IMG/VR virus record: IMGVR_UViG_3300042914_001893
Location: 1-39,695 of that record
From: a virus
Strand: one strand, 5' to 3'
Length of the DNA stretch: 39,695 nt
The position numbers and the translations under genes were made by a program. Position 1 is the stretch's first letter, and each line of letters begins with the position of its first letter. The notes beneath the pieces were generated by a model, which saw nothing but the letters and a program-made list of their open reading frames with translations, did no database searches and was not told where the DNA came from. This document shows positions 1-39,695 of this stretch, piece by piece.

Positions 1-279
1 TTCCAGCGTCTCAACTGCACGACAGCATCAGACATCACTGGCATCGCTCCACCGACTGGCGGCTCGCATGTTGATGGGCGCATGATCAGGCTCGTGTCTG
101 TGGGAACGAATACGGTAAGGCTCATGCACAATGACACCGGCAGTACAGCGGCTAACAGAATGTACCACCACAATTCGACTAATGTTAGTCTGGCCGTGAA
201 TAAGTGGGCTGATTTGGTATATGACTCGACGGATAACGGATCGGGTGCGGCGGGGTGGCGTGTTGTGCATTATGCTTAA
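1..279 (+). CDS. Tail fibre/spike C-terminal domain (5' partial)
   Basis: Reading frame 1 is open from the first base and stops with TAA at 277-279, giving 92 residues with no start of its own. It begins FQRLNCTTASDITGI and contains VSVGTNTVRLMHNDTGSTAANR, WADLVYDSTDNG and WRVV (last shown in pieces). This is the familiar C-terminal domain of phage fibre and tail proteins, in which a 'NDY...FQRL...ITGI' stretch is followed by 'NVG.N.I.L.H...S.AANR'. The missing upstream part matches the open frame at the right end of the window (39058-39695), which stops at ITANQNDYVL. I infer one gene split by the place where a circular sequence was opened. Role: receptor contact or fibre trimerisation in the virion; the exact function is unknown. 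Confidence 0.75.
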   Translation, partial: FQRLNCTTASDITGIAPPTGGSHVDGRMIRLVSVGTNTVRLMHNDTGSTAANRMYHHNSTNVSLAVNKWADLVYDSTDNGSGAAGWRVVHYA

Positions 280-291
280 TGAGGTGCACTA

Positions 292-459
292 ATGATCGCA
301 ATCATCTGGCTCATGCTGGCCGCACCACCGTGCCCGACATGACCATCGTCTGCTCCTCAGGTGCGGCGGTACGTCGCGCCAGTGAGGAGGCCAGCGCCGA
401 GGCCAATACCAAAGCTAGCGCCAAAACCAAAACCCGTTTTTAATTGGAAGGACGTTTAA
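292..459 (+). pseudogene. Small proline-rich signal-anchored protein with in-frame TGA
   Basis: ATG at 292 follows a good ribosome site (GAGGTG, 281-286). The first 16 codons read MIAIIWLMLAAPPCPT, a short hydrophobic leader ending near a cysteine. TGA at 340-342 then interrupts the frame. The same frame continues for 38 codons with strongly biased Pro/Arg/Lys composition (RRPAPRPIPKLAPKPKP) and ends with TAA at 457-459. That stop overlaps the ATG of the next gene in a TAATG, the coupling used elsewhere in this genome. The composition and the coupling both argue that the downstream half is or recently was coding. It is either a nonsense-mutated gene, a sequencing error, or a readthrough gene (the stop context is TGA-C, known to be leaky). 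A signal sequence plus proline-rich tail also resembles an o-spanin layout, but the evidence for that is thin. Confidence 0.5.
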
Positions 460-791
460 TGACGTTATCGTGGTCTCCAGCAAACGATCATTTAATCGTC
501 GATGGTCTGGAGACCGTCATGCTAACCACGCTTGCGGCCACAACCACGACGATCTATCGGGTATTGAGATTGCCAGCGTTGGTCGATATCGGATCTGCTG
601 GCGCATTGACAAGCTACGGCAATATCACACGCTGGAATATATGGATCCAAGAATGCCCTACCGCACCAGAAATAAACGCGCTATTGACCGACGCCGCTAA
701 CGTAAAATATCGAATCAATAACGTCACGCAATCAGTACAACGCAATATGTGGGAAATTGAAACCACGGCCGATGCGGGAGTCGGTCTATGA
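459..791 (+). CDS. Hypothetical virion protein, head-tail/tail completion region
   Basis: A 110-residue protein starting MTLSWSPANDHLIVDG. I chose ATG 459 because GGAAGGA (446-452) sits 6 nt upstream and the ATG overlaps the preceding stop (TAATG); an upstream TTG at 444 has no ribosome site. No motif is recognised. It ends by overlapping the start of the 788 gene by four bases (ATGA). It lies between the fibre gene and the tail-terminator-like gene, so a small tail completion or adaptor protein is the likeliest role by position only. Confidence 0.7.
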   Translation: MTLSWSPANDHLIVDGLETVMLTTLAATTTTIYRVLRLPALVDIGSAGALTSYGNITRWNIWIQECPTAPEINALLTDAANVKYRINNVTQSVQRNMWEIETTADAGVGL

Positions 792-1216
792 GTGCCTTTT
801 ATGATATTCTTAACGCCATCAAAACACGAATTGCGGTAACGTATGCAAACACCAAATTGCGTAAACGCGCAATCATGATTGAGACCGATACGCTACCATT
901 GTTTATCGTTTCGCCTGGCACGGAAACAATCGGATTGGAAGCTTTTAATGGCGTCGTATGTTATGATTACACTGTGCAAGTGACTTATGTTGATGCTGGT
1001 AACAGAATTTTTGAAACAGATCTTGCGGCTCATTTGACAATCCGTGAGAACATCAAAAAGATTTTGTATCAGCCAGCGTTGACCGGAGTTTCTGACGTGA
1101 TAGGGATGCAATTGGATATGCAACCAGCGTTTGAATCGGTCAGCGGAAACGTCAATAACTATGACGTTTGCGGCATGACAATCACATATCGAAAACTGGA
1201 GGCGCGAACATCATGA
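788..1216 (+). CDS. Tail terminator/tail completion-like protein
   Basis: 142 residues. The N-terminal helix (MSAFYDILNAIKTRI) is followed by alternating beta strands (IMIETDTLPLFIVSPG, CYDYTVQVTYVDAG) and a C-terminal strand (DVCGMTITYRK). This helix-then-sheet layout, the size, and the place just before the tube-like genes fit the tail terminator/neck proteins of siphophages (gpU/HK97 gp10-neighbour type), which cap the tail tube and join it to the head. The match is by fold pattern and synteny, not by a signature. The start overlaps the upstream stop by ATGA and the end overlaps the next ATG at 1213, so translation is probably coupled. Confidence 0.5.
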   Translation: MSAFYDILNAIKTRIAVTYANTKLRKRAIMIETDTLPLFIVSPGTETIGLEAFNGVVCYDYTVQVTYVDAGNRIFETDLAAHLTIRENIKKILYQPALTGVSDVIGMQLDMQPAFESVSGNVNNYDVCGMTITYRKLEARTS

Positions 1217-1692
1217 GTGTGGATATTTCTGCGATAGTCGGCGAAATATCTTGGACTCAATCCGTGACCAATTCCGGATTTGTCAAGACTTCGCAAGGGC
1301 CAGACAAGCTTACCGCAACCCTTGCGCCTAGCACAACCACGTACAATCGCATCTATGCCGTCAAGGGCACGCTTGCGGGCGGCGCTAGCGTCACGATCAA
1401 TCTGCAAGGCGTTACCGACTACCTGAACCAATCCTTGACGTTAACTAAAGTAATTGCGTTTATGCTCAAGGCGACGACAACCGGAATGAAGCTTGAGCCA
1501 GGCGCAAGCAATCCGCTAACGTGGCCATTGACCGGAACAAGTCCGGCATTAATCGTAGAAGCGGGCGGATTCTTTATTATCGGTGATGGCTTGCCGCACA
1601 CGGTTAGCGCAACTGACAAAAACTTTAAAATTACCAATATGGATGGTGCTGTTACGGGTACTTACGAAATTGCTTTAATTGGAGGTCAGTGA
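1213..1692 (+). CDS. Virion structural protein, beta-sandwich type
   Basis: 159 residues beginning MSVDISAIVGEISWTQSV. It is Ser/Thr/Gly/Ala-rich and predicted mostly beta. It carries a pattern I recognise from many metagenomic phage virion proteins: a region ending '...LQGVTDYLNQSLTLTKVIAF', a 'LEPGASNPLTWPLTG' loop, 'IVEAGGFFIIGDG', then 'KNFKITN...TYEIALIG'. Such proteins are usually annotated only as structural. ATG 1213 overlaps the preceding TGA; GGAGG lies at 1198-1202. It is followed at once by three tube-like paralogues, so it may be a decoration or tube-associated protein. Function is not assigned. Confidence 0.6.
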   Translation: MSVDISAIVGEISWTQSVTNSGFVKTSQGPDKLTATLAPSTTTYNRIYAVKGTLAGGASVTINLQGVTDYLNQSLTLTKVIAFMLKATTTGMKLEPGASNPLTWPLTGTSPALIVEAGGFFIIGDGLPHTVSATDKNFKITNMDGAVTGTYEIALIGGQ

Positions 1693-1693
1693 T

Positions 1694-2062
1694 ATGGCGT
1701 TTTTCTCAGGCAAAACCGGATCGGTTACTATTGGCGGAACGGCTCAACCGCTGACCGATTGGTCAATCGATATCAAATCAGAAAACATTGACACAACCAA
1801 CTTTGGCGACGCTGGATATCAGACAAATCTTGCTGGTGTTGGTGGAGCCGAAATTACCGCATCGGGACCATACGACGGCGGCGCTGGATCAACTGTTGGT
1901 ACGTCCGGTAACTTTGTGCTGGCCACGTCAACCGATGCGGGCGCGCCATCTTACACGGTAGCCGCTCGAATCTCGTCTATCAAAATTGATGTTAACGTAA
2001 AAGGCGTTGCTCAAATTAGTTATACCGCGTCAAGCAATGGCACATTCACAATAACCTATTGA
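1694..2062 (+). CDS. Tail tube-like protein, paralogue A
   Basis: 122 residues starting MAFFSGKTGSVTIGG. ATG 1694 is 7 nt after GGAGGT (1681-1686). The strand-rich sequence has a conserved spine shared with the next gene: QPLTDWSIDIK, ENIDTTNFGDAGYQ, AEITASGPYDG, and NVKGVAQISYTASSNG. Size, all-beta character and position between terminator-like and chaperone genes fit a siphophage tail tube (major tail) subunit. It is roughly three-quarters identical by eye to the protein at 2076, so this is a recent tandem duplication. Which copy builds the tube cannot be told from sequence. Confidence 0.6.
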   Translation: MAFFSGKTGSVTIGGTAQPLTDWSIDIKSENIDTTNFGDAGYQTNLAGVGGAEITASGPYDGGAGSTVGTSGNFVLATSTDAGAPSYTVAARISSIKIDVNVKGVAQISYTASSNGTFTITY

Positions 2063-2075
2063 TGGAGGTTATCCC

Positions 2076-2447
2076 ATGGCGTTTTACGCTGGCAAGACTG
2101 GATCTGTTTCGGTTAATGGCGCAACTCAGCCGCTGACCGATTGGTCGATCGATATCAAATGTGAAAACATTGATACGACCAATTTTGGCGATGCTGGATA
2201 TCAAAGTAACTATCCCGGTGTTTTTAGCGCGGAAATTACCGCATCCGGACCATATGACGGCAGCGCTGGCGCAAGCGTTGGCGCGTCTGTTGCGTTTATT
2301 TTGGTGGCTTCCAGCGATGCGGGCGCGCCATCAATCACAGTAACGGCACGCATTTCATCAATCAAAGTCGATGTTAACGTGAAAGGTGTAGCTCAAATCA
2401 GCTATACCGCGTCAAGCAACGGTTCATTTTCTTCAATATCATATTGA
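2076..2447 (+). CDS. Tail tube-like protein, paralogue B
   Basis: 123 residues starting MAFYAGKTGSVSVNG, after GGAGG at 2064-2068. It shares TDWSIDIK, ENIDTTNFGDAGYQ, AEITASGPYDG, DAGAPS and DVNVKGVAQISYTASSNG with the protein at 1694. Differences concentrate in the loop after GYQ and in the middle strand (VAFILVASSD versus NFVLATSTD). The intergenic distance is only 13 nt. Retention of both copies with a clean reading frame suggests that both are made. One may be the main tube subunit and the other a minor or distal tube protein. Confidence 0.6.
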   Translation: MAFYAGKTGSVSVNGATQPLTDWSIDIKCENIDTTNFGDAGYQSNYPGVFSAEITASGPYDGSAGASVGASVAFILVASSDAGAPSITVTARISSIKVDVNVKGVAQISYTASSNGSFSSISY

Positions 2448-2459
2448 CGAGGTATTGCC

Positions 2460-2864
2460 ATGGCATTTTACCGTGGCTGCACCGCATCCGTCTCTTTCGG
2501 CACCGTATTCCTTCCGATGACGGAATGGAAACTCAATGTCGATGGAGAACGGATTGACGTTTCTGATTATGATCAGCAGACGTTCAAATCAATCGTCGGT
2601 ATGCGAACAGCCACCATATCATTATCTGGACCATATCCATCGTCTATCATTGGGTATGGTTATGGTCTCGCCACTGGCGATGATTTATTGGTCAAATTAT
2701 ACCTTGATCCTGAATTTTATTATTTTTTCCAAGTCATGGCTCGAATTGAAAAAATGTCGGTAACAACAAACGTCAAAGGCGTGGTAGAGTGTACGATTGA
2801 TTTAGTGGTCATCGGTGATTTTAAATTGGGCGATGACGCTAACACAGAGGCTATTGCAATATGA
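2460..2864 (+). CDS. Tail tube-like protein, divergent paralogue C
   Basis: 134 residues starting MAFYRGCTASVSFGT, with GAGGT at 2450-2454. It follows the same plan as the two preceding proteins: 'MAFY.G.T.SV', 'P.T.W...(V/I)D.E.ID', 'A.I..SGPY', 'ARI...(K)...NVKGV', but identity is low and the C-terminus is extended by an acidic tail. It is an older member of the tandem family. Its stop overlaps the ATG of the chaperone gene (2861). It may form the tube end or the tube-to-tip adaptor; that is inference. Confidence 0.55.
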   Translation: MAFYRGCTASVSFGTVFLPMTEWKLNVDGERIDVSDYDQQTFKSIVGMRTATISLSGPYPSSIIGYGYGLATGDDLLVKLYLDPEFYYFFQVMARIEKMSVTTNVKGVVECTIDLVVIGDFKLGDDANTEAIAI

Positions 2865-3304
2865 GTATGAGTCAATCATTAGGCGGTAATGCCGCGCCAA
2901 TTATCGCTGTGATCGGCGATAAGGAATACAAATTTGGCTTGTTGACGCAAAAGATCAAAAGCGGAATTGAGCGTATTGTTCAAAGTCGCGCGAGAACAGA
3001 ATTGTTCCGCGACAAAAACGACATGGGCGATGAGGAATTCAAATTAGCCTACGGCGCGTATATGGACCGGATCAGTTCTGGCGCGTTTGCGTTTGGCGGC
3101 GTCAATTGTCGCGGATTTCTAACCTCGACGGATGGCCTTGCTAATTTGGTTCACCTAATGGCGGGTATTAGTCTCGACGAAGGCCATCGCCTAGTTGCTG
3201 AGTATTCGGAAGAGATTGCGGCTGTTGTGGGCCAGATTTTCACAGAGTCTTTCCGTTCGACCCGGACGGCGGAGATCCGGGGCAAGAACGAAATCTCCGA
3301 GTAG
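2861..3304 (+). CDS. Tail assembly chaperone (gpG-like)
   Basis: 147 residues; ATG at 2861 overlaps the preceding TGA, and a second ATG at 2867 is possible. Alpha-helical and charged (EYKFGLLTQKIKSGIERIV, RTELFRDKNDMGDEEFK). It lies directly before the tape measure with a second chaperone ORF behind it, the hallmark arrangement of gpG/gpGT in siphophages, where the chaperones coat the tape measure during tail assembly and are absent from the virion. It ends with TAG at 3302-3304. The -1 frame over the last 100 bases also reads as protein (see the frameshift entry), so this ORF probably makes two products. Confidence 0.65.
   Translation: MSMSQSLGGNAAPIIAVIGDKEYKFGLLTQKIKSGIERIVQSRARTELFRDKNDMGDEEFKLAYGAYMDRISSGAFAFGGVNCRGFLTSTDGLANLVHLMAGISLDEGHRLVAEYSEEIAAVVGQIFTESFRSTRTAEIRGKNEISE
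3202..3304 (+). other. Candidate programmed -1 frameshift window in tail chaperones
   Basis: Frame 1 is open from 3202 (after a TGA at 3199-3201) through to 3585. Upstream of any plausible start codon it already reads as protein: FPFDPDGGDPGQERNLRVV, then NALAVVASLTDQPYLL. The gpG-like frame stays open until 3304, so the ribosome could move -1 anywhere in this window. No perfect X-XXY-YYZ heptamer is present. Best candidates are ATT-TTC (3236-3241), TCT-TTC (3248-3253) and CGG-GGC (3278-3283), where only the second codon re-pairs well. The fusion would be about 241 residues. gpG/gpGT frameshifting is established for lambda and many siphophages; here it is inferred. Confidence 0.55.
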
Positions 3305-3348
3305 TCAACGCGCTGGCGGTTGTCGCCAGCCTTACGGATCAGCCGTAT

Positions 3349-3585
3349 TTGTTATCGATGGATCAGATTGCGGAATTGACAGATTATCAAATTTGGAGGA
3401 TCTACGGCAAGGAACGCGATGATCGAGGAGTTCCAAAGACAATACCTGGAAGTCTGGCTCCATCGAAACGCGAATCCGGAATTGTCGAGGCTAAAGCCAA
3501 ATATCTGTCAATGGGTGTTGCGTTAGGAATTTCGATGGACGAACTTAACGCGGCATGGAGTAAAAAAAATGGCGGGCGCAATTGA
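3349..3585 (+). CDS. Tail assembly chaperone, T-like extension
   Basis: 78 residues if read from the first possible start (TTG 3349; ATG 3358). It contains MDQIAELTDYQIWRIYGKERD, a helical segment typical of the second tail chaperone ORF ('..L...T..QI..IY'). There is no clear ribosome site for either start, and the frame is open and protein-like well upstream. I think it is expressed mainly as the C-terminal part of a frameshift fusion with the 2861 gene. Its end overlaps the tape measure ATG (3569) by 17 nt. Confidence 0.55.
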   Translation: MLSMDQIAELTDYQIWRIYGKERDDRGVPKTIPGSLAPSKRESGIVEAKAKYLSMGVALGISMDELNAAWSKKNGGRN

Positions 3586-5455
3586 CGTGATGGCTGGCGG
3601 TATGGGCGGCGGAGGTGGCGGTCTTCAGCCGCTTATCGCCGCTCTCGACCACTATACATCGATGTTGCAAGCCGTCAGCAACGCAATCAATGGAGTCAAG
3701 ACGGTCACGCCATCGGCCGCACCGAAAGCCGCCGCACCAACGGCCGCACCAGTTCCAACCGGCGGATTGGGCGCGTTGATGGAATCGATCGGCGGATTGG
3801 GCAAAGCCTTTACGGGATTGGCGCTACAAGCTCGATTGATGGCTGAAGTGGCTAAAGCCGTGGCGATTGCTGTTGCGCCGCTGGATGCAGTTTTTAAGGC
3901 CATCGGCGGCATGCTCGAGCCGATCGCCAATGCGGTTGCCGGATTATTGAAACTGGCCATCGCAATCAGCCCGATAATGGTTGCGCTAAAACTATTAGGC
4001 AAATTACTGACGATTGTTTTGATGCCGTTCCAGATGTTGGGAAAAATTGTCGATGCGATATCGAGCGTGTTGGAAGCATTTATGGTTCCGCTCGATATGG
4101 TTGCCGAACAAATGGAAATGGTAGCGGATGCGATTGCGGCAGCTATTGCGGTTATTGGCATATCGGCAAAATCAGCAAAAACACCACAGAACGCAGTACA
4201 AAATGCATTTAAATCGGTAACGAAAACTATTGAAAACGTGCTGGTCAATCCGCTTGAGGCGATACCAGGACTCATCGGCCAGATCCGTGGAGCGGTTGAA
4301 ACGCTCAACCCGGCGGCGATGGTTGCGTTTGATTTAGCTATGCGGGATTTGATGGCGGTATTCGGCGAAGCCTTCATGCCAATCGTTCAAGTCGCCACAA
4401 GCGTTGTGCGTGAATTTGCCAATACTCTTCGCCCAATTCTGCAAACAATGGCTCCACTATTTAAACGCATGGCTGAAAGTATCGGATCGTTGCTGATTAA
4501 GAATATTGACAAATTGACTCAAGCTTTTGAGCGCATGCTTCCGTTTATTGAAATGTACATTAAATCAATGATTGACGCGGCAACTAGGCAAGGCGCAATA
4601 GCTGATCAATCAGCAGCGAATAACAGTTCACTTAAAGACATTGGATCATTTTTTGCCAACTTTTTCAGGTCAACAAAACAAATTGAAGATTCGGCAAAAA
4701 AGGAAAGAGCGGCAAAAGACAAGGTTAACAATTTGATTAACATTGAAGCTGTTGGCATGAATAAAGCCGTGCAAGAGCGGTTGCTTGGAATCCTCCCTGA
4801 TCCAAAAGTTATGAAAGCAAAATTGCAAGGCAAAATTGATGAGATAACAAAGCTTGAAGAGGCTGACAAGCAATCCGGATTTAAAGAACCGGTTGCCGTC
4901 ATGGAAGGAAGATCGAAAGAAAAAGAAATGCTTAAAAACATGATTGATCTTAGCCAAATGCGAGATCAATTTGTAAAGTCTGGCGCAAAAGATCAAGACG
5001 GTATGGTCAAGGGCGGAGAACAAGCACTCAATGAAACGCTGACCGAAGTTCACAAGGCTCGAAAAGATCTCAAGGACAAAAAGATTGATCAAAACCAATT
5101 CAACGCTGTTCTTAATCGATTGGTCGAGGCGCAAAAGTTTTTAGGCGACAACATGAAGAACGCAATCAAGGCGGGCAAACCGGCGGGCGCTGAAGGCCTT
5201 GCGGCCGCAGTAAATCCCGCGTTCAAGTCAATCGCCGAGTTGACACGAGAAACGCTTCTGAGCGCATTTGTGGCCACGTCCACGGGTGCGGACATGAAAG
5301 AAAAACAAAATCAAAGAGCCGTTGATAACGTGGCCGCGTTGCCGGACGTAATTAGAAATGGCGTTGAAGATGCGATGGTTGCCGCCATGAGACAAGTTGA
5401 AAGAAATCCAGAACCGAATGCCGCAAGGCCCGTATTTGATGGAGGGCGGGCATAA
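3569..5455 (+). CDS. Tail tape measure protein
   Basis: 628 residues, the longest tail gene. Gly-rich N-terminus (MAGGMGGGGGG), then a long Ala/Ile/Leu/Val-rich stretch (about residues 85-200) with several membrane-like helices, then long charged coiled-coil-like helices (about 360-560) rich in Lys/Glu/Ala. This layout and the place right after the chaperones are typical of tape measures, which set tail length and take part in DNA ejection. At about 0.15 nm per residue the tail would be near 90-95 nm. ATG 3569 follows GGAG (3557-3560). The stop TAA (5453-5455) overlaps the next ATG. No lysozyme or peptidase motif was seen inside it. Confidence 0.8.
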   Translation: MAGAIDVMAGGMGGGGGGLQPLIAALDHYTSMLQAVSNAINGVKTVTPSAAPKAAAPTAAPVPTGGLGALMESIGGLGKAFTGLALQARLMAEVAKAVAIAVAPLDAVFKAIGGMLEPIANAVAGLLKLAIAISPIMVALKLLGKLLTIVLMPFQMLGKIVDAISSVLEAFMVPLDMVAEQMEMVADAIAAAIAVIGISAKSAKTPQNAVQNAFKSVTKTIENVLVNPLEAIPGLIGQIRGAVETLNPAAMVAFDLAMRDLMAVFGEAFMPIVQVATSVVREFANTLRPILQTMAPLFKRMAESIGSLLIKNIDKLTQAFERMLPFIEMYIKSMIDAATRQGAIADQSAANNSSLKDIGSFFANFFRSTKQIEDSAKKERAAKDKVNNLINIEAVGMNKAVQERLLGILPDPKVMKAKLQGKIDEITKLEEADKQSGFKEPVAVMEGRSKEKEMLKNMIDLSQMRDQFVKSGAKDQDGMVKGGEQALNETLTEVHKARKDLKDKKIDQNQFNAVLNRLVEAQKFLGDNMKNAIKAGKPAGAEGLAAAVNPAFKSIAELTRETLLSAFVATSTGADMKEKQNQRAVDNVAALPDVIRNGVEDAMVAAMRQVERNPEPNAARPVFDGGRA

Positions 5456-6510
5456 TGGCGTTGACCAACGTAAATGAGGCCACAGAACGCATTGCATCAC
5501 GCAATCCATCGGTAGCCGGTTTCAGCCTGATGGAAGGCGGCCGCGCCACAATGAAGCTCATCATTGATGAGCCTCGAATGGAAGAAGCTTGCAAGGAAAT
5601 TCTTGGATATGCGGAGTCCGGTTTAGAAAGAATAGTACGAACATTACCAGTTGCTCATCCTCAATTCCCGTGGCTATACGCCGAACGAATTTCATCAATT
5701 GAAGGATTGGAATTTTTCGCCAAATACGATTCAAATGCCAATTTAGGCGATACATTTGTGCAAGTGCCAATGTTGGAAAATTACGCTCGATACAACAAAT
5801 ATGAATTAACAATTGAATTTACTCCAAGACCATATGCGTTACAACTTGATATAAGCTTAGGTCGAAATAAAATTGATTGGCGTGACGAAAATAATGTTGC
5901 TCAAAGTAATTTTTATTATCCCGAATGGGCAAGATTTTTTGAAGTATTGTACAAACCATCGGCAGAATATTTAACCGCAGTAGGCGGCCAATTAATTTGG
6001 AAAATGGACGCCAACAATGCCTTGGACATGCAAAATAAAACGGTAGCGGGTGGACAAATTCGATCATTGATACAATCAACGGCGCTTGAAATGAAATGGT
6101 ATTGTGTGCCATATTCTTACGTCACTAGCACTAATTCACACATTAATAAATGTTTAGGTCACGTTAACTACGACACGTTTTATGGGCATAAAGGCGGAAA
6201 ATTGTTATTGGTTGGAGCGGAAGTTACGCGTGTTTATTCTCCGCCATTTCCAAAATTCACGGCATGGAATGGTGGAGCGGGCGGGTTGCCTTCACAAAAC
6301 AAATTATGCGACATTACATTTCATGTTTTGTTGAAAGATATTGAGCCTAAAAACGCGTACACTGTGACAATGGACAACAACATGGCCAACGGTCATAACC
6401 TTGTTTTGGCTGGATTCGACAACAATCATTATTACGTGGAAAATTCAAATAGCGGCAAGCCATTGTATCCATCGTATCCGTTCCAATTGCTGTTCACAAA
6501 TCCGGACTAA
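5455..6510 (+). CDS. Distal tail/baseplate protein (hypothetical)
   Basis: 351 residues; ATG 5455 is joined to the tape measure stop by TAATG and has GGAGGG (5441-5446) upstream. It is rich in aromatic residues and beta strands (YNKYELTIEFTPRPYAL, GGKLLLVGAEVTRVY). In siphophages the gene after the tape measure usually encodes the distal tail protein that starts the tail tip, and the size fits. I see no diagnostic motif, so the assignment rests on synteny. Confidence 0.6.
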   Translation: MALTNVNEATERIASRNPSVAGFSLMEGGRATMKLIIDEPRMEEACKEILGYAESGLERIVRTLPVAHPQFPWLYAERISSIEGLEFFAKYDSNANLGDTFVQVPMLENYARYNKYELTIEFTPRPYALQLDISLGRNKIDWRDENNVAQSNFYYPEWARFFEVLYKPSAEYLTAVGGQLIWKMDANNALDMQNKTVAGGQIRSLIQSTALEMKWYCVPYSYVTSTNSHINKCLGHVNYDTFYGHKGGKLLLVGAEVTRVYSPPFPKFTAWNGGAGGLPSQNKLCDITFHVLLKDIEPKNAYTVTMDNNMANGHNLVLAGFDNNHYYVENSNSGKPLYPSYPFQLLFTNPD

Positions 6511-6512
6511 TC

Positions 6513-6941
6513 ATGAAAATTGTTAGCGGCGATCCTCGATTGATTGTGGATGAAACGCCAGGCGGCGGGTATTCAATTCGTTTTCTAAGCGACGAATACA
6601 TTACCGCAAAAATAACCGGCAACTTTACAATATCATCGACCAAATTTTATACGTGGGTTGAAGTTCGTCCGCTTAAAAACGGCAATGGATTTGAGGTTCC
6701 GACTGGCGCAAAAGCTGGAACAAGTACCGACAATTACGCAATTGAGATGAATAAATCGGCTACTGTACCGACAGATACGTTTGTTCGATTGAGGCCGCGT
6801 GGCATAGCTGACACGTCGCTCTTGTCTGGTTCTGGTTGCGTGGTTAATCTTTGGGAATTTATTTATGATAGTAGTGGAGGAAGTGGCGCAGTAAGTAGCG
6901 TGCAATGTGTTGGAAACATTCTTTATGTGACGTACGGATAG
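6513..6941 (+). CDS. Hypothetical tail-tip protein
   Basis: 142 residues starting MKIVSGDPRLIVDETPGGG, 2 nt after the preceding stop and with a weak ribosome site, so it is probably coupled to its neighbour. Beta-rich with Gly/Ser/Thr loops (SGSGCVVNLWEF, DSSGGSGAVSSVQ). The pattern looks like a short tail-tip or fibre-connecting protein in a set of such genes (5455-9996). No homologue recognised. Confidence 0.6.
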   Translation: MKIVSGDPRLIVDETPGGGYSIRFLSDEYITAKITGNFTISSTKFYTWVEVRPLKNGNGFEVPTGAKAGTSTDNYAIEMNKSATVPTDTFVRLRPRGIADTSLLSGSGCVVNLWEFIYDSSGGSGAVSSVQCVGNILYVTYG

Positions 6942-6944
6942 CAT

Positions 6945-7397
6945 ATGCCGACAACAGTTCCGTACACATGTTATAATTTTCCCGGTTCTCAAGGAGAAAC
7001 GGCATTACCCCGCCCTTGGCCTTGTTGTGGCTGGGCATCTCCTCCAGCATCCTTATCGGGTACATATCGTTGCACATCTACCCCGACGTTTTTGTGTGGT
7101 GGCGCTCCAACTACTACAACGGCGTTTACATTGCTCCGCAACAATTTGTGCGGGGCGGTATATTTGTACAATGCCGTTGGTATCAACTTTTACATTAACA
7201 TTACGCTATCACTTTGCACTGAGCCAACAGGTGCGATAGTTGGAAGCATTGGCAGCCCTGGACCGGGAATATGGACGCCGGACGCTACTGGCAATGGGTG
7301 CTCGTTTGTTAGTGGCGTATACAATTTTGTTCTAGGTGGTACGCTTCAAAATGGTGGTCAAGTCTTAAGAATTGATTTTAACGCGGTGACAATGTGA
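6945..7397 (+). CDS. Hypothetical cysteine-rich tail-region protein
   Basis: 150 residues starting MPTTVPYTCYNFPGSQG. It holds eight cysteines in its first half and middle (CYNF, CCGW, YRCTS, FLCGG, NNLCGA, LSLCTE, GCSF) with Thr/Gly-rich beta segments. Cysteine content is far above most phage proteins and recurs in the protein at 8479. It ends ATG-TGA, and the next gene starts at the overlapping GTG (7394). Possible disulfide-stabilised or metal-binding adhesion protein; function unknown. Confidence 0.6.
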   Translation: MPTTVPYTCYNFPGSQGETALPRPWPCCGWASPPASLSGTYRCTSTPTFLCGGAPTTTTAFTLLRNNLCGAVYLYNAVGINFYINITLSLCTEPTGAIVGSIGSPGPGIWTPDATGNGCSFVSGVYNFVLGGTLQNGGQVLRIDFNAVTM

Positions 7398-8479
7398 ATG
7401 GATTTACGGCCGATGTTATTAGCCCGGCAGATTGTTATCGTCAGGTAACGGCTGGTAGTGCGTTTCCTTCGGTATCTATGCACGTTCTGATCCAAAGTCG
7501 AGAGGCAACAATGCCCGTCGATGATCAGGCGGCATACTGTGGCAACGTGATGATTCCTAAGTATTCTACGGCCGCAGATTCTATGGATGCAGTTTCTTAC
7601 GGATTGGATAATGACGGGATATCTATTTCTTCCTCGTTGAAATTTGACCTAGCCGACGTGTCGGCATGGGATCAAGTCATTATCACTCCATACCCTGGTC
7701 AGCCTGCATATACTGTAAAACTTTATGGACCACGGTTTAAATCGCCATCAACATACATTCGACTAACAAAACGCAATCAAGTCGCAGCGCCATTTGAAAA
7801 CCTTAGTTCTGTGAATTGGGTAGATGCCACAGATACAACGTGGGGGCAAGACTGGCTCGGAAATCTTATGCCTGGCGGATGGTGTTATGTTAATCGTGGC
7901 ATGTCAGAACCAATGAACGGGACGACATATTGGGAAGATGCGCGCAAAAGTAGTGAACCGCTTAATACAATTGATAGGACTAGCGAAACAACAATACATC
8001 AAAACTGGATGCCGTTCTGCACGCCAATAACCGCATACAATTCGTCTGAATCATCTTTGGGCACATTTGATGGTCTTGCATTTATGATATTTTGGAATTT
8101 AGCTGCAGTCAAAAATCCATTAGCTCCTCCAGACGATGCCGTCTATCAGGGAGCTCCTCCGATTCCAAAGTTAAGCCCATTTAAACAACTACTTAGCTTT
8201 GAGGTTTGGATTTACTTGACCGCAAATCCAACAACTGCCGGATCGTTCAAATCTCCACGTATTGCCCGTGTGCGGTACTGGACCTACACACGAACACAAG
8301 GAGACGGCAATTCGCCGTTTGATCCATATTTGTTTTTCAACGCCTCAGTTGGACCTACGGCATCACTAATGATTCCGATCACATTTCAACTACTTGACAA
8401 CGTCAACAACCCTACGCATCTTTCAAGTAAATTACAGTATATTGCTTTATCAGGCCTTAAATTTGCCGTAGGTGCTTAA
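7394..8479 (+). CDS. Hypothetical tail protein
   Basis: 361 residues if started at GTG 7394, which overlaps the previous TGA; the first in-frame ATG is 28 residues later and lacks a ribosome site. Composition is aromatic- and Pro-rich with many beta segments (DQVIITPYPGQPAYTVKLYG, SFEVWIYLTANPTT). It sits in the tail-tip block; its TAA overlaps the next ATG (TAATG at 8477). A receptor-binding or baseplate role is possible by position. No motif is recognised. Confidence 0.65.
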   Translation: MNGFTADVISPADCYRQVTAGSAFPSVSMHVLIQSREATMPVDDQAAYCGNVMIPKYSTAADSMDAVSYGLDNDGISISSSLKFDLADVSAWDQVIITPYPGQPAYTVKLYGPRFKSPSTYIRLTKRNQVAAPFENLSSVNWVDATDTTWGQDWLGNLMPGGWCYVNRGMSEPMNGTTYWEDARKSSEPLNTIDRTSETTIHQNWMPFCTPITAYNSSESSLGTFDGLAFMIFWNLAAVKNPLAPPDDAVYQGAPPIPKLSPFKQLLSFEVWIYLTANPTTAGSFKSPRIARVRYWTYTRTQGDGNSPFDPYLFFNASVGPTASLMIPITFQLLDNVNNPTHLSSKLQYIALSGLKFAVGA

Positions 8480-9996
8480 TGCCAACCATGATCGCCTCCA
8501 AGGGCACATTTGTTCTCAATGGTCAAGACGTTCAATTACTAAAACGTTTCATGGTAGCCAAAGATATATGCGCAATTGCTCCGGCGTACAGCACTCCAGT
8601 TACGTTTGATTGTTCGCTCGCTTGTACGGCAATTGGTTGGCCGATGCAAATGGGCGTTTTGACAATGAATTTTTATACTGACGATACTTCATGTCCTTCT
8701 GCGGGCGTTCATTCTTCGCTATATATTCCGGCGCAACTTGCCCTACCACTTGCCTGCATTCCTGGCAATCCATCGCCGGAAGGAGTGTGGCAAGGTCAGG
8801 CGTTTTTCTCATCGGTATTAATTGCCGGACCGCCTCAATATGGTATGTCGTTTCGTTTTCAAGCCGTTATGACTGTCGAATTAGATGCTAGCGTTACTGT
8901 AGCTGTAACAATGCAACGACTTGTACCCAACGCTGAATTTAGTCCCCCTCCGTCAGACGGATCAAACGTCTACGTCACCTGCGCAACGTGGTCGCAAAAC
9001 CTAGTGCGGTATTTGGCACCGGGAGCGGATCCGCTAGCGCGTAACATCAATTGGATAATGACAAATTCGTCGGCGGTCGCAGTTATTCCAAGTGGCACGT
9101 ATTGCGAAACAGATATTCATTCAGCGACCATGAGCGTCATTTTGATGCCGTTTAAGTTGGGTTGTAATGGTATGGCTGACAACGTGACGCCAGCCGACTG
9201 TTCGTTAGATACTGGATACCGAACGTACTCTTGCATGGCCTTACTGGTTGAACCGATTACGGCAAACGCATGGCCTGCCCAATGGATTCAAATGGGCACA
9301 AACAAGCCCTTAGACTATCGATGTTTCAACGGCACCAATTCTCGAACAGTTTCGCCAGTTGCGGCCGCAAGTTTGACTCCGTCGCCATCGTATCCGCCAA
9401 TAGCGGATTTATTAAACTGCGGATGTTCCGGAGAAGATCCTGTTAATGGCGACAAACAGCAAATACAATTTGGAACAGCGGCTGGATATGAAGTGGTATT
9501 AAAATCGGTAGACAAGGGCGATCCTTGTCTTGCCATTAGAGTTTCGGGCGCTGGCAATCCGTGGACCGTTGACACGTCTTACAACGTGGATGCAACAATA
9601 CTTGCCGATACCGGGCACTACGTTAGGCGCGCAAGTTTCCCGTCTGTTTCTGGCGCTCCAAAAGTTGTCGTATATGGAATGCAATTTCCTAACGGAGTTT
9701 TAGCCGATTGTGTGCCAATCCCGTCAGAAGGCGCTCCACCAATTCAATTGGCAATTCAATCCGAATCTCCTCCAGCCACAAAAGAACGAACAGTCGCAAA
9801 AGCAATGATAGAAAAAATGAGGCTTGTTCAAGTCAAGCCTTGCATTTATTTAGGGGAAGCACTTGAAACCCAAGCGTCTTGCGGATGCGGTGGAGGGGGC
9901 GTTTTGCGTAAATGTTTTATTCATAATAAATGTAGAGTGGGCGGCAATACCGTAGAAATGAATTGTTGGCGTTGCGATGATTATTCTGAACAATAG
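8479..9996 (+). CDS. Large tail-tip protein with cysteine-rich C-terminus
   Basis: 505 residues beginning MPTMIASKGTFVLNGQDVQ. The body is beta-rich with many Cys residues (CAIAPAY, DCSLACTAIGW, LNCGCSG). The C-terminus has a compact cysteine cluster: ASCGCGGGGVLRKCF, HNKCRVGG, MNCWRCDD, which could bind zinc or form disulfides. It is the last clear tail gene before the methyltransferase-like gene that overlaps its end (9977). By position it may be the central tip protein or receptor-binding protein; this is inference. Confidence 0.65.
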   Translation: MPTMIASKGTFVLNGQDVQLLKRFMVAKDICAIAPAYSTPVTFDCSLACTAIGWPMQMGVLTMNFYTDDTSCPSAGVHSSLYIPAQLALPLACIPGNPSPEGVWQGQAFFSSVLIAGPPQYGMSFRFQAVMTVELDASVTVAVTMQRLVPNAEFSPPPSDGSNVYVTCATWSQNLVRYLAPGADPLARNINWIMTNSSAVAVIPSGTYCETDIHSATMSVILMPFKLGCNGMADNVTPADCSLDTGYRTYSCMALLVEPITANAWPAQWIQMGTNKPLDYRCFNGTNSRTVSPVAAASLTPSPSYPPIADLLNCGCSGEDPVNGDKQQIQFGTAAGYEVVLKSVDKGDPCLAIRVSGAGNPWTVDTSYNVDATILADTGHYVRRASFPSVSGAPKVVVYGMQFPNGVLADCVPIPSEGAPPIQLAIQSESPPATKERTVAKAMIEKMRLVQVKPCIYLGEALETQASCGCGGGGVLRKCFIHNKCRVGGNTVEMNCWRCDDYSEQ

Positions 9997-10609
9997 ACAA
10001 CTATCTGGAGTATTTACCTTGCGTGACATAACTAGAGGATTTTGGGACGCAAGAAATATTCCTAGCGATATTTTTGACCATATTGACACAATTTACGCGT
10101 TCGCCAAAGGCAAAAAGCACATAACAGAATTTGGATTTAGACAAGGCATTTCGACGTGGGGATTATTGGCGGCTAGACCAGAACGGCTTGTGTGCTATGA
10201 CATTTTGCCGGTCGATACGCTTGAACATTCATACGCCGCCGAAACAGAAAAAATATCATTCACGTTCTGGCGCGCTGACGTGCTGGAATGCCCGATAGAA
10301 CGCACAGATCTTATCATGATCGATACCTGGCATTCATACGCCCAATTGAGCGCCGAACTGGCCATGCACGCGCCAAACGTCAATCCCGATGGCTATATCA
10401 TCATGCACGATACCGAAACCTATGGCATGGTCGATGAACCACGTTATCCGCATGCGTCAGACAAGGCGATTCAGCAACCTAACAAAACTGGATTAAAACA
10501 AGCGATCGTTGATTTTTTGCAAAATGAAAGAAAAACATGGTCAATTTCCTTACAGGTTCCGCATTGTAATGGCCTAACGATATTGAAAAAAGCATCCGTG
10601 GTACAATAA
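9977..10609 (+). CDS. Class I SAM-dependent methyltransferase-like protein
   Basis: 210 residues. A Rossmann-type pattern is visible: ITEFGFRQGISTWGLL (motif I-like, 'E.G...G.ST..L'), then LVCYDILP (acidic end of strand 2), RADVLECP, TDLIMIDTWHSYAQ (post-motif strand with Asp-Thr-Trp-His), and GYIIMHDTETYG. This resembles Methyltransf_24/cephalosporin-hydroxylase-like proteins. The substrate is unknown. Its gene starts inside the end of the tail-tip gene, so it may modify a virion or cell-surface component rather than phage DNA. An alternative start at TTG near 10019 has an SD-like GGAG upstream. Confidence 0.65.
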   Translation: MIILNNRQLSGVFTLRDITRGFWDARNIPSDIFDHIDTIYAFAKGKKHITEFGFRQGISTWGLLAARPERLVCYDILPVDTLEHSYAAETEKISFTFWRADVLECPIERTDLIMIDTWHSYAQLSAELAMHAPNVNPDGYIIMHDTETYGMVDEPRYPHASDKAIQQPNKTGLKQAIVDFLQNERKTWSISLQVPHCNGLTILKKASVVQ

Positions 10610-10635
10610 AATGATGAATCAAATAGGAGAATACC

Positions 10636-10887
10636 ATGGATCCAAACTGGATACAGACGGTTGGATTGCCTACCGCAAGCCTAGTCGCTATCGGATACGG
10701 CTTTTGGACCGCGTCGCAATGGATAGCTATGCACCTTGTTTTGCCGTTACGTGATCGACATTTTGAATTCTTGGATTCAATGTCAAAAACACTGAAAACC
10801 ATAGCCGACACGCAAGAGGCGATGGCCGCTGAAATTGGCGCGATAGCGCGCGCCACATTGCCGAAAGATCCGCCGTCCAGAGCATGA
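10636..10887 (+). CDS. Small membrane protein, holin-like candidate
   Basis: 83 residues; ATG 10636 with AGGAG at 10625-10629. One hydrophobic segment (LPTASLVAIGYGFWTASQWIA, in two parts about residues 10-30) is followed by a soluble helix (DSMSKTLKTIADTQEAM) that may be a coiled coil. Short N-out anchors with a charged C-terminal helix occur in phage holin or holin-accessory proteins, often near the lytic enzyme; a peptidase gene lies 1.5 kb downstream. Alternative: a structural or anchoring protein. Only moderate support. Confidence 0.55.
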   Translation: MDPNWIQTVGLPTASLVAIGYGFWTASQWIAMHLVLPLRDRHFEFLDSMSKTLKTIADTQEAMAAEIGAIARATLPKDPPSRA

Positions 10888-10894
10888 GGTAATT

Positions 10895-11776
10895 ATGACT
10901 GAGGCATGGTGGAAAACAGATCGTACCGATACTCATTGCCTCCGGATGAATATTGAGCACGGTAAAATAACAGACGGTCAAGCACGCAGAGTATTATTGT
11001 TATCCGATATCCATTGGGATTCGTCACATTGTTTGCGTTCGCAATTGAAAAAAGTATTGGATGAGGCGCTGGCTAGCCAATCGCCTGTTTGCTTATTTGG
11101 CGACATTTTTGACGCAATGCAGGGCAAATGGGATCCGCGCGCGTCATCCGATACGTTGCGAGAAGAACATCGAGGCGGCAACTACCTTGACCTACTGGTC
11201 AATACTGCGATCGAATGGTTCAAGCCATACGTCTCAATTCTTGCGATTATGTCATACGGCAATCACGAAACCAGCGTTAAGAAACGGCATGAAGTTGACC
11301 TATTGCAACGATTAGTGGGCGGCTTGCGTTCAGCCGGATCAAATGTCGAATGCGGTCCATATTGGGGATATGTCCTATTCCGCCATCGGTTTTGCGGTAA
11401 CGATAAAAAAATGGCGCTGACTCGATTACATTACCATCATGGATATGGAGGCGGTGGAGAGGTCACACGCGGGCTAATTGACCATTCCCGCACGCGCGGT
11501 ATGTATCAAGCCGATGTTTATGTTAGCGGGCATATTCATCGACATAATTCAGATTCAAACGTCATCCATCGATTAACCGAACACGGCAAAGTCGAACAAG
11601 CGCACCAGCTATTTTTGCGTTGTTCGGCGTGGAAAGACGAATCAGGCGATGGATGGCATGTTGAGAAAGGCCGCGCGGCAAGGCCTGCTGGCGGTTGGTG
11701 GCTGGAATTTCAAGCCACAAAAACAAAAATGGACAAAAACAACTATAACGTAAATATGCGGGCAACAAGTACCTAG
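10895..11776 (+). CDS. Calcineurin-like metallophosphoesterase
   Basis: 293 residues with the full set of metallophosphoesterase motifs: LLLSDIHWD (D38, H40), LFGDIFD (D70), SYGNHET (N123, H124), LHYHHGYGG (H181/H182) and VSGHIHRHN (H213, H215). Family members hydrolyse phosphomono- or diesters with two metal ions. The closest phage types act on nucleic acids or nucleotides, but the substrate cannot be read from the sequence. It lies in the late, tail-distal block rather than with replication genes, which is unusual for a nuclease. ATG 10895 follows GAGGT at 10886-10890. Confidence 0.85.
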   Translation: MTEAWWKTDRTDTHCLRMNIEHGKITDGQARRVLLLSDIHWDSSHCLRSQLKKVLDEALASQSPVCLFGDIFDAMQGKWDPRASSDTLREEHRGGNYLDLLVNTAIEWFKPYVSILAIMSYGNHETSVKKRHEVDLLQRLVGGLRSAGSNVECGPYWGYVLFRHRFCGNDKKMALTRLHYHHGYGGGGEVTRGLIDHSRTRGMYQADVYVSGHIHRHNSDSNVIHRLTEHGKVEQAHQLFLRCSAWKDESGDGWHVEKGRAARPAGGWWLEFQATKTKMDKNNYNVNMRATST

Positions 11777-11785
11777 GAGTCTTTT

Positions 11786-12421
11786 ATGCTATTTATTTTG
11801 TTATCGTTGTTGGTCCAATCGCCCAAAGTCGAGCTACCAGAAAAGCTTAACGCAAAGCCTGGTAGGCTGATTCAAATTACCGCCAAGACTGAACAGAAGG
11901 CGGTAAAATGGTTTTTGGCGTCTTCCGATGCGGATCTGATCGTGATGGAATCGACAAAAACCGCAATTTTTTCGGCGATGATTCCCGGCGATTATCGACT
12001 CATCGCATATACCGCCGCTAGCGACGTTCCTTCTGATCCGTCAATTTGCATCGTGACCGTTGGCAACATTGCGCCAATACCGCCAAACGATCCGCTGGCG
12101 GTTGCGCTAGCAAACATATGGGGCGCACTTCAAGAGCCTGATTCCAAGACCAGCAAGGCCGCTTTGATCGCAACCTATCGAGATGGTGCCGCTTTGGTTG
12201 ATGATCCGAAGATCGTTGATTTTGGGGCATTCCATGCGGCATTGCTGGCCGCTCGACGCAAACGATTGGCCGATGACAAGTTGCTGACGATACGTGAACG
12301 AATATCCGCCGAATGGCAGACGTTGGGCGATGCGCCAGAAACCCTACTGACCAGCGAGATACGCGGCAAAATCCGTAACATCATGGCTAGGGTTGTTTTG
12401 GCACTAGAGAAATTATCATGA
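11786..12421 (+). CDS. Secreted protein with Ig-like opening, planctomycete-like
   Basis: 211 residues; ATG 11786 after AGGAG (11775-11779). The N-terminus is a short signal-like stretch (MLFILLSLLVQSPKVELP), followed by a beta-sandwich segment reading 'PGRLIQITAKTE...VKWFLAS...DYRLIAYTA..DVPSDPSICIVTVG', the pattern of PKD/Ig-like domains in secreted proteins of planctomycetes. The C-terminal half is alpha-helical (about 100-211). Its TGA overlaps the start of the peptidase gene (ATGA), so the two are probably co-translated and may act together at the cell envelope. Function is not established; the taxonomic resemblance is from memory. Confidence 0.6.
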   Translation: MLFILLSLLVQSPKVELPEKLNAKPGRLIQITAKTEQKAVKWFLASSDADLIVMESTKTAIFSAMIPGDYRLIAYTAASDVPSDPSICIVTVGNIAPIPPNDPLAVALANIWGALQEPDSKTSKAALIATYRDGAALVDDPKIVDFGAFHAALLAARRKRLADDKLLTIRERISAEWQTLGDAPETLLTSEIRGKIRNIMARVVLALEKLS

Positions 12422-13287
12422 GTTATATTCCCGGTTGGGTTGACGATCCGGAAGCGGTTGGCGAGGTTGCGATGCTGCAACCTATGCCCATTTTTGGCAT
12501 GACTCCGGCGGGAGGCGTTCCAGAATCCGAATTGCCAGCCGAAGTATTTTTGTGGAAAAACTATGAAAACAAAACCGGCAAGAAATGGCCTAGCCTTAGT
12601 CAGGGATCCATTGGATCATGCGTTGGTTTTGGCACGGTTTGCGCGATTGAAGCGACTCTTGCGGCGCAAAGTAATAGGGTTCCGAATTTGGTGCAAGAAC
12701 AAATATACGGGGGTTCTCGAGTCGAGATTGGCAAAGGCCGCATTAGAAATGGCGATGGATCTGTCGGAGCATGGGCGGCGGAATGCGCGCGACAATATGG
12801 AGTAATCAATCGCGGAATTCATGGTAAATATGATCTAAGCGATTATTCTGTCAAGCTTTGCAAGGAATGGGGTAACACCGGCATACCTGATGATCTTGAG
12901 CCAAAATGCCGGGAACATCTTGTCGGCGCAATTACGTTAGTTCGAGACTGGGCGTCAGCGCGCAAGGCATTGGCCAGCGGTTATGGTATTGCGATATGCA
13001 GTAATCGAGGCTTTAAATCGGCGCGCGACAAAGACGGTTTTGCGGCCGCTAGTGGCGTGTGGAACCATTGCATGGCATTGATCGGGTATCAAACAAAAAG
13101 GCCTGGCGGGTTCATTATGAATTCGTGGGGGCCAGATTATAATAGCGGTCCTGTTGGCGCTGGCGATCCACCTAGCGGCGGCTTTTGGGCTGACGATTCA
13201 ACGATTGACTATATGCTAAGGCAAGGCGATTCTTGGGCGTTTTCCAATGTTTCCGGTTTTCCTTCACGACTCGACTGGAGAATTTGA
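12418..13287 (+). CDS. Papain-like (C1 family) cysteine peptidase
   Basis: 289 residues. The papain active-site block is present as SQGSIGSCVGFG: Q62 for the oxyanion hole and C68 as nucleophile, matching papain's QGSCGSCWAF. The histidine is in GVWNHCMALIGY (H217) and the asparagine in FIMNSWGPD (N235), the standard NSWG block, so the triad is complete. There is no signal peptide and only a short propeptide-like N-terminus (about 55 residues). Located in the block with small membrane proteins and no lysozyme, amidase or transglycosylase in the whole window, it is the best candidate for the lytic enzyme. It could instead process virion proteins or host targets. Confidence 0.85.
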   Translation: MSYIPGWVDDPEAVGEVAMLQPMPIFGMTPAGGVPESELPAEVFLWKNYENKTGKKWPSLSQGSIGSCVGFGTVCAIEATLAAQSNRVPNLVQEQIYGGSRVEIGKGRIRNGDGSVGAWAAECARQYGVINRGIHGKYDLSDYSVKLCKEWGNTGIPDDLEPKCREHLVGAITLVRDWASARKALASGYGIAICSNRGFKSARDKDGFAAASGVWNHCMALIGYQTKRPGGFIMNSWGPDYNSGPVGAGDPPSGGFWADDSTIDYMLRQGDSWAFSNVSGFPSRLDWRI

Positions 13288-13288
13288 T

Positions 13289-13597
13289 ATGTTGATTCCT
13301 TATCCAACAGAGTTTCCGCGAGAGGCATTGACGATTGTGCTGGACCTTGTGCGGGGCCAGCCGCTCGACGTGCCCGCTAGCGCCCATGCGTGTTGGTGCG
13401 TTGCTGGCTATGCGCTTAGTCAGACGTTGGGCGGCGGACCGGTCATCTCTGGCACAACAAGCGTATTGGACGATGAAAGCGTCATCAAAATGGCGCTTGA
13501 TTCGATCGAGCCTGGTCATGTTGCGCAAGGCTTGTTTCCGTGGGGCCTTGTCCTATCAATCGTGCTAAAATTGCTTGTTAATAAATTTGGATCATAA
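13289..13597 (+). CDS. Small protein with C-terminal hydrophobic segment
   Basis: 102 residues; ATG 13289 follows GGAG (13278-13281) and lies 1 nt after the peptidase stop. The N-terminal part (FPREALTIVLDLVRGQPLDV) is amphipathic and the C-terminus (GLFPWGLVLSIVLKLLVNKF) is a hydrophobic helix ending in Lys/Phe. Immediately behind the peptidase gene, it may be a membrane partner of lysis, a holin-like or accessory protein. No family recognised. Confidence 0.6.
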   Translation: MLIPYPTEFPREALTIVLDLVRGQPLDVPASAHACWCVAGYALSQTLGGGPVISGTTSVLDDESVIKMALDSIEPGHVAQGLFPWGLVLSIVLKLLVNKFGS

Positions 13598-13598
13598 C

Positions 13599-13925
13599 GT
13601 GATCAATTGGGGCGCGTTTTTCCTGTCGTCATCGACTCCACGGTCTCCACAATGGGAGACCGTGCGGCGCAGATTTGTTTCCGGGAAAAAATGTGCTGGT
13701 TGCGAATCAACGGTATCGCTCGAGGTTCACCATATTGTCCCGTTCGACGTGGATCCAAGTCTTGAACTCGAGCCAAATAACCTGATCTGCCTATGTCGTG
13801 AGTGCCATTTTCAGCTAGGTCATCTGCGCAACTGGTCGGCGTACAATCCATCGGTAATCGATGATTCAGCGGTATATTTGCAGCGTTTTCTCGAGTCGAG
13901 ATTACGACTCAAGCGAAAAACTTGA
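13599..13925 (+). CDS. HNH endonuclease
   Basis: 108 residues from GTG 13599, 1 nt after the preceding TAA; a TTG at 13575 would add eight residues but overlaps the upstream gene. Motifs: KKCAGC (C32, C35), LEVHHIVPFD (His-His 44-45), LEPNNLICLCRECH (N61, C66, C69, H70). The two CxxC pairs bind structural zinc and the HH...N...H set forms the beta-beta-alpha metal active site. Phage HNH proteins either assist terminase at packaging or act as free-standing homing nucleases. This one is far from terminase (28.3 kb), so a homing or host-DNA role is at least as likely. Confidence 0.8.
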   Translation: MINWGAFFLSSSTPRSPQWETVRRRFVSGKKCAGCESTVSLEVHHIVPFDVDPSLELEPNNLICLCRECHFQLGHLRNWSAYNPSVIDDSAVYLQRFLESRLRLKRKT

Positions 13926-14070
13926 AACTGTAAACCGCTACCAATTCACGACTTAGAACAATTTTATAAAAATTGGCAAAATACCTCTTGCGTGTTTTGG
14001 CGCAATCGTGCATATTGATCCTGTCGCAACGACGCGACACGATGATAAGAAACGACAAGGGAATACGACA
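13926..14070 (+). promoter_or_regulatory. Intergenic region with two small dyads, probable early leader
   Basis: 145 bases between the HNH gene and the first gene of the early block. It holds an AT-rich perfect hairpin, CAATTTT-ATA-AAAATTG (13959-13975), and a short GC dyad, TGTCGC-AACGAC-GCGACA (14022-14039). There is no convincing sigma70 promoter pair; a weak TTGCGT...CATATT set near 13988-14016 matches poorly. Since the functional class of genes changes here, a promoter or operator is expected, possibly one read by a phage sigma factor. Confidence 0.3.
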
Positions 14071-14319
14071 ATGAGCCGCACAATCACACTGATGGAAGTT
14101 AACGAATACCGCGCACTGGTCAACCGATATTGGGAATCAATGGCGGGACAGGACGACAAAACAATTAAGGCGCGCGTACACAAGGCCGAAGTTGCAACGT
14201 TTGAATCTACTGGTCATCCACTAATGGGACGCCGCCACAACACGGCGGCTAATCGGTTGCTCTGGGCTCATTGTAGCGCAATTGTTGACGCTGCCGAACA
14301 ACGCGGCGTCCGAACCTAA
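14071..14319 (+). CDS. Hypothetical small early protein
   Basis: 82 residues, MSRTITLMEVNEYRALVNRY..., helical, with a basic centre (TIKARVHKAE) and HPLMGRRHNTAANRLLW. ATG 14071 has AAGGGA at 14056-14061; an upstream in-frame ATG at 14008 lacks a ribosome site. It is the first gene of the early region. The last codons (GGC GTC CGA ACC TAA) are also the 5' arm and bulge of stem I of the hammerhead ribozyme that follows, so ribozyme cleavage would occur 45 nt after its stop codon. Function unknown. Confidence 0.6.
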   Translation: MSRTITLMEVNEYRALVNRYWESMAGQDDKTIKARVHKAEVATFESTGHPLMGRRHNTAANRLLWAHCSAIVDAAEQRGVRT

Positions 14320-14372
14320 CCCACTGATGAGCCCCGGGGCGCCGGGGCGAAACCCTACGGGGTCTGGGACGC
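14306..14372 (+). ncRNA. Type I hammerhead ribozyme
   Basis: All core nucleotides are present in order. Stem I 5' strand CCCA (14320-14323); CUGAUGA core (14324-14330); stem II GCCCCGG (14331-14337) with CCGGGGC (14342-14348), loop GGCG; GAAA (14349-14352); stem III CCC (14353-14355) with GGG (14360-14362), loop UACG, closed by the A14352-U14363 pair; cleavage triplet GUC with scission after C14364; stem I 3' strand UGGG (14365-14368). Stem I can continue with GCGU (14306-14309) pairing ACGC (14369-14372), leaving a 10-nt bulge (14310-14319) that could dock on loop II. Helices II and III are closed and I is open, so it is type I. It would cut the mRNA between the genes at 14071 and 14406. The structure is seen directly; activity is inferred. 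Confidence 0.85.
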
Positions 14373-14405
14373 AATTACACGATGATACGATAGGAGATGA
14401 TGGCC

Positions 14406-15152
14406 ATGGTTACTTTGACAATCGATGACGTATTTTCCGCCGGATCTGTCGAGCTTGCGATTGTTTCGTGGGCGCAAAGTGCCGACGGTGTTAACGCTGG
14501 CAACGAACAAAGCGCAGTAGTCGGACTCAATGAAGGCGCGCGTATCTACATTGATAGCGCCGATGGCCGGACGTGCGAACAAATTGGCGCAGAATCAACG
14601 GATCAAAATGCACGTATGGACATTGGCGGATCGTACTACACGATCAGCGATTGGAGCGAATATTCAGTCGTCGAGCTCGAAGTACCGACAATCGATGAGG
14701 CATTGGAGCGGCCAGACCTTGCCCGTAAAATGGCGCGCGCGGCAAAAGCCTGGCATTTTGCTGAAAGCGATTTATCTGGTTGGGCTGAACTTATTGAAGA
14801 GCTCGACGAAATTGAAGGTGCCGCAACAACTCTAAAAGGCTATGGCGATATGTACACTGGCGGTTGCATCGCCGACGCAGCGCATGAATGGCTCGATGCG
14901 GGCATCGAGGATGATGGATCGATCGGATCATGGTGCGATATCGGGTGTTGGAATGCTTCTACGGCGGCGGCGTGGATTGCCGCTGGCCTAACTCCAAATG
15001 ACGTTGAATCGGCCGCTAAATCCATGCAGGAGGAAACCAGCGACGACGATATGCACGCTCGATATTCAGGTGGAATTATTTACGCGTGCTGCAATAATGA
15101 CATTGATTACAAAGACGTAATTAAAATGCACAATAATCTCATGGCCGAATAA
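14406..15152 (+). CDS. Acidic hypothetical early protein
   Basis: 248 residues, strongly acidic (for example LIEELDEIEGAATT, QEETSDDDMHARY). Three in-frame ATGs occur (14397, 14400, 14406); I chose 14406 because AGGAG (14392-14396) is then 9 nt away. The C-terminal half has a recurrent helical unit, 'AAHEWLDAGI' and 'AAAWIAAGLTPNDV', of the kind seen in many phage and plasmid early proteins. The charge suggests a DNA-mimic or anti-host role, but no known anti-restriction signature is visible. It is directly downstream of the ribozyme. Confidence 0.6.
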   Translation: MVTLTIDDVFSAGSVELAIVSWAQSADGVNAGNEQSAVVGLNEGARIYIDSADGRTCEQIGAESTDQNARMDIGGSYYTISDWSEYSVVELEVPTIDEALERPDLARKMARAAKAWHFAESDLSGWAELIEELDEIEGAATTLKGYGDMYTGGCIADAAHEWLDAGIEDDGSIGSWCDIGCWNASTAAAWIAAGLTPNDVESAAKSMQEETSDDDMHARYSGGIIYACCNNDIDYKDVIKMHNNLMAE

Positions 15153-15368
15153 TCCCGATCACGGATGGCGGGGTCGTCCCAATACCAACGAGCGTCGTGA
15201 TCAAAGAGAACCATCACGACGCATTCAGCGGCGGCGGGGAATGTGAGTATCGACTTCTTTGTACGGTCCCGCCATCCGCGTTTCTGACCGTCTCCACCAC
15301 TGCACTCCAATCGAGTGCAGGACTGGAGCCGATCACAATGACCGGCTCAACGACGATAGGAGATGATT
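15153..15368 (+). ncRNA. Structured intergenic RNA (candidate novel ncRNA/leader)
   Basis: 216 bases without a credible gene and with strong secondary structure. A 16-bp stem pairs CGGATGGCGGGGTCGT (15162-15177) with ACGGTCCCGCCATCCG (15263-15278), with two G.U wobbles. Inside it a perfect 10-bp hairpin, GCGTCGTGAT (15192-15201) with ATCACGACGC (15213-15222), has an 11-nt loop. Downstream are an 8-bp hairpin CTGCACTC/GAGTGCAG (15300-15307/15313-15320) and a 6-bp hairpin GAGCCG/CGGCTC (15326-15331/15343-15348). The ribosome site for the next gene comes right after. No poly-U tract follows, so this is not a simple terminator. No known ribozyme or riboswitch core was recognised. Confidence 0.6.
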
Positions 15369-15623
15369 ATGCCGATACCCGTTACTCTGGCCGACTTGCG
15401 CGCCGATGCGCAAATGCAGATCCAGCAGAAACTAGCCGAAGTTTCGCAATCCGCGCGTAGCCTGGCTGACCTTACAAGAGGTCAATACCTCGAATCCGAT
15501 GGCGCGTTAATGTACGCGCTCAACACAATTCAGAGAGAACTATCGGACGCAGTTGCGGCCGCACGGATTCTAGCTTTTCTACGGTATTGCCGGGAGGAAT
15601 CCAACAATGATAATCAGGAGTAA
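15369..15623 (+). CDS. Hypothetical helical early protein
   Basis: 84 residues, MPIPVTLADLRADAQMQIQQ..., nearly all helix with heptad-like spacing (QQKLAEVSQSARSLADLTRG). ATG 15369 is 6 nt after AGGAG (15358-15362); an earlier ATG at 15363 touches the ribosome site and is unlikely. The leader ACGATAGGAGATGAT is identical to that of the gene at 14406. Function unknown. Confidence 0.6.
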   Translation: MPIPVTLADLRADAQMQIQQKLAEVSQSARSLADLTRGQYLESDGALMYALNTIQRELSDAVAAARILAFLRYCREESNNDNQE

Positions 15624-15885
15624 TAAACGCGAATGGAACACGGTATCCAGCGCACCGGCAAAGATTGACATATCGCACGGCCAAGAGCCGAAAAGTTTTT
15701 CTGGTCGATCAACGCACCATGTTCAGATCAAAATGCACAACGGTTTTGCCCAACAGCGCATTATGCAAGTAAATGAGGATTGCTGTTATTTCAGCGATCC
15801 AGTTGAGATCGATATTGAAATGTTTGAATCGATGTTTGACCTTATTCGATGCGTTAAGAGAAGGAGTTCGGATAATGCAGAATAA
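15607..15885 (+). CDS. Hypothetical early protein
   Basis: 92 residues from ATG 15607, after GGGAGG (15590-15595), overlapping the previous gene's end by 17 nt. Mixed alpha/beta, with HHVQIKMHNGFAQQRIMQVNE and an acidic C-terminal helix (DPVEIDIEMFESMFDLI). No motif recognised. Its end overlaps the start of the next gene (15875). Confidence 0.6.
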   Translation: MIIRSNKREWNTVSSAPAKIDISHGQEPKSFSGRSTHHVQIKMHNGFAQQRIMQVNEDCCYFSDPVEIDIEMFESMFDLIRCVKRRSSDNAE

Positions 15886-16357
15886 TCCAGCCAGCGAGTT
15901 CAACCCGCGCGATCTTGACCACGAAATACGCGCCGACGATTGCCGACAAACGCGCAAATTGATAAGCGCACAAAAAGACCTGCAAGACGCATTGGCGGCA
16001 TACATTGACGCCGAAACCAAACAGCAATACGTATGGATGCGGGAACGATCCACGATGCGCAACTCTCATCCGGAGTGCCGTGCAAAATGCCCGTTAGAAA
16101 ATGAATTGCGTGGCAGTACTCGCAATGATTGTTTATCGTGCGTTGGTTGCCGCAACCGTGCTAGCAATTTTCGCAATGCCCGGTGCCAAGACTTTGACGA
16201 AGCTTTACGCGTTGTGGCGGAAATGCGGGCAATGATCGACCTCGACGGCGAAGCATTGCGAATTTGGGTTGCATTAAATGGCAACAATCAGCCGAAAACA
16301 AAACCAGCGGATCACGACATTAGACTGGATCCGCCAGTACCTACATTCATGGAGTGA
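15875..16357 (+). CDS. Hypothetical protein with cysteine cluster
   Basis: 160 residues from ATG 15875, chosen because AAGGAG (15861-15866) lies 8 nt upstream; a longer frame from 15773 would run through the preceding gene. The N-terminal half is a charged helix (QTRKLISAQKDLQDALAAYI). The middle contains CRAKCPLENEL, then CLSCVGCRNRA and ARCQDF, a cluster that could bind zinc or an Fe-S group. The C-terminal helix is VVAEMRAMIDLDGEALRIWV. Function unknown. Confidence 0.6.
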   Translation: MQNNPASEFNPRDLDHEIRADDCRQTRKLISAQKDLQDALAAYIDAETKQQYVWMRERSTMRNSHPECRAKCPLENELRGSTRNDCLSCVGCRNRASNFRNARCQDFDEALRVVAEMRAMIDLDGEALRIWVALNGNNQPKTKPADHDIRLDPPVPTFME

Positions 16358-16363
16358 TCGGTT

Positions 16364-16492
16364 ATGTTGCGTATAATTATTGTTGGGGCATGTTTAATGA
16401 CTGGATGCCAGGCTACGCGGGTAGCCGTCACAATTGCGGCTCCAATGAGCCGTCCAACCGATGGTCAGATTAATTTGACCATCACACGATGA
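16364..16492 (+). CDS. 42-residue lipoprotein
   Basis: ATG 16364 with GGAG (16351-16354). The sequence MLRIIIVGACLMTGCQATRV is a short signal peptide with a good lipobox (M-T-G-C, Cys15), followed by about 27 polar residues (PMSRPTDGQINLTITR). It would be lipid-anchored after cleavage. Small phage lipoproteins are usually outer spanins or superinfection-exclusion proteins. The early-gene location and absence of a partner inner spanin favour exclusion, but this is speculative. TGA at 16490-16492. Confidence 0.6.
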   Translation: MLRIIIVGACLMTGCQATRVAVTIAAPMSRPTDGQINLTITR

Positions 16493-16503
16493 GAGGACAT
16501 GAC

Positions 16504-16824
16504 ATGACGACGGACATACCATTCCGTCCGGGCTTGAGAGTACATCGCCGAATTGGGGAAAGTTTTGTTATTTTCGTCAAGGGCAAAGAGGATTTTATTA
16601 CCACGCTAACGCTCAAACATGCGTCCGGCGGAAAGGCCGTGCTCGAGATTAATGAGGGTAATGGACCTGAGATCGAGCATATGCGGATACATGAGGAGAT
16701 CGTATTTGGCGATGGCGAAGACGAGTGCGTGATTGTCCTAGATAGTGCCGCTGGATCTCATGCCAGTTTTCGGGCGCTGGCTGGACCAGCGGTTAGGATT
16801 CGGAGAAATGAGGAAACGAGATGA
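16504..16824 (+). CDS. CsrA-like RNA-binding regulator (divergent)
   Basis: 106 residues from ATG 16504, after AGAGGA (16492-16497). The first 65 residues follow the CsrA strand order: LRVHRRIGESFVIF corresponds to 'L.R..GESI.I', then DFITTLTLKHASGGKAVLEI to 'I.V.VL...GG.VRLGI', then GPEIEHMRIHEEIVFG to 'AP..I.V.REEI'. CsrA homodimers bind GGA motifs at ribosome sites and control translation. Here the arginine of 'HREE' appears replaced (RIHEEI), and about 35 extra residues follow, so RNA binding may differ. It ends in an ATGA overlap with the Sak4 gene. Alternative: an unrelated small beta protein. Confidence 0.45.
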   Translation: MTTDIPFRPGLRVHRRIGESFVIFVKGKEDFITTLTLKHASGGKAVLEINEGNGPEIEHMRIHEEIVFGDGEDECVIVLDSAAGSHASFRALAGPAVRIRRNEETR

Positions 16825-17576
16825 TACCAGGCATAACGAAAGGGAAAGCGGGCAAGCCGCCGCGCGTGCTGATATATGGCACGGAAGGCATTGGTAAAAG
16901 CACTTTTGCCGCTAATTGTCCAGAGCCAATATTCATCCCTACGGAGGATGGTATTGGTGAGATTGATTGTGCGCAGTTTCCGCTTGCAACGTCATACGAT
17001 GACGTTGTTAAAGCACTGAAGCAATTATCCACATTAGATCACGACTACGAAACAGTTGTTATTGATTCGCTCGACTGGCTGGAACGGCTGATTTTCGACA
17101 AGGTCTGCACGGAAAACAATGTCGATAACATCGAAAAAGCTGGCGGCGGATATGGTAAAGGTTACATGCTCGCTGTTACGAAATGGCGGGAGTTGTTAAC
17201 AAATCTTGACGTATTGCGCAACGATCGCAATATGGTCGTAATTTTGCTAGCGCATGCGAAGGTCGAGCGTTTTGAAGATCCGGAGAGTACGCCGTACGAT
17301 AGGTACGCTCCACGGCTGCACAAACACGCTTGCGGCCTTGTATGTGAATGGACCGATGCGGTACTGTTTGCGACTCGACGTATGCGCGTTGAAGTCGATA
17401 ACGGGGCCGGTTTTGGCCGCACCAGGGCGATCGCTCGCTCAATTGGTGCGGATGGCGGGGCACGCATTCTCCGAACTGTCGGAGGGCCAGCGTGCCTAGC
17501 CAAGAATCGATATGGGGTAACGGTAGATCTACCGTTATCGTGGAATGATTTTTGTAACGCAATCACGAAAGGATAG
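16821..17576 (+). CDS. Sak4-like RecA-fold ATPase (recombination)
   Basis: 251 residues. Walker A at IYGTEGIGKSTFA (about 18-30), Walker B as ETVVIDSLDWLERL (about 77-90), and a later strand NMVVILLAHAKVERF (sensor-like), the arrangement of phage AAA_24/Sak4 proteins. Sak4 proteins are RecA-core ATPases that promote single-strand annealing and usually sit next to an SSB-like gene, as here (17580). Start ATG 16821 overlaps the previous stop; GAGG lies at 16810-16813. Expected role: phage DNA recombination and replication restart. Confidence 0.8.
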   Translation: MIPGITKGKAGKPPRVLIYGTEGIGKSTFAANCPEPIFIPTEDGIGEIDCAQFPLATSYDDVVKALKQLSTLDHDYETVVIDSLDWLERLIFDKVCTENNVDNIEKAGGGYGKGYMLAVTKWRELLTNLDVLRNDRNMVVILLAHAKVERFEDPESTPYDRYAPRLHKHACGLVCEWTDAVLFATRRMRVEVDNGAGFGRTRAIARSIGADGGARILRTVGGPACLAKNRYGVTVDLPLSWNDFCNAITKG

Positions 17577-17579
17577 GCC

Positions 17580-18104
17580 ATGGATCTTTCAGGTTTTAAT
17601 GCACGCGATATCGAGCCAGCCAAGGGAACCAGCGACGTAATCCCTACCGGGAAATACGACGTAGTCATTAGCAAAACAGAAACGAAACCGACGAAGTCTG
17701 GCAATGGCGAATACCTACAATTGGAATTCACGATTATTCAAGGGCCGCACGCCGATCGAAAGGTCTGGAGTCGATTGAACCTCGACAACCCTAACCCGAT
17801 TGCGGTATCGATCGCTAGGGCTGAATTGTCGGCCATTTGTCGGGCGGTAGGCGTGTTGACGCCATCGGACTCCAGCGAGTTGCAGGATATCCCGCTTAAC
17901 ATCGATATCCGCATCGAGAAACGCGCCGATACCGGCGGCGAAACCAATGTCGTGAAGGGATTTTATCCAGCGGTTCAAGGCCAATCAAATCCGTTGCCTG
18001 ATGATATTTTTAACGGTCCATTAGTGCACCATCAGAAAATTGAGTTTCCGCCGAAAGCACCAGCGGCACCAACTGCACCAATTAAGGGCAAGTGGGGAAA
18101 ATAA
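17580..18104 (+). CDS. DUF669-type ssDNA-binding protein
   Basis: 174 residues from ATG 17580. Pattern: IPTGKYDVVISKTETKPTKSG, YLQLEFTIIQGPHADRKVW, LNLDNPNPIAVSIARAELS, ICRAVGV, LQDIPLNIDIRIEKR. This is the DUF669 family found beside phage recombinases and thought to serve as SSB. The C-terminus is Pro/Ala-rich (PKAPAAPTAPIKGKWGK), a flexible tail but without the acidic tip of bacterial SSB. It is the last gene before a strong inverted repeat and probably ends a transcription unit with Sak4. Confidence 0.75.
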   Translation: MDLSGFNARDIEPAKGTSDVIPTGKYDVVISKTETKPTKSGNGEYLQLEFTIIQGPHADRKVWSRLNLDNPNPIAVSIARAELSAICRAVGVLTPSDSSELQDIPLNIDIRIEKRADTGGETNVVKGFYPAVQGQSNPLPDDIFNGPLVHHQKIEFPPKAPAAPTAPIKGKWGK

Positions 18105-18115
18105 CCATCCGTCTT

Positions 18116-18199
18116 CCGTTGGCCATGGCATTGGATTGATCGTTTCAATTCAATATTTTAGGTTAACCCTGAACTGTCATCCATGGCCAACGGGTTTTT
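18116..18199 (+). terminator. Large inverted repeat, probable intrinsic terminator
   Basis: CCGTTGGCCATGG (18116-18128) pairs perfectly with CCATGGCCAACGG (18181-18193), a 13-bp stem followed by G and five T (18195-18199). The 52-nt interior folds again: ATTGGATTGA (18130-18139) with TCAATTCAAT (18145-18154), one G.U, plus the palindrome GGTTAACC (18161-18168). It follows the DUF669 gene by 11 nt. The long interior is unusual for a terminator, so a cruciform or protein-binding site is an alternative. Confidence 0.55.
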
Positions 18200-18203
18200 A
18201 TTG

Positions 18204-18267
18204 TGCGGGTACTGGTGGAGACTCAAAACTAATATGAGTCATCGAGGTTCGATTCCTCGAGCTTGCA
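18204..18267 (+). tRNA. tRNA-like element (degenerate, D-arm reduced)
   Basis: A perfect T arm is present: CGAGG (18243-18247), loop TTCGATT, CCTCG (18255-18259). Upstream ACTCA...TGAGT forms a 5-bp anticodon-type stem, but with a 9-nt loop (AAACTAATA) lacking the usual T33. The acceptor can pair GCGGGT with GCTTGC using three wobbles. Only about nine bases (CTGGTGGAG) occupy the D-arm position and no CCA follows. It is too short and irregular for a normal tRNA; it may be a decayed tRNA, a tRNA mimic, or an att-like 3' tRNA fragment. No integrase supports the last idea. Confidence 0.35.
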
Positions 18268-18306
18268 ATGTTTCGATGAGATGAGATGAGAACGAAAGGA
18301 CTTGAT

Positions 18307-19671
18307 ATGAACTATGATCAATTTCTTGAGCGCAAAACTCAAGTCGGATCACTGCACGGTTTTGATCCGGTATGGATGCCAGACAAATTATTTCCGTTTC
18401 AAAAAGCACTTGTCGAATGGGCTATCCGCAAGGGCCGCGCGGCTATATTCGCCGATTGTGGCCTAGGCAAGACCGCTATGCAATTGACGTGGGCGGAAAA
18501 TGTCGCCCGCAAAACTAATGGCCGCGTGCTTATTCTCACGCCGTTGGCCGTGGCATTTCAAACGGTCAGCGAAGGATCAAAATTTGGTATTGATGTCGTG
18601 CAGCGTCGCACGGGATTGGCTGCTGGAGATCGAATTGTTGTAGCCAATTATGAACGGCTCCATCATTTCTCGCCGGAGGATTTCCAAGGCGTTGTTTGCG
18701 ATGAGTCCAGCGTCTTGAAGAACTTCGACGGCGAAACACGAAAAGCCGTTACCGATTTTATGCGCAAGCGACCATACCGTTTATTGTGTACCGCTACCGC
18801 CGCGCCGAACGATTACATCGAGCTAGGCACGTCGAGCGAAGCTATCGGCGAAATGGGCGCTCAGGATATGATGAATAAGTTTTTCAAGAAAACGGAATCT
18901 ACGTCAACCGCTCGACAAGAACATATGGCAGGATTTTTTCGGCTAAGGCCGCACGCCGAACATGACTTCTGGCGTTGGGTATGTTCGTGGGCCAGGGCGA
19001 TGCGCAAGCCATCCGACCTAGGATTCGATGACCGTGGTTATGACTTGCCAGAGCTCAAAATCAACCAGCATACGGTCAAGGCTAACCGTCCGCGTGATGG
19101 TTATTTATTTGACCTACCAGCGGTTGGCCTAGCCGAACAGCGTAGCGATCTCAGACGCACCATTGATGAGCGTTGCCAGACTGTTGCGCAATTGGTCAAC
19201 GCGCACAATCAGCCATCCCTTGTTTGGTGCAATCTCAATGAGGAAGGCAAGCGCCTAACCAAATTGATTCCCGGTTCAGTTGAGGTATCTGGTTCGGATG
19301 ACGAATCACATAAAGAAGAAGCGTTTGCGGGATTCATCAAAAAGAGTATTCGGGTATTGATTACAAAACCAACGATCGGCGGCTTTGGCCTTAATTTCCA
19401 GCATTGCGCGCATCAAACATTTTTTCCATCGCATAGTTATGAACAGTTTTATCAAGGCATTCGGCGTTGCTGGCGATTCGGCCAACAGAAGCCAGTAGTG
19501 GTCGATATGATCACAACAGACGGTCAAGAAAACGTGTTAGCCAGTCTTCAGCGCAAAACTGAAGCGGCGGAAACCATGTTTGCGAACCTGGTCTCGATGA
19601 TGAGTGACGAGTTGAAGATCAGGAAAAGAAACGATTACACAACGAAAGAAGAGGTTCCGACATGGCTGTAA
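18307..19671 (+). CDS. SNF2/DEAD-like helicase
   Basis: 454 residues from ATG 18307 (AAAGGA at 18295-18300). Superfamily 2 motifs: IFADCGLGKTAMQL (motif I, about 48-61), VVCDESSVLKNF (motif II, DESS at 132-135), LLCTATAAPNDY (motif III), and GIRRCWRFGQQKPV (motif VI). These resemble SNF2-type translocases commonly found in phages beside a DNA methyltransferase. Its end overlaps the methyltransferase start by 10 nt, so the two are co-translated and probably act together on DNA. Likely role: ATP-driven remodelling or unwinding in replication, or protection from host nucleases. Confidence 0.8.
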   Translation: MNYDQFLERKTQVGSLHGFDPVWMPDKLFPFQKALVEWAIRKGRAAIFADCGLGKTAMQLTWAENVARKTNGRVLILTPLAVAFQTVSEGSKFGIDVVQRRTGLAAGDRIVVANYERLHHFSPEDFQGVVCDESSVLKNFDGETRKAVTDFMRKRPYRLLCTATAAPNDYIELGTSSEAIGEMGAQDMMNKFFKKTESTSTARQEHMAGFFRLRPHAEHDFWRWVCSWARAMRKPSDLGFDDRGYDLPELKINQHTVKANRPRDGYLFDLPAVGLAEQRSDLRRTIDERCQTVAQLVNAHNQPSLVWCNLNEEGKRLTKLIPGSVEVSGSDDESHKEEAFAGFIKKSIRVLITKPTIGGFGLNFQHCAHQTFFPSHSYEQFYQGIRRCWRFGQQKPVVVDMITTDGQENVLASLQRKTEAAETMFANLVSMMSDELKIRKRNDYTTKEEVPTWL

Positions 19672-20666
19672 AGGATCAGGTAATCACGCAGGAATACGCG
19701 CTCTATAACGGAGATTGCGTCGAGGTGATGAAAACGCTACCGGATAATTGCGTCGATCTTTCGGTATATTCTCCGCCGTTTTGCGGACTATATAATTATT
19801 CCAGCAACGAAAGAGACTTGAGTAATTGTCGCAACTATCAAGACTTTTTTGTCCACTACGGTTATGTGATTGCCGAAGTTGCGCGGCTGACTAAGCCGGG
19901 AAGGATATCGGCGGTTCACGTTATGGACGTGCCTGGCAAGGGTAATGGCGATACCGCAAAAATGGGTTGCGGGGCCAACGTCGGTACTGGACTAATTGAT
20001 TTTCCCGGCGACGTGATACGCGCCCATGAGGTTCATGGATTTATATTTTGCGGGCGTCGAGCTATTTGGAAAGAGCCATTGGGCGTCCGCAATCGCACCA
20101 TGGCGAAGGGGCTGGCGCATAAACAGATCGTCGAGGATTCGACGTTATGTGATGTTGCCAGCGCCGACTATTTGTTGATGTTTCGCAAAACCGGCGAGAA
20201 TGCGATACCAGTAGATCATCCTACCGGACTACAATCATACGCCGGTGAACGTACCATTCCTGCCGATCTCCAGCGGTATAAGAACCACAAGGGCAAACAA
20301 ACGGAGAATCGGTATTCACATTGGATCTGGCGTCAATATGCCTCGAGCGTGTGGGACGATATTCGTATTGGCCGTGTGCTACCGTATCGTGAAAGTCGGG
20401 AGCCAGAGGATGAACGCCACGTACACCCGCTCCAATTAGACGTTATTGAGCGCGCGGTAACACTATGGAGCAATCCCGGTGAGACTGTTCTGAGTCCGTT
20501 TTTGGGCGTTGGTAGCGAGATTTTCGGCGCAGTATCCAACGGCCGACGCGGTATTGGTATGGAGCTCAAGAGCTCATATTTTGCGCAAGCGGTCAAGAAC
20601 TTGGAACAGGTCAGCCGCGCGGTTGAGAATGAGGATTTGTTCGCTCATGCAATCTCGGAAGAATAG
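19662..20666 (+). CDS. DNA methyltransferase (N4-cytosine/N6-adenine, beta-type order)
   Basis: 334 residues. The catalytic motif IV comes first, VDLSVYSPPFCGLY (SPPF at 37-40), and the SAM-binding motif I comes late, ETVLSPFLGVGSEIFGAV (about 274-291), followed by GRRGIGMELK. This is the permuted beta-class order; HPLQ at 255-258 corresponds to the usual 'HPTQKP'. SPP(F/Y) is typical of N4-cytosine enzymes but also occurs in N6-adenine enzymes. The expected Asp of DPF is Ser, a modest deviation. No matching restriction enzyme is present, so self-protection of phage DNA is the likely role. Confidence 0.85.
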   Translation: MAVKDQVITQEYALYNGDCVEVMKTLPDNCVDLSVYSPPFCGLYNYSSNERDLSNCRNYQDFFVHYGYVIAEVARLTKPGRISAVHVMDVPGKGNGDTAKMGCGANVGTGLIDFPGDVIRAHEVHGFIFCGRRAIWKEPLGVRNRTMAKGLAHKQIVEDSTLCDVASADYLLMFRKTGENAIPVDHPTGLQSYAGERTIPADLQRYKNHKGKQTENRYSHWIWRQYASSVWDDIRIGRVLPYRESREPEDERHVHPLQLDVIERAVTLWSNPGETVLSPFLGVGSEIFGAVSNGRRGIGMELKSSYFAQAVKNLEQVSRAVENEDLFAHAISEE

Positions 20667-20853
20667 TCTTATTGAATCCGCCACCAATATCTTGATCGGG
20701 TATTGGTGCGCGGTTCTCACGCAATTAATCGTTTTCCCTATAATGGGAGTTGATGTTTCGCTGGACAAAAACCTGATGATCGGATTGGTTTTTACGCTGA
20801 TCTCATTATTACGTAGCTATGTGATCAGACGTGTTTTTAATCGCTTTGGATGA
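20647..20853 (+). CDS. Small membrane protein (DUF7220-like)
   Basis: 68 residues from ATG 20647, inside the end of the methyltransferase gene. MQSRKNSLIESATNILIGYW opens the protein, followed by two hydrophobic helices (IGYWCAVLTQLIVFPIMG; NLMIGLVFTLISLLRSYVI) and a basic tail (RRVFNRFG). The 'SL.E...N..IGY..A...Q..VFP' and 'R.Y..RR.FN' pattern is one I recall as a widespread small phage protein family of unknown role. Likely in the inner membrane. Confidence 0.7.
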   Translation: MQSRKNSLIESATNILIGYWCAVLTQLIVFPIMGVDVSLDKNLMIGLVFTLISLLRSYVIRRVFNRFG

Positions 20854-20859
20854 CATGAC

Positions 20860-21348
20860 ATGACCGACGATCAGATACGAATAACCTGCAAAGCCGCGCT
20901 AATCTATCGCCCAAAACACGAAGCGCCAGAAGATTGGGTGCAAATTGTTTTGCTCAATATTATCAAACGCATTCACAAATATGATCCGGAAATTGCAGCG
21001 TATTCGACGTGGGCATACCACATAGTTCGGCGCTTAAAATTCCATCATATCAGAATGCGCAAGCTTAAATACATTGTCACAGTGACGAGTAAGCTGAATG
21101 AAAACCACAAGATTGATGAGGATGAAAACAGCATCAATGGCGTGGTATCTGATGTTCGGCGCGCTGTTAACAAATTACCAAAGGATTGGCGATTTATTGT
21201 CAATGCCACGCTCGATGGTTATCAACCAAAAGAGATTGGCGCGGATCACGGCATGAGCCGTCAGAACGTCGAGGTGAAGTTGCGTCGGGCATACCAGATG
21301 TTGCGGGAACATCTGTTTGATTATTCTGAAATGATGATAAGAGGATGA
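20860..21348 (+). CDS. Sigma-70-like factor (phage-encoded), copy 1
   Basis: 162 residues. Region 2-like segment: EDWVQIVLLNIIKRIHKYDP...YSTWAYHIVRRLKFHHIR, as in sigma region 2.1-2.4 ('F..W...I..N...D..R'). Region 4-like helix-turn-helix: LPKDWRFIVNATLDGYQPKEIGADHGMSRQNVEVKLRRAYQMLRE. It is the size of an ECF-type factor. It could redirect host RNA polymerase to phage promoters, or be a late-gene activator. ATG 20860 follows the previous stop by 6 nt. Confidence 0.7.
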   Translation: MTDDQIRITCKAALIYRPKHEAPEDWVQIVLLNIIKRIHKYDPEIAAYSTWAYHIVRRLKFHHIRMRKLKYIVTVTSKLNENHKIDEDENSINGVVSDVRRAVNKLPKDWRFIVNATLDGYQPKEIGADHGMSRQNVEVKLRRAYQMLREHLFDYSEMMIRG

Positions 21349-21349
21349 C

Positions 21350-23056
21350 ATGGAACTTAGACCGTATCAGCGGGCAGCATGCGACAGCGTGCATCAATTT
21401 TTTATTGACCATGGAGCGGATGTTAACCCTTGCGTGGTCATCCCTACCGGCGGCGGTAAAACGCCGGTTATGGCGATGTTGTGCGCAGAACTCATAGCCG
21501 ATGGCGCGCGTGTGCTGGTCATGGCGCACGTTCGGGAGTTGGTGCAGCAAACCTACAATCGACTCGTATCGACTATGCCAGAACTTCCGATCGGCATATA
21601 TTCGGCGGGGCTGAAACGTCGTGATGTTAACAACCAAATCATCGTTGGTAACGTGCAATCAATTGCAAAAAAGATCGATCAGTTCGGGCTAATTGACTAC
21701 ATATTTGTTGACGAAGCGCACCTAATCCCGCACGGTCAAGATGGTCAGTACAATATGATCATCGAGGCTATGCGTCAATCCAATCCATCGCTACGGGTTG
21801 TCGGATTCACGGCAACACCATATCGGCTTAAGGGCGGGGTAATATGTGCCAGTGATCACATTTTAAACAAGGTCAGTTATGAAATTGGCGTATCTGATCT
21901 GATTCATCAGGAATATTTATGCAAGCCGATTAGCAAGCATTCGGCTAATACTCCAGATCTACGCGGCATTAAAACAATTAGGGGAGATTTTGCGGAAGCG
22001 GAACTGGCCGAACGCATGATGGAAAACAATCTGGTAATGCTGGCATGCCTTGAGATCTTATCTAAAACTCAAGATCGCAATCATGTTTTGCTGTTTGCCA
22101 TCACGCTGGCGCATATGAAATGTGTGGCAGAAACTCTTAGATCAATGGACCTTAAAGCGACGATCGCAACTGTTGATGGCACTACGCCATCGGCGGAGAG
22201 ATCATCGATTCTAGAGGCCTTCAAGGCGGGCAAAATTAAGTATCTGGTCAATGTCGGCGTGCTGACGACTGGATTTGATGCGACGATGATTGATTGCGTG
22301 GTGTTGTTGCGTCCAACTCAATCCCCTGGCCTTTATTACCAAATGGTTGGCCGTGGTTTCCGATTGCATGCGAACAAGGCTGATTTTCTTGTGCTCGATT
22401 TTGGCGGTAACATTCGGCGCCATGGACCGATTGACCAGATTCAAATTAAGCCACAGAAGGAAGGCAAGGGCGGGCCGCTAACAAGGTCATGCCCGAATTG
22501 CCAATGCGAAGTTTCGATCACTCAACGGGTATGCCCACATTGCGAATACGAATGGCCAGCGAAGGAAGGTAAACTTCACGACGCAATCGCCGAAGACGAG
22601 GTCGATATTTTAGGCAAGTATGTCAAAAAGAACGCGGATTATGATGCTGAATATAAGGTAAAGAAAATGACATACGATATTTATCGTAAGGATCATCCCG
22701 GCGGGATATTCAACGGTCGCCAGATCGCACCATACCGACAAGAAAAGCTTAGGATTAATTATCACACGACATGCGGCAAAACTGTTCGGGAATGGCGCAC
22801 GCTCCACCAGTTAAAATCGTGGTGGAAACGACGAACAAATTCTGATTTTCCTGACAATATTCAAAATGCGTGGGAAGAATTACATTATCTCAATGATTCT
22901 GAATTGTCTGAAGAATATCAAAATGACGAAATATATTTTTACGATACCGATGCCATTCGAGTTAAAACAACAATGGGCAGATGGCCAGAAGTTGTAGATT
23001 CAGCAATTGGCGTTGATATTATTTTTCTTACTAACCGTTATATGTCACAGGATTGA
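21350..23056 (+). CDS. DEAH-box helicase with zinc ribbon
   Basis: 568 residues; ATG 21350 after GAGGA (21341-21345), 1 nt after the sigma-like gene. SF2 motifs: VVIPTGGGKTPVMAM (I), IFVDEAHLIPHG (II, DEAH 121-124), VVGFTATPYRLKG (III), LTTGFDATMIDCVVLLRPT (V), YYQMVGRGFRLH (VI). After residue about 375 a zinc ribbon follows (CPNCQCEV...CPHCEYEW). The C-terminal 180 residues have no known fold and carry many aromatic and charged residues. The layout resembles phage helicases of the RecG/XPB-like group used in replication. Confidence 0.85.
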   Translation: MELRPYQRAACDSVHQFFIDHGADVNPCVVIPTGGGKTPVMAMLCAELIADGARVLVMAHVRELVQQTYNRLVSTMPELPIGIYSAGLKRRDVNNQIIVGNVQSIAKKIDQFGLIDYIFVDEAHLIPHGQDGQYNMIIEAMRQSNPSLRVVGFTATPYRLKGGVICASDHILNKVSYEIGVSDLIHQEYLCKPISKHSANTPDLRGIKTIRGDFAEAELAERMMENNLVMLACLEILSKTQDRNHVLLFAITLAHMKCVAETLRSMDLKATIATVDGTTPSAERSSILEAFKAGKIKYLVNVGVLTTGFDATMIDCVVLLRPTQSPGLYYQMVGRGFRLHANKADFLVLDFGGNIRRHGPIDQIQIKPQKEGKGGPLTRSCPNCQCEVSITQRVCPHCEYEWPAKEGKLHDAIAEDEVDILGKYVKKNADYDAEYKVKKMTYDIYRKDHPGGIFNGRQIAPYRQEKLRINYHTTCGKTVREWRTLHQLKSWWKRRTNSDFPDNIQNAWEELHYLNDSELSEEYQNDEIYFYDTDAIRVKTTMGRWPEVVDSAIGVDIIFLTNRYMSQD

Positions 23057-23081
23057 CTGACGACACGAAAGGAATTCGACA

Positions 23082-25178
23082 ATGATGCTGGAAGCCGCAC
23101 TCCGATACGCCGGTCATGGATACCCTGTTTTTCAATGTGCTCCCAACGGCAAAACCCCGCTAGGCGGTAACGGTCATCTCGACGCGACAACCGATCTTGA
23201 CCTGATAACGGAATGGTGGACCGCAACGCCAAACGCAAACATCGGCATATCGACAACCGGATTGCTGGTCGTTGATATCGATGGAGAAGACAATCCGTGG
23301 CCGGGGTATGGTTGCGATGATCTTGGAGTAGGCGCGGCCGCAAGAACGCCAAATAATGGACGGCATTTTTGGTTCCGCCAGCCCACTGGAGCCGCGTGGC
23401 GATCAACCGCCAGCATGCTTGCACCTCGAGTCGATACCAGGGCCAACGGCGGGTACATTGTTGTTGCGCCATCAAGATTGTCAACCGGGGTATATTCGTG
23501 GGTTGATGACGCAAGCCTATTTGATATGGATTCGTTGCCATTGCCGCCGCAATGGCTCATCACGGCGTTATCTCCCGTCAATCGGCAAGTCGTGCCATCG
23601 ACGCCGGACGGCAACGTCATCATTCAAGGATCACGCAATACCGCACTCGCTCGGATGGCTGGAGTCATGCGCCGCGCGGGCATGACGCAAGCCGGTATCG
23701 AGGCCGCGTTGATGGCGGAAAATCAACGCTGTTCGCCACCACTACCACGGGATGAGGTCGTCCGGATCTGCACCAGTATCAGCCGCTACAACCCTGACGA
23801 TATTGCGGTTGCCATTGTTGAGGATCATTTTAATCAAGACGGCATTGAGATCGAGGACCAGTTCGCTGTTGAAGATCCGGGGCCATGCCCTGAACACCTA
23901 TTGTCGATTCCCGGTTTTGTGGATCGTGTCATGACCCACACAATCGCAACAGCACATTATCCGAATCGAGCCCTAGCATTCGGCGGAGCCATCGCCATTC
24001 AAGCATTGCTTGCTGGCCGCAAGGTTTGCGATCCATACGGAACACGCGTCAATCTATACGTTGTCGCGCTGGCCAATTCCGGAGTAGGCAAGGACCATCC
24101 GCGCAAGATCAATCGGCAAATTATGTCGAAAATTGGTGAAGGCAAATGGGTTGCTGACCTGATCGCATCGATGGAAGGACTCGAGGATCGCCTACACGCC
24201 CAACCATCCATGCTGTTTCAAACGGACGAATTCGACCATTTCCTTTTGCAAATATCAAAAGGTAAGGAAATTCGATACGAACAAATCATGGCAAGCCTGA
24301 TGAGGTTCTTTACCACGGCAAGCAGTACCTATTCCATGCGGGCAAAAGTAGGCATGGATTCGCTCGAGATTGTCCACCCGAATTTGTGTTTGTTCGCAAC
24401 GGCTATCCCGAAGAACTTCTACGAATCGCTCAACGCCAAAGTTATGTCCAATGGCGGGCTATCTAGAATGTTGATTCTTGAGGCCGGAAATAGGGGCCAG
24501 CGGGGTTCAGGTCGTCATGTTGATATCCCAATCGAAATAATCGAAACCGCCGCGTATTGGAAGGCTTTAGGAGGAACGCAAGGCAACCTAGCTAACGAGT
24601 TTCCCGTCCCGCTGGTAGTCTCGATCACGCCGGAAGCAACCGACATAATTAACCAATCTCGAGACTACGCCGACGAACAATATCAAATAGCCGAATCCGC
24701 TCAAGACGATACCCGTATGAGTATATGGTCTCGAGTCGGCGAGAAGGTTCACAAATTAGCATTACTGCACGCATGTTCAGCGGATTATCGCAACCCAATT
24801 ATTGATGTTGCCGCCGCAACATGGTCCACACAATTTGCCGATTACCAAACGCGCAAAATGTTATCCAGCCTATCGAAACATATGGTCGATGGTGAACATG
24901 GCCAGCGGTGCAAAAAGGCCATCGAGATTTTGTTGTCGTGGCAATCCGAACATGGCGATACATTTATGCCGCGTCACGCATTCCTTCGCAAAATGGGCAC
25001 GTTCAAGCCTAAAGAAATTGAAGATGTTCTAGGCACATTGAAGAGCCAGCACAAAATAGAAGACATGCGCAAAGAGGCGGGGCCACGGGGCGGACGTGGT
25101 TTTCGTGGTCTGCGTATCACTCCGCGCCTAACGTCAACCACAACCGCCGTCGAGCCAGCAACGAACGAAAATCAGTAG
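23082..25178 (+). CDS. Primase-polymerase/DUF3987 helicase fusion
   Basis: 698 residues. N-terminal prim-pol domain (about 1-145): YPVFQCAPNGKTPL, LLVVDIDGED (catalytic Asp pair at 65 and 67), GRHFWFRQP (H95), RANGGYIVVAPS. Next a PriCT-type helical domain (about 180-236: GSRNTALARMAGVMRRAGMT, PRDEVVRICTSISRY). The rest is DUF3987-like: ALANSGVGKDHPR (332-341) with the divergent P-loop typical of that family, FQTDEFDHFLL (Walker B-like), and SNGGLSRMLILE. A C-terminal winged-helix-like part follows. It primes and unwinds at the origin, and the iteron-rich region lies immediately downstream. Confidence 0.85.
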   Translation: MMLEAALRYAGHGYPVFQCAPNGKTPLGGNGHLDATTDLDLITEWWTATPNANIGISTTGLLVVDIDGEDNPWPGYGCDDLGVGAAARTPNNGRHFWFRQPTGAAWRSTASMLAPRVDTRANGGYIVVAPSRLSTGVYSWVDDASLFDMDSLPLPPQWLITALSPVNRQVVPSTPDGNVIIQGSRNTALARMAGVMRRAGMTQAGIEAALMAENQRCSPPLPRDEVVRICTSISRYNPDDIAVAIVEDHFNQDGIEIEDQFAVEDPGPCPEHLLSIPGFVDRVMTHTIATAHYPNRALAFGGAIAIQALLAGRKVCDPYGTRVNLYVVALANSGVGKDHPRKINRQIMSKIGEGKWVADLIASMEGLEDRLHAQPSMLFQTDEFDHFLLQISKGKEIRYEQIMASLMRFFTTASSTYSMRAKVGMDSLEIVHPNLCLFATAIPKNFYESLNAKVMSNGGLSRMLILEAGNRGQRGSGRHVDIPIEIIETAAYWKALGGTQGNLANEFPVPLVVSITPEATDIINQSRDYADEQYQIAESAQDDTRMSIWSRVGEKVHKLALLHACSADYRNPIIDVAAATWSTQFADYQTRKMLSSLSKHMVDGEHGQRCKKAIEILLSWQSEHGDTFMPRHAFLRKMGTFKPKEIEDVLGTLKSQHKIEDMRKEAGPRGGRGFRGLRITPRLTSTTTAVEPATNENQ

Positions 25179-25195
25179 TCGCCGGTTATGGCTTC

Positions 25196-25503
25196 TGCAA
25201 GAACTGGTTTTGACTCGCCATAAGTCGTTACACAGTAACTAATTACAGTTCTTGCAGTTTTTACCCCCCCCCCCTCACGCACCCAAACGCACCTACCCGG
25301 TTATAACCGGGTTCTTGCATAGTTCTTGCATGCACAAAACCCTTATAAAACAAGCGCTTTCCAGTTCTTGCAGTTTTTGCAGGGGGGGGCTCATGAAAAT
25401 TTTACCCCCCCCCTCCCTACTACTACTACTATTACTACTATAAAGCCTTATATTATAAGGACTTAAGCGTCCTGCAAGAACTCTGCAATAACCCCGCAAG
25501 AAC
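25196..25503 (+). repeat. Iteron cluster, probable replication origin
   Basis: The 9-mer GTTCTTGCA occurs exactly at 25248, 25311, 25322 and 25364, and as GTTTTTGCA at 25373. Its reverse complement TGCAAGAAC is at 25196 and 25473, with one-base variants TGCAATAAC (25484) and CGCAAGAAC (25495). Starts 25311/25322 and 25473/25484/25495 are exactly 11 bp apart, about one helical turn. Between the two halves are palindromes ACCCGGTTATAACCGGGT (25295-25312) and CCTTATATTATAAGG (25446-25460), C11 (25264-25274), G8 (25382-25389), C9 (25405-25413) and a CTA-repeat (25417-25440). Phased repeats in both orientations next to a primase/helicase gene are typical of an initiator-binding origin. Confidence 0.7.
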
Positions 25504-25752
25504 CGCCATAACCTAAAATCTAACTATATTTTAAGTTTCTATGTTTGAATAACTGTTGTTCTTATGAATGTTTACAGAATGGTGCATAGAATCGACGATC
25601 GGTGTTTATTGCGTGTTTGGTCGATCAAATGTGAGTTCGTTGGTTTTAGGCTATGTTTTGTAAAAGTAAATAGACTTGCAACGTGATGAACTGGAGGCAT
25701 ATTGTTTGTGTGCGGGCATTCCGCAACATGATGAAATGATCAGGAGATGATG
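25504..25752 (+). promoter_or_regulatory. Non-coding AT-rich leader of sigma-like gene 2
   Basis: About 250 bases with no credible gene on either strand. AT-rich and T-rich (for example TTTTAAGTTTCTATG, GTTTTGTAAAAG), which suits DNA unwinding beside the iterons. No good sigma70 promoter pair was found. The tail end holds the ribosome site AGGAG (25742-25746) for the gene at 25753. Nothing else can be supported. Confidence 0.35.
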
Positions 25753-26298
25753 ATGGCTGGCAAAATGATTCGTGAGATAAGGCCGCTGACCGCCACCGAA
25801 CAGCGCATGGTCGAGGAGAACATAGGATTGGTTAGTGGATTCATCAAACGGTATTTCCCCAAAGGGGAACGCGATTTTGACGGTTACAAACAAGAGCTCA
25901 TGATCGGACTTATGATCGCCGCCCAAACCTACGATCCGGCGAAAGGCGCGGCATTTTCCACTCATGCAAGCTGGCGTTTCATGCACCAGCGATCCGAATG
26001 GCTACGTAAAAAGCGCAATATCACTACGTTTACTGACTTGCAAACAGAAAAGCGATATGCCGAAAACAATGACGATGGCATTGAAAGCATTATGGTTGCC
26101 CCGCCGAATTCTAATTCTGTGGTTGAGGACTTCTGGAATTTCGCTCACGAAAATTTGACTACGGCCGAACTCGATGACTTCCTCGAATTTCGGAATAACG
26201 AACGATACAATAAACGAACAAGCCATGGCAGATCAGTAGGGTATAGTAGACGTATGGTCTCAATCGAGCGGATCAGGAATGAATTTGCGATGGAGTAA
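25753..26298 (+). CDS. Sigma-70 region 2-like protein, copy 2
   Basis: 181 residues from ATG 25753 (6 nt after AGGAG; ATGs at 25747 and 25750 are too close). LTATEQRMVEENIGLVSGFI, then DFDGYKQELMIGLMIAAQTYDP, AAFSTHASWRFMHQRSEWLRKKRN. This is the sigma region 2 pattern ('EN..LV......(D)...Q.G..GL..A...YDP..G..FST.A...I'). The C-terminal part contains a basic segment (RTSHGRSVGYSRRMVSIERIRNE) in the position of region 4, less clear as a helix-turn-helix. It may recognise phage late promoters. It is only distantly similar to the gene at 20860. Confidence 0.7.
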   Translation: MAGKMIREIRPLTATEQRMVEENIGLVSGFIKRYFPKGERDFDGYKQELMIGLMIAAQTYDPAKGAAFSTHASWRFMHQRSEWLRKKRNITTFTDLQTEKRYAENNDDGIESIMVAPPNSNSVVEDFWNFAHENLTTAELDDFLEFRNNERYNKRTSHGRSVGYSRRMVSIERIRNEFAME

Positions 26299-26301
26299 AC
26301 C

Positions 26302-26652
26302 ATGGCACGTAAAGAGCCACCAGGCAAAACCATCGAACAAATCATGGACGAGGTCACGCAAACAGAATTGACCTCGTCTAGCCTTGCGCGTATCGGGAAT
26401 ATAATCAAGGGAAATAACTATCCAGACTTGATCGATATTGAAACCCTACTCGATGACCTGAAGGCATTACGCTATCGGTTCACTGTCAACCACATGACTC
26501 AGCAGATAACAAATTTGGTTAACCGGGAAAAGAACACAACCCTAGAATCGATTGGCGATTTGAGGCACGCGGGAAAGACTTTGGTTTGGGTGTTGAATCG
26601 GCTTAAAGAACATCGAGCGTTTGAAGAAGAGGAAGGCGAGGATGACGCATGA
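26302..26652 (+). CDS. Hypothetical helical protein
   Basis: 116 residues from ATG 26302. All-helical with EQIMDEVTQTELTSSSLARI, LIDIETLLDDLKALRYRF, and an acidic C-terminus (FEEEEGEDDA). It follows the sigma-like gene by 3 nt and overlaps the next start by ATGA, so it belongs to the same operon. It could be a partner or anti-sigma of that gene, but nothing in the sequence proves it. Confidence 0.6.
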   Translation: MARKEPPGKTIEQIMDEVTQTELTSSSLARIGNIIKGNNYPDLIDIETLLDDLKALRYRFTVNHMTQQITNLVNREKNTTLESIGDLRHAGKTLVWVLNRLKEHRAFEEEEGEDDA

Positions 26653-26837
26653 CAAAAAAGGAAATGATTGTCGCGTGCATTGATGCCCGATTCGAGGGGA
26701 AAACATTACCAGATAAGGCAGTCGATTGGCTTATTGTCGAACTATGCGCGGCACGACAAGCCATTCACGATAACTGTACAGTTGTTTACAATGGTAAGGA
26801 AATGATCCAAGATTGGGCGAAACAAGTCTTAGGCTAA
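26649..26837 (+). CDS. Hypothetical small protein
   Basis: 62 residues, MTKKEMIVACIDARFEGKTL..., helical (KAVDWLIVELCAARQAI). ATG 26649 overlaps the preceding TGA (ATGA). No motif recognised. It sits in a run of tiny early genes between the sigma-like gene and the RusA gene. Confidence 0.6.
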   Translation: MTKKEMIVACIDARFEGKTLPDKAVDWLIVELCAARQAIHDNCTVVYNGKEMIQDWAKQVLG

Positions 26838-26847
26838 TGGTGACGAA

Positions 26848-27081
26848 ATGAATCCAATCGAACCATCACATTATTTGGCCAAAGACGATTCCCGAATCGA
26901 ATGTTGCGACGCTCAACGCGCCATGTTAGGAATCGACGGATACAAGGCATACCTTGCCGGTATGGTCATCAAATACACGTGGAGGTATGAACAGAAAAAC
27001 GGCGTCGAGGATTTGCGCAAGGCGAGAAAATGCCTTGATATGCTTATTGGCGAACTTAATACAGGAGACGATAATGGATGA
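26848..27081 (+). CDS. DUF3310 family protein
   Basis: 77 residues. Pattern PSHYLAKDDSRIECCDAQ, then GYKAYLAGMVIKYTWRYEQKNGVEDLRKARKCLDMLI, which is the DUF3310 signature ('P.HY....IE..D......F..G...KY..R...K.G..DL.KA..YL..L'). It is frequent in phages and often labelled nucleotide kinase-like without biochemical proof. Overlaps the next gene's start (27074). Confidence 0.8.
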   Translation: MNPIEPSHYLAKDDSRIECCDAQRAMLGIDGYKAYLAGMVIKYTWRYEQKNGVEDLRKARKCLDMLIGELNTGDDNG

Positions 27082-27220
27082 TAATAACGAATGGCTTGAA
27101 CCAGAACACAACCCAATTTTGCGGTTCATATCGTTCATCGGATTGGGCATATTTGTAGGATACGTTATCGGATGGTCAATCTACTGGACCGTCTGGCTTA
27201 TACGCGAGGTCTTAGGATGA
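27074..27220 (+). CDS. Small single-span membrane protein
   Basis: 48 residues from ATG 27074, 6 nt after AGGAG (27063-27067). A polar N-terminus (MDDNNEWLEPEHNPILRF) is followed by one long hydrophobic helix (FIGLGIFVGYVIGWSIYW and TVWLI). Its TGA overlaps the ATG of the secreted-protein gene (27217). The two envelope proteins made together suggest a function at the membrane, perhaps host exclusion. Function unknown. Confidence 0.65.
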   Translation: MDDNNEWLEPEHNPILRFISFIGLGIFVGYVIGWSIYWTVWLIREVLG

Positions 27221-27486
27221 GATTCGCTCTTGCAATGGCTTGCCTAACATTAACATCAATCGCCCAGGCACAAGGCCTATCCGCTCAGGCCAGCGCCCAA
27301 TCATCCGCCCAATGCGGACGTATGGCGCACCGTGGCGGATCATATCGATATGAAGGCGTTGGGTTCTCAACAGCCAGCGCGCAAGCCGCCATCAGGAATT
27401 GCTGTTATTATGGTCAAAGAACGCCAGTCGAGATCGGCGTTAGCCGTGGGCGCAATGGTTGGTATGCTTGTGTCAGATATCGTTAA
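27217..27486 (+). CDS. Small secreted Cys/Gly-rich protein, planctomycete-like
   Basis: 89 residues from ATG 27217 (ATGA overlap). Signal peptide MRFALAMACLTLTSIAQAQG, with likely cleavage after AQA. The mature part, CGRMAHRGGSYRYEGVGFST, then AIRNCCYYGQRTPVEIGVSR and GWYACVRYR, has four cysteines and repeats of Gly/Tyr. I recall closely similar short secreted proteins from planctomycete genomes, which makes this a possible host-derived gene. Role unknown; perhaps acts in the periplasm or on the cell surface. Confidence 0.65.
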   Translation: MRFALAMACLTLTSIAQAQGLSAQASAQSSAQCGRMAHRGGSYRYEGVGFSTASAQAAIRNCCYYGQRTPVEIGVSRGRNGWYACVRYR

Positions 27487-27501
27487 TGATGAGGTGCCAT
27501 C

Positions 27502-27636
27502 ATGGAATACGATCGCATTGACGAGATTCGTGAATACAGTAAATGTCTGGACAAAGAAACCAAAGCGATCATCAAGGAATTGACCGACGATATCGAACGT
27601 CTCATGGAGCTTAACCGCGTACTACTAGGGCTCTAG
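27502..27636 (+). CDS. Small charged helical protein
   Basis: 44 residues from ATG 27502 after GAGGTG (27491-27496). MEYDRIDEIREYSKCLDKET..., a single amphipathic charged helix ending ERLMELNRVLLGL. TAG at 27634-27636 directly abuts the ATG of the resolvase gene. Coding is supported by the ribosome site, tight packing and helical periodicity. Function unknown. Confidence 0.55.
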   Translation: MEYDRIDEIREYSKCLDKETKAIIKELTDDIERLMELNRVLLGL

Positions 27637-28011
27637 ATGATCACGTTCAACCTGCCAATCCCGCCATCCGTCAACAAGATATGGCGACGTTCTAAAAATG
27701 GCATGTTCAAAAGCGCCAACTATCAAAAATGGATTCTTCTGGCTCGAGTATCACTCAGCCAGATTGAATCCGAAGTCGTCTGGCCACAAGTCAATATCAC
27801 AATCACAATCAACGGCGGAAAAGGATGGCGATCCAATCGTGATATCGACAACGTGCCAAAAGGAATTCTCGACTCGCTGGTACTTGAAGGAATCATACCC
27901 GACGATAATTGCGATATCGTCCGTAAAATGACAGTCGAGTACTTGCATCCAAAAGCACCAAAAGACGACGCATACGTCAATGTGCAGATTCGACAATATG
28001 AGAGCGCCTAA
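27637..28011 (+). CDS. rusA: RusA-like Holliday junction resolvase
   Basis: 124 residues. FNLPIPPSVNKIWR at the N-terminus and the acidic site SNRDIDNVPKGILDSLVLEGIIPDDNCD: D69, D71, N72, K75, D79, D89-D90, as in RusA ('D.DN..K...D.L..G.i..DD'). RusA cuts four-way junctions before packaging. Start ATG 27637 follows the preceding stop without a gap. Length is near that of E. coli RusA (120). Confidence 0.9.
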   Translation: MITFNLPIPPSVNKIWRRSKNGMFKSANYQKWILLARVSLSQIESEVVWPQVNITITINGGKGWRSNRDIDNVPKGILDSLVLEGIIPDDNCDIVRKMTVEYLHPKAPKDDAYVNVQIRQYESA

Positions 28012-28336
28012 ACTTGATAACTATATTTCGGTAACGGAATTGACCAAACGGTTCGATTCCCTACGGTCATCAATCACAATGAGCATCGACATATACCACG
28101 CCATTTGTGTTATCATTGCGCCAGAGATATACGCCAGCAAGGATTACGACAAGCCGACTCAAGCCGAACCGGGATCCGATGCGAAGATACGTATAATGAT
28201 TGATAGGGTTCGACGCGGACTCAACCCGACTTCACCAGGAGATCGGAAGAAACAAGTTGCGCGCGATAACATAAAAACAGAACACAGAATCCATCTCAGA
28301 CTCAATGACATTGATTGCGAAGGAGACGAAATTTGA
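27998..28336 (+). CDS. Hypothetical protein upstream of terminase
   Basis: 112 residues from ATG 27998, inside the end of the resolvase gene. The N-terminal helices (ISVTELTKRFDSLRSSITMS) are followed by a basic stretch (IMIDRVRRGLNP) and an ending CEGDEI. Its TGA overlaps the TTG start of the small terminase. It could be a transcription or packaging accessory protein; no motif recognised. Confidence 0.6.
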   Translation: MRAPKLDNYISVTELTKRFDSLRSSITMSIDIYHAICVIIAPEIYASKDYDKPTQAEPGSDAKIRIMIDRVRRGLNPTSPGDRKKQVARDNIKTEHRIHLRLNDIDCEGDEI

Positions 28337-28803
28337 CTACAGGTAAAAATAATGGTAAAACACCGGGAAAAGTAAAGTCTAACCGTGGACGTAAACCCGT
28401 ACTCAGTATGGACATAGTTGCGTCTAATATCGTTTTGTACTCTGGCAATTTGTCGCGGGTTGCGAAGGCTTGCCACGTCGCGCGCAGTTGCGTCCATGAC
28501 TTTATTAACTTGCATCCGCAACTAAAAAAATTGATTGAAGATGCCCGAGAGTCTATGATCGATGACGCGGTCGATGGATTACATAAAGCCGTCAAAAGCG
28601 GTGAGGCATGGGCGATATGTTTTCTTTTGAAATGTCAAGGTAGGGCTCGAGGGTATAGCGAAAAGCACGAACTCACGGTCGAGGCTGTTCGGCGTGAGAT
28701 AGTCGAGGAAATTGTTGATGCGCCAACCACGGCAACCATTACAAACGTCAGTCAAATTGCATACGGCGCAAGCACAGTTCCATCATTGCCAGGCACGGTA
28801 TAG
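28333..28803 (+). CDS. terS: Terminase small subunit
   Basis: 156 residues from TTG 28333, which has AGGAG (28321-28325) 7 nt upstream and overlaps the previous TGA; there is no ATG in a usable place. N-terminal basic arm (GKTPGKVKSNRGRKPV), helix-turn-helix (VASNIVLYSGNLSRVAKACHVARSCVHDFI), then LHPQLKKLIEDARESMIDDAVDGLHKAV and EAWAICFLLKCQGRARGY, typical of small terminases. It binds the packaging start site and loads the large subunit. Its last 86 nt overlap the terL start. Confidence 0.8.
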   Translation: MTTGKNNGKTPGKVKSNRGRKPVLSMDIVASNIVLYSGNLSRVAKACHVARSCVHDFINLHPQLKKLIEDARESMIDDAVDGLHKAVKSGEAWAICFLLKCQGRARGYSEKHELTVEAVRREIVEEIVDAPTTATITNVSQIAYGASTVPSLPGTV

Positions 28804-29968
28804 GGGATTCGTCGGAGGCCGTGGCGCGGGCAAATCTTGGATCGGCGCATACGACATGATCAAGCGCGCCATGTCGCCAGAAGGCCGTGGTCGTCTTTAC
28901 CTGGTGGCCGCTCCAACGTACCCGATGTTATCCGACTCATCGATCAGAACGACCGTTGAAATATGCCGCATGTTGGGCGTGTACAATCATGATTCGCTGA
29001 AACGTCAACCGCCTTCACTACTTTTGCCGAACAATTCTGAAATTCTATTTCGATCGGCCGACGATCCGGAACGACTACGCGGTCCTAACCTATCCGGCGT
29101 CTGGCTCGATGAAGCCTCCCTAATGAGTCATGAGGCTTACACGGTCGCCATCGCCACGTTGCGGGAACGCGGTCAAGCTGGCTGGCTATCCGCCACGTTC
29201 ACGCCGAAAGGCCTAGGTCATTGGACCTACGATACCTTCGCCACTGGCAAGCCAGATACCGCCCTGATTCGAGCGCAAACAAAAGCTAACCCGTTCCTCG
29301 ACGCGGGATTCATAACCGCTCTGGAGGCCCAATATAGCGACCGTACCGCGTTGCAGGAACTGTCGGGCGAGTTCGTCGATTCGGAGGGCGCAGAATGGCC
29401 AGCCGAACATTTTGGGCCGCACATTTGGTGGACCGGTTCATGGCCTCAATTGCAATGCAAGGTTATCGCCGTCGATCCATCAAAAGGCCGGGAAGCGAAG
29501 CAAGGCGACTTTAGCTCGATCGTAATGTTAGGCCGCACCATGGATGGCGCGCTTTATGTTGATTCCGATATGGTGCGAGTCAATACCGAAGTTCTAGTCG
29601 ATATGATTCTTGAAAGACAACGTGAGTTCAACGCTGACCTAGTCGTGATCGAGGCCAACCAGTTTCAGGAACTTATCGCCGTTCAACTTATGGAACGCGC
29701 TCGAGGTCGAGGCATGGGCATACCTTGCAGGCCAATCGTTAACGTGGTCAATAAGCTGGTCAGAATCAGGCGACTAGGACCATACTTGTCGCAACGTCTA
29801 TTTCGTTTTCGGGACACGCCACATAACAAAATTATTGTCGAACAAATGCGAGATTTTCCAACCGCTTCACACGATGACGGGCCGGATGCGCTCGAAATGG
29901 CATTACGTTGTATGATAGAATTACACAATGGCCGTCAAGGCAAAATGGTGACGAGGTTAGTGACATGA
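28718..29968 (+). CDS. terL: Terminase large subunit
   Basis: 416 residues from ATG 28718 (GAGGAA at 28705-28710; alternative TTG starts at 28712 and 28715). ATPase: FVGGRGAGKSWIGA (Walker A, about 31-44), GVWLDEASL (Walker B, D131-E132), LSATFTPKG (coupling motif). Nuclease: KVIAVDPSKG (D253), LVVIEANQFQEL (E312), HDDGPDALEMAL (D387, D390), an RNase H-like fold cutting concatemers. Motor and nuclease both appear intact. Confidence 0.92.
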   Translation: MRQPRQPLQTSVKLHTAQAQFHHCQARYRGFVGGRGAGKSWIGAYDMIKRAMSPEGRGRLYLVAAPTYPMLSDSSIRTTVEICRMLGVYNHDSLKRQPPSLLLPNNSEILFRSADDPERLRGPNLSGVWLDEASLMSHEAYTVAIATLRERGQAGWLSATFTPKGLGHWTYDTFATGKPDTALIRAQTKANPFLDAGFITALEAQYSDRTALQELSGEFVDSEGAEWPAEHFGPHIWWTGSWPQLQCKVIAVDPSKGREAKQGDFSSIVMLGRTMDGALYVDSDMVRVNTEVLVDMILERQREFNADLVVIEANQFQELIAVQLMERARGRGMGIPCRPIVNVVNKLVRIRRLGPYLSQRLFRFRDTPHNKIIVEQMRDFPTASHDDGPDALEMALRCMIELHNGRQGKMVTRLVT

Positions 29969-31680
29969 GCCAACCAACATGGTTTCAAAAGCTTTTCGGC
30001 ATAAAACCAGCCGATTCCACGCCATCGTTATCGCAACAAAGAATCGAACTTGAAGAACAAATCAAAATCAATCGGCTCAAAAAAGCCGTGAGACTAACAG
30101 AATCAAACGCCGATACCGACTATTGGCTTACCGCATATTCTGACCTATTGTCCAGATATAAAGACGGATTCGCCCTGGCATACCCGATCACGCAACCTAC
30201 CGATCGTCGTTACGGCGGAAACTTTCCGTTTTGGTATTCGGAACAGCAACTAGGCTTAATCCGCGCGCAAGCTCGATTACTTAGCACAATGAATCCAAAC
30301 GCTCAAGGATTGCTAAACGGGTTGTGCAGTTATGTTATCGGATCAGGCTACAAATACGACGTGGTTGGCAAGCCCAATCGTGAAGTGCCAGACGAGATTT
30401 TAGTCAAGGTTCAAGATTGTATCGATAACTTTATTGACCAAAACGCATGGACGGAAATGGAGCAAGAACTGTTTTGGCGATCGCGGGAAGATGGCGAGTT
30501 TTTCCTACGATTATTCCCGCAAGAAAACGGCAAGATGATGGTCAGAGTCATCGAGCCGGAACAAGTATTCATGCCAGCAGGCCAACAAATTGCCGACTTT
30601 AGTTACGGCATCAAAACAGAATTAGATGACGTTTGTAACATCTTGGCTTATGCAATCTCATACATTGCGCCAATGGGAGAAAAGGGCGATAACCCAATGG
30701 CGACTGAAGAGGTTCCGGCCGACGAAATTATTCACGTCAAGGTCAATGTCAAGCGCAATATCAAAAGAGGATTATCAGACTTTTCCTACGATACGCTTGA
30801 TTCATTTGCCGCCGCTGGCAAGCTACGTGCTAACCTAGGCGATGGAGCCGCCGTTCAAGCCGCGATCGCTGGAGTTCGCCAGCACGACGCGTCGTCGTTT
30901 TCTCAAGTTGATTCGTTCGTTGGCGCTCAAACAGACTATGCCCAATACAGCCCCGTAACACAAAGAGCGACGGACTTTCAACAAATTAAAAGCGGCACAT
31001 TTTTAGATATTCCGAAAGGCATGAACTACGTGCCGCCGCCGGGAGCCGCTGCTTCACAAGGTCATCTTGAGATCATGCAAGCGTTGCTACGTTCCGCTGG
31101 CAACCGCCACAACGCGCCAGAATGGCTTGTGTCGAGCGACGCCAGCAACAACAACTATGCCTCAAGCATGACGGCCGAATCGCCCTTCTTGCGCCATTGC
31201 AAACGATTGCAAGAACTATACAAACGACCATTTCTAAAGGTCATCAAGGCCGCAATTCAAAACGCCGCCGACGCTGGATTGTTGCCAATCAACATTCTTG
31301 ATTTTGTGGATATTTCGGCAACCCCGCCAGAACTTGAGGTCCAAGATAAGGCCGGAGTAGCTCAAGCCAATCAGGCATACGTTGCCATGGGCGTTAAGAG
31401 CCGACAAACAGTCGCTCAAGAACTCGGTCTCGATTGGGATACCGAAATAACAAACAATCAAGAATACGCCGAACAAATGGGTGGCGGCGCGCCATTGCCA
31501 ATGCCTGGCGATGGATTGCAACCAGCGCAAGAGCCAGCGCAAGAAGAAGAGGCCATGCAAGTTTCTGGTGAATCGGAAGTCGATGACAAAATATCGAAAC
31601 TGCGCGGAGAAGGTTATCCGCAAGATCAAGCAATCGCAATCGCTCTTGACATGAAACGGCGTGGCGAAATAACAGAATGA
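29965..31680 (+). CDS. Portal protein
   Basis: 571 residues from ATG 29965 (ATGA with terL). Core patterns: RYGGNFPFWYSEQQLGLIRAQA, TMNPNAQGLLNGLCSYVIG, WRSREDGEFFLRLFPQ, MVRVIEPEQVF, ADEIIHVKVNVKRNIKRGLSDF, PEWLVSSDASNNNYASSM and the C-terminal VDDKISKLRGEGYPQDQAIAI (each in part). Placement between terL and a Mu gpF-like protein confirms a dodecameric portal, through which DNA is packaged and ejected. The acidic Glu/Gln-rich linker (EPAQEEEAMQ) precedes the tail. Confidence 0.85.
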   Translation: MSQPTWFQKLFGIKPADSTPSLSQQRIELEEQIKINRLKKAVRLTESNADTDYWLTAYSDLLSRYKDGFALAYPITQPTDRRYGGNFPFWYSEQQLGLIRAQARLLSTMNPNAQGLLNGLCSYVIGSGYKYDVVGKPNREVPDEILVKVQDCIDNFIDQNAWTEMEQELFWRSREDGEFFLRLFPQENGKMMVRVIEPEQVFMPAGQQIADFSYGIKTELDDVCNILAYAISYIAPMGEKGDNPMATEEVPADEIIHVKVNVKRNIKRGLSDFSYDTLDSFAAAGKLRANLGDGAAVQAAIAGVRQHDASSFSQVDSFVGAQTDYAQYSPVTQRATDFQQIKSGTFLDIPKGMNYVPPPGAAASQGHLEIMQALLRSAGNRHNAPEWLVSSDASNNNYASSMTAESPFLRHCKRLQELYKRPFLKVIKAAIQNAADAGLLPINILDFVDISATPPELEVQDKAGVAQANQAYVAMGVKSRQTVAQELGLDWDTEITNNQEYAEQMGGGAPLPMPGDGLQPAQEPAQEEEAMQVSGESEVDDKISKLRGEGYPQDQAIAIALDMKRRGEITE

Positions 31681-33236
31681 ATCATCTATCAAGCGTGATG
31701 GCCGCGAAAACTGGTATCCATGCCGTGGATACCGTTATTCGCATCGATCGTCAGGCCGACAAAATCGATCGCCAGACCGAAAAAATCTGGCGCAAAATCC
31801 TTGCCATCATATCGTTGTCGCCAATGTCATCCGACATGCAACGACAAATAACATTATTACTTCGTGAGATTCAAGCCGTCGCTATGGCTGGCGTGGCCGA
31901 TGCGTTACGTGACGCCGTTCAACGGTCACGATTACGAACCGCCGCAACGCTGGCCGATAAGGTGCCGATCGAATACCTATCGTTGGCAATGGCCAGCGAA
32001 AAAAACAACGCCATCGCACGTACACGAATTGCCGAAGGTCGTCGAGCAACCCCGGCGGAACGTCGGCGAATCGAGGCGCAATTATTGCCCGATGACGATG
32101 AGGAAACTGTTGACCGGATCGTGTATTCGCCATCAGGGCAAACGACATGGCAACAACGAATGGCGCAACAAACGTCGCTGGCGTCGCCGGAATCGGTAGC
32201 TCAAGACGTGACTATGGGAATGCTGAGAGGTGAGACGCCAGGTCAATTGGCTCGACGCATGGCCCCAACCGTGCAGAACGTGCGTACAACCGCCCGACGC
32301 GTAGCAAGAACAGAATCAACCCGATGTTCAACCGAAGCCAATCTCGAGATCTACGAAAACCTAGGCGATATCATAATTGGCTACCAGATTAACGCCACGA
32401 TGGATTGGCGAGTCCGTCCGCATCATGCCGCTCGAAATGGCACAATCTATTACCGAAACCCGCGTCCCGGTCAAGAATCAATGCTTAGAATGCCACGTCC
32501 GCCAATCGAGGAAGATGGCACGGTAGCGCATAATTGTCGATGCAATCTGTCGCCAGTATTTCAGCCAGCCGAACACATTGAAAATGATCCGGCATTGCGT
32601 GCCTTATTCACGGATCGGCAAGGCGACATTATCCCGGATCCGGCGACATATGAGGAATGGTTCGCTCAGGCTCCACCTAGCGAGAGACGTTGGGCTGTTG
32701 GCGCGCGTCGATTGCGCGCCGCTCAAGATCGTCTCGAGCCGGGAGAACAATTGAAATGGGCGTCGGTCATTGATCCGCGTACCGGTCAATTGCTGAATCA
32801 CGATACGATCGCCAATGAGACCTCGAGACGCCGACAAGCGCGGATAGCCGCTGTTGATGAGATCGTGGCCGAGAGGTCCTATCTTGCGCAACAGGTCGCC
32901 ACATTTGGCTACATACCGCCAGAACAACCGCCGCCAGACGCAATCGTCATCGGTCCAATGCCGCCGATGGCTCCACCTAGCATGCCTCCGGTATCGGTCC
33001 AGCCAACATCGTATCCGCGTGCCGATCATCGCATACCAGCGCCGCCAGCGAACACACCTCCGCCAGCAACCCCGACATTGCCGGAACCTAAGGCGAAAAT
33101 GTGGAGGGCACCAAAAATCCGGATGGCGCAAAAGTTCGTTCAGAAACCAAAACCAAAACCGCAACCAAAGAAAATAACAAAAAAGAAACCGGGCAAAACT
33201 ATTAAAAAGAAACCAATCAAAAAGCGAAAGAAGTAG
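31677..33236 (+). CDS. Mu gpF-like minor head protein with Pro/Lys tail
   Basis: 519 residues from ATG 31677 (ATGA with portal). N-terminal helical part, then the gpF-type block: RTTARRVARTESTRCSTEAN, DWRVRPHHAARNGTIYY, PPIEEDGTVAHNCRCNLSPV (the 'D.R...H...dG' and 'nCRC.L.P' signature). It is a minor capsid protein that helps portal assembly. The last 100 residues are unusual: Pro-rich (PPEQPPPDAIVIGPMPPMAPP) and then nearly pure Lys/Pro (KPKPKPQPKKITKKKPGKTI), likely disordered and DNA-binding. Confidence 0.8.
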   Translation: MNHLSSVMAAKTGIHAVDTVIRIDRQADKIDRQTEKIWRKILAIISLSPMSSDMQRQITLLLREIQAVAMAGVADALRDAVQRSRLRTAATLADKVPIEYLSLAMASEKNNAIARTRIAEGRRATPAERRRIEAQLLPDDDEETVDRIVYSPSGQTTWQQRMAQQTSLASPESVAQDVTMGMLRGETPGQLARRMAPTVQNVRTTARRVARTESTRCSTEANLEIYENLGDIIIGYQINATMDWRVRPHHAARNGTIYYRNPRPGQESMLRMPRPPIEEDGTVAHNCRCNLSPVFQPAEHIENDPALRALFTDRQGDIIPDPATYEEWFAQAPPSERRWAVGARRLRAAQDRLEPGEQLKWASVIDPRTGQLLNHDTIANETSRRRQARIAAVDEIVAERSYLAQQVATFGYIPPEQPPPDAIVIGPMPPMAPPSMPPVSVQPTSYPRADHRIPAPPANTPPPATPTLPEPKAKMWRAPKIRMAQKFVQKPKPKPQPKKITKKKPGKTIKKKPIKKRKK

Positions 33237-33243
33237 TATCCGG

Positions 33244-33273
33244 TTGACAATAACGAAATCGAGGTTGTATCTT
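33244..33273 (+). promoter_or_regulatory. Sigma70-type promoter candidate before head assembly genes
   Basis: TTGACA (33244-33249) matches the -35 consensus exactly. An 18-base spacer leads to TATCTT (33268-33273), four of six matches to TATAAT. It lies in the 43-nt gap between the gpF-like gene and the protease gene. Start of transcription would fall near 33280, on the ATG itself, so the transcript would be leaderless or nearly so. A longer spacing to TATAAA (33273-33278) is too wide. Confidence 0.4.
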
Positions 33274-33279
33274 ATAAAC

Positions 33280-34329
33280 ATGGCCACAAAGTTTTTCGTT
33301 ACCATTGTTGAAAGTTCCGGATCGTCTAACCGCATGGTTGTCGATCGTGAGAACGGTATCATCCGTGGGGTCAAGGTTTTAGGACTCATCAGCGATAACG
33401 GCCGACAGTACTTGCCATCCGCCGTTAAGGCCGCGCAAAAAATGTATGAAGGCGTCAAGGTCAATATCGATCATCCAGCGCACGCCGACGATTCACGAAG
33501 TGCTACCGATCGATTTGGCAAGCTAATCAATATTCATTTTGTCGAAGGCGAAGGCCTTTACGGCGATCTTGAATTCTTGACAACTCATCCGATGGCCGCT
33601 CGAATCTGCGAAGCCGCCGAACGCATGCCAGACGCTTTCGGCCTATCACATAACGCTCAAGGCGAAGGCGACGAAAAAGACGGTATTTTTGTAGTTTCAA
33701 AGATTGTGGAAGTCCGTCATGTTGATGTTGTGGCCGATCCGGCAACAACAAAATCACTAAGCGAAAGCATCAAAAAGGAGCCCGCAATGGAACCTGAGAA
33801 GAAGATGGAAGCCGATATGATGGCACCAGAGTCAAAGAAAACCATGGAAGCCGACAACGCTGAGTTCGGCGCAAAAGCCGCTGAAATCATCGGCGGCGAA
33901 GGCGATACCTCCAGCAAGGTAAAAGCCCTGGTGGAACTCGTTGACGCCATGTACGGCCAATCTGACGATTCCGAAATTGACGAACAGGAAGAAGTTCCAT
34001 CCGAAGAACCTTCAGAAGATGACGAAAAAAAGGCCATGGAAGGCGATGGCTATGGAGCGGACGCCAAAAAGAAGGACGAGAAAAACGACAAAAAGTCCAT
34101 GGAAAGCCGGGCATATGTCGCAAAGCTTGTCCACGAAGCTGGCATCACTCTAACAGAATCGCTTGTTTCTGATTTGGCACTGTTGCCAAAAGAAGCGGCT
34201 CAACGACAAGTCCGTAGGATTGCATTGGCTCAAAAGTCAAGCAAGCCAAAATCATCCGGCTACATTGCTCCAATCGCGGAATCAAAGATTCCCGCTGGAT
34301 CAGATATGTTCGCATGGTTGCGTTCCTAA
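33280..34329 (+). CDS. Prohead protease fused to scaffold
   Basis: 349 residues from ATG 33280. N-terminal protease (about 1-165): VNIDHPAHAD (H65), DRFGKLINIHFVEGEGLYGD, DAFGLSHNAQGE (S123 as probable nucleophile), VEVRHVDVVADPATTKSL, a pattern of phage Mu I/serine prohead proteases. C-terminal 180 residues are a highly charged, helical, disordered-prone scaffold (MEPEKKMEADMM, DEQEEVPSEEPSEDDEKK, KKKDEKNDKK). The ribosome site for 33280 is weak (GAGGT 14 nt away). The scaffold has its own start at 33787 (separate entry). It directs procapsid assembly and cleaves head proteins. Confidence 0.8.
   Translation: MATKFFVTIVESSGSSNRMVVDRENGIIRGVKVLGLISDNGRQYLPSAVKAAQKMYEGVKVNIDHPAHADDSRSATDRFGKLINIHFVEGEGLYGDLEFLTTHPMAARICEAAERMPDAFGLSHNAQGEGDEKDGIFVVSKIVEVRHVDVVADPATTKSLSESIKKEPAMEPEKKMEADMMAPESKKTMEADNAEFGAKAAEIIGGEGDTSSKVKALVELVDAMYGQSDDSEIDEQEEVPSEEPSEDDEKKAMEGDGYGADAKKKDEKNDKKSMESRAYVAKLVHEAGITLTESLVSDLALLPKEAAQRQVRRIALAQKSSKPKSSGYIAPIAESKIPAGSDMFAWLRS
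33787..34329 (+). CDS. Scaffolding protein from internal in-frame start
   Basis: Inside the protease gene, codons AAA AAG GAG CCC GCA precede ATG 33787: AAGGAG (33775-33780) lies 6 nt upstream, a better ribosome site than the gene's own. Translation from here gives 180 residues, MEPEKKMEADMMAPESKK..., exactly the charged scaffold domain after the protease ends near residue 165. Many phages (lambda C/Nu3) make scaffold this way, in excess over the protease. The site is seen; expression is inferred. Confidence 0.65.
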   Translation: MEPEKKMEADMMAPESKKTMEADNAEFGAKAAEIIGGEGDTSSKVKALVELVDAMYGQSDDSEIDEQEEVPSEEPSEDDEKKAMEGDGYGADAKKKDEKNDKKSMESRAYVAKLVHEAGITLTESLVSDLALLPKEAAQRQVRRIALAQKSSKPKSSGYIAPIAESKIPAGSDMFAWLRS

Positions 34330-34353
34330 CATAATTATTTAAGGAGTTTTGAA

Positions 34354-35169
34354 ATGGGATCGACTTTTGGCGGATCTAAGTTTGTTCTCCCCGGACCGGT
34401 TGTCACAACCGTTCTTAACGTGCCAGCCAGCACAACCATTTCCATCGGCGATCTGTTGTATTGGAATGGTACTGCGGCTGTTCCATTGTCGGCCGCTACC
34501 GGTTCTGGTACTGCGCTGATCGATCAGGCCACGATCGCCGCATCATTTGTCGGCGCATCGCAACAAGGTCGTATTTCGGCCCAAACGACAACCGGTTATC
34601 CGGACTTTCCAATCACCGGTATCGTGATTGCAACCGACGTAATTTACGAAGCCGATTGCGCCAGCGCAACTTTTGAAGTTGGCGATCTGGTAGGCGTGGT
34701 ATCTTCAGGTGCGGCAGCCGTTGGCGCTATTAGTGATCAAGCGGTTGTTGCTGTTTCGCAACCTAACCTTGCAATTGGTTATGTTGTTCAAAAATATTCC
34801 AGCGCAACAACTACGGTACGCGTTCGGTTGCTAGGCAAAAATCAAATTGCTTTTGCCAATCCAAACGTCCGCGCTTTGGGCCAAGCTCAAATTGTTGGCC
34901 CTGGTACTTTGGCCGCTGGTGCCGCAACTACGCTTACCGTTGGATCTGCGACGATCCAAGTCGGCACTCCAACGGCTGGCCGTGATGTGAACTTGCCAGC
35001 CGTGGCGTCATCTAAAGGCCTTGTGTTCTACATTGTGAACACTGCGGCCGCTACCCATGCTTTTACGGTGAAGAACGTTGGCGGAACGACCATCGGATCA
35101 GTTGCGGCGACCAAAACCGGGATCTTTTTCTGCGACGGCGCGGCATGGTATGCGACAATCGGATCGTAA
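34354..35169 (+). CDS. Head decoration-like/capsid-associated protein
   Basis: 271 residues; ATG 34354 after AAGGAG (34341-34346). Ala/Thr/Val/Gly-rich beta protein, MGSTFGGSKFVLPGPVV..., with a repeated strand-turn pattern (ISIGDLLYWNGTAAVPLSAA, FEVGDLVGVVSSGAAAVGAI) typical of head decoration proteins between the protease and the capsid gene. The C-terminal third (TLTVGSATIQVGTPTAGRDV, TTIGSVAATKTGIFFCDGA) looks like a domain also found in fibre proteins. Likely stabilises the mature capsid. Confidence 0.65.
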   Translation: MGSTFGGSKFVLPGPVVTTVLNVPASTTISIGDLLYWNGTAAVPLSAATGSGTALIDQATIAASFVGASQQGRISAQTTTGYPDFPITGIVIATDVIYEADCASATFEVGDLVGVVSSGAAAVGAISDQAVVAVSQPNLAIGYVVQKYSSATTTVRVRLLGKNQIAFANPNVRALGQAQIVGPGTLAAGAATTLTVGSATIQVGTPTAGRDVNLPAVASSKGLVFYIVNTAAATHAFTVKNVGGTTIGSVAATKTGIFFCDGAAWYATIGS

Positions 35170-35196
35170 CAACAAAATCACAAGGGGGAATTTGAA

Positions 35197-36546
35197 ATGA
35201 TTAATGTTATCAAGATGCGCGACTTGTTCGAGTCGCGAGTTAAGCAAAGTAACGGCCGCTGGCGTTTCCTAACAGAAATGCGTCAAGGCCTTGGCTTGTG
35301 CGATGCCAACGGTTCAGATCATCGGGACATGGCTGGAAACCGCGTTCTCAAGGATCGCCATTTGCGCGCCGAAAACTTCAGCCTTGCCGAATTGGCTGAG
35401 GCTATCGTTGGCCCAACGTGGCGCACCTTGTTCAACCCGGATAGCCGGGAAATGGGACGCTATACCACGGCTCGATCGCTGGTTGAAGCTGGCACCGATA
35501 GCCGGTCACTGATCGAATCTGGTATCGGCGTGGATCCTACCGCGTTTTTGAACATCAACACGTTTACCAGCGTTGTTGGCGGATTGGTCGAGGTAAAAAT
35601 CCTCGAGGCCTTCAAGAATCCAGTTTTCATCGGTGACACGATTTGTCCAGCCGAACCGACAAAACTGAACGGTCAAAAGGTTATTGGCGTGAACCGCATT
35701 GGCGACAAGGCCAAAAAGCGTTTGCCAGGTGAATCTCACACGCGCGCTCAATTCAACGAGCGTTATGTGACGACTCCAGAAACCCGCGAAAACGCGTTGG
35801 CCGTTGACGTGTACAAAGAGACTGTGTTTTTCGACCTTACCGGCGATATTCTCAATGTCGCGGCTAGCGTGGGCGAAGAACTCGGTTATCGTCGTGAACT
35901 GGAGATCCTCGGACTTGTGACCGGCGCTCAGAATAGCTTTAACTATTCTGGCACGGCCTATAACACCTACTCAACCACGTTGAACGCTGTTGGCTACCTG
36001 AACGATCTTTCCAATCCTCTTACGGACTGGACCGCTCTTCAGGCCGATATGCTAAGATTTGCGCGTATGCAAGATCCGGGCACTGGCAAGCGTATCCTGA
36101 TCACTCCGGATACGATTCTGGTGAATCCCGCCAAAATCGCAACCGCAAATTTGATCATCGCCGCTACCAGCACGGAACGCCGAACGGGCGCTGGCGCTTC
36201 TCCTGCACAAACAACCAGCAACCCGCTTAACATTAGTGTTACCGGTAGCAACCCTTACTCCGGCCAATTCCAGATCCTTTCCAGCCCATTGCTTGAACAG
36301 GTTTGTACTGCGGCCGCAGTTGATGGCGGTTTGGCTCTTAGCCAGGCTAACGCCGACGAATATTGGTGGATGCTCCAATCTGGCAAGTCGTTCCGCTACA
36401 TGCAGAACTACCCGCTATCGGTTGCTCAAAGCGCACCTAACCAGTATGAAATGCTCGACAAGGGCATTGTCGCCAGCTACTTCGCCAACGAACGCGGTAT
36501 CCCTAGCGTGTGGAGCCCATGGCACATTGTCCGTAACACCAACTGA
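35197..36546 (+). CDS. Major capsid protein (HK97-fold expected)
   Basis: 449 residues; ATG 35197 after AAGGGGGA (35181-35188), a strong ribosome site. N-terminal helical region (residues 1-95) may be a scaffold-like delta domain removed by the protease. Then SGIGVDPTAFLNINTFTSVVGG, ILEAFKNPVFIGDTICP, a large loop and TPDTILVNPAKIATANLIIAA (helical spine strand region), ending GIPSVWSPWHIVRN. Position after protease and decoration genes makes it the main shell protein. Assignment by synteny and length. Confidence 0.8.
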   Translation: MINVIKMRDLFESRVKQSNGRWRFLTEMRQGLGLCDANGSDHRDMAGNRVLKDRHLRAENFSLAELAEAIVGPTWRTLFNPDSREMGRYTTARSLVEAGTDSRSLIESGIGVDPTAFLNINTFTSVVGGLVEVKILEAFKNPVFIGDTICPAEPTKLNGQKVIGVNRIGDKAKKRLPGESHTRAQFNERYVTTPETRENALAVDVYKETVFFDLTGDILNVAASVGEELGYRRELEILGLVTGAQNSFNYSGTAYNTYSTTLNAVGYLNDLSNPLTDWTALQADMLRFARMQDPGTGKRILITPDTILVNPAKIATANLIIAATSTERRTGAGASPAQTTSNPLNISVTGSNPYSGQFQILSSPLLEQVCTAAAVDGGLALSQANADEYWWMLQSGKSFRYMQNYPLSVAQSAPNQYEMLDKGIVASYFANERGIPSVWSPWHIVRNTN

Positions 36547-36573
36547 TTCTTGTAACAAAAATGGAGTGACCTG

Positions 36574-36771
36574 ATGTCAAAATTGAGTGGCATCACGCAA
36601 AAGCCTGCCACAGCGCAGGCTTTTGGCGTGTTCAAAGTAAGTTATCCGCTTTGTCCGACATTGCACGTTGAAGCGAGAGACGAAAACGACGCGGCTCAAA
36701 AGTACCGCGATTATTATGATCTTCACCGATGCCGGAATCCAAAAGTGGAGCGCGCTAATGGCGGCCGTTGA
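36574..36771 (+). CDS. Hypothetical small protein after capsid gene
   Basis: 65 residues from ATG 36574 (GGAG at 36562-36565). Beta-alpha: SYPLCPTLHVEARDENDAAQ, KYRDYYDLHRC. The codons for QKPATAQAFG also form a terminator-like hairpin (separate entry). Its end overlaps the next ATG (36758). Function unknown; perhaps a head-tail adaptor. Confidence 0.55.
   Translation: MSKLSGITQKPATAQAFGVFKVSYPLCPTLHVEARDENDAAQKYRDYYDLHRCRNPKVERANGGR
36598..36625 (+). terminator. Terminator-like hairpin inside a coding gene
   Basis: CAAAAGCCTGC (36598-36608) pairs perfectly with GCAGGCTTTTG (36615-36625), 11 bp, loop CACAGC. The A-tract/GC stem/T-tract form is that of an intrinsic terminator. It lies 52 nt after the capsid stop and within the first 20 codons of the 36574 gene. 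It may reduce read-through past the capsid gene, so that capsid mRNA exceeds connector mRNA. The T run is only four. Confidence 0.45.
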
Positions 36772-36973
36772 CGATTTGAACACGGCGATCAATCAAGTCG
36801 CCGCGACAATCAAGGATATCACGCTCAATCCAAAACCGGATTATAGCGTGAATGGCCAGTCGGTATCGTGGGCGTCATATTTGTCGATGCTCACCGATCA
36901 AATAACAAAACTACAACAAGCGCAACAATCCCTTGCTGGACCGTATCAGCGCATATCTAGGATGCGTCCATGA
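36758..36973 (+). CDS. Hypothetical coiled-coil protein
   Basis: 71 residues from ATG 36758 (GTGGAG at 36745-36750). MAAVDDLNTAINQVAATIKD..., helical with a C-terminal coiled-coil-like segment (MLTDQITKLQQAQQSLAG). An upstream in-frame start at 36668 has no ribosome site and overlaps the preceding gene more. Probably a short connector or virion protein; ATGA overlap with the next gene. Confidence 0.6.
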   Translation: MAAVDDLNTAINQVAATIKDITLNPKPDYSVNGQSVSWASYLSMLTDQITKLQQAQQSLAGPYQRISRMRP

Positions 36974-37290
36974 AAACAGCAATCATCGATACGGCTACCT
37001 CTGGCGATAATGTTATTTTGACTGGAATTCCCGGCAAGCGTTTTCGTGTTTATGCTTACATTTTGTTTTCTGCGGCCAGCAATTATTTTATTTGGAAGTC
37101 GGGCACTACCGCATTAAGCGGACAATTGCATATGTCAGCTAGTAGCAGCGCGGCAATTCACTTAGGCGACAATTGGCCAGCCGGGGGGATGCCGGTATTG
37201 CAAACGGGAGTTGGTGAGGATCTTATTCTATATCTGAATGGTTCTCACGTTGCGGGCGGACATCTTACCTATGGCGAGGTTGCCGTTTAA
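36970..37290 (+). CDS. Beta-sandwich virion protein, paralogue 1
   Basis: 106 residues. MKTAIIDTATSGDNVILTGI, PGKRFRVYAYILFSA, IWKSGTTALSGQLHM, AGGHLTYGEVAV. This is a common small phage structural family ('aAv.GK.IrV..y.......v...w.s.st.LsG...la....'). It is paralogous to the protein at 38260. Such proteins are seen in virions; they may decorate head or neck. ATGA overlap with 36758 gene. Confidence 0.65.
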   Translation: MKTAIIDTATSGDNVILTGIPGKRFRVYAYILFSAASNYFIWKSGTTALSGQLHMSASSSAAIHLGDNWPAGGMPVLQTGVGEDLILYLNGSHVAGGHLTYGEVAV

Positions 37291-37766
37291 TGGCCTCAAT
37301 TGGCGTAGGCGTGGCGCAAGCGTTAGCACGTAGTGCTGGCGGTCCCGCACGCGGATTAACACGCTTGCAGGCCCAAAATCTGTTGCGCGCGGCCGCATTT
37401 TTTATCGAGGAACACAAACGCCGATTAAGTAAGCCAGTCGGCGCAATCCGCGTTAATCGATTGCGTCGTGATGGCTCGACAAAAACTGTGCAGGTTGTGC
37501 AACGATCAATGCCAGGTGAATACCCGCGCAAGGATACTGGCAACTTGCAAAACAATGTTGCAATGACAAAAAAGTCGATCGAGGACGTTATGAGGGAAGG
37601 TAAGATCCGCGTAGGGTTGCGCAAAAGAGCCTTTTACGGCGCATACCTTGAAGTCGTTTACGCTCGATTAGGATTGAGCCAGACATTACGTGATCTTATG
37701 CCACAACTGGCGGCACTTTCGGGACTGCCATTACGATATAATGTAATTAGATTGGGAGATGTTTGA
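37290..37766 (+). CDS. HK97 gp10-like head-tail/neck protein
   Basis: 158 residues. Basic N-terminal helices (RGLTRLQAQNLLRAAAFFIE), then SMPGEYPRKDTGNLQNNVAM, IRVGLRKRAFYGAYLEVVYA. The 'PG..P...TG.L..s......' plus 'vg....Y..flE.G' pattern is characteristic of HK97-gp10 type tail completion proteins. ATG 37290 overlaps the previous stop. It likely joins head and tail. Confidence 0.7.
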   Translation: MASIGVGVAQALARSAGGPARGLTRLQAQNLLRAAAFFIEEHKRRLSKPVGAIRVNRLRRDGSTKTVQVVQRSMPGEYPRKDTGNLQNNVAMTKKSIEDVMREGKIRVGLRKRAFYGAYLEVVYARLGLSQTLRDLMPQLAALSGLPLRYNVIRLGDV

Positions 37767-37768
37767 CC

Positions 37769-38191
37769 GTGGCAACATTTAATAAGTATTATTGTTTTGT
37801 TGAGAACCTTGCCGAAAAGGTTCACAATTTGCAAAGCGATACGCTTAAAGTTGCGCTAACAAATACAGCGCCAGCCGCAACAGATACGGTATGGAATACA
37901 ACCGTATACCCTGCACCAGTAGCCGCAAACGGTTATACGGCTGGCGGTAACACGTTGACCGTGACAAGTTCGTCGCAAACAACCGGCACGTACAAGCTGG
38001 TACTGGCTGATTCATTGTTTGTCGCGTCGGGTGGCACGATTGGACCATTTCGCTATGTGGTTCTTTACAACTCGACGGCAAGCAATTCCGTGATTGGATA
38101 TTACGATTATGGATCATCGATCACGCTAGCCGATACCGAAACCTTTACTATCGACTTTGATCTTTCTAACGGAGTTTTAACGCTGGCATGA
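37769..38191 (+). CDS. Phage structural protein of widespread beta family
   Basis: 140 residues. GTG 37769 gives VATFNKYYCFVENLAEKVHN; a TTG at 37763 that overlaps the previous stop is an alternative (GGGAG at 37754-37758 serves both). LQSDTLKVALTNTAPAATDT, NGYTAGGNTLTVTSSSQTTG, TYKLVLADSLFVASGG, GPFRYVVLYN, FTIDFDLSNGVLTLA is the pattern of a very common phage virion protein. Its exact location in the particle is not known. Confidence 0.75.
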   Translation: MATFNKYYCFVENLAEKVHNLQSDTLKVALTNTAPAATDTVWNTTVYPAPVAANGYTAGGNTLTVTSSSQTTGTYKLVLADSLFVASGGTIGPFRYVVLYNSTASNSVIGYYDYGSSITLADTETFTIDFDLSNGVLTLA

Positions 38192-38256
38192 CAATCAAAA
38201 CGCACATTGAGACGATGCAACAATTTCCAAATACAACCCGTGCTAATAAGGAATGA
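38188..38256 (+). CDS. Tiny overlapping ORF (22 residues)
   Basis: ATG 38188 overlaps the preceding TGA (ATGA), and the frame runs to TGA 38254-38256, 3 nt before the next ATG, exactly filling the gap. Sequence begins MTIKTHIETMQQF. No motif. It could serve translational coupling between neighbours rather than encode a functional peptide. Confidence 0.3.
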   Translation: MTIKTHIETMQQFPNTTRANKE

Positions 38257-38259
38257 ACT

Positions 38260-38580
38260 ATGAAATTTGCAGCTATCAACGCAAGCGCCAGCGGCGGTAA
38301 CACAATTGTTGCAGCCGTTGCCGGTAAACGCATTCGAGTCGTTTCCTATGTGATCGTTGCGGCGGGTTCCGTTACGGCAACATGGCAATCGGCATCGACG
38401 GCGCTATCTGGCCCGATGAGCCTTGCGGCTTCGGGTGGAGCGTCGGCGTCAATCGGGATTATGGCTCCCGGCGGCGCGTATGGCCTATTTCAAACGGAAT
38501 CTGGCGAAGCCCTGAACCTAAGCTTAGGCGGCGCGGTAAACGTGGCCGGTCATTTGTGTTATTTGGAAATCAGCGTATAA
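38260..38580 (+). CDS. Beta-sandwich virion protein, paralogue 2
   Basis: 106 residues, MKFAAINASASGGNTIVAAV, AGKRIRVVSYVIVAAGSVTA, TWQSASTALSGPMSL, ESGEALNLSLGGAVNVAGHL, CYLEISV. Same length and plan as the protein at 36970. AAGGAA (38248-38253) lies upstream. Two copies separated by two genes suggest separate sites in the virion. Confidence 0.7.
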   Translation: MKFAAINASASGGNTIVAAVAGKRIRVVSYVIVAAGSVTATWQSASTALSGPMSLAASGGASASIGIMAPGGAYGLFQTESGEALNLSLGGAVNVAGHLCYLEISV

Positions 38581-38605
38581 TTGGCATTTAAGTGGAGGAA
38601 TTGTT

Positions 38606-38917
38606 ATGGCAGATATTCCAGCGACAACGCCAATTGTTACGCCAGCCGTACCAGCGCAGACTTTCCCGTTATGGGTTGTCGAGTCGTTAGTTTTTAATGG
38701 TAACGGAATCGAGCAACCGTTAACGGCGGAAGCATGGTTTCGATCAGCACGGCGCGACGCGGCAAGCCCTACTGGCTGGATTCTTGGAGACCAGCGGCGC
38801 AACTATCATATTGCGAATGTTTGGGCTCTTGCCGGTACTGATTCTGACGTAGCGTCAACCATGGCGGACATAATCGCAACGCTCACCAGATTGGCCACAA
38901 GCGCCGGTGTTTTATGA
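38606..38917 (+). CDS. Hypothetical virion-region protein
   Basis: 103 residues from ATG 38606 (GGAGG at 38593-38597). The N-terminus is Pro/Thr-rich (MADIPATTPIVTPAVPAQTF), followed by a compact alpha/beta part (ESLVFNGNGIEQPLTAEAW, TMADIIATLTRLAT). Overlaps the next small gene by ATGA. Function unknown. Confidence 0.6.
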   Translation: MADIPATTPIVTPAVPAQTFPLWVVESLVFNGNGIEQPLTAEAWFRSARRDAASPTGWILGDQRRNYHIANVWALAGTDSDVASTMADIIATLTRLATSAGVL

Positions 38918-39045
38918 GTTTACCATTGCTAGGAGTCGGACCTTCAGCGCCAACATCAGACGGCCCAACCGATGGCCTTCTTTGGCAGGGTGCGACTGAC
39001 TTTCTGTTATTCAACGGTGCGACAGATTACATAATCTGGCAGTGA
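38914..39045 (+). CDS. Small phage protein with tandem W/F-rich motif
   Basis: 43 residues from ATG 38914 (ATGA overlap). MSLPLLGVGPSAPTSDGPTD, then LLWQGATDFLLF, NGATDYIIWQ. The repeated unit 'LLWxGATDxLLF/IIW' is like the short proteins next to fibre genes in many phages ('LLLEN...YILLE'). Its role may be fibre-linked assembly. Stop at 39043-39045. Confidence 0.6.
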   Translation: MSLPLLGVGPSAPTSDGPTDGLLWQGATDFLLFNGATDYIIWQ

Positions 39046-39057
39046 CGGAGTAGGTAA

Positions 39058-39695
39058 ATGGCAAGCAAACGGATTGACGAACTAGATGCCCGCGTTGTCG
39101 CAGATGCTGACCTGCTACCCGTCACGCCATCGGGTGGACCTAGTGGTAAAGCCACTGTTGCTGCAATAGTTGCTGAAGGGCTGAGCCAGCCTAATAGCGC
39201 AAGTGCTGGTGCCGGGGCTAGCCTATCGATCATTGCAGCAGACGGTGTTACAAGCGGGGCTGGTGGCAGTATCATAATTGAGCCCGGCTTGCAAGCGACT
39301 ACGGGCGGAAATGGCGGCGTAACGATTAAGCCGAAAACCGGAGCGGCTGAAACTACAAATATCTTTCGAGTTCTTCATAGCAATGGCAATCCTGTCATCA
39401 GTGTAAATACGGACTCTTATAATATCCAAATGGCAAACGGAGCCTTTATATTCCAAGGGGTTGGAAGTTTCTTTACCATGCCAGCCTCCGGCGAAATAAG
39501 GGCTGCTTCATACGGCTCGTGGTTTGTCACAAATCCAACTATTAGGTTCCCAAGCAATTCACCTAATGTTGCAATTCTTTATGGCAATGTTGGCATTGTC
39601 AGGATTAGCAACGGCTCAACAGGTGGCGGGTCATTAGCCTACACATCATCAACACCCGCAGCAATCACAGCTAACCAAAATGATTATGTACTCAC
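39058..39695 (+). CDS. Tail fibre/spike protein, N-terminal part (3' partial)
   Basis: At least 212 residues from ATG 39058 (GGAG at 39047-39050). MASKRIDELDARVVADADLL..., 'LPVTPSGGPSGKATVAAIVA' is a typical N-terminal connector of phage fibre proteins; next Ser/Gly/Ala/Asn-rich beta stretches (TSGAGGSIIIEPGLQATTGG) with repeated 'GN.G' turns as in beta-helical fibres. The frame is still open at the last base (ITANQNDYVL). The continuation is seen at 1-279 after one missing base (or 3n+1). Confidence 0.8.
   Translation, partial: MASKRIDELDARVVADADLLPVTPSGGPSGKATVAAIVAEGLSQPNSASAGAGASLSIIAADGVTSGAGGSIIIEPGLQATTGGNGGVTIKPKTGAAETTNIFRVLHSNGNPVISVNTDSYNIQMANGAFIFQGVGSFFTMPASGEIRAASYGSWFVTNPTIRFPSNSPNVAILYGNVGIVRISNGSTGGGSLAYTSSTPAAITANQNDYVL

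Follow-up and report, generated by a model that had tools for sequence, protein, structure and literature searches.

In 2011, Perreault et al. (PMC3088659) described hammerhead ribozymes that flank single genes of phages and proposed a role in mRNA processing for them. Pseudoknots were published there for about 40% of hammerheads, and cleavage in vitro was described for three tandem arrays of hammerheads of the prophage type, and for one of these in E. coli as well. The earlier note on the locus treated here had implied that such a processing site, overlapping a coding end in this phage group, would be new; the 2011 work does not support that suggestion.

The window analysed here is the whole of a 39,695-base virus record, with the hammerhead candidate on its plus strand. 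The virus is apparently a tailed phage, since the matches of its proteins to terminase, portal, Sak4-like, SSB, helicase and primase proteins all point in that direction. The terminase has remote matches only, the best at about 26% identity, and neither DNA searches nor the protein encoded downstream of the candidate led to a close named phage relative. A complete type I hammerhead with all core elements in place occupies 14317-14372 when the stop codon UAA of the upstream gene is included (Table 1). Upon checking the letters, the core proved complete and in the order originally given, i.e., CUGAUGA, a 7-bp stem II, GAA, a UNCG-looped stem III, and GUC. The topology is that of type I: stem I carries the open 5' and 3' ends, and stems II and III are closed by loops. 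The outermost pair of stem III is formed by A15.1 (A14352) and U14363, followed by C14353-C14355 with G14360-G14362, and C14364 at position 17 satisfies the H17 (not G) rule before the predicted cut. The overlap with the coding end that had been proposed does not hold for the ribozyme proper, which begins directly after the stop codon. The window contains a single match to CTGATGAG-N-CGAAAC-N-GTC; in a shuffle control, in which stem pairing was not demanded, this pattern was matched in 2 of 100 shuffled windows.

Table 1 Features of the hammerhead locus in the window
Feature	Position	Strand	Basis or remark
Upstream gene, 82 aa, no known family	14071-14319	+	Ribozyme follows its stop UAA 14317-14319 without a gap
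GCGUCC in the last codons of the upstream gene	14306-14311	+	Possible alternative pairing with GGACGC 14367-14372, which precludes stem I
Whole type I hammerhead, from one strand of stem I to the other	14320-14368	+	Sequence, models, relatives
Stem I, 5' strand CCCA	14320-14323	+	Pairs with UGGG 14365-14368; invariant in the close family
Catalytic core CUGAUGA (C3-A9)	14324-14330	+	Sequence; invariant in 17 relatives
Stem II, 7 bp (14331-14337 with 14342-14348), loop GGCG 14338-14341	14331-14348	+	Three pairs double-changed in relatives
Core G12-A13-A14	14349-14351	+	Invariant in relatives
Stem III and UNCG tetraloop UACG 14356-14359	14352-14363	+	Relatives: UCCG, UUCG
Predicted cleavage site, after C17 (C14364)	14364-14365	+	Follows from the established chemistry of hammerheads
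CGC, predicted to form a pseudoknot with GCG 14339-14341 of loop II	14370-14372	+	Permutation across families
Downstream mRNA leader, Shine-Dalgarno AGGAG 14392-14396	14373-14405	+	Sequence, relatives
Downstream gene, 248 aa from ATG 14406 (open from 14397), no known family	14406-15152	+	Protein searches

The ATG preceded by the AGGAG motif is most likely the start of the downstream gene. Protein family searches with its product found no family, and its AlphaFold model is weak (mean pLDDT of 50.7), with moderate confidence for the C-terminal helical half only. That half is common to a 114-aa protein encoded after the ribozyme in relatives: the 248-aa protein (window 14820-15152) and the 114-aa proteins of L016, L028, and L055 share a C-terminal helical domain with a W-C-x-x-G-x-W motif at about 35% identity. 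To call the flanking genes early, as the earlier note did, is plausible from gene content, with an HNH gene before them and Sak4, SSB, and helicase genes after them. In the gene block preceding the ribozyme, the stretch 12418-13287 gave a weak match to papain-family cysteine proteases (PF00112, 19.2 bits against a cut-off of 20.7). A leader-like repeat, CACGATGATANGA, is located ahead of several genes of the window (14034-14060, 14374-14400, and 16481-16507), and nine sites carry it at two or fewer mismatches against 3.9 expected.

Relatives were collected by protein searches, which led to IMG/VR contigs with the same neighbouring genes, and with a pattern of the core plus the UNCG loop, which was matched in 43 contigs. 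The close-family alignment is free of gaps and holds 17 distinct sequences. Every core base is invariant across them, as are the A15.1-U16.1 pair (14352/14363) and the CCCA/UGGG pairing of stem I. The loss of core positions in close relatives, which the earlier note had named as evidence that would speak against a ribozyme, was not seen in these 17 sequences. Three pairs of stem II are altered on both sides, giving the forms GCCCCGG-GGCG-CCGGGGC and GACCGGC-GGCG-GCCGGUC next to a variant with a G-U pair, and the loop of stem III is UACG, UCCG, or UUCG. Of all cells in the stems of these sequences, 99.7% are paired, against at most 52% in controls with slid partners. The double changes in stem II, the variation of the loop within the UNCG type and the fixed core together reflect selection on the RNA fold and not on the DNA letters.

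A second pattern, in which stem III was freed, added 73 contigs, whereas a control pattern with its parts reversed gave 0 loci in all viral contigs. With all three stems demanded, there were 110 distinct elements with 33 different 4-bp combinations for stem I. A covariance model made from the close family (R1) was used to align 88 elements of the wide family. In this alignment, which is fitted to the structure model, 97.6% of the cells are paired against 74.3% in shuffles, double-change cells number 246 against 67, and all three helices covary. A second model (R2) gave 132 matches in 100 loci, several per contig beyond those found with the patterns; in total, about 130 related elements in phage contigs display covariation in all three stems. 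The covariation that the earlier note had proposed to look for in related phages exists, in stem II among the close relatives and in all three stems in the wide family. The sole match in the genome collection was in a Gemmataceae MAG. Within the window itself, a second copy on the minus strand near 23500 (14.3 bits with R1) was rejected: it is located inside the primase gene, has lost core C3 and is not matched by R2.

Up to nine elements occur at successive gene junctions of one contig. In this contig (L074:2280-8615), the nine hammerheads share a strand and are spread over about 6 kb; the majority separate one small gene directly from the next, and several are followed by AGGAGG and a start codon.

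Judged on the window and its relatives, the element at 14317-14372 is a genuine type I hammerhead and not a chance resemblance, and the original claim of such a ribozyme between two genes, with a predicted cut after 14364, has strong support from covariation, from conservation, and from the very large size of the family. Comparison with Rfam, which the earlier note had proposed as a test, gave a different picture. No family reached its gathering threshold anywhere in the window, which by the criterion of that note would formally refute the hammerhead. At a permissive E-value, the best sub-threshold matches were to RF00008 (type III; 22.5 bits versus 48.5) and RF03152 (RAGATH-1; 17.9 bits versus 56.3), both far below gathering, and RF00008, which represents the type III permutation, aligns stem I of the window wrongly. 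As a test, however, the comparison fails: in 50 related contigs (about 439 kb) with covarying type I elements, Rfam 15 at gathering reported no hammerheads, the hits being one pistol and two twister-P5 ribozymes. Because the thresholds also miss these covarying relatives, the absent hit reflects a gap in the database and is no refutation, and Rfam was rejected as an arbiter. In practice, a whole branch of hammerheads is overlooked at the gathering thresholds, which amounts to systematic under-annotation.

The earlier note had drawn stem I as an extended helix with a possible bulge, an arrangement resembling that of the Schistosoma hammerhead, and had placed the 5' arm of this helix in the last codons of the upstream gene. 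The letters for this are present (GCGUC/GACGC, 14306-14310 with 14368-14372), but over the 17 relatives only 57.4% of the cells of a second helix beyond the 4-bp stem I are paired. The pairing of GCGU with ACGC depends on the identity of the upstream gene. In the permutation test on long-loop elements given below, 100 of 2000 permutations equalled the score of the extended stem. Being unconserved, the extended stem I was rejected as a part of the ribozyme. In all 17 close relatives, by contrast, loop II GCG can pair with the CGC of the 3' flank; this pairing is 100% complete and invariant, and since its bases never vary there, the close family gives the pseudoknot no independent support. Among 40 distinct elements with a long loop II, complementarity between the loop and the 3' flank summed to 140 versus 112.7 (sd 4.5) in permutations, none of 2000 being as high, and the pairings include UGGU/ACCA, UGGC/GCCA, UGGAU/AUCCA, and UGGUUA/UAACCA. 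This short pseudoknot probably docks stem II onto stem I.

The position of the elements relative to genes follows a strict rule. Among 78 unambiguous upstream ORFs, which were called by a simple length rule instead of a gene finder so that single placements may be wrong, the stop codon overlaps stem I or the core in 37 cases, is located 6 nt or less upstream in 35 and further away in 6, which makes 72 of 78 with an overlapping or adjoining stop. Some upstream genes use the UGA of CUGAUGA as their stop. Counting all elements, a clear stop is found at -20 to +3 in 66%, against 4.3% of random positions. The distance from the cleavage site to the next start codon has a median of 28 nt and is 60 nt or less in 99 of 109 cases. 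The genes upstream of the elements form 79 clusters and those downstream 82. Ribozymes of other classes with unrelated folds, pistol (RF02679, in L072) and twister-P5 (RF02684, in L122 and L065), take the same position between stop and start in related contigs as the hammerhead of the window; in L072:532-596 (-), L122:649-703 (+), and L065:1199-1253 (-), the upstream stop is located at or in the ribozyme. This placement makes mRNA punctuation directly testable, because the stop is found at the ribozyme and the start about 28 nt after the cut, the neighbours are unrelated and other ribozyme classes occupy the same spot. The strict placement of ribozyme to stop codon was not found stated in the available sections of PMC3088659; the comparison covers open-access literature, and the rule may be known elsewhere.

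The surroundings of the ribozyme differ between phages. Five contigs of about 40 kb (L019, L036, L038, L040, and L046) carry one copy each of nearly the same ribozyme next to other neighbours, and the C-terminal part of their terminase is about 61% identical to that of the window. In L010:1660-2030, an extra gene is located between a copy of TAACCCACT, which follows the 82-aa gene, and an intact ribozyme that itself starts with TAACCCACT; the arrangement resembles the junction of a gene cassette or the trace of a second ribozyme since lost. The downstream gene of the window (88-89% identity) is present with its RBS leader in L006:2970-3010 without a ribozyme and next to unrelated upstream DNA, from which it follows that this gene does not need the ribozyme everywhere.

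Structure, covariation, conservation, and position are best explained, with a good degree of probability, by co-transcriptional hammerhead punctuation of phage mRNA. Hammerheads leave a 2',3'-cyclic phosphate and a 5'-hydroxyl upon cleavage. The element would be transcribed within a polycistronic phage mRNA, and the predicted cut would separate the messages of the two flanking genes. Just past its stop codon, the upstream message would retain two GC-rich hairpins and the 2',3'-cyclic phosphate; the downstream message would carry a 5'-hydroxyl and a leader of about 41 nt ahead of its start codon. The former would acquire a hairpin-capped 3' end in this way, and the 5'-hydroxyl of the latter would be poorly recognised by nucleases that need a 5' monophosphate. 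The likely gain would be that each of the two genes is expressed, and its message decays, independently of the other.

A refinement that is compatible with mRNA punctuation would make cleavage depend on translation of the upstream gene, with the terminating ribosome either covering the stop codon together with the adjoining stem I and core, or holding the codons of a competing helix. The 72 of 78 clear cases in which the stop lies within or next to the ribozyme fit such gating, although the compactness of phage genomes alone could give this close abutment. In the window, a helix of GCGUCC with GGACGC is predicted to displace stem I, which suggests a dependence on the terminating ribosome. In ViennaRNA predictions for window RNA with the upstream codons, in which the pseudoknot was not counted, a fold devoid of stem I is favoured at -33.9 versus -26.6 kcal/mol, with a pair probability of stem I of about 0.001, while RNA starting at the stop codon is predicted to fold as a hammerhead (stem I pairs of about 0.77-0.99). 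As the predicted fold with upstream codons prefers the structure without stem I, activity of the window ribozyme may be low unless the upstream stretch is occupied. The competing helix was, however, computed without the pseudoknot or co-transcriptional folding and is not conserved outside the window-type upstream gene, and gating is put forward here tentatively, with the balance of probability against it. The same reserve applies to the broader proposal that a large and mostly unannotated set of phages uses ribozymes fused to stop codons, either hammerheads or, interchangeably, pistol and twister, as junction punctuation with cleavage gated by the terminating ribosome.

Of the readings that compete with mRNA punctuation, one takes the element for a real hammerhead that serves as a portable junction, the shared letters of which aid the swapping of gene cassettes by recombination while cleavage is secondary. 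The extra gene in L010, the nearly identical ribozymes with the same leader ahead of different genes, the same core amid unrelated neighbours in the second phage group with the 61% identical terminase part, and L006, where only RBS leader and gene are shared, would all fit. Pure homology needs neither compensatory changes in stems II and I nor invariance of exactly the catalytic core, and pistol and twister-P5 ribozymes occupy the same position without sequence similarity; this makes the reading unlikely, somewhat more so than gating. A role of the hairpins limited to attenuating transcription or to forming a barrier at the 3' end or against decay, devoid of catalysis, is highly improbable: the stop codon is followed directly by a pair of GC-rich hairpins, of which one is capped by a stable UNCG tetraloop, but there is no U-run and no terminator-like site at the locus on the plus strand, and a plain barrier does not need the invariant single-stranded CUGAUGA and GAA. 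Chance resemblance to a hammerhead, for which the Rfam thresholds that were not reached and the matches in shuffled windows could be cited, has a negligible probability and is effectively refuted by the compensatory changes, combined with an intact core, in 17 distinct relatives; the reversed pattern, without a match in any viral contig, argues against it as well.

Among cultured phages, R2 matched Flavobacterium phage vB_FspP_elemoA_7-9A (37.1 bits) and Pelagibacter phage Jormungand EXVC012P (25.8 bits). Both belong to a short-loop class lacking loop II of the window, and in the latter GUA replaces GUC. A composite long-loop query found nothing in cultured phages, and Pelagibacter phage HTVC019P, a BLAST lead, was discarded as it gave no model match. 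The element of the Flavobacterium phage, at positions 17280-17359 of its record on the minus strand, offers a possible test system. A small antisense hypothetical gene deposited over it (L130:3967-4074) is probably a spurious call. In Jormungand (L132:2986-3068), the GUA hammerhead-like element shares bases with the end of a small annotated gene, and about 1.3 kb upstream of the element lie genes with an annotation as ArdA anti-restriction proteins; the occurrence of hammerheads close to ardA is known from earlier work (PMC3088659).

The pseudoknotted type I hammerheads of Perreault et al. (2011) have the same core, the same permutation and the same pseudoknot from the loop to the other shoulder as the window element, and they too are located between phage genes of changing identity. 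The present branch differs in that it is found in uncultured viral contigs, has a pseudoknot of 3 bp only and includes a close family with a constant UNCG-capped stem III. In conclusion, the element of the window is of a known kind, to which are added here a new branch, a corrected model of stem I, a quantified rule of placement, and the recognition of a gap in the Rfam database.

Follow-up and report, generated by a model that had tools for sequence, protein, structure and literature searches.

Two conserved RNA modules, one terminator-like and one a likely translational switch, between genes of an uncultured phage

Introduction

A gap between two genes of a phage genome may hold an RNA in its own right, and the question raised by the present locus is what such an RNA would be and do. 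The sequence analysed, here called the window, comprises 39,695 bases (positions 1-39,695) of the IMG/VR virus record IMGVR_UViG_3300042914_001893, and the gap, 15153-15368, extends from the stop codon at 15150-15152 to the start of the next gene. A preliminary description had proposed a single folded, functional and unclassified RNA, either a regulatory leader, a decoy or an unknown ribozyme, and had set termination aside because no T-tract was seen.

Results

Fold and composition of the gap

Minimum-energy folding of 15140-15380 gave a 16-bp stem (15162-15177 with 15263-15278), a perfect 10-bp hairpin inside it (15192-15201/15213-15222) and, 3' of the stem, two further hairpins followed by a ribosome site, the arrangement first described. 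The energy was −90.7 kcal/mol compared with −75.5 (sd 5.0) for 200 dinucleotide shuffles (z = −3.05), one of which folded equally well.

The Rfam search proposed earlier was carried out with Rfam 15: no family matched the gap at gathering thresholds, and its plus strand had no match when the search was relaxed to E values up to 10. The two short ORFs overlapping the gap (15107-15310, minus strand; 15197-15460, plus strand) gave nothing in Pfam and no convincing match in PHROG, and the homologous copies change in the manner of an RNA, which rules out a decayed gene. No protein family fits the region, related phages do carry compensatory changes, and the proposal of a folded, functional and unclassified RNA is thereby strongly supported. 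The comparison of relatives resolves the gap, in place of a single RNA, into two separate conserved modules, which occur apart from each other in related contigs and neither of which belongs to a catalogued RNA family.

15157-15284, plus strand: module A, a conserved, terminator-like RNA with a proposed pseudoknot, covered by a covariance model and found in 34 contigs
15285-15368, plus strand: module B, leader of the ORF at 15369-15623

No description of the module A RNA was found in the open-licence literature.

Distribution of module A

Relatives were fetched by searching with the upstream and downstream proteins, and further copies of module A by pattern scans of viral contigs. The covariance model scored 15150-15298 at 139.6 bits (E 2e-41), the window being one of the model's own sequences. 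Module A is present in 34 IMG/VR contigs, window included. A first search with the covariance model (R1) yielded 28, of which 25 scored at least 138 bits and three, lacking the P3 hairpin described below, 87 bits; the other six came from three looser viral scans, which added six, zero and zero contigs, the last returning known contigs only. The extra copies from the pattern scans adjoin quite different genes. One contig, L002, encodes an upstream protein identical to that of the window and may be the same virus. The phage collection gave no match, the plasmid collection gave short chance matches only, and no real copy was found in bacterial genomes, one each for 84,980 species, where of three pattern matches two had no model match and one had E 2.

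Fold and covariation of module A

The model of module A consists of four helices, namely P1, P2, P3 and a loop-to-strand pseudoknot.

15163-15177, plus strand: 5' strand of P1 (15 bp), pairing with 15263-15277
15178-15180, plus strand: 5' strand of P2 (CCY), pairing with GGG at 15236-15238
15192-15222, plus strand: P3 hairpin, stem 15192-15201/15213-15222, loop CAAAGAGAACC
15205-15210, plus strand: pseudoknot strand AGAGAA in the P3 loop, with UUCUUU at 15255-15260 as proposed partner
15255-15260, plus strand: pseudoknot strand UUCUUU, two bases 5' of the P1 3' strand
15263-15277, plus strand: 3' strand of P1, running into the T-tract position (15281 on)

Over the 24 aligned copies 99.8% of the cells are paired and double compensatory changes occur at 12 pairs. 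The covariation score was reached by none of 500 shuffles, and slid controls pair at 42-52%; further pair types are no more numerous than in the shuffles. RNAalifold recovers P1, P2 and P3 unaided. The covariation comes from P1, with 100% of cells paired and five pairs changed on both sides, and from P3, which is 99.1% paired with changes on both sides at seven of nine pairs. The window has an additional P1 pair (15162-15278), and the outer C15160-G15280 is invariant across copies. In P2, two pairs are invariant and the third is C-G or U-G, with CCU/AGG (C-G to U-A) in L055. The pseudoknot columns are 100% paired and show only two changes, both keeping G-U pairs; because they are otherwise invariant, they argue only faintly for this helix. 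Considering that P2 and AGAGAA/UUCUUU are near-invariant and that their few changes keep pairing, both appear plausible. In three contigs (L032, L033 and L035) P3 and the head are lost and P1 is retained, followed by five T in L032.

Between clade I pairs the core differs by 0.040 (4.0%) against 0.209 (20.9%) at four-fold synonymous sites of neighbouring genes, i.e. it changes five times more slowly, and P3 differs by 0.352 (35.2%), above four-fold sites, while its pairing persists; these rates are a guide and not a test, as the core columns were picked by viewing the alignment and module A was possibly exchanged between phages. The fast change of P3 with pairing kept suggests either exchange between lineages or selection for change. 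Many invariant bases of module A lie outside helices, and the head is conserved beyond the needs of pairing.

The 3' end of module A

15281-15288, plus strand: T-tract position, degraded in the window (TTTCTGAC), with 5-8 T of 8 in 28 of 30 copies

Module A has the orientation of the genes and follows closely on a stop codon. The pair C15160-G15280 closes its stem and the next base begins the T run. At least five T in the eight bases after the P1 base were counted in 28 of 30 copies, a set that includes near-identical contigs, compared with 2.5% of the positions that follow a G in these contigs. The exceptions are the window and L005, with four T of eight each. The earlier statement that there is no T-tract therefore holds for the window, which is one of the two exceptional copies, and fails for the relatives, whose geometry speaks for the termination that had been set aside.

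Like an intrinsic terminator, module A has a stable G+C-rich stem (P1, 15 bp, base G15280) that ends at a T-tract, the tract itself being degraded in the window; the loop is not short, ~85 nt separating the P1 strands. Common terminator scans allow loops of 3-8 nt, and a simple terminator scan of the window does not list module A. Among nested folds, forbidding P1 brought out no conserved alternative structure competing with it, and leaving P1 unformed costs 27-38 kcal/mol in single sequences. Since P1 is costly to unform and has no conserved substitute, module A resembles a terminator stem that forms constitutively and bears a folded head, rather than a two-state switch. A ligand switch (riboswitch) melting P1 is disfavoured on the same grounds, at a cost of ~32 kcal/mol among these folds. 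A CsrA sponge was also considered and rejected, as the GGA sites in P1 are not conserved.

Genes and RNA elements around module A

14320-14368, plus strand: hammerhead-ribozyme-like element, between two accessory genes of module A's cassette
14400-15152, plus strand: upstream accessory gene (250 aa), whose stop directly precedes module A

The genes flanking module A vary, with upstream and downstream families differing between contigs. In the window clade the order is a promoter-like site with a 5' hairpin, an 82-aa gene, the hammerhead-like element, the 250-aa gene, module A, module B and the next operon. The conserved promoter-like TTGCGT-17-CATATT and its hairpin lie at 13988-14041; this promoter was read by eye and scores below the threshold of the promoter scan. 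The 250-aa protein matches no known family, and its predicted structure (mean pLDDT 56) is too poor to use. The accessory protein before module A (window, L007, L022 and others) exists in a 250-aa form and a 112-114-aa form, with only the C-terminal part in common.

The corresponding order in the second clade is a TTGACA-17-TATTGT promoter with a 5' hairpin, an exchangeable gene, module A, and then helix-turn-helix-like, CsrA-like and primase-like genes. The helix-turn-helix-like gene has a Pfam E value of 3e-5 in L022 and no match in L020. In the L020-type contigs the ribosome site of this gene directly adjoins the T-tract, and the one promoter of the scanned stretch lies upstream of module A, with none between T-tract and ribosome site. 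The CsrA-like gene in the operon behind module A (L022 1705-2058 and relatives) was assigned at E 4e-5, below the curated cut-off. In the window, a GES motif occurs in a more distal gene of the operon (16504-16821); a profile comparison against the other clade reached a probability of 5.8%, and we do not claim this gene as CsrA-like.

Two further arrangements were observed. A new promoter-like leader follows the T-tract of module A in L007, L009, L013 and L014. In L050 and L055 the exchangeable gene is absent and a TTGACA-17-TATATT promoter lies within ~30 nt of module A, from which an RNA of about 165 nt is predicted; the promoter-to-A spacing is the same in L053 and L054.

The accessory cassettes start with a promoter-like site and an immediate hairpin (TGTCGC..GCGACA or GTGTCG..CGACAC) at the probable mRNA 5' end, as at 13988-14041 in the window, after module A in L007, L009, L013 and L014, and at 10282-10345 in L020. 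Another element, found 3' of module A in L022 (1347-1440), L024 (240-345), L028, L050, L053, L055 and L062, has a long stem (CGAGTGATGGGG/CCCCATCACTCG) around a hairpin and then a T-rich stretch touching the ribosome site; similar in layout to module A, it may be its relative.

The hammerhead-like element has a CUGAUGA and GAAA core and stems that are visible by eye and conserved in relatives, and its Rfam score in the window is 22.5 bits against a cut-off of 48.5. It usually lies right after a stop codon, between accessory genes, in many phage contigs (window, L003, L004, L005, L007-L009, L011, L013, L014, L030, L037 and L100-L111), and its stem II alternates between GCCCCGG/CCGGGGC and GACCGGC/GGCCGGTC. 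At ~5900-5920 of L014 a cut-off hammerhead start (CCCACTGATG) is joined directly to module B, which we read as a visible recombination joint of two RNA elements. As hammerheads have been reported to flank ardA in a phage-related region (PMC3088659), there is precedent for RNA elements at cassette junctions.

Module B and the downstream gene

15289-15295, plus strand: anti-Shine-Dalgarno strand CGUCUCC, pairing with GGAGAUG at 15359-15365
15300-15320, plus strand: hairpin H1 (15300-15307/15313-15320)
15326-15348, plus strand: hairpin H2 (15326-15331/15343-15348, inner 15333-15335/15339-15341)
15369-15623, plus strand: downstream gene (84 aa), its start set by the spacing to AGGAG at 15358-15362

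The start was placed at 15369 and not at 15363 owing to the ribosome-site spacing and to relatives without an ATG at 15363. The 84-aa protein matches no known family. The exact core of module B was found in 14 contigs, and in every contig examined the same small gene lies 3' of it. Module A directly precedes module B in some contigs, and another gene intervenes in L007, L009, L013 and L014.

In the folds of the eight distinct module B sequences, UCUCC pairs with the ribosome site (GGAGA) in a helix that encloses two hairpins. In an alternative pairing 15292-15296 binds UGGAG at 15324-15328 (CUCCA/UGGAG); the two are close in energy in the window, at −35.2 kcal/mol when the ribosome site is covered and −33.4 for the alternative. 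Module B thus has two mutually exclusive pairings, one of them over the ribosome site, as in leaders that sequester it. One pair of H2 is changed on both sides (C-G to U-A). As the UCUCC and GGAGA strands are both invariant in the eight sequences, covariation neither supports nor refutes their helix; the conservation fits a switch and the covariation is no proof of it. Module B is likely a translational switch for the next gene. Among the functions first listed, a regulatory leader suits module B; for module A, whose 3' geometry points to transcription termination, a decoy or an unknown ribozyme finds little positive evidence.

Discussion

The reading that we favour, with moderate confidence, is that module A acts as an intrinsic terminator at the end of an exchangeable accessory-gene cassette, its head being folded and pseudoknotted. 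We suggest termination because P1 meets the T-tract after a stop codon while the flanking gene families differ. It gains support from L032, L033 and L035, which dropped the head yet kept P1, with a T run in L032. From the observed fold, covariation, T-tract, strand and position we infer the following course. The P3 hairpin would fold first during transcription; P2 (CCY/GGG) and the proposed pseudoknot would then place the 5' strand of P1 beside the emerging 3' strand, P1 would zip from the pseudoknot side and the U run would release the polymerase, the terminator "loop" being a folded head of ~85 nt. In the window, where the T-tract is degraded, read-through into the next operon would be expected, after which module B would control ribosome access, one strand pairing with either the ribosome site or its own hairpin. 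Since termination alone does not explain the conservation of the head, it probably has a binding partner as well, such as RNA polymerase, a factor of the Nus type or some protein of host or phage.

Several points weigh against this terminator. Its loop is unusually long for an intrinsic one, an invariant head would be superfluous in a plain terminator, only four of the eight bases are T in the window and L005, and the columns behind the pseudoknot are nearly invariant. Moreover, a replication operon would be silenced by full termination in L020-type contigs, a consequence avoided only if termination is incomplete or regulated or if the operon has a promoter elsewhere.

Control is the core of the first rival, an attenuator or antitermination site at which a phage or host factor bound to the head lets the polymerase into the replication operon; we regard it as possible, though not probable. 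The L020-type arrangement favours it, with a T-tract abutting the ribosome site of the helix-turn-helix-like gene, then the CsrA-like gene and primase, and with its sole promoter in the scanned stretch upstream of module A; so does a head sequence conserved past pairing needs. On the other hand, P1 has no conserved competitor and would take 27-38 kcal/mol to unform, which makes a simple ligand switch unlikely, and the separate promoter-like leader of L007-type loci would make such control needless. A broader version makes module A the first member of a terminator class in which a phage or host factor recognises the pseudoknotted head, a single RNA thus ending accessory transcripts and gating entry into the replication operon, with module B as a translational gate behind it; this version is offered tentatively and we consider it rather doubtful.

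A trans-acting small RNA or decoy, derived from the 3' ends of accessory transcripts and terminated by P1 and the U-tract, is unlikely. L050 and L055 lost the accessory gene and kept module A, with a P2 change from C-G to U-A in L055; their promoter stands close enough for a short RNA, and L053 and L054 share the spacing. Small RNAs carried by phages are known to capture those of the host (PMC4104026). However, these four contigs probably share one deletion, no target was found and the proposed pseudoknot would occupy much of the exposed head. Very improbable is a new self-cleaving ribozyme, a counterpart of the hammerhead one gene upstream: the position just past a stop codon between cassette genes, the compact, probably pseudoknotted fold and the many invariant bases outside helices would suit it, but cleavage does not explain the T-tract at the stem base, no Rfam ribozyme matches and no candidate cleavage site stands out. 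That the inverted structure works as DNA in a recombination hot spot, like attC in integron cassettes, is scarcely credible despite the exchange of genes on both sides, given that the G-U pairs in P1 and P3 and the constant strand relative to the genes point to RNA and that shared sequence alone suffices for homologous exchange.

Module A is a well-supported structured RNA family without a catalogue entry, carried by uncultured phages beside hammerhead-like elements. The main puzzle is its conserved head, which termination alone does not need; should the head turn out to control read-through, this would represent a novel means by which a phage times its replication genes. The gene orders suggest that accessory genes travel with RNA punctuation, i.e. 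promoter with 5' hairpin, ribozyme spacer, terminator-like end and ribosome-site switch.

Among known systems, intrinsic (Rho-independent) terminators share with module A a G+C-rich stem with an immediate T-tract after a stop codon, whereas module A has a folded loop of ~85 nt that is probably pseudoknotted and whose sequence is highly conserved. The HK022 put (PMC9378689) and EAR-type antitermination RNAs, with which module A was compared through Rfam only, are likewise folded RNAs in a transcript, put in that of a phage, that could act on the polymerase; they suppress termination downstream, whereas module A itself bears the T-tract. The hammerheads flanking ardA and other phage accessory genes (PMC3088659) are also structured RNAs between such genes; module A differs in carrying a T-tract and in lacking the hammerhead core. 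As with phage anti-sRNAs (PMC4104026), the accessory region of module A may give a small RNA in L050-type loci. Module B, which has no Rfam match, resembles riboswitch and thermosensor leaders that hide the ribosome site in having two exclusive conserved pairings, one of which covers it.
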